From: Secundilactobacillus folii
GTDB taxonomy: Bacteria; Bacillota; Bacilli; Lactobacillales; Lactobacillaceae
Assembly: GCF_009720675.1 (NCBI RefSeq)
Contig: NZ_WNJO01000019.1
Coordinates: 1-33,738 of the forward strand
Length of the DNA stretch: 33,738 nucleotides
Reading direction: 5' to 3'
In this document: positions 1 to 33,738 of the stretch, piece after piece
Numbering within the stretch: the stretch's first letter is position 1
Layout: each line of letters opens with the position of its first letter
Notes under the pieces: generated by a model
What the model saw: the letters and a program-made list of their open reading frames with translations, nothing else
Databases searched by the model: none
Told to the model about the DNA's origin: nothing
Program-made: the position numbers and the translations under genes

Positions 1-1
1 G

Positions 2-2398
2 ACTGGTAAGACTGATGGGAATGGCAAGATCGATATAACAGTGCCAAAGGATTCAGTCAAACCAGGTGATCAACTAACTGTTCAAGCTGGCAATGGTGCT
101 CCTGGTACCGTCACGGTACCAACGGATACACCGACGACCGGTGTAACGATCACTAAGACCCCGGATGGCGGTTACCAAGTTGGCGGTAAGACGAAGCCGG
201 ATACCACGGTCACGGTCACTGATAATAACGGCAATCCGATCAAGGATGGCAACGGTAACCCAGTGACTGGAACGACGGATGGTAATGGTAATATTGACGT
301 TAAGATTCCTAGTGGGACGGTTACTCCAGGTCAAACCGTTATCATCGATCCAAATGGTGGTACTAAGGCCACTGTCACAGTACCAGCCGATACAACGACC
401 CCAACCACCGGTGTAACGATCACTAAGACACCCGATGGCGGTTACCAAGTTGGCGGCAAGACGAAGCCGAATACCACGGTCACGGTCACTGATAACAACG
501 GCAATCCGATCAAGGATGGCAATGGTAACCCAGTCACTGGAACCACTGATGGCAATGGCAACATTGACGTTAAGATTCCAGGTGGGACAGTGACGCCTGG
601 TCAAACCGTTATCATCGATCCAAATGGTGGTACTAAGGCCACTGTCACAGTACCAGCCGATACAACGACCCCAACCACCGGTGTAACGATCACTAAGACC
701 CCGGATGGCGGTTACCAAGTTGGCGGCAAGACGAAGCCGAATACCACGGTCACGGTCACCGATAATAATGGCAATCCGATCAAGGATGGAAACGGTAACC
801 CAGTGACTGGAACCACTGATGGCGATGGCAACATTGACGTCAAGATTCCAAGTGGGACGGTTACTCCTGGTCAAACCGTTATCATCGATCCAAATGGTGG
901 TACTAAGGCCACTGTCACAGTACCAGCCGATACAACGACCCCAACCACCGGTGTAACGATCACTAAGACCCCAGATGGCGGTTACCAAGTTGGCGGCAAG
1001 ACGAAGCCGAATACCACGGTCACGGTCACTGATAACAACGGCAATCCGATCAAGGATGGAAACGGTAACCCGGTGACTGGAACCACTGATGGCGATGGCA
1101 ATATTGACGTCAAGATTCCAAGTGGGACGGTTACTCCTGGTCAAACCGTTATCATCGATCCAAATGGTGGTACAAAAGCAACAGTTACAGTACCAGCCGA
1201 TACGACCACCCCAACCACCGGTGTGACGATCACTAAGACACCCGATGGCGGTTACCAAGTTGGCGGCAAGACGAAGCCGAATACCACGGTTACGGTCACT
1301 GATAACAACGGCAATCCGATCAAGGATGGCAATGGTAACCCCGTGACTGGAACCACTGATGGCAATGGCAACATTGACGTTAAGATTCCGAGTGGCGTGG
1401 TAACTCCTGGTCAAACCGTTATCATCGATCCAAATGGTGGTACAAAAGCAACAGTTACAGTACCAGCCGATACGACCACCCCAACCACCGGTGTGACGAT
1501 CACTAAGACCCCGGATGGCGGTTACCAAGTTGGCGGTAAGACGAAGCCGGATACCACGGTCACGGTCACTGATAGCAATGGCAATCCGATCAAGGATGGC
1601 AATGGTAACCCAGTGACTGGAACCACTGATGGCGATGGCAATATTGACGTCAAGCTTCCAAGTGGGACGGTTACGCCTGGTCAAACCATTGAGATCGATC
1701 CAAATGGTGGTACTAGTGTTACGATTACCGTACCTAATGATACTGGAAATACACCTACTGGCGAGACAAAGACGCCGACGACAGATGTTAAGATTACGCC
1801 AGATGACAATGGTAATTACACAGTTACTGGTAAGACAACGCCAAATACTAACGTTGTTATTACTAATGGCGCTGGCAATTCGATTGCTTCTGGTAAGTCA
1901 GATGGTAACGGTAACTTTACGGTACCGATTGACAATGGCTCAGTTAAACCTGGTGAGACGTTATCTGTAACACCTGACGGCGGAACAACAGTCCAAGTTC
2001 TGGTTCCAAATACGACGACTAACAATCATTCGGGCGTAAATGGAAACAACAACCATTCAGCTGGCAATAATGCAAACAGTGGTTCTGGAACTGGCAACAC
2101 TAACGGTAATAACGTTGATGGCAGTTCAACCGCTGGATCTGGCACTTCAACCGTCAATTCCGTTAAGAACGTAACCAGTGCTACTGGGAACAGTAATGGC
2201 AACCACCTGGAAGCTGCTGTTTCAACGGAAAATGGTGCTGTTTCAGGGTTGAACGGTAATCATTCTTCTAAAGATACTGGTAAATTGCCACAAACGGGTG
2301 AGGAAACGAGCGAAGGTCCTATTCTAATTATCCTTGGTGAAATTCTTGCGATGTTTGGTATAGCAATTAAGTCACGTAAACGGAAGGATGAAAAGTAA
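2..2398 (+). CDS. LPxTG-anchored repeat surface protein (5' end missing)
   Basis: This is the C-terminal part of a cell-wall-anchored surface protein. The frame is open from the left edge, so the true start and signal peptide lie outside the window; the first internal Met (position 41) is not a start. In order it shows the end of a diverged repeat, six near-identical 90-residue Ig-like repeats, a seventh diverged repeat (about 1760-2010) and a low-complexity Asn/Gly/Ser linker suited to crossing the wall. It ends with LPQTGEE (2285 onward), a hydrophobic segment and a KSRKRKDEK tail. That ending is the classic sortase A signal. Each repeat holds Asp/Asn/Gly-rich turns (DNNGNPIKDGNGNP) that resemble calcium-binding loops; this is inference. 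The family is usually adhesive, but the ligand cannot be read from this part. Two hairpins follow the stop. Confidence 0.93.
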   Translation, partial: TGKTDGNGKIDITVPKDSVKPGDQLTVQAGNGAPGTVTVPTDTPTTGVTITKTPDGGYQVGGKTKPDTTVTVTDNNGNPIKDGNGNPVTGTTDGNGNIDVKIPSGTVTPGQTVIIDPNGGTKATVTVPADTTTPTTGVTITKTPDGGYQVGGKTKPNTTVTVTDNNGNPIKDGNGNPVTGTTDGNGNIDVKIPGGTVTPGQTVIIDPNGGTKATVTVPADTTTPTTGVTITKTPDGGYQVGGKTKPNTTVTVTDNNGNPIKDGNGNPVTGTTDGDGNIDVKIPSGTVTPGQTVIIDPNGGTKATVTVPADTTTPTTGVTITKTPDGGYQVGGKTKPNTTVTVTDNNGNPIKDGNGNPVTGTTDGDGNIDVKIPSGTVTPGQTVIIDPNGGTKATVTVPADTTTPTTGVTITKTPDGGYQVGGKTKPNTTVTVTDNNGNPIKDGNGNPVTGTTDGNGNIDVKIPSGVVTPGQTVIIDPNGGTKATVTVPADTTTPTTGVTITKTPDGGYQVGGKTKPDTTVTVTDSNGNPIKDGNGNPVTGTTDGDGNIDVKLPSGTVTPGQTIEIDPNGGTSVTITVPNDTGNTPTGETKTPTTDVKITPDDNGNYTVTGKTTPNTNVVITNGAGNSIASGKSDGNGNFTVPIDNGSVKPGETLSVTPDGGTTVQVLVPNTTTNNHSGVNGNNNHSAGNNANSGSGTGNTNGNNVDGSSTAGSGTSTVNSVKNVTSATGNSNGNHLEAAVSTENGAVSGLNGNHSSKDTGKLPQTGEETSEGPILIILGEILAMFGIAIKSRKRKDEK
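141..1760 (+). repeat. Six tandem 270-bp in-frame repeats
   Basis: The block beginning GTGTAACGATCACTAAGAC recurs at 141, 411, 681, 951, 1221 and 1491, exactly 270 bp apart (90 codons). Copies differ mostly by synonymous changes. Two junction subtypes are shared in blocks: ACTAAGGCCACTGTC at the earlier junctions and ACAAAAGCAACAGTT at the later ones. This suggests duplication or gene conversion between copies. Confidence 0.97.
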
Positions 2399-2429
2399 AT
2401 TTAATTGTTAATTTCGTTGAATTTACTTA

Positions 2430-2455
2430 CAGATGGTGCTTTTAAGCACCATCTG
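2430..2455 (+). terminator. Hairpin after the surface protein gene
   Basis: A perfect 10-bp stem CAGATGGTGC / GCACCATCTG closes a 6-nt loop 31 nt after the stop. It has no T-run, so it may stabilise the 3' end rather than terminate. Confidence 0.5.
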
Positions 2456-2464
2456 GTACATATT

Positions 2465-2505
2465 CCAAGAGCACCTCGGATGAATTTCGGGGTGCTCTTG
2501 GTTTT
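2465..2505 (+). terminator. Intrinsic terminator
   Basis: CCAAGAGCACC pairs with GGTGCTCTTGG and is followed by TTTT. It is the likely transcription end of the surface protein gene. Confidence 0.7.
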
Positions 2506-2850
2506 GGCTTGGCATTAGTAGGAAACTTTTATCATTGTCATAGGCTGTAAAATCCATCTCATTGGCAATGGTCGATGACGATTTGATTGATCTTGATGCA
2601 GTTAACTTGATTATCTGTACAAGTGAAAACGAGAAGTCCCTGTGTGACATGAAACTTTCATTATGTTTCCTTTGTAGTGCCTATTTTGATTGTCATTGAG
2701 CGGTAGCCGTCGTCAAAATCCACCTTGCAGAATTTCGAATCGTTAGCCCGGCTAGTCCAACAAACTGACGTCTCTACAGCAAGAACGACACGATCCATGC
2801 TGCTTAAATCTAAAATGATAATTGCAAGGAACTGTATTTTAGAGGTTGAA
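2506..2850. other. Intergenic stretch with no recognisable gene
   Basis: About 345 bp with stops in all frames at short intervals. A 75-codon minus-strand frame here runs through both upstream hairpins and has no ribosome site. No repeat, RNA or gene remnant was recognised. Confidence 0.6.
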
Positions 2851-2856
2851 CTATGC

Positions 2857-2862
2857 TACAAT
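2857..2862 (+). promoter_or_regulatory. Extended -10 promoter for the 2894 gene
   Basis: TGCTACAAT is an extended -10 (TGn plus TACAAT) lying 32 nt before the start codon. No good -35 is visible. The ribosome site AAGGAG (2882-2887) follows at proper spacing. Confidence 0.5.
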
Positions 2863-2893
2863 TTGACTATTAACAACGATTAAGGAGCAATCA

Positions 2894-3346
2894 ATGCTAA
2901 AACAACGATTAATTACGTTAGGCATCGTTTCATGGGTGCTTTTTACCGTTATGAATCTGGTGATGTCGTCTGGCTTTGTCGTGCTTGGGCACTCAATTCA
3001 GGTCAGTGCGATGATTTGGTCCGTGGTGGTATCGCTTATTTTGTATGCGCTGCCGATGATTTGGGGAGCACTGGGTCACAATTCAGGCTACTATATTTTG
3101 GCCGTGGTCATCGTGATCTATTCGTTTGGGCTTTTCAACGGCATCGTTACTGTTTTGACGGCGAGTCATGCAGCGCTTGGCATCAAAGCCATTATTTCAT
3201 TGCTGAACTTGCTGATCATTGTTTTCAACGGTTATTGGCTGGTGTTAGCAATGCGCTACCGTCACTGGCTAGATAATAAACGTGATAACGATAAGCTGCA
3301 GCGAATCAAGCAACAACAGGAAAATCAAAAGAACAATCGAGGTTAA
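2894..3346 (+). CDS. Four-helix membrane protein, unknown function
   Basis: A 150-residue protein I do not recognise. It shows four hydrophobic segments (roughly residues 7-26, 37-59, 66-88 and 95-115) followed by a charged, Gln/Lys/Asn-rich cytoplasmic tail (RYRHWLDNKRDNDKLQ). The start is supported by AAGGAG six bases upstream. It lies 2 nt before the next gene, so the two are surely co-transcribed. No enzyme or transporter motif is visible. Confidence 0.75.
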   Translation: MLKQRLITLGIVSWVLFTVMNLVMSSGFVVLGHSIQVSAMIWSVVVSLILYALPMIWGALGHNSGYYILAVVIVIYSFGLFNGIVTVLTASHAALGIKAIISLLNLLIIVFNGYWLVLAMRYRHWLDNKRDNDKLQRIKQQQENQKNNRG

Positions 3347-3348
3347 TT

Positions 3349-3855
3349 ATGGAAAGTGTAGTAAAAGACTTCATTGAAGCAGTTGACGCAGAAAATTTTG
3401 AGACTCAGAATTTCGGTGGCAGTTTAGCCGATATTGAAAAGAATGGCGCAGTAAAAGTGTTACAGCCAATGGTTGACATGATTGTCAAAGCGGTTAGTGA
3501 AAATAAACTGGCCCAAGCAACCCTTTCGCTCACGGATGCGGATATTCAGGTTCGTCTGGAGACCAGTGTTGTTAACCTGCCACTGCGTTACGTCAACGCC
3601 ATGAAGAAAATGCTGGCAGATGATGATACCTTAAAGGTCAGCATTTATAGCGTGATTGAGTCACCGGATGTGAACGTTTCCTCACTTCGAATCGATAAAG
3701 TGGCCTCTGCAGATGATTTTGTGACTCACAAAGCGGATATGGCAACGGCCATTGCCTCGTGGTTGCAGACGCAGTTGCAAAACGTTAAGGAAAATCAAGC
3801 TAAGAAGGCGGCTGCAGACGAATCGACTGATGATAAAGACGTCAACGACAAGTAA
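3349..3855 (+). CDS. Small soluble acidic protein, unknown function
   Basis: A 168-residue protein with no membrane segment or signal peptide. It looks like an alpha/beta protein with a charged disordered tail (ESTDDKDVNDK). I recognise no family. Its start follows the stop of the membrane-protein gene by 2 nt (TTAATTATGG), and the ribosome site AATCGAGG lies inside the upstream gene's end. The pair may act together at the membrane, which is inference from spacing only. A promoter for the structured RNA downstream begins 16 nt after its stop. Confidence 0.75.
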   Translation: MESVVKDFIEAVDAENFETQNFGGSLADIEKNGAVKVLQPMVDMIVKAVSENKLAQATLSLTDADIQVRLETSVVNLPLRYVNAMKKMLADDDTLKVSIYSVIESPDVNVSSLRIDKVASADDFVTHKADMATAIASWLQTQLQNVKENQAKKAAADESTDDKDVNDK

Positions 3856-3870
3856 TTAGTCCGATTTGCT

Positions 3871-3897
3871 TTGACGAATACTTCGTGCTACTATACT
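3871..3897 (+). promoter_or_regulatory. Promoter of the structured RNA
   Basis: TTGACG (3871-3876) and TATACT (3892-3897) with a 15-nt spacer, slightly short. The expected start is near 3904. Confidence 0.6.
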
Positions 3898-3903
3898 AGG
3901 TAT

Positions 3904-4098
3904 GCGATGAGTCGAGAATATCACGCTGCTAGCAATAGCAGTTTGCGCAAGCAACTAGGTGATTTTTTTGCACAGCAGGCAATGTAACACCGCCGGATTT
4001 GCGGCTGCCTTGGTTCAAGGGAAATGTGGATTTCTAAGAACCCATTTAACGTCAGTTAAGTGGCTGTATGGAGCGTTCCAGAAATGGAGCGCTTTTTT
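3904..4098 (+). ncRNA. Unassigned structured RNA, about 195 nt
   Basis: A non-coding stretch bounded by its own promoter and intrinsic terminator. Visible helices in order: ATCAC/GTGAT (3920-3924/3959-3963) closing a three-way junction. Inside it are hairpins CTGCTA-GCAA-TAGCAG (3926-3941) and TTGC-GCAA-GCAA (3943-3954), both with GNRA loops. Next come AGGCA/TGCCT around CCGC/GCGG (3977-4010), GGTTC/GAACC around GAAAT/ATTTC (4012-4042), and the 8-bp hairpin CATTTAAC-GTCA-GTTAAGTG (4043-4062), then the terminator. It lacks the SRP S-domain sequence, the RNase P core and a tmRNA acceptor arm, and it does not fold as the single long rod expected of 6S RNA. There is no convincing reading frame. 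It ends before the met T-box promoter, so it is separate from metI-metC. Confidence 0.6.
4072..4098 (+). terminator. Terminator of the structured RNA
   Basis: GCGTTCCA-GAAA-TGGAGCGC followed by six T: an 8-bp stem with one G-U pair and a GAAA tetraloop. Confidence 0.88.
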
Positions 4099-4147
4099 GT
4101 TTGGGTTAGACTGACTTCGGTAATTGCATTTGATAAAATGAAGACCC

Positions 4148-4175
4148 TTGACAGCCATAAAAATGAGAGTACAAT
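4148..4175 (+). promoter_or_regulatory. Promoter of the metI-metC T-box leader
   Basis: TTGACA (4148-4153), a 16-nt spacer, then TACAAT (4170-4175). Transcription should start near 4182. Confidence 0.8.
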
Positions 4176-4181
4176 GAGAAT

Positions 4182-4469
4182 TAATTTCATAATTAAGCAA
4201 CGATGAGAAGAGTAAGTTACCACGTTTTGTTAAGAGAGCTGCGGTTGATGCGAGGCGGTCAAAACAAGTTAACTGAAGATGATCTCTGAGCATGATTGGG
4301 GGTAGGTCAACCACGACCCGTGCTACCCAATCCGTTAGCAATCGATATCTTGCGGAGTATAACAGATTTTCTGTCGTACTTATCAAGGCTTGAATTGTGA
4401 AGTTCAGGTAAATTTCAGGTGGTAACGCGAATCCTTCGTCCCGATATAACTCGGGCGGAGGATTTTTTT
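4182..4469 (+). promoter_or_regulatory. T-box leader, probably tRNA-Met specific
   Basis: The leader shows the Stem I opening GATGAGAAGAGTAAG (from about 4203), the distal-loop region near 4240-4260, and the conserved T-box AGGTGGTAACGCG (4417-4429) that pairs with the acceptor end of uncharged tRNA. A terminator with a T-run follows. In the specifier region TGAAGATGATCTCTGAGC the AUG at 4279-4281 fits methionine, as expected for the genes it controls. Met T-boxes are known to replace S-boxes on methionine genes in Lactobacillales. The specifier reading is inference. Confidence 0.9.
4431..4469 (+). terminator. T-box attenuator terminator
   Basis: ATCCTTCGTCCCGA pairs with TCGGGCGGAGGAT and is followed by seven T. 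Its 5' arm directly follows the T-box sequence, as needed for the antiterminator alternative. Confidence 0.88.
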
Positions 4470-4517
4470 ATTGCCACCAATTTTTCACAAACAGCCAGAC
4501 TTTTGGGAGGAATTTTT

Positions 4518-5642
4518 ATGTCAGAACATATTGAAACAATTTTAGCGCAAGCGGGTAACCGCACGGATGATGTTAAGACGGGCGCAGTCTCCACGCCACT
4601 GTACTTTTCAACGGCCTACCGCCACGCTGGCTTGGGTCAGTCGACGGGTTATGACTATTCGCGTGAGACCAACCCCACCCGCGACGTACTGCAACAAACG
4701 TTAGCCAAGCTAGAAAACGGCGTTGCAGCTTTTGCTCTCAGCTCAGGTATGGCTGCGATTCAGCTGACCTTTTCACAGTTTAAAACTGGTGATGAGATCG
4801 TGGTCTCTGACGACCTTTATGGTGGGTCGTTCCGCTTTTTTGACCTACTGACCGATAACTATGGTTTGAAATTTCACCTTTGGGATGGCAAGGACTTCAA
4901 CCATTTGGCCACTTTAACTGCGCGTTCCACGGTTAAGGCGGTGTGGTTAGAAACGCCCTCTAATCCAACGATGAAAATGATTGATATTAAACAAACGGCG
5001 GCAATTGCCCACAAACATAACGTACAAGTGATTGCCGATAATACGTTCTACACACCGTTATTGCAGCAGCCCTTAAACGAAGGGGCTGACATCGTCGTTC
5101 ATAGTGCGACTAAATACCTGAGTGGGCATAATGACATTTTAGCTGGGGCGGTCGTTTGTAAGTACGATTCGGACGCAAAATGGTTGGCGCGTAACCTGAC
5201 CACAACCGGTGCAACCTTAGATCCATTTGACTGCTGGCTCCTAGTTCGAAGTCTTAAGACCTTGCCGTTGCGACTTGCAAAACACGAAGCGAATGCGAAG
5301 GCAATCGTGGCCTCACTGCAACAAAACGATGCGGTGGACAAGGTCCTTTATCCAGGTCATGGTGGCATGATTAGTTTTTACGTTCATAATGAAGAGTGGG
5401 TCAACACGATTTTGCAGCATCTGCAAGTGATCTCATTTGCCGAAAGTCTGGGTAGTGTGGAAAGCTTGATGACGGTGCCAGCGATTCAAACTCATAAGGA
5501 CCTCACTGAAAAACAGCGGCAGGCAAAGGGCATTACCCGTAATTTGCTGAGGCTGTCAGTGGGAATCGAAAACAGTGATGACCTGATTGATGATTTATCA
5601 CAAGCAATTAACGCTGCCGCAGAGACGGTTAAAAATAAGTAG
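4518..5642 (+). CDS. metI: Cystathionine gamma-synthase / O-acetylhomoserine thiolyase, MetI type
   Basis: A PLP enzyme of the Cys/Met metabolism family. It joins O-acylhomoserine with cysteine (or sulfide) to give cystathionine (or homocysteine). The 374-residue protein resembles Bacillus MetI from end to end: [14 protein letters not shown], the SSGMAAIQ block, ADNTFYTP, and the PLP lysine K199 in [10 protein letters not shown]. The C-terminal [18 protein letters not shown] block is typical of gamma-synthases. The start is the ATG after GGGAGG (4505-4510). A longer reading from 4419 would begin inside the T-box terminator and is rejected. It is first in a two-gene operon with metC under T-box control. 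Confidence 0.93.
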
Positions 5643-5655
5643 GGGGAACTAGAAT

Positions 5656-6831
5656 ATGAGTATTGAAGATCTTTCAGATGATACCAAAGTAATTAAAACA
5701 ACGACTCGTCCGGATCCAGAAACTGGGGCAATCAACCCACCAATTCAATTATCGTCAACTTTTGCACAGCCAGACTTGGATCATTTTGGCAAATACGATT
5801 ATACGCGCAGCGGCAATCCAACTAGGGACGTTCTCGAAGAAAGTATTGCGGCGTTGGAGCATGGCACCCGCGGATTCGCCTTTTCAACGGGAATGGCGGC
5901 GATTTCAACTGCCTTTCTCACCCTGCATCAAGGCGACCACGTCATCGTGACCAGTGATGTTTATGGTGGCACGTTCCGGTTGGTGACTCAGTTACTACCT
6001 AATTACGGTATTGACTACACCTTCGTTGACTGTGACGACCCGGCTGCACTGAAGGCGGCTTTTAAGCCCAATACCAAGGTGGTCTACATTGAAACGCCAT
6101 CTAACCCAACTTTAAAGGTAACGGATATCCGTCAAGTTGTTCAGATTGCTCATCAGCACGATGCACTGGTATTTGCCGATAATACGTTCATGACCCCGAT
6201 TTTCCAGAAACCACTCGATTTGGGTGTCGACCTCGTTCTTCATTCAGGAACTAAGTTTTTGGCCGGTCACTCTGATATTTTAGCTGGCTTGATCGTCACC
6301 AAAACTAAGGAATTGGGAGATGCCATCTACTTCATTCAAAATGCAATGGGTGCAACCCTCGGCATCAGTGATTGTTGGCTATTGCTGCGAGGAATTAAGA
6401 CGCTGAGTGTCCGGGTCAAGGCTGAGGCCGCTAACGCTTTAGCAATTTCCAAATGGCTGCAGGCACAGCCAATCGTGGAAGGGGTTAACTATCCGGGTCT
6501 TGACAACTTCGCTGGCCATGACGTCCAGTTTAGTCAGGCGACTTCGGGCGGTGCCGTCTTATCATTTGACGTTGGTACAGAAGATAACGTCCGTAAGCTG
6601 GTGAAGGAGTTAAAGATTCCAGTCTTCTCCGTTTCGTTAGGCGCGGTGGAAACCATTTTGTCGTATCCACCAAAGATGTCTCATGCTGAACTCACTCCCG
6701 AAGAACGGCATGCGTGCGGTATCTCAGATGGGTTGCTTCGCTTATCTGTCGGCGTCGAGGACGTTGAAGATCTAGAGGCCGATTTTCAGCAGGCCTTTGA
6801 AAAGATTGGTGTTTCACAGTTACAGCGCTAG
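5656..6831 (+). CDS. metC: Cystathionine beta-lyase MetC
   Basis: A PLP enzyme that splits cystathionine into homocysteine, pyruvate and ammonia, the step after MetI. At 391 residues it has the usual family length. It shows YDYTRSGNPTRDVLE, FSTGMAAIST, DVYGGTFRL, IETPSNPTL, ADNTFMTP, the PLP lysine K200 in HSGTKFLAGH, and SLGAVETILSYPPKMSHA. It resembles Bacillus MetC closely. The ribosome site AGGGGGA lies just before the ATG, 13 nt after metI. The metI-metC order is the same as in Bacillus. Both proteins belong to one superfamily, so the exact split of activities rests on resemblance. Confidence 0.93.
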   Translation: MSIEDLSDDTKVIKTTTRPDPETGAINPPIQLSSTFAQPDLDHFGKYDYTRSGNPTRDVLEESIAALEHGTRGFAFSTGMAAISTAFLTLHQGDHVIVTSDVYGGTFRLVTQLLPNYGIDYTFVDCDDPAALKAAFKPNTKVVYIETPSNPTLKVTDIRQVVQIAHQHDALVFADNTFMTPIFQKPLDLGVDLVLHSGTKFLAGHSDILAGLIVTKTKELGDAIYFIQNAMGATLGISDCWLLLRGIKTLSVRVKAEAANALAISKWLQAQPIVEGVNYPGLDNFAGHDVQFSQATSGGAVLSFDVGTEDNVRKLVKELKIPVFSVSLGAVETILSYPPKMSHAELTPEERHACGISDGLLRLSVGVEDVEDLEADFQQAFEKIGVSQLQR

Positions 6832-6878
6832 TTCGTTTTCACTGGTAAAACGCGTTTAGATTTTCAGAATCTGACAAT

Positions 6879-6921
6879 AAAGTGGTGGCTTCCCTGAGGT
6901 TGGGGCAGTCACCACTTTTTT
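6879..6921 (+). terminator. Terminator of metI-metC
   Basis: AAGTGGTGGCT pairs with AGTCACCACTT across a 15-nt loop and is followed by a T-run. It also lies downstream of the convergent DUF1275 gene and could serve both strands. Confidence 0.85.
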
Positions 6922-6963
6922 AAAAACAATCAGCCTATTAGAATCTGTAAGAATCCTTTGCTA

Positions 6964-7656
6964 CTAACTATTTTGCACCTTTTCTCGGCGTTCTAAATGA
7001 CTAACGCCTAAGGTGACCGCCAGAATGACTGCCGAGAGCCAAATGGTCTGACCATGCCAGTAATGCGTGAGTAGGGCAGTGACGCCCGCACCGGCAACGA
7101 AACTTAAAATCACAGTGCCGGTGGTCAAGCCCTTAGGCACCGCGGTTTTATCGTGTGCTAAGAGACCATCGTAAATTGATTCGGCTAATGTCCGCACATT
7201 TCCCGTCATCATTAACGACGTAAAAGGACCGCCATTTAATTGACGAAATTCCTGCAGTTGGGCTGCTGCCACCAGGGAAAGAATACCGGTAATCAACATG
7301 TTTGGCCAGTGACTGGAGAACGCGCCGGCAATCAGCAGCAAGACTATTTCGTAAACGATGATAAAACCAGAACGACTTACGGCTGGTAACATGCGAATGG
7401 GCCAGTGCTTTTGAATCCAGCGGGCAATCATCGCACCCACCAGAAACATCAGTATCGAAGTCACATATTGCGCCATTCTACCGTAGTGTCCCTGACCAAT
7501 TGAAGCACCTAATAAGATTAAATTTCCAGTCTGTAAACCGGCAAAAACTTCGCCATGTTGCAAGTAAGTGTAGGCGTCAAGGCCCCCGGCGGCCGCTGCC
7601 AGCAAAGCGCCCACCGGCAGACGGTCGTGGGTTGGCCGCACGTTATAATTGATCAT
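6964..7656 (-). CDS. DUF1275 (YoaK-type) membrane protein
   Basis: A 230-residue integral membrane protein with about six hydrophobic segments. The family signature is clear: GGLDAYTYLQHGEVFAGLQTGN near the N-terminus, then QLNGGPFTSLMMTGNVRTLAESIYDGL in the second half (quoted in parts: QLNGGPFTSLMMTGN, VRTLAESIYDGL). The function of DUF1275 proteins is not firmly known. The start ATG follows GGAGG by seven bases. It stands alone on the minus strand, convergent with metC and divergent from the secreted-protein gene. A second family member is at 30818. Confidence 0.88.
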   Translation of the reverse strand: MINYNVRPTHDRLPVGALLAAAAGGLDAYTYLQHGEVFAGLQTGNLILLGASIGQGHYGRMAQYVTSILMFLVGAMIARWIQKHWPIRMLPAVSRSGFIIVYEIVLLLIAGAFSSHWPNMLITGILSLVAAAQLQEFRQLNGGPFTSLMMTGNVRTLAESIYDGLLAHDKTAVPKGLTTGTVILSFVAGAGVTALLTHYWHGQTIWLSAVILAVTLGVSHLERREKVQNS

Positions 7657-7745
7657 TATCGTTCCTCCGAATTTTTAAAATGCATGAGGGTAGTTTAAAC
7701 ACCCTGGGCAAACAACGCAATTAAAGTGTTTCTGAATGTCTGACC

Positions 7746-7774
7746 TTGCTATCGCTTCAACGCTCTGCTACATT
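7746..7774 (+). promoter_or_regulatory. Promoter of the secreted-protein gene
   Basis: TTGCTA (7746-7751), a 17-nt spacer, then TACATT (7769-7774) preceded by TGC, an extended -10. Confidence 0.6.
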
Positions 7775-7814
7775 TGACCTATAAGTAATTTGTAGGCGAA
7801 TGGGGGAGTGTCAA

Positions 7815-8705
7815 ATGAAAAAAGCAACCATGTTACTTAGTGTGGTCCTAGTGCTGAGCGGAATAGGAGCCGCTGGTGTACCAGTAACAACACATGCCGC
7901 GACAAAAGCCGCTAAAACAGTGAAGTCAACAAAGATCACGAAGACGACAAAGTCCGTCACGGCTACCAAAACGTCGGCCGCGTGGAAAGTGGTTAAAACT
8001 AAAAAATACCCAACCGATCCCGCTTTTTACGTAAAGAAAACGGCTAGCCGATACATGTGGAATTCAAGCCACACCAAAAAGCTTCACAACTTAAAGAATT
8101 ACCCGAAAACGACTTGGTATTTATCAAAGAGTGTGGAGCTGAAGTTAGGTAAAAAGGCTGGGATCTATTATCAGGTTGCTAATAATACCGGTAAAGTTTC
8201 CGGATTAGTCTACCGTAATTATCTCACAAAAGGAAATAATCCCAAGGATGTCCTGGCTAATAGTTCTGAGGTAAAGTCCTATGGTGGGGGACTGGCAGCC
8301 ATTAAATCGGTTCGCGAGGCAGCCACCCTGCAAGCGGATATTTTAGCCCTTTTCCCGGGAACGATTCTTAACCGGACTTATAGTGCAGCGGCACGTAACG
8401 ATCTTAATGCTGGGGTGAATAACTCCGCCAAATATTCAAAGACGGATCGAAACGCCAAGGCCGTGGGTATCTTTTCACCGTACAACTGGATCAGCACAAC
8501 CAGCAAGACGAACTATACCAAGTTGATCACGTCGAAATTGGAGGCCCAAGGCTACACCGCGACAAAGCGGAGTAAGTATAAGGGCTATCAGATCGGCATT
8601 TATGCGACACCGCACGGCTATGCTTCAAATTATCACAAGTGGGTCAGTGGGTACGGCTCATTTGGAATTTATCTCGTGCCAACCAGTGACGCAAAGTTAG
8701 GCTAG
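7815..8705 (+). CDS. Secreted protein with lactobacillar surface domain, unknown function
   Basis: A 296-residue exported protein. The start is the ATG after GGGGGAG (7802-7808), giving MKKATMLLSVVLVLSG and a signal peptide that probably ends at THAA. The GTG-like upstream reading from 7800 is rejected. A Lys/Thr-rich linker follows. Then comes a module with aromatic-lysine motifs (WKVVKTKKYP, YMWNSSHTKKLHNLKNYP, TTWYLSKSVELKLG) that recurs in many uncharacterised lactobacillar exported proteins. The C-terminal part (about residues 170-290) is Tyr/Ser-rich and I do not recognise a catalytic motif in it. The strong positive charge suggests attachment to wall polymers; this is inference. It abuts the DUF1304 gene. 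Confidence 0.8.
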   Translation: MKKATMLLSVVLVLSGIGAAGVPVTTHAATKAAKTVKSTKITKTTKSVTATKTSAAWKVVKTKKYPTDPAFYVKKTASRYMWNSSHTKKLHNLKNYPKTTWYLSKSVELKLGKKAGIYYQVANNTGKVSGLVYRNYLTKGNNPKDVLANSSEVKSYGGGLAAIKSVREAATLQADILALFPGTILNRTYSAAARNDLNAGVNNSAKYSKTDRNAKAVGIFSPYNWISTTSKTNYTKLITSKLEAQGYTATKRSKYKGYQIGIYATPHGYASNYHKWVSGYGSFGIYLVPTSDAKLG

Positions 8706-8713
8706 GTGAAGGT

Positions 8714-9085
8714 ATGTCAATCATTAGCACGATTTTAGTCATCGTTGTAGCAGTCGAAGCACTGGGAATTATGGGCCTTGAAATGTTTGGCTCGCAAACG
8801 GCAACCGCCGCCAAAGTTTTTGACTTTTCAGCTGAATATCAAAGCCGGCCGGAAACCAAAACCACGATGGCCAATATCGGCCTATACAACGGCTTTGTTG
8901 GCGTAGGGTTACTGATCATGCGCTTCATGTTACCGGAAAATGCAGTTTTGCTAGGTTGCTTAGTCTTTACGGGATTTGTAGTGATTGCTGGCATATACGG
9001 TGCCATTACAGTAAACCGTCAGATTGCGCTGACGCAGGGACTGCCGGCGTTGTTAGCATTTTTAAGCTTAATGATCTTGGGCTGA
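8714..9085 (+). CDS. DUF1304 family membrane protein
   Basis: A 123-residue protein with four hydrophobic segments and the DUF1304 pattern: VEALGIMGLEMF near the N-terminus, NIGLYNGFVGVGL, and GCLVFTGFVVIAGIYGA. The family's biochemical role is unknown. It starts 8 nt after the secreted-protein stop, with AGGTG as ribosome site, and is likely co-transcribed with it. The convergent DNA glycosylase gene ends 16 nt downstream. A short ATGCC/GGCAT hairpin in the gap is too weak to call as a terminator. Confidence 0.82.
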   Translation: MSIISTILVIVVAVEALGIMGLEMFGSQTATAAKVFDFSAEYQSRPETKTTMANIGLYNGFVGVGLLIMRFMLPENAVLLGCLVFTGFVVIAGIYGAITVNRQIALTQGLPALLAFLSLMILG

Positions 9086-9101
9086 ATATGCCGATGGGGC
9101 A

Positions 9102-9713
9102 TCATTGCTTTTCAGCTAATGCCGTCACCAAAAAACTGTCATCAAAGTGGTCTTCACCCTGTAAGTACTGTTTACCGAATTCATCGAGCTGACCGTGAAA
9201 ATCCTGAGCCATTTCAGAAGTGAAGGTAGGTGGCAGTTTGACTTGAGCAGCCAAGTGCTGATAGGTATCGGTATTTTTGTAACCCAGATGTTTAAACAAT
9301 CTGCGGGTGTAGGAATCCGCAATGAAGGCTGGCAGGTCAAAAATATAGACTAGGTAGACGTCCGCCGTTTCCTGTCCGACACCGGGGAGCTTGAGTAATT
9401 CCTTGCGCAGTTCATCTTGAGGAATCTCTCGCGCGATTTTGGCGTAGTCCCAATGATGATCAGTGAACCATTGGAAAACGTTATGAATTGCTTTGGCTTT
9501 GTTACGATAGAAGCCACTGGCGCGGATGAGCGCTTGCAGATTCTCTTTTGAAAGGGCAAGTACCGCATCAGGATCTAATCCGGTGCGGTTTTTTAAATGA
9601 TTTAAACCGACATCGGCGTTTTGCCAAGCGGTATTTTGCACCAAAATAGCGCCCACGATAATCTCGCGCTTATCATCAGCTGGCCACCAACCGGACGGAC
9701 CCATATGGTTCAA
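9102..9713 (-). CDS. MagIII-like HhH-GPD DNA glycosylase (COG2231 type)
   Basis: A base-excision repair protein of the helix-hairpin-helix GPD superfamily. It shows ILVQNTAWQNAD, GFYRNKAKAI, the hairpin LPGVGQETADVYL and the catalytic aspartate in FIADSYTRRLFKHLGY. Endonuclease III has a lysine (LPGVGRKTA) where this protein has Glu, and the four C-terminal Fe-S cysteines are absent. It should therefore act as a monofunctional glycosylase, like MagIII (3-methyladenine). The start is uncertain: TTG at 9713 (used here) and ATG at 9704 both lack a ribosome site. The frame stays open upstream, and an ATT codon at 9749 has an ideal AGAAGGA six bases before it; starting there restores a fuller N-terminus (SVDINWLYQTLLNHMGP). 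Confidence 0.85.
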   Translation of the reverse strand: MNHMGPSGWWPADDKREIIVGAILVQNTAWQNADVGLNHLKNRTGLDPDAVLALSKENLQALIRASGFYRNKAKAIHNVFQWFTDHHWDYAKIAREIPQDELRKELLKLPGVGQETADVYLVYIFDLPAFIADSYTRRLFKHLGYKNTDTYQHLAAQVKLPPTFTSEMAQDFHGQLDEFGKQYLQGEDHFDDSFLVTALAEKQ

Positions 9714-9801
9714 AAGAGTTTGGTACAGCCAGTTTATATCAACTGAAATAAGGCATCCTTCTTTCTAAAGCTAAAAACATATCATTTTTATGTTGCCTGA
9801 C

Positions 9802-9829
9802 TTACAATAAAGATTAGAGATAGTATACT
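9802..9829 (+). promoter_or_regulatory. Promoter of the LacI-family regulator
   Basis: TTACAA (9802-9807), a 16-nt spacer, then TATACT (9824-9829). No GCAANCGNTTGC operator is seen here, so autoregulation through that site is not apparent. Confidence 0.55.
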
Positions 9830-9848
9830 AACGGAGAGGAACAGGACT

Positions 9849-10811
9849 ATGGTAGTAACGATTAGAGACATTGCTAGACGTGCAGGGGTCTCGGTTTCAA
9901 CCGCGTCACGCGCTTTGAACAATCATCCACGGATCAGTTTAAAAACGCGTCAAAAGATTCACGCCATTGCGGATGAAATGGGCTATTTGCCCAATTACAA
10001 CGCTAAAACACTGACCAGTGGTGTCTCTAACGCAGTCGGCGTGGTTTTTCCGCCTGGTGAAATGAGTACGTCTGCCAACCCATTCTTCGTGGATCTATTG
10101 ATGGGGATTAATCAGGAACTTCGAAGCCGGAATGCCGTCTTGTCAGTGGCGATTGCCAACACCGCGCAGGAACTCGTTGCTAACGTTGCTTCGTTGATCA
10201 GTCAGGGACTGATACATAATTTTATTTTACTCTATTCGCGTGCCGATGACCCAGTAGTTGCCCTGCTTAAACAGCAAAAAGTCCAGTACGTTTTAATTGG
10301 GGATCCGCTTGAAAAGGGTGACTGGTACGTTAACAACGATAACTGGCTGGCTGGTCAAAAAGTTGGCGAGTACCTGTTGCGTAAATTCAACACCAAGGAA
10401 ACGTTGTTTATTGAATCCCAGCCAGAGTTAGGCTTCGAACGTAAGCGGCGTGAGGGTTTCCAAACCGCCATGAAAACGGCGGGTGTCCATACCGAAACGT
10501 TGCGGCTGCCGCAACAGAGTCAGCGGCACGTCGACCAGGCCGTTGCCCAGTATTTGGGTACTAGAAAGACCATTGACGGCATCGTGACCACTGATGATCT
10601 GATTGGGATGATGGTGCACCAGATCCTCTGGCAATTGGGTCATACTGACGTGCCGTTAGTGAGCTTTAACCGCAACAAATCGGGTCGGCTAGCAGGAGAA
10701 ATGGTCCGATTTGTCGAACTGTATCCTGAACAAATGGGTCAGGCTGCCGTCCGAGTACTGTTTGACGCGGATAAACGCTCGGAAGTCGTTCCTTTCAACA
10801 TTGAAAAATAA
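9849..10811 (+). CDS. malR: LacI-family transcriptional regulator of the maltose genes
   Basis: A 320-residue LacI/GalR regulator. The N-terminal helix-turn-helix is TIRDIARRAGVSVSTASRALNNHPRISLKTR (in parts: TIRDIARRAGVSVSTASRAL, NNHPRISLKTR), and the hinge reads YLPNYNAKTL. A periplasmic-binding-like effector domain follows, with FFVDLLMGI, FIESQPELGFERKRREGF and GIVTTDDLIGMM. Its position before the transporter and maltose phosphorylase genes, and the two LacI-type operators at their promoter, argue that it controls them, as MalR does in related bacteria. The effector is probably maltose or a product. The ribosome site is GGAGAGGAACAGG. The gene ends in its own terminator. Confidence 0.88.
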   Translation: MVVTIRDIARRAGVSVSTASRALNNHPRISLKTRQKIHAIADEMGYLPNYNAKTLTSGVSNAVGVVFPPGEMSTSANPFFVDLLMGINQELRSRNAVLSVAIANTAQELVANVASLISQGLIHNFILLYSRADDPVVALLKQQKVQYVLIGDPLEKGDWYVNNDNWLAGQKVGEYLLRKFNTKETLFIESQPELGFERKRREGFQTAMKTAGVHTETLRLPQQSQRHVDQAVAQYLGTRKTIDGIVTTDDLIGMMVHQILWQLGHTDVPLVSFNRNKSGRLAGEMVRFVELYPEQMGQAAVRVLFDADKRSEVVPFNIEK

Positions 10812-10853
10812 TTTAAAATTATGGTGTGCCACTGGTTAACATGCCAATTGATT

Positions 10854-10908
10854 GGGTGATACTAGTTCAATTCCGTTATGGAAATTCAGCTGGTAGCACC
10901 CGTTTTTT
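10854..10908 (+). terminator. Terminator after the LacI-family regulator
   Basis: GGGTGATACTAG pairs with CTGGTAGCACCC (11 of 12 pairs, one G-U), with an inner AATTCC/GGAAATT helix. Six T follow at 10903-10908. Confidence 0.85.
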
Positions 10909-11149
10909 GGTCGTTTAAGCTAAAAGTCGCGCTTTGCTTACATGGCCTGGATCTGAATTTTGAGGCACGTTTAGACTCGAGGTTGAGTCACATTTTTACT
11001 GCCTCTACTTAAAAATATCAGTTCAATACTTACCAATCTTCGCTTTTGTCTCACTCGTAGTAATAAAATTTTTAAATCAATTCTCCCGTGATTGTTACGT
11101 ATCACATCAGATAATAACTAGTCAGTGACACAAACAAACTAAAATAATT
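10909..11149. other. Intergenic region with no recognisable gene
   Basis: AT-rich, with no frame carrying a ribosome site and no strong hairpin. The maltose operators begin right after it. Confidence 0.6.
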
Positions 11150-11153
11150 TTGC

Positions 11154-11165
11154 GCAACCGCTTGC
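11154..11165 (+). promoter_or_regulatory. LacI-type operator 1
   Basis: GCAACCGCTTGC fits the GCAANCGNTTGC palindrome of LacI-family maltose regulators. It overlaps the -35 of the maltose promoter. Confidence 0.75.
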
Positions 11166-11190
11166 ATTATTCTGCAAACGGTTGCATAAT
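11162..11190 (+). promoter_or_regulatory. Maltose operon promoter
   Basis: TTGCAT (11162-11167), a 17-nt spacer, then CATAAT (11185-11190). The -35 lies inside operator 1 and the -10 touches operator 2, so a bound repressor would block RNA polymerase. Confidence 0.65.
11174..11185 (+). promoter_or_regulatory. LacI-type operator 2
   Basis: GCAAACGGTTGC, within the longer palindrome TGCAAACGGTTGCA. Its centre is exactly 20 bp from that of operator 1, about two helical turns. Confidence 0.8.
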
Positions 11191-11199
11191 AAAAGTCAA

Positions 11200-11211
11200 G
11201 AAAGCGTTTGC
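11200..11211 (+). promoter_or_regulatory. cre-like site (CcpA)
   Basis: GAAAGCGTTTGC matches the catabolite-responsive element consensus. It lies just downstream of the expected transcription start, where CcpA binding represses. Confidence 0.65.
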
Positions 11212-11243
11212 AATTATTTTAAATCCTTCAAGGAGGGGTTCTT

Positions 11244-12617
11244 ATGTCAGAAAGTACTACTGCAGTGCCAGAAGCAGAAACCGCAAAAAAGGATCTGCTG
11301 CCCACACTGCCATCATCAACAATTTTTCTAATTAACTTTGGCTTTCTGGGCGTCCAAATGGCGTTCCAGCTTCAAAGTACGAATATGGGTCGGATCTTCC
11401 AAACGATTGGTGCCGATCCGAACAATCTTGGTTGGTTCTTCATCTTACCGCCGTTAGCAGGGATGGTCGTTCAGCCGCTCGTTGGGTATTTCTCAGACCG
11501 GACTTGGATACCAAAACTCGGTCGGCGGGTACCATACCTCTTGATTGGTGCCATAATTGCCATGATCGTCATGTGTCTGTTGCCAAATGCCGGCAGCTTC
11601 GGTTTCGGGTTTGGTTCACTAGCCGCACTGTGGTTTGGTGCAATTTCACTGCTGTTCATGGACCTGTCATCTAACATTGCAATGCAACCGTTTAAGATGA
11701 TGGTCGGTGATATGGTCAACGAAAAACAAAAGGGCTTCGCATACTCGATTCAAAGTTTCAGTTCTAACGCCGGTGCGCTGTTAGCCAGCATCTTCCCATT
11801 TGCACTGACTGCACTGGGAATTGCCAATACCGCTAAGCGTGGTAGTGTGCCAAACTCGGTTGTCTGGTCGTTTTACGGTGGTGCCATTATTCTGTTGCTA
11901 TGCTGCTTATTAACGGTCTTCCGAGTAAAAGAATACGACCCTGTTACCTACGCAAAGTATCACGGTATCGAAGACAACCAGGAACACAAGAGTCTCTGGG
12001 GCGCTTTAAAGTCCGCACCAAAGGTATTCTGGACCGTTTCAATCGTTCAATTCTTCTGCTGGATGGGCTTCCAGTATCTGTGGACCTACGCCACTGGTGC
12101 CATTGCATCAAACGTCTGGGGTGTCAGCAACCCAACCAGTGCCGGCTATCAAGCTGCTGGTAACTGGTACGGTGTCATGTCAGCTGTTCAATCGATCACT
12201 GCCGTTATCTGGGCACTGGTTCTTTCGCGGGTCGGCAACTCTCATCACAAGGCTTACTACTCAATTAGTTTGTTAATGGGGGCCGTTGGTTTCGGTTCCA
12301 TCTTCTTCATTCATGATAAGTACACGTTGTTTATTTCCTTTGCTTTGATCGGATGTGCATGGGCTGCAATGAACGCTTTCCCATTCACTTTCTTAACCAA
12401 TGCGATCACCGATTCAGCCAACATGGGGACTTACTTGGGCTTGTTCAACAGTTCAATTTGCCTACCGCAAATTGTTGCCTCACTTGCCAGTTTTGCCATC
12501 TTCCCACTGTTAGGTTCACACATGCCAACCATGCTGTTGCTGTCAGGAATCTTCTTGGCAGTCGGCGCACTTTCAGTTGGGGTGGTTAAAGAAGTTTGGG
12601 CAAGAAAAGCAGCTTAG
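11244..12617 (+). CDS. malT: MFS maltose transporter (SLC45/MalT type)
   Basis: A 457-residue integral membrane transporter with about 12 hydrophobic segments. It shows the SLC45/GPH-like motifs GFLGVQMAFQLQSTNMGRIFQ (in parts: GFLGVQMAFQ, LQSTNMGRIFQ), PPLAGMVVQPLVGYFSDRTW and DLSSNIAMQPFKMMVGDMV. Proteins of this type next to maltose phosphorylase in lactobacilli act as proton-linked maltose importers. The N-terminus is a short charged cytoplasmic stretch. The ribosome site AAGGAGGGG precedes the ATG. It is the first gene after the double-operator promoter and is followed by mapA after about 100 bp, probably as one operon. Confidence 0.88.
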   Translation: MSESTTAVPEAETAKKDLLPTLPSSTIFLINFGFLGVQMAFQLQSTNMGRIFQTIGADPNNLGWFFILPPLAGMVVQPLVGYFSDRTWIPKLGRRVPYLLIGAIIAMIVMCLLPNAGSFGFGFGSLAALWFGAISLLFMDLSSNIAMQPFKMMVGDMVNEKQKGFAYSIQSFSSNAGALLASIFPFALTALGIANTAKRGSVPNSVVWSFYGGAIILLLCCLLTVFRVKEYDPVTYAKYHGIEDNQEHKSLWGALKSAPKVFWTVSIVQFFCWMGFQYLWTYATGAIASNVWGVSNPTSAGYQAAGNWYGVMSAVQSITAVIWALVLSRVGNSHHKAYYSISLLMGAVGFGSIFFIHDKYTLFISFALIGCAWAAMNAFPFTFLTNAITDSANMGTYLGLFNSSICLPQIVASLASFAIFPLLGSHMPTMLLLSGIFLAVGALSVGVVKEVWARKAA

Positions 12618-12716
12618 ATTTATCAGAAATGCAATTGAATCTTTAGACGAAACACTTTGACTACTGTTTTAAAATTTTGAATCGTATCAACTTTTTAACG
12701 AAAGGACATACCAAGT

Positions 12717-14993
12717 ATGAAAAGAACGTTTGAAATCACGCCGTGGCACATTGTCACGCACGATTTAAATCAACAGGATAAACGGCTGCAAGAATCAATG
12801 ACGAGTCTCGGAAACGGCAACATGGGCATGCGTGGTTTCTTCGAGGAAGATTATTCCGCTGATTCACTGCCTGGAATTTACCTTGGCGGTGTCTGGTTCC
12901 CAGATAAGACCCGGGTCGGCTGGTGGAAAAATGGTTACCCGAAGTATTTTGGTAAGGTGATCAACGCGGTCAATTTCATCAAGCTCAACGTCTTGATCGA
13001 CGGTCAGCCAATTGACCTCGCGAAGGATCAAGTCAGCAATTTTGAAATGAGCCTAGATATGAAGCAGTCATCACTGACCCGTTCCTTTACCCTAACAAAG
13101 GACGGTCACAAGGTGAGCTTCAAGTTTGAGCGCTTTATCAGCGCGGTTCAAAAGGAGCTGGCTGCGATTCGGCTGACGGTCACTAATGAGAGTGACTCGG
13201 CAGTTCACGTGACGTTTAAGTCAGCACTAGATACGGATGTTCAAAATGAAAATGCCAATTATGACGAACGGTTCTGGGACGTTTTAAAGACTGATCAGGA
13301 TTCAACTAGCGGTTCAGTAGTGGTGATCACAAAGGAAAATCCGTTTGGCACGCCACGGTTTACAGTTGGCATGAAGATGACCAATGAAACGACCTTGGCA
13401 GCTGAAAAGCCTACGAATGTCACTTCCAAGGAGGTCGTTGATCAATTTAGCGGTGACCTGGCTCCGCACGAGAGCACGCAGCTGATCAAGCGCGTGGTGG
13501 TTGTGACTTCCCGGGATTACGATACCCAAGCCAAACTGGAAGCTGCAATGAACGACTTAAGTGCTAAGGTGACGGCAGTTTCGTATGACGATCTGTTTGC
13601 GGCTCACGCTAAGATCTGGGTCGAACGCTGGCAGAAGTCAGACGTTGAGATCGAGGGTGATACCGGTGCGCAACAAGGGATTCGGTTCAACTTGTATCAA
13701 CTGTTTTCAACCTACTATGGCGAAGATAGCCGCTTAAATATCGGGCCGAAGGGCTTTACGGGTGAAAAATACGGTGGTGCAACATACTGGGATACAGAAG
13801 CCTTTGCGGTTCCCGTTTACCTTGGCATCACGGATCCGCAAGTCACGCGCAACCTACTGATGTATCGGTATCAACAACTGGATGGTGCCTACCACAACGC
13901 CCGTGAGCAGGGCCTCAAGGGTGCCCTGTTCCCAATGGTGACCTTTGACGGTATTGAGTGTCATAACGAGTGGGAAATTACCTTTGAAGAGATTCATCGA
14001 AACGGCGATATTGCATTTGCCATCTTCAACTACACCCGCTACACCGGCGATAAGAGTTATGTTTTGCACGAAGGCAGTAAGGTGCTGACCGAGATTTCTC
14101 GTTTCTGGGCTGACCGGGTTCACTTTAGTCAGCGTAACGATAAGTACATGATTCACGGTGTTACGGGCCCTGACGAATATGAAAATAACGTGGATAATAA
14201 CTGGTACACAAACTATTTGGCTCAGTGGACGTTAAAATACACGCTGCAGATTCTCGACGAAGTTTCTCCGGACGTCGCTAAGAAACTGGCGGTCTCCGAC
14301 GATGAAAAGAAACACTGGCAAGACATTGTCGACCGGATGTATCTGCCTGAAGATAAGCAACTTGGAATTTTCGTTCAGCATGATGGCTTCCTTGATAAGG
14401 ATCTGCAGCCAGTTTCCTCGATTCCAGAGGATCAGTTGCCGATCAACCAGCACTGGTCATGGGATAAGATCCTGCGTTCACCCTATATTAAACAGGGTGA
14501 CGTTCTCCAGGGTGTTTGGGACTTCATTGATGACTTTACACCGGAACAAAAAAAGGCTAACTTTGATTTCTACGAGCCTTTGACGGTTCATGAATCAAGC
14601 CTGTCTGCAGCAATCCATTCGATTTTGGCTGCCGACTTGCACTACGAAGACAAGGCCGTTGAGATGTATGAACGGACTGCCCGCTTGGATCTGGATAACT
14701 ATAACAATGACACGGACGATGGCCTCCACATCACCTCGATGACGGGAAGCTGGCTGGCAATCGTGCAGGGTTTTGCCGGGATGCGTGTTCGTAACGACCA
14801 ACTGCACTTTGCCCCATTCCTACCTAAGAAATGGTCAAGCTACCAGTTCCGGATCCAATTCCGCGGCCGCTCGATTCAAGTGCACGTTGATGGTGAAGGG
14901 ACCAAGCTAAGCCTATTGTCTGGCGAACCGCTGGATGTTGATTTGGCCGGGACAACCGCGCACTTACAGTTAGAGAATGCCCAACTGGCATAG
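12717..14993 (+). CDS. mapA: Maltose phosphorylase, GH65
   Basis: A cytoplasmic enzyme that cleaves maltose with phosphate to glucose and beta-D-glucose 1-phosphate. The 758-residue length and sequence match lactobacillar maltose phosphorylases throughout: LQESMTSLGNGNMGMRGFFE, GGVWFPDKTRVGWWKNGYPK, GFTGEKYGGATYWDTEAF, GIECHNEWEITFEEIHRNGD. The general acid Glu falls at residue 487 in GVTGPDEYENN, the same number as in the characterised Lactobacillus brevis enzyme. KQGDVLQGVWDF and PLTVHESSLS form the C-terminal part of the active site. The ribosome site is GAAAGGA. Other GH65 specificities (trehalose, kojibiose) are less likely given the transporter and regulator. No beta-phosphoglucomutase gene follows. 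Confidence 0.95.
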   Translation: MKRTFEITPWHIVTHDLNQQDKRLQESMTSLGNGNMGMRGFFEEDYSADSLPGIYLGGVWFPDKTRVGWWKNGYPKYFGKVINAVNFIKLNVLIDGQPIDLAKDQVSNFEMSLDMKQSSLTRSFTLTKDGHKVSFKFERFISAVQKELAAIRLTVTNESDSAVHVTFKSALDTDVQNENANYDERFWDVLKTDQDSTSGSVVVITKENPFGTPRFTVGMKMTNETTLAAEKPTNVTSKEVVDQFSGDLAPHESTQLIKRVVVVTSRDYDTQAKLEAAMNDLSAKVTAVSYDDLFAAHAKIWVERWQKSDVEIEGDTGAQQGIRFNLYQLFSTYYGEDSRLNIGPKGFTGEKYGGATYWDTEAFAVPVYLGITDPQVTRNLLMYRYQQLDGAYHNAREQGLKGALFPMVTFDGIECHNEWEITFEEIHRNGDIAFAIFNYTRYTGDKSYVLHEGSKVLTEISRFWADRVHFSQRNDKYMIHGVTGPDEYENNVDNNWYTNYLAQWTLKYTLQILDEVSPDVAKKLAVSDDEKKHWQDIVDRMYLPEDKQLGIFVQHDGFLDKDLQPVSSIPEDQLPINQHWSWDKILRSPYIKQGDVLQGVWDFIDDFTPEQKKANFDFYEPLTVHESSLSAAIHSILAADLHYEDKAVEMYERTARLDLDNYNNDTDDGLHITSMTGSWLAIVQGFAGMRVRNDQLHFAPFLPKKWSSYQFRIQFRGRSIQVHVDGEGTKLSLLSGEPLDVDLAGTTAHLQLENAQLA

Positions 14994-15061
14994 GTAGTAT
15001 CACACCGGTAAATGCCTGGCTCAGGAGAATGCATCTAAATGAGCCCTCACATAAATACAAG

Positions 15062-15101
15062 AAAGAGGTGGTTTCCCCGAAAGTGGGGGAACCACCTCTT
15101 T
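15062..15101 (+). terminator. Terminator after mapA (probably bidirectional)
   Basis: A very strong hairpin: AAAGAGGTGGTT pairs with AACCACCTCTTT, with inner CCCC/GGGG. The symmetric A/T flanks could also stop transcription of the convergent MarR gene. Confidence 0.85.
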
Positions 15102-15284
15102 ATCGCTGCATGACTTGAACCTAAGTTTGCAGCAGTTTTAGAATTCATTACTTCGTGTTGAATGAGTGAATTAGTGCCCTCCAATTAATTGAATGGTTAG
15201 TCACGAGCTCTTCTTTGGTGATCAAAAATCATTTTAGAACGTGGCACTTTACCTCCACGCTGAGTTACAGAACATATACGTGAG
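15102..15284. other. Intergenic, nothing recognised
   Basis: No frame with a ribosome site and no strong hairpin between the mapA terminator and the end of the MarR gene. Confidence 0.55.
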
Positions 15285-15716
15285 TTAGGCTTCTTCGTTA
15301 TCGTCCAGTTGTTTTTGAACGTTATTCAGTAGTTGCGTTAATTTAGTGGCTTCGGCATCGGATAAGGGCGCTTCCAGCAGTGAATTGAGTTGTTCAAAGA
15401 CTTCTTGAATCTGCGGAACTAGGGCAGTTCCCTCCTTGGTCAGTGAAAGCAGTTTAGTCCGTTCGTTGGTGAGTGGAATGGTTCGAACGATTAGGTTTCG
15501 TTTGACTAGCCCTTTAAGCAGATTCGTTACGCTGGCTTCCTGACGATTCAAGTAGCGGGCAACGTCACGCTGCATACTGTCAGGATGGTTGGCAATGAAG
15601 TTGATTGAGCGTCCCTGATCGGAATTCAGATCAAGGGAACGTAACTTCTTGTTTAAGTACTGGGTCTCAAAGCTCGCAATTCGGTGCACTAAACTAGCGG
15701 TATTTTTGCTATTCAC
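15285..15716 (-). CDS. MarR-family transcriptional regulator
   Basis: A 143-residue winged-helix regulator. MarR features are the pre-wing core SINFIANHPDSMQRDVARYL, the recognition helix NRQEASVTNLLKGLVKRNLI, the wing NERTKLLSLTKEG and a C-terminal dimerisation helix. The start is the GTG at 15716 preceded by AGGAGG seven bases upstream. The much longer frame from 15989 adds 91 unrelated residues and is rejected. It is divergent from a plus-strand promoter with a palindrome (15841-15856) that could be its operator. The ligand and targets are unknown. Confidence 0.88.
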   Translation of the reverse strand: MNSKNTASLVHRIASFETQYLNKKLRSLDLNSDQGRSINFIANHPDSMQRDVARYLNRQEASVTNLLKGLVKRNLIVRTIPLTNERTKLLSLTKEGTALVPQIQEVFEQLNSLLEAPLSDAEATKLTQLLNNVQKQLDDNEEA

Positions 15717-15811
15717 GACACGACCTCCTAAAATTGGAATACATGTGTAGCTTACCAGTGTACGGTTGCAATCACAACAATATTGGCTTGATTTTGACAA
15801 CTTTTTGATTC

Positions 15812-15841
15812 TTGAAGATGCCTTTTCATAAATGGTATAGT
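15812..15841 (+). promoter_or_regulatory. Promoter of a possible small RNA
   Basis: TTGAAG (15812-15817), an 18-nt spacer, then TATAGT (15836-15841). Confidence 0.45.
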
Positions 15842-15856
15842 AATTGTTAACGATTA
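15841..15856. promoter_or_regulatory. Possible MarR operator
   Basis: TAATTGTTAACGATTA is a 16-bp palindrome with one imperfect pair. It starts at the end of the plus-strand -10 and lies upstream of the divergent MarR gene. The size and position suit a MarR dimer. Assignment is inference. Confidence 0.45.
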
Positions 15857-16010
15857 CTCTCTCTAAGCGTGAGACAGACAGCAGGAATGTTTGGTATTTT
15901 GCAATTAATTGTTTGCATCTGGACGATTCTATGTTATTGTTTATATGAAGGTAACTCTTCAAGCAGCAGAAAGTCTTGGGCCTGTTCACAGGTTCAGGGC
16001 TTTTTGTTTT
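15848..16010 (+). ncRNA. Possible small RNA divergent from the MarR gene
   Basis: A promoter, a GAAG/CTTC hairpin (15947-15960) and a strong intrinsic terminator bound about 160 nt. No gene lies downstream on this strand before the convergent trpA. The only open frame (from 15869) runs through the terminator and lacks a ribosome site. A second, weaker promoter (TTGCAT 15913-15918 with TATTGT 15935-15940) would give an RNA of about 60 nt instead. Confidence 0.4.
15971..16010 (+). terminator. Terminator of the possible small RNA
   Basis: CTTGGGCCTG-TTCA-CAGGTTCAGG: a 10-bp stem with G-U pairs and a UUCA loop, followed by GCTTTTTGTTTT. Confidence 0.75.
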
Positions 16011-16048
16011 GCTCAGAAAAGGATTGGTTAACTGTCATTTTTAAACAG

Positions 16049-16126
16049 CAAAAGGGTATACTTCTCTCCAAATAGACAAGCCAATAAGTTAAGCTTGTGC
16101 GCTTAGGGAGGGCGTATACCCTTTTG
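16049..16126. terminator. Long rod-like hairpin after trpA
   Basis: CAAAAGGGTATAC pairs perfectly with GTATACCCTTTTG (13 bp). Inside it lie CTCTC/GGGAG and ACAAGC/GCTTGT. It is the likely 3' end of the trp transcript on the minus strand, although the T-run there is weak (CTTTTGCTG). Seen from the plus strand it ends CCCTTTTGATTTT, so it may act in both directions. Confidence 0.65.
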
Positions 16127-16141
16127 ATTTTGCACCAGTCC

Positions 16142-16933
16142 TTAACGAACCGGATTACCAACAACGGCAGCCTTCATCTGTTTCGTGTAATCCTGCAATT
16201 TGGTCGGTGCCTGCTCACCATATTCAGCGACAATGTTCACGCAGGCGCTACCAACAATTGCACCATCGGCAATCTGTGCCATTTCAGCGGCCTGTTCTGC
16301 AGTGTGGATTCCAAAGCCGATAGCGGTGGGGACATCAGTGACTTTACGGATGCGGGCCACTAAGTCTGACAAGTCGTTAGCAAATTCGCTCCGTTCGCCA
16401 GTGACCCCAAGCGAAGAAACCACGTAGATGAAACCGGTGGCTGCCTTGGCAATCTTTTCGATTCGGTCGCCAGAAACAGGGGTGACCAACGGAATCAAAT
16501 CAACGTCATGCTTGGCGGCGATTGGTGCTAATTCGCCGCGCTCCTCATACGGCATATCAGGGATCACCAAGCCGTCAATTCCCAGTTCGGTGCACCGTTT
16601 CGTGAACGCCTCGTAACCATACTGGAACACGATGTTTAAGTAGGTTAAAAAAGCTAACGGGATCGCTGTTTGTTTACGAATTTCCGCGACCATATCAAAG
16701 ATCGTATCCATGGGTAAGTCCGGATCAGCCTTCAAGGCCCGAATATCCGCGGCTTGAATCACCGGTCCGTCAGCGACTGGGTCTGAGAATGGAATCCCAA
16801 TCTCGACTAAGTCAGCGCCACCCTTAGCAAGGGCCACCACGTTGTTGACGGTTCCCTGGAAATCCGGGTCGTTAGCGGCAATAAACGGAATGAAAGCTTT
16901 ATGGTTTTTGAAGACTTCAGCAATTTTACTCAT
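16142..16933 (-). CDS. trpA: Tryptophan synthase alpha subunit
   Basis: It converts indole-3-glycerol phosphate to indole and glyceraldehyde 3-phosphate, in complex with TrpB. The 263-residue TIM barrel has both catalytic residues in place: E44 in [12 protein letters not shown] and D55 in PVADGPVIQ, eleven apart as in the family. The phosphate loop GFGIHTAEQ is also visible. The ATG start overlaps the trpB stop by 8 nt (ATGAGTAA), so translation is probably coupled. A TTG three bases upstream is less likely. It is the last gene of trpDCFBA. Confidence 0.96.
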
Positions 16934-18140
16934 CAATATCTACCCCTCTGTATTTTGCAATCGACGCCACATCCTTGTCGCCACGTCCTGACAGTGTGCA
17001 AACAATAATTTGATCCTTACGCATCTTGGGCGCGATCTTTTGCACGTAAGCCACTGCATGGCAGCTTTCGATGGCGGCGACGATGCCCTCAGTTTTAGCA
17101 ATGTATTCAAATGCATCCACTGCTTCGTCATCAGTAATGCCCACGTACTTGGCACGGCCAGTCTTCGCTAAGTAAGCGTGTTCCGGACCAACACCGGGAT
17201 AATCCAGGCCCGCAGAGATCGAATAAACCGGTTTGATTTGACCCGTTTTATTCTGCAGGAACATGGACTTCATACCGTGAAAGATACCGTCGGAGCCACG
17301 TTCAACGGTGGCAGCTGTGAGCTCAGTTTCCACACCCTTACCGGCTGCTTCGGCGCCCACTAATTGCACACTGGGTTCATTGATATAGTTGGCAAAGGAA
17401 CCAATGGCGTTTGAACCGCCACCGACGCAGGCCACGACCATGTCAGGCAACTTGCCAGTTTTTTCTTGCAGCTGCTGTTTAGATTCTTGGCTGATGACGC
17501 TTTGGAAGTCCCGCACCATCAAGGGGTATGGATGAGGACCAGTGGCTGAACCCATTAGGTAGAAGGTGTCATCCACCCGCTTAGTCCAGTCTTGCAGAGC
17601 CGCGTTAATGGCGTCTTTCAGAACCATGGATCCGCTAGTAACGGGGTGGACTTTAGCGCCTAACAATTCCATCCGGTACACGTTGAGACGTTGCCGGTCA
17701 GTGTCTTTTTTACCCATGAAGACTTCACATTCCATCCCGAAGTAAGCAGCGATGGTAGCGGTGGCCACACCATGTTGGCCAGCACCAGTTTCGGCAATCA
17801 GTCGGGTCTTACCCATGTGTTTTGCCAACAGTGCTTGGCCAATCACGTTATTGATCTTGTGAGCGCCGGTATGGTTGAGGTCTTCACGTTTCAAGTAGAT
17901 TTGAGCGCCACCTAAGTCCTTCGTCATCCGTTCAGCATAGTAGAGCAGCGAAGGCCGGTTAGCATAGTCTACCAGCAAGTCGTGCAGTTCCGTTTTGAAT
18001 TCGGGATCGTTTTTATAGTGTTCGTAGGCTTTAGTCATGCGGTCCAGTTCGTTCATTAGCGTTTCAGGAATATATTGGCCGCCATATTCGCCGTAGCGCC
18101 CGGTGGTATTCTTGCTTAGTTTCAGGTTAAGTTCAGTCAT
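16926..18140 (-). CDS. trpB: Tryptophan synthase beta subunit
   Basis: A PLP enzyme that joins indole and serine to make tryptophan. The 404-residue protein has the PLP lysine K96 in [11 protein letters not shown], the [14 protein letters not shown]-terminus, the phosphate-binding GGGSNAIG loop and [13 protein letters not shown]. The start is the ATG after GAAAGGAAACC; the frame continues upstream to 18302 but that part overlaps trpF antiparallel to no known domain and is rejected. It lies 37 nt after trpF. It is a TrpB1-type protein paired with TrpA. Confidence 0.97.
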
Positions 18141-18177
18141 TGATAGGTTTCCTTTCATTAAATGCGTAATTTTATTG

Positions 18178-18756
18178 TTAGTTTTGATGTGCCAGCGTGA
18201 CGATGGTACGAATCTTATTAGCGTCTTTTTGACCACCAGTTTCCACGCCACTAGAAACATCCACGACGTCTGGATGGACGGTTGCAATCGCGGTCGTGAC
18301 ATTTTCAGGGGTCAGCCCGCCGGCGAGAATGAACGGGTGCGGGGCTTGTGGCACCCGCGTCCAATCAAGCGCAATCCCTGAGCCGTTACCGCTGTCTAGC
18401 ATCACGTAATCCGCTGCAGTCGGGGTAATCGGCGCGTTTGGCTTGAACACTTGAAAAACCGTTGCACCCGCTGCTTTTAGAGCTTTAACCGTTTCTTCGC
18501 TTTCGTGACCATGCAGTTGAACGATTTGAATCGCACCGCTACGAAAGATTTTCAGCATGTTTTCCAGCGGCTCATCCACGAAAACGCCAGCCGTGGGAAT
18601 TTTGTCATCAAGTAGATTTCGGAATTTCAAAGCCGTTTTCAGTGTGAGTTGGCGACGACTGGGGGCAAATACAAAACCAGCGAAATCAGGTTGCACTTCA
18701 TTAACGACTTGGGTATCTTGCTCTCGCATTAGCCCGCAGATCTTGATTCGCGTCAT
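18178..18756 (-). CDS. trpF: Phosphoribosylanthranilate isomerase
   Basis: It isomerises N-(5-phosphoribosyl)anthranilate to CdRP, the third step of tryptophan synthesis. The 192-residue barrel shows the catalytic cysteine in [32 protein letters not shown], the general-acid aspartate in LDSGNGSG, and the C-terminal phosphate motifs [10 protein letters not shown] and VDVSSGVE. It starts 4 nt after the trpC stop, with GGAGTG inside the end of trpC as ribosome site. Confidence 0.95.
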
Positions 18757-18760
18757 GTCA

Positions 18761-19540
18761 TCACACTCCTAACAGTTGGGTAATTTTATCGGCTTTATCG
18801 GGGGCGGTCATCAAGGCTTCCCCAATTAAGATGCCGTTGACGTGGTGCTGCTCCAGTATCTTTACATCGTCGCGGTTGTGAATACCACTTTCAGCTACAA
18901 AGGCGACGTTATCGGGTACCAGTTTTCGTAGGCGGATGCTGTTATCCAGCGATACCGTGAAATCTTTGAGGTTCCGGTTATTGACCCCAATCATTTTGGC
19001 ACCGACATTCAGTGCCCGCTTGAGCTCACCTTCATCGTGAGCCTCTACTAACACTGATAAGCCTAATTTATTGGCGAGATCGAAGTAGCGCTTAAGTTGG
19101 TCATCACTCAGGATGGCGACGATCAGCAAGACGATACTGGCACCGGCTGCCTTCGCCTGGTACAGCATGTATGAGTCAACCACGAAATCTTTTCGGAGGA
19201 CGGGAACGCTGACGTTTGCTGCGATGGTTTTCAAATAGTTAATATTGCCTTGGAAGTAGTCCGGTTCAGTTAGTACTGAAATGGCACTAACACCGTGCTG
19301 ATCGTAATCCTTGGCGATGGCCAGATATGGGAAGTCTGCTGCAATTAGTCCCTTTGATGGGGAGGCTTTTTTAACCTCTCCAATCAGATGAATGCCTGGG
19401 GCGTTGAAGCGGTCGTACACTCGTTGAGGATCCTTAGTCGGTGTTGCAGCGGCCTGCGCCTGCATTTGGCGTAACGAGACGCTTTGCTGTTCTTTTTTCA
19501 GGCGGCGTTTGGTGGCTGCCACAAGGTCGTCTAAGATCAT
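18761..19540 (-). CDS. trpC: Indole-3-glycerol phosphate synthase
   Basis: It closes the indole ring from CdRP with loss of CO2. The 259-residue barrel has [16 protein letters not shown] (catalytic Glu and Lys of the first strand), [41 protein letters not shown] and [10 protein letters not shown]. Its ATG overlaps the trpD stop by 4 nt (ATGA). It is a stand-alone TrpC and is not fused to TrpF. Confidence 0.96.
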
Positions 19541-20568
19541 GCCACTTGTGCTCCCTTCGTCAGTTCGATTAATTCGTTTAATTTCGTTTGGGCTTCACCG
19601 TTGTCAATGACTTCTGCTGCCCGTTGAACGGCTTGCTGAATAGTCATTTCTGGATGGGCTGTGTAGAGTGCTAGTCCGGCGTTTAACAGTACGATATCAC
19701 GTTTAGCTCCGGGCTTGCCTGCAAGAACATCACGGGTGATCTGTGCGTTTTCAGCCGGTGTGCCACCAACAATCTCTTGTTTGGGTGCCCGCTGGAGCCC
19801 GAATTGTTCAGGTGTGATGGTGTATGATTTGAAGGCGTCACCGCGAACTTCAATGACGTGGGTCGGAGCCGAAATGGAAGCTTCGTCCAGGCCATCTTCA
19901 CCGTGGATCACCAGTGCGTTTTTAACCCCTAACTGGTTTAACACGTGAGCCATGGGTTCCATTAAAGCGTCATCGTAAACTCCTAGTAATTGCATGCCGG
20001 CATGGGCGGGGTTAGCTAACGGCCCCAAGACATTGAATAAAGTCCGAATCCCGAGTGCTTTACGAACGGGTGCGACGTATTTCATCGCCTGATGATACTC
20101 CTGAGCAAAGAGAAAGCAGATGCCAATTTGGTTGAGGATCTCTTCGCTAGCTTCCGGTGCCACGTTGATGTTAACGCCTAGTGCTTCCAGTACGTCAGCT
20201 GCACCGGACTTCGATGACGCTGCCCGGTTGCCGTGTTTAGCAACCGGCGTACCAGCTGCGGCAACGACTAATGAAGACGTAGTGGAGATGTTAAATGAGT
20301 TGGCGTGGTCACCACCAGTGCCGACGATTTCCAAAACTGGTTCGCCGGCTTTAAAGGTCAACGCGTGGTCGCGCATGGCGTCAGCGGCACCAGCAATTTC
20401 AGCGACCGTTTCATGCTTGACGGTGAGAGCGGTAAGTAAACTTGAGATTTGAATATCGGTGGCTTTGCCCTCCATGATGGCGTTCATGACGTCGTTCATT
20501 TCGTTAAAGCTCAGGTCAGTACGGTTAGCAACTTTTGCGATTGCAGTTTCAATAGTCATTTCAGTCAT
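19537..20568 (-). CDS. trpD: Anthranilate phosphoribosyltransferase
   Basis: It transfers phosphoribose from PRPP to anthranilate. The 343-residue protein shows the PRPP loop [15 protein letters not shown], the [20 protein letters not shown] segment and the LGPLANPA block. It is not fused to a TrpG domain. The ATG follows GGAGG by eight bases. It is the first large gene of the second trp unit, behind a T-box leader, a long hairpin and a small ORF. A Met five codons from the start is a less likely alternative. Confidence 0.96.
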
Positions 20569-20592
20569 GGTAAATTCCTCCAGTAGGTGATG

Positions 20593-20667
20593 TTAGTGAG
20601 TTGTTAAATACGGTTGAGGTGTTGCTGCTAACAAGCTTTGCCATCGTGTTTTATTCGTCGTTGTCAT
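20593..20667 (-). CDS. Small ORF (24 residues) directly before trpD
   Basis: An ATG with a near-perfect ribosome site (AAGGAG, nine bases upstream) opens a 24-codon frame: MTTTNKTRWQSLLAATP, then QPYLTTH and a stop. It holds one Trp and one Tyr codon. It lies between the long hairpin and trpD, and its stop is 24 nt before the trpD start. It may be a translated leader that couples to trpD or senses Trp, or a short functional peptide. No equivalent frame sits before trpE, although the rest of that leader is duplicated. It is seen only as an ORF with a good ribosome site; translation is inference. Confidence 0.5.
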   Translation of the reverse strand: MTTTNKTRWQSLLAATPQPYLTTH

Positions 20668-20694
20668 GATTAAGATCTCCTTGCTCGGTTTAGA

Positions 20695-20823
20695 TAGCTG
20701 AAACGTGCTTCGCAAGTCTGAGAGCTCTATGTAAGGTAACTCTGACCAAAATCCAAACCCGGGATTTCTGTCAGAGTTACCTTACACGCCGCTCTCATAA
20801 CGCCTTGCTCCGCACTCTGGCTA
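20695..20823 (-). repeat. Nested long hairpin between the T-box terminator and trpD
   Basis: Plus-strand arms, outside in: TAGC/GCTA, GTGC/GCAC, GCAAG/CTTGC, GAGAG/CTCTC, then a perfect GTAAGGTAACTCTGAC / GTCAGAGTTACCTTAC (20731-20746/20770-20785). The 23-nt loop contains CAAAATCCAAACCCGGGATT. The trpE leader has the same nested layout (23442-23578) with different but again complementary stems. Confidence 0.85.
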
Positions 20824-20880
20824 CAAAAAAATCCGCCCATAACATAAACGCCATAATTAGCGTTTAGTTAAGGACGGATA
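20824..20880 (-). terminator. T-box attenuator terminator before trpD
   Basis: On the minus strand TCCGTCC...GGGCGGA encloses TAAACGC...GCGTTTA, followed by seven T. Confidence 0.9.
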
Positions 20881-21042
20881 TAACTTCCGCGGTGCCACCT
20901 TAATTTGATGCCGGGACTTCTCCCGCACATCACCCTTAGCGAGATGCGTATTCACATCTCCGACAACTGACGTATGTCTGTACGTTTCTTGGTAGTTGGG
21001 TGTGGACGCTTCGGCAAAAGGCAACATTGCCGAAACGTGTTC

Positions 21043-21142
21043 GATGAGGCAATTTCCTCCTGTGTAAGGGACTTAAACCAAAAATCCAAACCCGGGATTT
21101 TCCGTTTAAGTCCCTTACACTCCGGAAATTAGACGCCTCATC
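21043..21142 (-). repeat. Long palindromic hairpin inside the trpD T-box leader
   Basis: Arms: GATGAGGC/GCCTCATC, AATTTCC/GGAAATT, then a perfect 17-bp GTGTAAGGGACTTAAAC / GTTTAAGTCCCTTACAC (21062-21078/21104-21120). The 25-nt loop contains AAAATCCAAACCCGGGATTT. The whole inner palindrome recurs unchanged at 23813-23871. Confidence 0.88.
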
Positions 21143-21288
21143 TCACACTCTTTCACAAGAACCCTCTGTGGTCCATTTAACTACCTGCGTTCGGTCGCAC
21201 TCTCAGCTCCGGCGGCTCTCTTTACGTGCACAATAGTCTTGATCTCCACATCATTGGTTTGTATGAGCGAATTTATTTGATTGGCATA

Positions 21289-21317
21289 AGATTAGAACTT
21301 TATGAAAAGATTGTCAA
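21289..21317 (-). promoter_or_regulatory. Promoter of the trpDCFBA leader
   Basis: On the minus strand TTGACA, a 17-nt spacer, then TAATCT. It lies just downstream of trpG, so trpDCFBA has its own start. No terminator is seen between trpG and this promoter, so read-through from trpEG is also possible. Confidence 0.8.
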
Positions 21318-21338
21318 CACTTTTTCTCAAATTTAATT

Positions 21339-21947
21339 TTATGCAAGCTTATTTAATGGTGCAGCGACGCGGATCTGTGCCAAATAATTTTTAATGATCT
21401 GAGCACCCACCTGCGGGTCAGTCATGATCGATTCCGGGTGAAATTGGACGCCGTAGACCATGTTTGCCTCATCAGCCACCGCCTGAATCGTACCATCGCT
21501 GGCCGTTGCCGTGACGGTGAGCTGCTGGGGGATGGTCGCAGGATCGATCACCAGCGAATGATAGCGCGCCGCTTCAAAGGTCGTTGGGCAGTTAGCAAAC
21601 ATCTTACTGTGGCCTTGTAACGTCATGATGGATGGCTTGCCATGCATGAGTTTAGGTGCGTGGATTACTTTTGCGCCATAGACTTCGCCAATGGCTTGGT
21701 GACCCAGACAGACGCCAAGAATCGGGACTTGACCGCGAAATGTAGTTAGGATGTCCAACAGATTACCGGCATTTTCTGGCCGTCCCGGTCCTGGTGACAA
21801 GATAATTCCGGTAGGGTGTTTGGCGACTAATTCCCGAGCGGTGAAGGCATCGTTTTTGACAACGGTAATTGGCTCTTCACTAAGCGTCCCAATCAATTGG
21901 TACAGGTTATAGGTGAAACTGTCATAATTATCAATCAGATAAAGCAT
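21339..21947 (-). CDS. trpG: Anthranilate synthase component II (glutamine amidotransferase)
   Basis: It releases ammonia from glutamine for TrpE. The 202-residue class I amidotransferase has IDNYDSFTYNL, the oxyanion loop SPGPGRPENAG, the nucleophile C80 in GVCLGHQAIGEVYG, and the His-Glu pair in VQFHPESIMT. The ATG overlaps the end of trpE by 17 nt, so the two are coupled. PabA-type dual use with a PabB elsewhere is possible for this family. Confidence 0.95.
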   Translation of the reverse strand: MLYLIDNYDSFTYNLYQLIGTLSEEPITVVKNDAFTARELVAKHPTGIILSPGPGRPENAGNLLDILTTFRGQVPILGVCLGHQAIGEVYGAKVIHAPKLMHGKPSIMTLQGHSKMFANCPTTFEAARYHSLVIDPATIPQQLTVTATASDGTIQAVADEANMVYGVQFHPESIMTDPQVGAQIIKNYLAQIRVAAPLNKLA

Positions 21948-23406
21948 GGGCTACTCCTCCTTGATCGGCGGTATTGATGGCGTTTACAACTGCGCTGGCC
22001 TTGTTGTTGAACTCTTGATATTCGTACTTAGCGATACTGTCGGCGACGATGCCAGCACCGGAATGGACAACGATTTGGTTGCCCTTGCGATAGGTTAAGC
22101 GGATGCCAATACACAGGTCCAAGTCCCCATTGAAGTCGAGGTAACCCAGGCAGCCGCCGTAGACGCCGCGCTTGCGATTCTCCAACTGGGCAATGATCTG
22201 CATGGCGGAAATTTTCGGCGCTCCGGAAAGGGTACCAGCAGGCAGTACTGCATTCACGATATCCATGGCGCTGGCACGGGGATCTGCAGTGCTTTCCACA
22301 GTTGATCCAAGATGCATCACGTTGGCGAATTTTAACAAGTTGCGGGTTTTAGTCACCTTGACTGAACCAAATTGGCTAACAACGCCCAGATCGTTTCGGC
22401 CGAGGTCGATCAGCATGTTATGCTCGGATTTTTCCTTTGGCGATGTCTGCAATTCATGAGCGAATTTGGCGTCTTCCGCTGCTGTTTTACCGCGCCGTCG
22501 AGTACCAGCTAGTGGGTAGGTGAACAAGGTGTTACCCCGTTTTGTGATCAGCGTTTCTGGTGATGCACCCAGTGTTTCGAAATCCCGGTGGTGAAAGTAA
22601 AACTGGTAGGGGCTGGGACTATCGTGAAAGAGTGTGGGGGCCACGCCTAACAGGGAACCACTCATGGCCGCTTGCTGAGGGTTAGAAAAAATCAACTGGA
22701 AAATGTCCCCATCAACGATGTGCTGTTGGGCTTGGGCGACTCGTTCACTGAATTCTGTCAGGCTGAACTGAAAATGGAACGGCTGGGTCAACGCAAACCG
22801 TGGCAATGGCTTCGGCTGTGCGGAGCGGATGATTCTTTGAAGCCTCTGCAGCGAATGAATGGTGTCATCGTAGCGTTCCTGTAATTCATCGGTTGGAATG
22901 ATATGACTTAACGTGACACGATGCTGGCGGTGATTATAGGCAATGACCCGGTCAACCAACAAGAGATCAGCATCGTCTAAATGCATGGGATCAGCTACCG
23001 GTTGCTTCAGTGCGGTTGTCGCGTATTTAGCGTAATCATAGCTGAAATAACCGATCAAGCCACCAGTAAAGGGTGGTAAACCGGCGATGCGAGGCGTTTG
23101 GTGCTGTTTGAGGATGCTTTCCAGAATCGGTTTAAGCTCAGTTTCTTCAGTCGATTCGGTGCCATCGATCGCCGTGGTTGTCAGGATGTGATCACGGTAC
23201 GTGAAGGTTTGCTTCGGTGTCAGACCAATGAAGGTGTAGCCGTCTTCGGTTTTCTTGGGCTTACCCGTGAGTAGGAAACCAGGTTCATCAGCCTTTTTTA
23301 AAGCGTTAAAAAGTGAGACCGCGTCGAAGTTTTGGATTTGAAATGACAGAGTAACTGGTACTGCTGGATAGTCTTTTGCTGCGGTAAGCAGTTGCTGTAG
23401 GTTCAT
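21931..23406 (-). CDS. trpE: Anthranilate synthase component I
   Basis: It converts chorismate to anthranilate with ammonia from TrpG. The 491-residue protein has the chorismate-binding core: GDIFQLIFSNP, LGASPETLI, YPLAGTRRRG, HNMLIDLGRNDLGVVSQFGS (in parts), AGTLSGAPKISAMQII and GGCLGYLDFNG. The N-terminal segment that normally reads LLES and binds feedback Trp reads FLLTGKPKKTEDGYTFIGL here. The start is ATG with GGAGG, and the leader before it carries a Trp T-box. It is first in the trpE-trpG unit. Confidence 0.95.
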   Translation of the reverse strand: MNLQQLLTAAKDYPAVPVTLSFQIQNFDAVSLFNALKKADEPGFLLTGKPKKTEDGYTFIGLTPKQTFTYRDHILTTTAIDGTESTEETELKPILESILKQHQTPRIAGLPPFTGGLIGYFSYDYAKYATTALKQPVADPMHLDDADLLLVDRVIAYNHRQHRVTLSHIIPTDELQERYDDTIHSLQRLQRIIRSAQPKPLPRFALTQPFHFQFSLTEFSERVAQAQQHIVDGDIFQLIFSNPQQAAMSGSLLGVAPTLFHDSPSPYQFYFHHRDFETLGASPETLITKRGNTLFTYPLAGTRRRGKTAAEDAKFAHELQTSPKEKSEHNMLIDLGRNDLGVVSQFGSVKVTKTRNLLKFANVMHLGSTVESTADPRASAMDIVNAVLPAGTLSGAPKISAMQIIAQLENRKRGVYGGCLGYLDFNGDLDLCIGIRLTYRKGNQIVVHSGAGIVADSIAKYEYQEFNNKASAVVNAINTADQGGVAHALSD

Positions 23407-23441
23407 GGTGCATTCCTCCTTGGAAGTGTTTTGATGTTAGA

Positions 23442-23578
23442 TAGCTGAAACGTGCTCCGCAAGGCAAGGACTTGCGCCTAAGGCGACTCCGACATAATTC
23501 ACGGCCAAAACCGCCGCAAATTCTGCCAGAGTCACCTTACGCTCCAGTCCTTAACCGCCTTGCTCCGCACTCTGGCTA
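23442..23578 (-). repeat. Nested long hairpin between the T-box terminator and trpE
   Basis: Plus-strand arms, outside in: TAGC/GCTA, GTGC/GCAC, GCAAG/CTTGC, AAGGACT/AGTCCTT (23466-23472/23546-23552), then TAAGGCGACTC / GAGTCACCTTA with one mismatch. It is the counterpart of 20695-20823, with changed stems that remain paired. Its loop lacks the AAACCCGGG sequence. Confidence 0.82.
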
Positions 23579-23635
23579 CAAAAAAATCCGCCCATAACAT
23601 TCACGCTAAAACTAGCGCTTAGTTAAGGACGGAGT
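23579..23635 (-). terminator. T-box attenuator terminator before trpE
   Basis: On the minus strand TCCGTCC...GGGCGGA encloses AAGCGCTAG...TAGCGTGA, followed by seven T. Confidence 0.9.
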
Positions 23636-23793
23636 TTTCTTCCGCGGTGCCACCTTAATTTGATGCCGGGACCTCTCCCGCACATCACCCTTAGCGAGAT
23701 GCGTATTCACATCTCCGACAACTGACGTATGTCTGTACGTTTCTTGGTAGTTGGGTGTGGGCACGTTTTTGGCTACCTAGCCGAAACGTGTTC

Positions 23794-23893
23794 GATGAGG
23801 CAATTTCCTCCTGTGTAAGGGACTTAAACCAAAAATCCAAACCCGGGATTTTCCGTTTAAGTCCCTTACACTCCGGAAATTAAACGCCTCATC
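23794..23893 (-). repeat. Long palindromic hairpin inside the trpE T-box leader
   Basis: The second copy of the palindrome at 21043-21142: GATGAGGC/GCCTCATC and AATTTCC/GGAAATT around the same 17-bp stem (23813-23829/23855-23871) and the same 25-nt loop. Confidence 0.88.
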
Positions 23894-24037
23894 TCACACT
23901 CTTTCACAAGAACCCTCTGTGGTCCATTTAACTACCTGCGTTCGGTCGCACTCTCAGCTCCGGCGGCTCTCTTTACGTGCACAATAGTCTTGATCTCCAC
24001 ATCACTGGTTTGTATGGACGGTGTTTAATTGGCACTT

Positions 24038-24066
24038 ACATTACTCATTTTGATTTTATTTGTCAA
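24038..24066 (-). promoter_or_regulatory. Promoter of the trpEG leader
   Basis: On the minus strand TTGACA, a 17-nt spacer, then TAATGT. Expected start near 24031. Confidence 0.8.
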
Positions 24067-24626
24067 GCCGTTAATTTTGATTTTGAAGTGATCCACTAGT
24101 TTGGCAACCGACTACCTAACTGCTTAAATTAATGATTGATCAATTCGTCGCGCCGTCCTCAACAGTTTGTCATCGTGAAATTAAAGCACTTTTATTTCGA
24201 CTTATGGAAATCTCATATAGTATTAAGAATGCCTTTCGCTTTCGACCTAATCTTGGTGTTTATTTTTAGGGTGATCGAGTTTGAAAATGATTTTCTTTTC
24301 CAGGGGCAAATTCTACATCATGGTTAGATTTAATGTCCGTAAATAAATTGCCGAATGAAATTTGTTTAGTCATAGAGAAATTAAACCAACGATTTGAACT
24401 GGTAAAATGGCACTGAAGTCCAGTAATATCAGTGATTTTTGAGGAACCGCCGCCTATTATTTAGTAGCCTGAGCACCGAAAGGAACCTGATGATGGCTCA
24501 CTTTTAAAATTTAACTCTGTCTCGAGCCAGCCGGTTTTAATTCTCAAAATGCCTAGAAAACGGTGGGTTGGGAGGCTCTATAATCAATAAAGCCAGCAGA
24601 AATTAAAATTAAAATAGTATTAGTAC
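24067..24626. other. 560-bp divergent intergenic region, no gene recognised
   Basis: Separates the divergent trpE and aroE promoters. Frames are short and without ribosome sites (the longest, 24136-24327, is 63 codons). I see no hairpin strong enough to call and no operator I recognise. Confidence 0.55.
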
Positions 24627-24655
24627 TTGACAGACGATTTCTAATAGTTTAAAGT
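24627..24655 (+). promoter_or_regulatory. Promoter of the aro operon
   Basis: TTGACA (24627-24632), a 17-nt spacer, then TAAAGT (24650-24655). Transcription should start near 24662, leaving a leader of about 325 nt before aroE. Confidence 0.75.
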
Positions 24656-24702
24656 CTTAGACAACAAAAGCAATTCAAAAATGTTTAAAGGAGTTACACA
24701 TT

Positions 24703-24768
24703 ATGATTCTGAAATCGCAAGTCTTAAACCGACAATCTAATCGATTTAGCTACTATTGGTCAAAGTAG
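24703..24768 (+). CDS. Aromatic leader peptide of the aro operon (21 residues)
   Basis: A short ORF with a strong ribosome site, AAAGGAG (24687-24693), nine bases before its ATG. The peptide begins MILKSQVLNRQSN and ends RFSYYWSK. One Phe, two Tyr and one Trp codon thus fall within five codons at the end (TTT AGC TAC TAT TGG, 24745-24759). Such clustering of codons for the pathway's end products is the hallmark of attenuator leader peptides. aroE, DAHP synthase and aroB follow, which serve all three aromatic amino acids. The Tyr-Tyr-Trp codons are also one arm of an RNA helix (see the attenuator entry). Translation itself has not been shown. Confidence 0.78.
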   Translation: MILKSQVLNRQSNRFSYYWSK

Positions 24769-24962
24769 TGTCTACGCCCTACAGGTTGCAGACACTCATC
24801 TGCAATCTGTGCGGCCAATAGTATTTCAGCATCATTTGCCGGTCACACAGTTAAGGTTTTCAAAACACTGTGTGACACGGAAAGCTCCGTTGTTATAAAC
24901 TTGACGACTAAACGTCTCGCAGTGTTTTGTGAAAGCAAAGCATTGCGAGACGTTTTTCTTTT
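24751..24962 (+). promoter_or_regulatory. Candidate ribosome-mediated attenuator of aroE-DAHP synthase-aroB
   Basis: Helices visible: A, TACTATTGGTC (24751-24761) with GGCCAATAGTA (24813-24823). B, AGTGTCT (24767-24773) with AGACACT (24790-24796), exclusive with C, ACAGGTTGCAGA (24781-24792) with TCTGCAATCTGT (24799-24810). D, GTCACACAGT (24842-24851) with ACTGTGTGAC (24867-24876). Antiterminator, CAAAACACTG (24861-24870) with CAGTGTTTTG (24920-24929), exclusive with both D and the terminator. The region 24807-24816 can also pair with 24841-24850 (nine of ten), which would break D. A stalled ribosome would mask the left arm of A, free this region, and shift the chain toward antitermination. 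No T-box core is present. The helices are seen; the switching order is inference. Confidence 0.7.
24910..24962 (+). terminator. Attenuator terminator before aroE
   Basis: AAACGTCTCGCA pairs perfectly with TGCGAGACGTTT (24910-24921/24944-24955). The stem continues inward with GTGTTTTGT/GCAAAGCAT, giving 21 uninterrupted pairs (three G-U) and a GAAA loop, then TTCTTTT. It lies 25 nt before the aroE start, so it must be bypassed for expression. Confidence 0.9.
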
Positions 24963-24986
24963 GTTGGAAAAAATAGGGGTGATAAA

Positions 24987-25844
24987 TTGGTTGACGCACA
25001 CACAAGTTTATATGGTTTGATGGCGAATCCCGCGACACACAGTTTGTCGCCTGTGATTTATAACACGACATTTCAAGAATTAGGTCTGAACAGCGTTTAC
25101 CTAGCATTTAACGTCACACCGGATCACTTTGACGAGGCCGCTCATGCAATCAGAGCTTTACCGATTAGGGGAATCAACCTGTCAATGCCATACAAGCAAA
25201 CGATTATGGCTGCTCTAGACGAAATTCGGCCGACTGCTAAGCAACTTAACGCCGTCAACACTGTTATCAATCGTGATGGTTATCTGGTTGGCGATAATAC
25301 CGATGGCGAAGGCTTTGTTAAATCGTTGCAAGAAGCGGAGGTCTCCGTCAATGACAAGCAAGTGGCGGTTCTAGGTGCTGGTGGTGCTGGCCGAGCGGTC
25401 ATTTTAGCCACTGCGCAGGCGGGGGCCAACGTCACGGTATTTAAACGCCAAAACGATACCTTTGAGGCCATTAAGTCTCAAGTTACAGGCTGGTCACCGC
25501 ACATTAACGTGGTGCCATATGAGGACGAAGGCCAGATGAAAAAGGTATTGGCAGCTGCCGATGTCGTGGTCAATACCACTAATGTTGGGATGGCCGGTGA
25601 TCAGCATATACCGGTCTCGCAACCAGTCTTAAAGGTTTTGCACCCCGGTCAACTGGTTGCTGATGTCATCTACGCACCGCTTGAGACACCGTTTCTGGCG
25701 CGGGCGAGATTGATTGGCTGCCAAACAATGAATGGCATCGGCATGTTAGTGCATCAGGCGGCGGGCGCATTTCAACGCTGGACCAACCAACAGATGCCCA
25801 TTGAAACTGTTAAAAACGTGATTCAACAACAACTTGAAGAATAA
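24987..25844 (+). CDS. aroE: Shikimate dehydrogenase
   Basis: It reduces 3-dehydroshikimate to shikimate with NADPH. The 285-residue protein has the substrate-site SLSPVIYN, the catalytic lysine in NLSMPYKQTI, AVNTVINRDG, the second catalytic residue in DNTDGEGF, and the nucleotide-binding GAGGAGRAVI. The C-terminal GCQTMNGIGMLVHQAAGAFQ closes the fold. The start is taken as TTG at 24987, seven bases after AGGGGTGA; the next ATG (25017-25019 region) would cut into the first strand. It is the first gene after the attenuator. Confidence 0.94.
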   Translation: MVDAHTSLYGLMANPATHSLSPVIYNTTFQELGLNSVYLAFNVTPDHFDEAAHAIRALPIRGINLSMPYKQTIMAALDEIRPTAKQLNAVNTVINRDGYLVGDNTDGEGFVKSLQEAEVSVNDKQVAVLGAGGAGRAVILATAQAGANVTVFKRQNDTFEAIKSQVTGWSPHINVVPYEDEGQMKKVLAAADVVVNTTNVGMAGDQHIPVSQPVLKVLHPGQLVADVIYAPLETPFLARARLIGCQTMNGIGMLVHQAAGAFQRWTNQQMPIETVKNVIQQQLEE

Positions 25845-25863
25845 AAAAGTGAGGATGATCAAT

Positions 25864-26880
25864 ATGATTATTGTATTAAATCGAAACGACCAAAACACCA
25901 TTGACGAACTTCAGGAACACTTCGGTAACAACCACGACATTTTTGTCCATCATAATCGGGTAGCCGTGCAAGGAATCACTCGTGATGACTTATCTGACAG
26001 TGAAAAATCTGCCGCTGTTGAGATCATTGAAGATGTGCCGGCGGCCGTACAGGGCAGTCGAGTATTTCACCCCGAAGACACTATCATCCGGACAAAGCAC
26101 AGCATGATCGGCGGCGATAACTTCACGATGATGGCTGGCCCATGTTCAGTGGAGTCTGAAGAACACATCACCCGAATGGCAGCCGTCGCAAAGGCTAATG
26201 GCGCAACGGTTCTGCGTGGTGGTGCCTTTAAACCGCGGACCTCACCATACTCATTCCAAGGTCTTGGTGAAGAGGGTCTCAGATTCCTCCGTCGCGCAGC
26301 CGACCAGTACAACATGGACGTCGTGACCGAAGTAATGGACGATGAACACGTGGAAATGGTTGGCAAGTACACGGATATTTTCCAAATTGGCGCTCGTAAC
26401 ATGCAGAACTTCTCGTTACTAAAAGCGGTTGGCCGAACCAATATTCCAGTGATGTTAAAGCGGGGTATGTCGGCAACGGTGGACGATGTGCTGAACGCTT
26501 CTGAGTACATTGCGGCTGGCGGCAACCATAACATTATGATTGCTGAACGCGGAATTCGAACTTTTGATAATAAATACACGCGCAACACAATGGACGCCGG
26601 CGTAGTCCCTGTTCTCCAGAAACTGACCCACTACCCCGTCATCATCGACCCAAGTCATGCGGCTGGCCACACAGAATTTGTGACCCCATTGGGATTAGCT
26701 GGAGTTGCTGCTGGTGCTTCAGGATTGGTCGTTGAGATTCATGATGATCCTGCCCACGCCCTGTCAGACGGGCCACAAGCATTGCTGCCAGAACAATTCA
26801 AAGAACTGTCAGATAAAGCTTTCGCAATTCGTGATTTACTCACTGAAATGCCTGCTGAACAGGCGGAAGCGGGGCGCTAG
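25864..26880 (+). CDS. aroF: DAHP synthase, type I-beta with ferredoxin-like regulatory domain
   Basis: It condenses phosphoenolpyruvate and erythrose 4-phosphate, the first step of aromatic synthesis. The 338-residue length equals that of the Thermotoga enzyme. An N-terminal ferredoxin-like domain (about residues 1-70), which mediates feedback by aromatic amino acids in that enzyme, precedes the barrel. Barrel motifs: MAGPCSVES, RGGAFKPRTSPYSFQG, IGARNMQNF, LKRGM, IAERGIRTF, DPSHAAGH, VEIHDDP. The start is the ATG after GTGAGGATG; the frame from 25834 has no ribosome site. It lies 19 nt after aroE. The gene symbol varies between species (aroF, aroG, aroA). Confidence 0.93.
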   Translation: MIIVLNRNDQNTIDELQEHFGNNHDIFVHHNRVAVQGITRDDLSDSEKSAAVEIIEDVPAAVQGSRVFHPEDTIIRTKHSMIGGDNFTMMAGPCSVESEEHITRMAAVAKANGATVLRGGAFKPRTSPYSFQGLGEEGLRFLRRAADQYNMDVVTEVMDDEHVEMVGKYTDIFQIGARNMQNFSLLKAVGRTNIPVMLKRGMSATVDDVLNASEYIAAGGNHNIMIAERGIRTFDNKYTRNTMDAGVVPVLQKLTHYPVIIDPSHAAGHTEFVTPLGLAGVAAGASGLVVEIHDDPAHALSDGPQALLPEQFKELSDKAFAIRDLLTEMPAEQAEAGR

Positions 26881-26881
26881 A

Positions 26882-27958
26882 ATGACAACAGTTTCTGTGA
26901 ACTTACCGGCGACCCACTACGACGTTTTGATCGATCGGGGCCTGTTAGATTCAGTGGGTTCGCTGGTCGCCAAACAGTGGTCACCGCGCAAAATTGCGCT
27001 GGTCAGTGACGATAATGTTGCGCCACTGTATCAAGAGCGGGTCGCCGCTTCGTTGGCTGCTGCCGGTTTTGATGTTCATCGCTATGTCTTTCCGGCTGGT
27101 GAGGCCTCAAAGTCTTTGACCGTTCTAGCTGAATTAGTGCGTCAAATGGCTGCGGATACCTTCAACCGTGATGATAGCGTGATTGCTTTAGGCGGCGGCG
27201 TGACTGGTGATTTAGCCGGCTTACTGGCTGCAACCTACATGCGCGGGCTGCATTTTATCCAAATTCCAACCTCACTGTTGTCACAAGTGGATAGTTCAGT
27301 TGGGGGTAAAACAGCCGTTGACCTCGATAACATTAAAAATATTATCGGCGCTTTTTATGAACCGGACCTAGTCATCGTTGACCCGAACACGTTGGGTACC
27401 ATGACGCAGCGAGATTTGGTTGAAGGCTACGGTGAGATCGTTAAGACGGCGGCATTGGAAGGTGGTGAATTTTGGCAACTGATCGAAACCATCGACAGCC
27501 CGGCAGAGCTGATCAGCAATGCGCCGGAATTAAGTGCCCGTTCCATTCACTACAAAGCCTCGGTCGTGATGGCTGATGAAACCGAAAGTGGCACGCGTCA
27601 ACTGTTGAACTTCGGGCACACCATTGGCCACGCCGTTGAGGCATTGGCGAACGGTGCGCTACGGCATGGCGAAGCGGTCAGCATCGGAACGGTCGCCATT
27701 ATGCGGGTGTTTGAAGATGCTGGCTTAGCTGAAAAAGGCATCACATCAAAGCTGCGAGACCGTTTTGCGGCAGTTGGCTTGCCGGTGACGGATCCGTTAT
27801 TGAACTCGCCACAAGTATTGGACAAGGTCAAAAACGACAAAAAAAACCGTCACGGACATCTGAATCTGGTTTACCTAACGGCCATTGGGCATCCAGAGAT
27901 CAAGTCGATTCCAAGCAGTGAGATTGCTTCATTTTTAAACCTATCGGTGACGAACTGA
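26882..27958 (+). CDS. aroB: 3-Dehydroquinate synthase
   Basis: It cyclises DAHP to 3-dehydroquinate using NAD and a divalent metal. The 358-residue protein has the NAD-binding ALGGGVTGDLAGLLAATYMR, IPTSLLSQVDSSVGGKTAVD, the metal ligands in VEGYGEIVKTA, LLNFGHTIGHAVE and RHGEAVSIG. Its ATG is one base after the DAHP synthase stop; the longer frame from 26705 overlaps that gene and is rejected. It is the last gene of the operon, since a terminator follows. The remaining shikimate genes (aroD, aroK, aroA, aroC) are not in the window. Confidence 0.96.
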   Translation: MTTVSVNLPATHYDVLIDRGLLDSVGSLVAKQWSPRKIALVSDDNVAPLYQERVAASLAAAGFDVHRYVFPAGEASKSLTVLAELVRQMAADTFNRDDSVIALGGGVTGDLAGLLAATYMRGLHFIQIPTSLLSQVDSSVGGKTAVDLDNIKNIIGAFYEPDLVIVDPNTLGTMTQRDLVEGYGEIVKTAALEGGEFWQLIETIDSPAELISNAPELSARSIHYKASVVMADETESGTRQLLNFGHTIGHAVEALANGALRHGEAVSIGTVAIMRVFEDAGLAEKGITSKLRDRFAAVGLPVTDPLLNSPQVLDKVKNDKKNRHGHLNLVYLTAIGHPEIKSIPSSEIASFLNLSVTN

Positions 27959-28038
27959 TAGTTTGCTTCAACAATAGTGGCGTTTGGGAAGGCGTCGATA
28001 TTGCGAACGGATTTTAAGTGGATATTTGAAATAGTTTG

Positions 28039-28073
28039 AAAAAATTCCGGGGAATGGGATCCTCGGAATTTTT
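28039..28073 (+). terminator. Terminator of the aro operon
   Basis: AAAATTCCGGGG pairs with CCTCGGAATTTT (one G-U) and runs into TTTTTG. Confidence 0.85.
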
Positions 28074-28137
28074 GTGTGGCTTGGGCATGGGAATTAGGTT
28101 CTAATTGATAACAAACCAGTGTCTTTAATTGATCGAT

Positions 28138-28986
28138 CTATTTCACCAAATAAACCTGATCATGGATCAAGTCAAACTGGGTAAAGTGCTGATTCAAGTT
28201 TTTAACGTCAGGGGTGTTCAGGAGTTTTGCATGCTGCCAGAAGGTCTTTGAATCCGTAGCACCATCCTTTTCGCCGATCACAATAAAATCATAATTCTTG
28301 TCAGCTGCCCGAATCTGCTGCAGCAGCTGCCAGTCGATATCAAGGCCATCTGGCGACCAGACCATGATGATCACGTTAACCTGATCCCTGTATTTGTCGA
28401 AAGCCTCACTGGCCGTCAGTTTTTCAACCGTTGTGACTGGGTGCTTGCCAGTTTCGTTTTCCTTTGTCCAGTCCTTGGAGTCAGTGGTAAATACCGTTTG
28501 GTGGTTATCACGCACGCCTTTTGACAGATAGCCATTACCCGCCATAACCTCCAGCGTTGGCCGACCATGGATAAATTCAGCCACGTCCTTTGCGACCGGA
28601 GCGGAAATATACGCCCACATGCCGTAAGTGGTTTCTAAATAATCCCTGAAGTTACGCAGTTTCTTATCAAGATCTGGCAATGCATCGGATAATTCATTCC
28701 AGCGCCGGTCACCTTCTGGGTCGCCAGCTGGGAACTTAGCGTTGAGCTGCTGGTAGATAACGTCTTGCGTGTCGTCTGGCAGTAATAATTTTGGCAACGT
28801 CTGTGGCAATAGTCTCCGTTTTAATAAGCGGTCTGCCTGCAAGACATTATTGATTAGTATCCTAATAGTCGGAAAATCCGCAAAAAGGTCGTTGTAGTGA
28901 GTCATAGTCGCAATGTAGTCATTGGCTTGTGTAGGCTTCTTCGAGCGCGCTATTTTGAGTAATCTTTTCTTTTGTTTCGGGTTCAA
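28138..28986 (-). CDS. SAM-dependent methyltransferase-like protein
   Basis: A 283-residue protein. An N-terminal helical part of about 140 residues (basic start NPKQKKRLLKIARSKKP) precedes a Rossmann-type domain. The motif LEVMAGNGYLSKGV resembles methyltransferase motif I (E-x-x-x-G-x-G), and TTDSKDW would follow as the acidic end of strand 2. VIIMVWSPDGLD sits where motif IV is expected, but no NPPY or DPPY is visible, so the substrate is unknown and the activity is inferred. The start is TTG at 28986, because GGAGG lies seven bases upstream; earlier ATGs lie inside an intergenic hairpin. It probably follows the XRE regulator in one transcript. Confidence 0.75.
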   Translation of the reverse strand: MNPKQKKRLLKIARSKKPTQANDYIATMTHYNDLFADFPTIRILINNVLQADRLLKRRLLPQTLPKLLLPDDTQDVIYQQLNAKFPAGDPEGDRRWNELSDALPDLDKKLRNFRDYLETTYGMWAYISAPVAKDVAEFIHGRPTLEVMAGNGYLSKGVRDNHQTVFTTDSKDWTKENETGKHPVTTVEKLTASEAFDKYRDQVNVIIMVWSPDGLDIDWQLLQQIRAADKNYDFIVIGEKDGATDSKTFWQHAKLLNTPDVKNLNQHFTQFDLIHDQVYLVK

Positions 28987-29006
28987 GTTTTTGCCTCCAA
29001 TCATTA

Positions 29007-29043
29007 AACGCGTCATCCAGCCAATTGGTATGAATGACGCGTT
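29007..29043. repeat. Inverted repeat between the XRE and methyltransferase-like genes
   Basis: AACGCGTCAT (29007-29016) and ATGACGCGTT (29034-29043) are perfect 10-bp arms around a 17-nt loop containing CCAATTGG. There is no T-run, so it is more likely an operator or mRNA hairpin than a terminator. Confidence 0.65.
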
Positions 29044-29049
29044 AATTAT

Positions 29050-29490
29050 TTAGTGATGTTTATCGTTATCTAAACCAAGTTCAAGTGATTCCTGATGGGT
29101 GATCGGCGTATTATCGTCATCCTCATCAGTTCGACGCGAGCGACCGTGGATGTAGCCGTTCATTAATTGATAAATCGCGTACCGGTCATCTGAAGTGAGC
29201 GTCTTTTGGTCGAACTTTAATTCTTTACCAGAGAGAAACAGGCGGTCGAGATCGTATTCATCCCGTTCGGATTTTCCGGCCAGATAATCCATCGTCACAT
29301 CGAAGAATTCTGCCAGCTTCCGCACTTCCATGTAGGAAGGCACACGGATGCCACGTTCCCAGTTACCGATTTGAGCAGCGGTATTTAAATGGTCTTTATC
29401 TGGTTTGAATAACTGATTTAAAGCTGTCGCCAGTTGATCGAGAGTCAAATTCTGACCGCGGCGCAGCGCCCGAAGTCGTTCGGAAAACAT
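29050..29490 (-). CDS. XRE-family transcriptional regulator
   Basis: A 146-residue protein. Its N-terminal helix-turn-helix (about residues 1-75) reads FSERLRALRRGQNLTLDQLA, NTAAQIGNWERGIRVPSYME and FFDVTMDYLAGKSE. The C-terminal part is acidic with no recognised domain. The loop ALNQLFKPDKDHLN between helices 2 and 3 is longer than usual in this family. The start is the ATG preceded by GAGGTG at six bases; two upstream start codons leave no room for a ribosome site. It is divergent from the alpha/beta hydrolase. The regulated genes are unknown, with the downstream methyltransferase-like gene an obvious candidate. Confidence 0.88.
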   Translation of the reverse strand: MFSERLRALRRGQNLTLDQLATALNQLFKPDKDHLNTAAQIGNWERGIRVPSYMEVRKLAEFFDVTMDYLAGKSERDEYDLDRLFLSGKELKFDQKTLTSDDRYAIYQLMNGYIHGRSRRTDEDDDNTPITHQESLELGLDNDKHH

Positions 29491-29502
29491 GCCCATCACC
29501 TC

Positions 29503-29775
29503 TTACACACTATTGTATACCTAACGCTACGTTTTGTGGGTGTTTGCTGGTTAGTTTTTGCGTTGAAATGCAGTTTGGTTGCCTAAAACGTTCGGAAGAC
29601 ATACTTGTTTTGCGAATCAGAACACGTTGCGGAATAAAAAGAGAATCAATTTACATTGACGGTTAGCCACATCACGTTTGAGGCTAAGTATCTCCTAGTT
29701 ATTCAGTTTGGGTAGAATTATGGCATCCACTCAGTGTATTTACCACAATCATTACTGCAGCCCCTAGTGGCGATA
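29503..29775. other. Divergent intergenic region
   Basis: About 270 bp with no gene recognised. Near its left end the minus strand has TATACAAT, a likely -10 for the XRE gene, without a clear -35. Confidence 0.5.
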
Positions 29776-29784
29776 TGGTATGAT
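29776..29784 (+). promoter_or_regulatory. Extended -10 promoter of the hydrolase gene
   Basis: TGGTATGAT is an extended -10 about 40 nt before the start codon. The -35 is not evident. Confidence 0.45.
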
Positions 29785-29823
29785 GTACCCCGTAAACTTT
29801 AATTGAAAGCGAAGTGCAAACTT

Positions 29824-30768
29824 GTGAATAAACGGCTAAAACACTGGCTGATCGGGTTGATTGTCCTCATCGCCGTCATTTGTGTCGGCATCGGTTCAGC
29901 AGGCTATTATTTTTATAACATGGCGGTTGCTAGAGGTAAAAAAACTTTTATCAACAACAGTACAGCAATCAAGAAATCGGATCCGCTCTACCGTGAAAAA
30001 GCTTGGTATCATAGCGTTAAAAAATATACTTGGCACGAGATGTCAGCTACAAAACATTTGAAACTAGTTGCCAGTTACGTGCCGGCTAACAAGCAAACCA
30101 AAAAGACCATTGTTATCGCTCATGGATTCGGTGGCAGCAGTTCTCACATGGGCGAGTACGCCGGTTTATTTCATGAACTGGGCTATAACGTTTTGCTGCC
30201 TGATGATCGCGGTGCGGGGCGCAGTCAAGGTAATTATATCGGTTACGGCTGGCCGGATCGGCTGGATTATCTCAAATGGATCCGACAAGTGATCCACAGG
30301 AATGGCAGTCAATCGCAGATCGTGGTGTTTGGAACCAGCATGGGCGGTGCCACTACGATGATGATCAGCGGTGAAAAAACACCCAGCCAAGTTAAGGCTT
30401 TCATTGAGGACTGCGGCTATACCAGTGTTTACGATGAAATTAAATACCAGGCTAAATCAATGTATAACATTCCAGAATATCCACTGGTGCCCGTTGTGAG
30501 TGGCATTAATGAATTAAAAAATGGGTACACCTTTAAACAGGCCAGTGCTTTAAAACAGGTTGCCAAGAATCATAAACCAATGCTCTTCATTCATGGTTCC
30601 AACGACAAGTTTGTCCCCACTCGGATGGTTTACCCGCTTTACCGGGCTGATAAGGGTCAAAAACGGTTACTGATCGTTCACGGTGCCGCACATGCACAGT
30701 CGTTTGAGCATGCGCCTGCGCTTTATCGTGAGACGATTCACGCATTTTTAGACCGGTATTTTCACTGA
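29824..30768 (+). CDS. Membrane-anchored alpha/beta hydrolase
   Basis: A 314-residue serine hydrolase with an N-terminal membrane segment (LIGLIVLIAVICVGIGSAGY), so the catalytic domain probably faces outside. It shows the oxyanion HGFGGSSSHMGEYAGL, LLPDDRGAGRSQG, the nucleophile S172 in VFGTSMGGATTM, the acid in HGSNDKFVP and the His in VHGAAHAQSF. It resembles the YqkD-type family of unknown substrate. The start is the GTG at 29824; the TTG at 29803 lacks a ribosome site, though the site for the GTG (AAGCGAAG) is also weak. It stands alone in front of the second DUF1275 gene. Confidence 0.85.
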   Translation: MNKRLKHWLIGLIVLIAVICVGIGSAGYYFYNMAVARGKKTFINNSTAIKKSDPLYREKAWYHSVKKYTWHEMSATKHLKLVASYVPANKQTKKTIVIAHGFGGSSSHMGEYAGLFHELGYNVLLPDDRGAGRSQGNYIGYGWPDRLDYLKWIRQVIHRNGSQSQIVVFGTSMGGATTMMISGEKTPSQVKAFIEDCGYTSVYDEIKYQAKSMYNIPEYPLVPVVSGINELKNGYTFKQASALKQVAKNHKPMLFIHGSNDKFVPTRMVYPLYRADKGQKRLLIVHGAAHAQSFEHAPALYRETIHAFLDRYFH

Positions 30769-30773
30769 GTGAA

Positions 30774-30782
30774 TGCTATAAT
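30774..30782 (+). promoter_or_regulatory. Extended -10 promoter of the second DUF1275 gene
   Basis: TGCTATAAT, a perfect -10 with TGn extension, 35 nt before the start codon. Confidence 0.6.
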
Positions 30783-30817
30783 CTTCTTAGAAACGTTAGT
30801 TAAAGGGAGTGGCTAAA

Positions 30818-31492
30818 GTGGAAACAAATCGCTCGGCGTTCAGTTGGCTGACAATTTTGGCCACCTTTTCAATGGGCGCCATTGATGCGTACACCTACAT
30901 TGCCCATGATGAAACGTTTGCCAGCGCGCAAACCGGTAACATGATCGTTTTTGCCGTTAAATTTGCACAGGGTGGCATCGGCAAGGCTTGGGTTAATATT
31001 CCAATCTGGGTTGGTTTTGCCCTCGGTTGTTTTGTGGCCCAAGCGACCCTGAGCTGGCTGGACAGTCGGCAAACGTTAGGCCGGCGCTATTTGTGGCTAA
31101 TGAGTATCGTCGTAGCAACGATGCTGCTAGCTGCAGTCGGCCAGATATGGTTCAGCGAACTCGTCTTAATCTTCATCTTAGGTTGGCTGTCAGGCTACGA
31201 GCTGACCAGTTTTCGCCAACTAAAGGGCACAACGGTGAATAACGGCATCATGACGGGTAACACTAAGAACCTCATGGTTGGCCTTTACCGTTGGCTGATC
31301 GACCATGAAGAGGGCAGCCGCACCAAGTTTATTTGGCTAGCGGTAACCCTGCTTACCTTCATCGTGGGGGCAGGTGGTTCGGCAGTTTTATGTACCATGT
31401 CGAATCCTGATTCTGTCATGTGGATTATTTTTGCGCTAAATGCAGTTGGGTTACTGGGTGTTTACTTTGAGCTTAATCGGGACATGGAATAA
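30818..31492 (+). CDS. DUF1275 (YoaK-type) membrane protein, second copy
   Basis: A 224-residue membrane protein with about six hydrophobic segments and the family signature GAIDAYTYIAHDETFASAQT near the N-terminus, plus SFRQLKGTTVNNGIMTGNTK in the second half. The start is GTG at 30818, eight bases after AAAGGGAG; the GTG at 30809 lies inside that ribosome site. Similar in plan but clearly diverged from the protein at 6964-7656, so not a recent duplicate. Its function is unknown. Confidence 0.87.
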   Translation: METNRSAFSWLTILATFSMGAIDAYTYIAHDETFASAQTGNMIVFAVKFAQGGIGKAWVNIPIWVGFALGCFVAQATLSWLDSRQTLGRRYLWLMSIVVATMLLAAVGQIWFSELVLIFILGWLSGYELTSFRQLKGTTVNNGIMTGNTKNLMVGLYRWLIDHEEGSRTKFIWLAVTLLTFIVGAGGSAVLCTMSNPDSVMWIIFALNAVGLLGVYFELNRDME

Positions 31493-31528
31493 GCCCACTC
31501 AGGTGTGTTATTCTTTCACTGAATAGCG

Positions 31529-31534
31529 TATAAT
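31529..31534 (+). promoter_or_regulatory. -10 of the RNase Y-like gene
   Basis: A consensus TATAAT about 40 nt before the start. The -35 is weak (GTGTTA at 31505-31510). Confidence 0.55.
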
Positions 31535-31574
31535 AATTAACGTGTATCACAACCAATAAAGGGGAAGTGCCAAC

Positions 31575-33167
31575 ATGATTATAACTATCATTGGTGTTGT
31601 CATGTTAGTGATTGGGCTAGCCGCCGGATACCTGTTTCGACGCGTTAAGTACCAGCACGAAATTGATGTGGCAAACCAACAGGCAGCGGCACTTCGGGAG
31701 TCGGCTCAAAAAGAGGCGACTCAACAAGCATCAAAGTATCTTACAAAAGCTAAAGCATCGATTCAGTCAGATCGGCGTTCTACAGAAACCGAACTGGCAG
31801 ATCAGCAAACGGACATTCAAAATCGCCAGCAACGTCTGGAACAGCGGCAAGTGACTCTCAAACAGATGGAAGAACGTTTGAATCAGCGTCAAACAGGTGT
31901 TGAACAGACTCAAGGCGACCTTGATTTGCAACAGACACACCTCGATGAGACTAAGAACCAAGCGCATCGGCTCCAGGCTGACCGTCAAAGTGAGATCTCA
32001 AAGCGGGCTGAACTAACGACTGACCAGGCTAAAGACCGGATTCGTAATGACACGGCTCGCAAACTTGATCAAGAAGCTGACGTGACTGTTCGCGAACTGA
32101 CCGACAACGCTGAAGCATCAGCGGATAAATTTGCTCGGAACTTGATTATTGAATCGATTCAACGTGGGCCAGTTGATTGGGCGCGTGAACACGCTGAGCA
32201 CAGCGTGTTAGTGCCAACCAACGACACTAAGAGCAAGCTGATTGGCCGTGAGGGTCAGCATATCCGCTTACTGGAGACGTTGACCGGGACTGATTTGGTA
32301 TTTGACCCCGATCAGCCCAATCTCTTGCTGATCAGCACCCACGACCCGATTCGTCGTGAGACTGCTCGAATTGCAATCGAAAGTTTGCTGGCTTCCCGTA
32401 AGATTACGGCCGCTGCAATTGAAAAACAGGTACAGACTGCTCAAAATGAAGTTCTAAAAGACCTTCGTCAGACTGGTGAAAGGGCCGTCAGTCTCTTAAA
32501 GGTCGGTTTCATGCACCCAGACTTTATGAAAATTATTGGTCGGTTAAAGTACCGAACGTCATACGGTCAAAACGTTTTGAATCACTCCATCGAAGTTGCT
32601 CAGATCACGGGTGTTATGGCCGCAGAATTGGGCGAAGATGTGCGTTTAGCTAAACGGGCCGGACTGCTGCATGACATTGGGAAAGCAATTGACCACGAAA
32701 TTGAGGGTACCCACGTTGAAATCGGGGTTGCGCTTGCGAAGGCCTTTGGTGAAGATCCCGTTGTCATCAACGCGATTGCTTCCCATCATGGTGACGTAGA
32801 AGCGACCTCCCCGATCTCAATTCTGGTGGCGGTGGCAGATGCCGTGTCTGGTGCCCGTCCTGGGGCTAGAAGCGAGTCAGTTGAAGAGTATATCAATCGG
32901 CTTCATAGTCTGGAGAAGATCGCCAACGACCACAAGGGTGTGCAGGAAAGTTATGCCATCCAGGCTGGCCGGGAAATTCGCATCGTGGTTCAGCCAAAGG
33001 TACTTGACGATGATGCCAGTGCTGCTTTGACTGAGGACGTGAAAAACCAGATTGAACAAGATCTCACCTATCCTGGGAAAATCAAGGTCACCACGATTCG
33101 TGAATTACGAGCGGTCCAATACGTTGGTGATAAACCAACGAAGAAGAAAAAGAAAAAGCGAGCTTAA
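31575..33167 (+). CDS. rny: Ribonuclease Y-like protein (TM, coiled coil, KH, HD)
   Basis: RNase Y is a membrane-tethered endonuclease that starts mRNA decay. The 530-residue protein has the family order: an N-terminal membrane helix (IITIIGVVMLVIGLAAGYLF), a long Gln/Arg/Glu-rich coiled coil (about 25-200), and a KH domain with LIGREGQHIRLLETLTGTDL. An HD domain follows with GQNVLNHSIEVAQITGVMAA, LLHDIGKAIDHEIEGTHVEI and ASHHGDVE. The C-terminus is a Lys-rich tail (KKKKKKRA). The KH region departs from the usual GRIIGREGRNIR...IDDTPE form (here SKLIGREGQHIR, FDPDQPN). It could be a second RNase Y paralogue rather than the main one. The ribosome site is AAAGGGG. Confidence 0.88.
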   Translation: MIITIIGVVMLVIGLAAGYLFRRVKYQHEIDVANQQAAALRESAQKEATQQASKYLTKAKASIQSDRRSTETELADQQTDIQNRQQRLEQRQVTLKQMEERLNQRQTGVEQTQGDLDLQQTHLDETKNQAHRLQADRQSEISKRAELTTDQAKDRIRNDTARKLDQEADVTVRELTDNAEASADKFARNLIIESIQRGPVDWAREHAEHSVLVPTNDTKSKLIGREGQHIRLLETLTGTDLVFDPDQPNLLLISTHDPIRRETARIAIESLLASRKITAAAIEKQVQTAQNEVLKDLRQTGERAVSLLKVGFMHPDFMKIIGRLKYRTSYGQNVLNHSIEVAQITGVMAAELGEDVRLAKRAGLLHDIGKAIDHEIEGTHVEIGVALAKAFGEDPVVINAIASHHGDVEATSPISILVAVADAVSGARPGARSESVEEYINRLHSLEKIANDHKGVQESYAIQAGREIRIVVQPKVLDDDASAALTEDVKNQIEQDLTYPGKIKVTTIRELRAVQYVGDKPTKKKKKKRA

Positions 33168-33183
33168 GTTAACTTGGGCTCAA

Positions 33184-33224
33184 TCAAAAACGCTCAACCG
33201 TTTAGTGCGGCTGAGCGTTTTTGA
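33184..33224. terminator. Bidirectional terminator between the RNase Y-like and secreted-protein genes
   Basis: TCAAAAACGCTCA pairs perfectly with TGAGCGTTTTTGA, with inner ACCG/CGGC-like pairing. T-runs form on both strands, which suits the convergent genes. Confidence 0.88.
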
Positions 33225-33250
33225 GATATTTAGAATCTAAAATTCAGGTC

Positions 33251-33688
33251 TTAATACCAATTTCTGAACTTCGCGACTCGTTTGAAGGCGTAGCCACGTT
33301 TCAAATGATTTTTAGTCGGATTCAAGTAGAGTTTAGAACCGGTTCGATAGAATCGATAACTCCAGGTACCACCACGGAAAAAACCATTTTGTTTGACATG
33401 CATTCTCATGTAATAAACTTTACCACTTTTATGCCATATAAGTTTACTGCCAAAGACTCCAGGCATACTTGATTCACCCATGAAAAAGCGGCTACTTGTA
33501 ATCTTGAGTTGTGTTGCAAATCCTGCTACTCCATCCTTCTTCCGAGGAATTGTATTTAACCATTTGCCACGTAAGGTAGCTGGTGCCCCTCTATGCCAAG
33601 TTGTTTTAGCCTGAGCTGGCATTGTTGCAGTGGCTGACAGGCCAAAAGATACCCCTAATATTAAAGCAATTTTCCCAAACTTATTCAT
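33251..33688 (-). CDS. Small secreted basic protein, unknown function
   Basis: A 145-residue exported protein. The signal peptide MNKFGKIALILGVSFGLSAT probably ends at AQA-KTT. The mature part begins WHRGAPATLRGKWLNT, a pattern found in many small uncharacterised lactobacillar secreted proteins. It is rich in Lys, Arg, Tyr and Trp (KVYYMRMHVKQNGFFRGGTW, YAFKRVAKFRNWY) with no catalytic motif and no cysteines. The strong positive charge suggests binding to wall polymers; this is inference. The start ATG follows GGGGAAAG. Only about 50 bases upstream are in the window; TTGAAC at its far end could be a -35. Confidence 0.8.
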   Translation of the reverse strand: MNKFGKIALILGVSFGLSATATMPAQAKTTWHRGAPATLRGKWLNTIPRKKDGVAGFATQLKITSSRFFMGESSMPGVFGSKLIWHKSGKVYYMRMHVKQNGFFRGGTWSYRFYRTGSKLYLNPTKNHLKRGYAFKRVAKFRNWY

Positions 33689-33738
33689 TGCACTTTCCCC
33701 TATCTATTCATTCTTTACGATCAAAGTTGTTCAATTTT

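What the first reader, a model, noticed from the sequence alone, without database searches (positions are those of the whole stretch)
24627..24768. A leader peptide with Phe, Tyr and Trp codons controls the common aromatic pathway
A 21-codon ORF with a strong ribosome site sits between a good promoter and a 21-bp terminator before aroE. Its end reads F-S-Y-Y-W, so codons for all three pathway end products lie within five codons. Attenuation by leader peptides is well known in proteobacteria, usually for one amino acid per operon. Gram-positive relatives normally use T-boxes, and none is present here although two lie next door on trp. A peptide that senses shortage of any aromatic amino acid would suit the shared shikimate trunk. 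I know of no described example in lactobacilli, but cannot search.
Basis: partly seen in the sequence, partly recalled or inferred. Interest (0 to 1): 0.92.

Follow-up and report, generated by a model that had tools for sequence, protein, structure and literature searches.

The report
Aromatic-sensing attenuator of lactobacillus aro operons
Before the genes for the shared first steps of aromatic amino acid synthesis lies a tiny gene whose codons for phenylalanine, tyrosine and tryptophan, with the RNA folds behind it, very probably work as a shortage sensor, and related versions sit before the same pathway in many other lactobacilli.

Summary
In detail: a 21-codon ORF (24703-24768, MILKSQVLNRQSNRFSYYWSK) with a good ribosome site lies between a promoter and a 21-bp terminator ahead of aroE-DAHP synthase-aroB, without a T-box on that strand. 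Comparison supports attenuation. All 13 genomes of the genus with this operon, the window's included, keep NRFSYYW. In 16 further Lactobacillaceae genera other leaders (NRFYYYWF, NSYYYYWFT, VLFYSYW, TRYYWFS, SYYYYQPR) precede DAHP-synthase operons, often led by aroE or transketolase. Of 79 leaders, chosen for dense aromatic codons, 75 hold Phe, Tyr and Trp in the last ten. The aromatic codons pair with a downstream strand; 8 of 10 pairs show double compensatory changes over 13 genera. Mutually exclusive helices lead to the terminator. A covariance model finds the element in 102 of 397 family genomes (95 of the 148 with this DAHP synthase) and only in the family in a 365-genome sample of the order. 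Rfam lacks it. Attenuation is known, even with a Phe-Tyr-Phe leader on C. glutamicum aroF, so this is a new variant of a known kind. Sensing of all three amino acids is inferred, and the window's own copy gives a weak switch in folding models.

The parts
24627..24655 (+). sigma-70-type promoter TTGACA-17-TAAAGT
   Evidence: TTGACA invariant in the 13 genomes aligned
24687..24693 (+). Shine-Dalgarno AAAGGAG of the leader ORF
24703..24768 (+). leader peptide ORF MILKSQVLNRQSNRFSYYWSK, stop included
   Evidence: conserved in 13 of 13 genomes of the genus with the operon, own included
24745..24759 (+). codons Phe-Ser-Tyr-Tyr-Trp
24751..24761 (+). strand 1: TACTATTGGTC, aromatic codons, pairs with strand 2
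24768..24773 (+). strand A: GTGTCT at and behind the leader stop, pairs with B
24782..24795 (+). strand B: CAGGTTGCAGACAC, pairs either with A or with C
24799..24809 (+). strand C: TCTGCAATCTG, pairs with B
24807..24823 (+). strand 2: CTGTGCGGCCAATAGTA, pairs with strand 1 (GGCCAATAGTA) or with strand 3 (CTGTGCGGCC)
24840..24850 (+). strand 3: CGGTCACACAG, pairs with 2 or with 4
24861..24875 (+). strand 4: CAAAACACTGTGTGA, pairs with 3 or with 5 (antiterminator)
24910..24955 (+). strands 5 and 6: intrinsic terminator, 21 bp, followed by a T-rich tail
24987..25844 (+). aroE, shikimate dehydrogenase (TTG start)
   Evidence: NCBIfam NF001319 and TIGR00507 above cut-off, Pfam
25864..26880 (+). DAHP synthase (aroF type, TIGR01361)
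26882..27958 (+). aroB, 3-dehydroquinate synthase
23622..24014 (-). T-box-like leader of trpE (neighbouring, divergent)
   Evidence: E 8.7e-11, below gathering score; trpE named
20867..21263 (-). second T-box-like leader inside the trp cluster, before a gene that reads as trpD
   Evidence: E 8.4e-11, below gathering score; trpD read, not tested

Best explanation
The element is a ribosome-mediated transcription attenuator of the aroE-DAHP synthase-aroB operon. Transcription starts just behind 24655 and a ribosome translates the short leader. If charged tRNA for Phe, Tyr or Trp is short, the ribosome waits on the FSYYW codons and covers strand 1. Strand A is then free and pairs with B, strand 2 is free and pairs with 3, strand 4 is left to pair with 5, the terminator cannot form, and the operon is read. 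If aromatic amino acids are plentiful, the ribosome runs to the stop codon and covers A. B then pairs with C and, on release, the aromatic codons (1) pair with 2, 3 pairs with 4, and the 5:6 terminator stops transcription; an untranslated leader also ends in termination. The same element in varied form controls the shikimate trunk in a large part of the Lactobacillaceae. Shown: ORF, codons, ribosome site, terminator, conservation, and covariation of 1:2, B:C and (more weakly) A:B. Inferred: translation, stalling, order of folding, read-through, and that each of the three amino acids is sensed.
For: 13 of 13 genomes of the genus with this operon (own included) keep the ORF ending in NRFSYYW. 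Other genera keep the aromatic block with different peptides. 75 of 79 leaders, selected for at least four aromatic residues in six codons, hold F, Y and W in the last ten. The aromatic codons pair with the downstream spacer better than 40 permuted spacers at p<=0.05 in 66 of 80 leaders, against 17 of 80 for the first 24 nt of the same ORFs. On 34 representatives RNAalifold chose helix 1:2 plus B:C, 15 of 17 pairs with double changes; helix 1:2 has 97.1% of cells paired and 8 of 10 pairs with changes on both sides; the whole structure 92.7% paired against 23-46% when slid, 0 of 500 shuffles reach it. The rival helix A:B is 87.1% paired against 37-55% when slid. Folding at the end of strand 3: 2:3 has 0.04 expected pairs in the free RNA, 2.2 with a ribosome stalled at codon 3, 3.7 at the last and 6.4 at the best aromatic codon (79 leaders). 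Model R1: 102 of 397 family genomes, 95 of the 148 with this DAHP synthase, 7 of the 249 without.
Against: In the window's own sequence the switch is weak in the model: 2:3 reaches only 0.73 expected pairs, and with the ribosome on the second Tyr codon the A:B + 2:3 state lies 5.9 kcal/mol above the best fold, although it is the best fold in 6 of the 12 genomes of the genus computed (G011 not computed). A first, cruder equilibrium measure of antitermination gave no clear codon dependence. In several g3 and g30 leaders a stall at codon 3 frees strand 2 as well as an aromatic stall does, and only 34 of 79 leaders gain a pair or more at the last aromatic codon over codon 3. In the 7 of 12 genus members where any codon exceeds two pairs, a Trp stall gives less than the best Tyr stall; in the other five, own included, all values are below 1.5 and Trp is the highest. 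Three of four g6 leaders have no Trp codon. The representatives were picked by hand, leaving out g12 and g13 and weak-helix g14 leaders, and were cut at the ends of the helix already found. Shuffles for A:B reach its number of doubly changed pairs in 103 of 500. Leaders share ancestry, so counts are not independent trials. No expression data exist here.
Confidence: 0.9

Rival explanations
1. Same attenuator, but it senses mainly one amino acid (Tyr, or Phe and Tyr); the other aromatic codons are passengers kept by the 1:2 helix or by chance.
For: Tyr is by far the commonest leader residue (16.6% against F 8.8% and W 5.8%), and residue triples with Tyr but without Trp score as high as F+Y+W in the ORF scan. 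In the 7 of 12 genus members with a clear modelled switch, the best Tyr stall frees strand 2 more than the Trp stall. C. glutamicum aroR (Phe-Tyr-Phe) is reported to respond to Phe, not Tyr (PMC11802643, passages). Three g6 leaders have Gln where others have Trp, with the helix kept.
Against: 75 of 79 leaders keep all three residues, although Trp has one codon and the helix could be kept without it, as g6 shows.
Confidence: 0.35
2. A nascent-peptide arrest element: the leader peptide itself, not the charging of tRNA, stops the ribosome in response to a free aromatic compound (as TnaC does for tryptophan, recalled).
For: Asn-Arg or Asn-Ser before the aromatic block recurs in many genera, and where Arg stands there its codon is CGA in 48 of 49 leaders.
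Against: The N-terminal part drifts, Arg is replaced by Ser, Thr, Gln, Leu or others in several genera, and the block tolerates Tyr/Phe exchange and loss of Trp; arrest peptides usually keep specific residues (recalled).
Confidence: 0.05
3. An RNA-only regulator (a tRNA- or metabolite-binding leader); the ORF is incidental.
For: Strong conserved RNA structure, near-identical nucleotides inside the genus, and a ribosome site that is weak or not recognised in G009, most g17, g24 and G241.
Against: ATG, ribosome site and in-frame aromatic codons persist together in 15 genera by the filter while nucleotides change, and the length differences inside the ORF in the genus are whole codons. No T-box or other Rfam family on the + strand before aroE, nor at gathering score in 40 further loci apart from T-boxes on the other strand of two g14 loci.
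Confidence: 0.03
4. A chance ORF before an ordinary terminator.
For: Short ORFs with ribosome sites are common; terminator-like matches in the region are at chance level and promoter-like ones 2.6 sd above it.
Against: 69 loci on the operon strand against 0 on the opposite strand and compensatory changes through the aromatic codons.
Confidence: 0.01

Closest known systems
aroR leader of the aroF operon in Corynebacterium glutamicum (Neshat et al. 2014, seen only as described in PMC11802643 and PMC4046766, passages)
   Same: Leader peptide with aromatic codons, attenuation, DAHP synthase operon.
   Different: Actinobacterium; Phe-Tyr-Phe only, no Trp mentioned; reported to answer to Phe and not Tyr. 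Here Phe, Tyr and Trp codons and another peptide; sequence relation of the RNAs not tested.
uORFC-13-1 motif upstream of aroF in Acholeplasma (PMC8632094, passages)
   Same: uORF plus terminator before DAHP synthase, proposed attenuation.
   Different: Described as coding at least one Phe; Acholeplasma and unassigned environmental sequences only; no three-amino-acid block described in the passages read.
trp and pheA leader attenuators of Enterobacteria (passages of PMC11802643; details recalled)
   Same: Ribosome position on cognate codons chooses between antiterminator and terminator.
   Different: One amino acid each; here three pathway end products on the shared trunk, and a longer cascade of exclusive helices (1:2, A:B or B:C, 2:3, 3:4, 4:5, 5:6).
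Multi-amino-acid leaders such as E. coli ilv and thr (recalled)
   Same: One leader with codons for several end products of a branched pathway.
   Different: Other pathway, other phylum; RNA not compared.
Leader peptides in Firmicutes: S. aureus ilv-leu (PMC5794164), B. cereus and others his (PMC2965389, PMC9413887), all passages
   Same: Leader-peptide attenuation in Gram-positive bacteria.
   Different: Leu/Ile or His; none aromatic in the passages read.
T-box leaders
   Same: Sense uncharged tRNA and control terminators; sit on the neighbouring trp cluster here.
   Different: No T-box upstream of aroE; sensing here would need translation of a peptide.

Membership tests
Ribosome-mediated transcription attenuator | Short translated ORF with ribosome site and codons for the pathway end products | tested here: met
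   (sequence only; translation itself not shown)
Ribosome-mediated transcription attenuator | Intrinsic terminator between leader and first gene | tested here: met
   a candidate found for 75 of 75 ORFs scanned, not all of them convincing
Ribosome-mediated transcription attenuator | Mutually exclusive helices, the first involving the regulatory codons | tested here: met
   (representatives picked by hand)
Ribosome-mediated transcription attenuator | Antiterminator pairing with the terminator 5' arm | tested here: inconclusive
   duplex z<-2 in 38 of 75; 12-bp 4:5 helix in the window
Ribosome-mediated transcription attenuator | Stalling at the codons favours the antiterminator path | tested here: inconclusive
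   last aromatic stall above free by a pair or more in 50 of 79, above codon-3 stall in 34 of 79; weak in the window's own sequence; unclear
Ribosome-mediated transcription attenuator | Read-through changes with amino acid supply | not testable with these tools
   needs expression data
T-box leader | Match to the T-box covariance model | tested here: not met
   none on the + strand upstream of aroE at E<=5
Any described Rfam family | Match at gathering score | tested here: not met
   window (only RF02840 elsewhere) and 20 + 20 further loci, only T-boxes on the other strand of two g14 loci
C. glutamicum aroR-type attenuator | Sequence homology to aroR | not tested
   record not fetched

The most novel reading that the evidence does not exclude
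A homologous, Lactobacillaceae-wide attenuator family acts as an OR gate for shortage of any of the three aromatic amino acids. It has been moved between shikimate-trunk operons (aroE-DAHP synthase-aroB, DAHP synthase-aroB, tkt-aroE-DAHP synthase, aroC-aroA-tyrA) and to an aminotransferase, while trp stays under T-boxes, and it uses a near-invariant CGA codon just before the aromatic block as a pacing site.
Probability: 0.45. Interest if true: 0.8.

Novelty: new variant of a known kind. Interest (0 to 1): 0.72.

Why it matters
Lactobacillales are taken as T-box territory for amino acid control. A translated leader that reads all three aromatic amino acids and guards the shared trunk in some 17 genera would be a regulatory RNA that Rfam 15 does not hold and that nine searches of open papers did not turn up (listed in Tried and rejected), in a group of industrial and gut bacteria. 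It would give a direct test bed for how one leader weighs several tRNAs. It also marks a family of tiny genes that annotation can miss: the Nicoliella record lists none there, though that gene table is known to be incomplete.

Tried and rejected
Chance ORF: rejected by the opposite-strand and shuffle controls and covariation. T-box or known riboswitch: rejected. First equilibrium measure of antitermination by ribosome position: noisy, not used as support. Residue-triple control: does not single out F+Y+W, because Tyr runs dominate. Pattern search NRFSYYW: 19 of 397 genomes; three hits (G219, G234, G310) look like coding sequence of other genes and were set aside by reading. The search for related loci on genome contigs with AroE returned 57 distant relatives and no lactobacillus by title, so no names came from it. 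Paper searches for this element gave nothing on lactobacilli: (listings, plus passages of nine papers: PMC2965389, PMC1262725, PMC2494555, PMC9413887, PMC8632094, PMC2659441, PMC4046766, PMC11802643, PMC5794164); open PMC papers only. Panina et al. 2003 on aromatic regulation in low-GC Gram-positives is known to me only as a citation. Rows set aside: G023 (g10, a false leader) dropped; G085 mis-chosen and G023, G065 doubtful; strand 3 mis-detected, by my reading, in 15 of 19 g14 rows and some others, left in the averages; from the offset table G345, G023, leaders without Trp and any with p>0.25; A3 made of 34 hand-picked representatives, with G345 (listed), all g12 and g13 and the weak-helix g14 leaders left out; the G275 hit of R1 looks spurious. 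Model R1 finds its own 34 training sequences by construction, its E-values are rough, and searches over 40 genomes used stricter filters.

Full report
WHAT IS THERE. The + strand between the divergent trp cluster and aroE holds, in order, a promoter (24627-24655), a ribosome site (24687-24693), a 21-codon ORF (24703-24768, MILKSQVLNRQSNRFSYYWSK) and a 21-bp terminator (24910-24955). The operon behind it is aroE, a DAHP synthase and aroB. The leader RNA folds far better than shuffles (z -9.1). No T-box is found on this strand; two T-box-like leaders, below Rfam's gathering score, lie on the - strand in the trp cluster.

THE GENUS. Of 15 genomes of the genus, 14 encode an AroE relative. One of these, G005, has only a distant relative (38%); 13, the window's included, carry this operon (G009's DAHP synthase match is partial). 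All 13 keep the leader with the core NRFSYYW; 12 pass the ribosome-site filter and G009 does not. The first residues vary (ILKSQVL, NLKMKAL, TTIT, TENI) and length differs by whole codons. G005 has no such DAHP synthase but carries a leader MTKSTRYYYYWFI before aroC (named), followed by genes that read as aroA, tyrA and a shikimate kinase. G008 has none.

THE FAMILY. A DAHP synthase relative (E<=1e-60) was found in 148 of 397 genomes of the family, 26 of 40 genera. I looked at upstream DNA of 119 of these 148 genomes by script, later also G241; some stretches were cut short by contig ends. Leaders with an aromatic block were read in 17 genera before operons with DAHP synthase: NRFYYYW, NRFYFYW, QAYYFW (g14); FYYW, FSYYYQ, SYYYYQPR (g6); FYSYW, YYSFW (g2, g32); NSYYYYWF, NSFYYYWF (g3); NSYFYFWF (g7); RYYWFS, FYAWYAYF (g12, g13); NRFYYYWF (g16, most of g30, part of g38); NSYYYFWFM (g17); SYFYFWFM (G241, g19); RFYYYWF (g22); FSYYW (g24); YYYYWFF, YYYFWFF (g33); NSYYYYWFT (g38); NRFSYYW (g1). 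In the loci read from g30, g33 and g38 the first gene is a transketolase, then aroE, then DAHP synthase; transketolase makes erythrose 4-phosphate, a DAHP synthase substrate (established knowledge). A second class lies before a class I/II aminotransferase in six of seven weak g38 hits (SFYFWYFR) and, with another peptide (WRYYFRFFM), in two g19 genomes; that its substrate is aromatic is inference. One before an MFS transporter in g29 is tentative.

CONTROLS. With strict rules (ATG, at least 5 nt of ribosome site, at least 4 F/Y/W in 6 codons) 69 of 110 loci have such an ORF on the operon strand and 0 on the other, where fewer short ORFs pass (44 against 90); shuffling the residues of the operon-strand ORFs gives at most 27 in 500. 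Other triples with Tyr score as high, so the clusters are shown to be aromatic, chiefly Tyr, not F+Y+W by that test. 75 of 79 leaders, chosen for dense aromatic residues, contain F, Y and W in the last ten codons; three lack W and one lacks F.

THE RNA. The aromatic codons (strand 1) are complementary to a strand 44-62 nt further on (median 53). In 66 of 80 leaders this helix beats 40 permuted spacers at p<=0.05, against 17 of 80 for the first 24 nt of the same ORFs; the 14 that do not include seven of g14 and g30 and the false g10 ORF. The changes are instructive: CTATTGG with CCAATAG, CTACTGG with CCAGTAG, CTTTTGG (Tyr to Phe) with CCAAAAG, CTTCTGG with CCAGAAG, and in g6 TTATTATCAACCACGC (Gln in the place of Trp) with GTGTGGTTGATAATAA. 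In g12 and g13 the helix is shifted to the codons at and behind Trp. On 34 representatives from 13 genera, picked by hand and cut at the helix ends, RNAalifold chose this helix and an inner one. Counted as given, 92.7% of cells pair, against 23-46% for slid versions and 78.9% for shuffles, and 18 of 20 pairs show a change on both sides. A helix between the strand behind the stop codon (A) and the middle strand (B), which excludes B:C, is also supported, more weakly: 87.1% paired against 37-55% slid, 4 of 6 pairs with changes on both sides, a number that 103 of 500 shuffles reach. Strand 2 can instead pair with strand 3 (GGTCACACAG or GCCACATAGATG), 3 with 4, and 4 with the 5' arm of the terminator; that last pairing is better than shuffled spacers at z<-2 in 38 of 75.

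MECHANISM. Folding the transcript up to the end of strand 3, the free RNA has almost no 2:3 pairing (mean 0.04 pairs over 79 leaders). A ribosome stalled at codon 3 gives 2.2, on the last aromatic codon 3.7, and on the best aromatic codon 6.4 (a maximum over up to six codons). The last aromatic stall is above free by a pair or more in 50 of 79 and below in none; it is above the codon-3 stall in 34 of 79, and in several g3 and g30 leaders the codon-3 stall does as well. This is the direction expected of the switch. It is strong in the g3, g30 and g33 rows, in seven of eight g38 rows and in seven of twelve of the genus, and absent or weak elsewhere; strand 3 was mis-detected, by my reading, in 15 of 19 g14 rows. 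The window's own copy is weak (0.73). With the ribosome on the second Tyr codon the A:B + 2:3 state is the best fold in 6 of 12 genomes of the genus, but 5.9 kcal/mol above the best fold here. Since A and B are transcribed before C, order of synthesis should favour A:B; that is inference. A first equilibrium measure showed no clear codon dependence.

DISTRIBUTION. A covariance model of the 1:2 and inner hairpin matches strongly once in each of 14 of 15 genomes of the genus (two weak second matches in G003 and G011), in 102 of 397 genomes of the family, and in 12 of 365 genomes sampled from the order, all 12 in this family (the listing does not say how many of the 365 lie outside it). 95 of the 102 are among the 148 genomes with the DAHP synthase, 7 among the 249 without: G005 (aroC), G110, G288 and G341 (aminotransferase), G154 (MFS), G191 (aroE and a DAHP-synthase-like gene next door that fell below my cut-off) and G275 (probably spurious). 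The model misses g12 and g13, whose leaders were found by ORF. Genera with the DAHP synthase but no leader seen in the 1-5 genomes examined are g4, g8, g10, g15, g20, g25 and g39; g34 is doubtful and g18 was not fetched.

COMPARISON WITH WHAT IS KNOWN. The kind is known: trp and pheA leaders, C. glutamicum aroR on aroF with Phe-Tyr-Phe (passages of PMC11802643 and PMC4046766), a Phe-containing uORF on aroF in Acholeplasma (passages of PMC8632094), and leader peptides in other Firmicutes (passages). New here, as far as these searches go, are the three-amino-acid block, the lineage, the family-wide spread over several aromatic operons, and the RNA, which no Rfam family covers at gathering score. 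Nine searches of open papers found no description in lactobacilli. I file it as a new variant of ribosome-mediated attenuation, on anatomy and covariation, not on a functional test.

Noticed in passing
24742-24744 and the aligned codon in other leaders: When Arg directly precedes the aromatic block its codon is CGA in 48 of 49 leaders (CGA in 10 genera, CGT once in g12), while the codon before it varies (AAT 38, others 11). CGA is also common among the other Arg codons of the leaders (34 of 61), against 29 of 240 Arg codons in 14 window ORFs. Cause unknown; a slow codon that paces the ribosome is one idea.
   Followed up: partly
L265, L283-L285, L287, L288 (g38); L289, L290 (g19): A class I/II aminotransferase gene has its own aromatic leader (SFYFWYFR in g38, WRYYFRFFM in g19), suggesting a small regulon beyond the trunk (family named for L265, L284, L289).
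   Followed up: partly
L291 (G154, g29): Leader MILKSFVVTSFYYDYLFR before an MFS transporter, weak model match (E 0.005).
   Followed up: no
L162 (G063, g13): Two RYYWFS leaders about 1.2 kb apart, both upstream of the DAHP synthase gene.
   Followed up: no
3903-4034 +: Rfam RF02840 (Ref68 / Lacto-3 sRNA) match, 86 bits.
   Followed up: no
41-2398 +: Long surface-protein-like ORF with repeated PTTGVTITKTPDGGYQVGGKTKP units and an LPQTG-like end (sorting motif recalled).
   Followed up: no
28138-29016 -: 291-aa product of an ORF next to the aro operon with no NCBIfam match and only four distant relatives (26-36% identity) in the plasmid collection.
   Followed up: partly
L296 (Nicoliella spurrieriana NZ_CP093360.1): The aroF-aroB operon with its leader lies on a 344-kb replicon listed as a plasmid; no leader is in the listed gene table, which the tool calls incomplete.
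   Followed up: no
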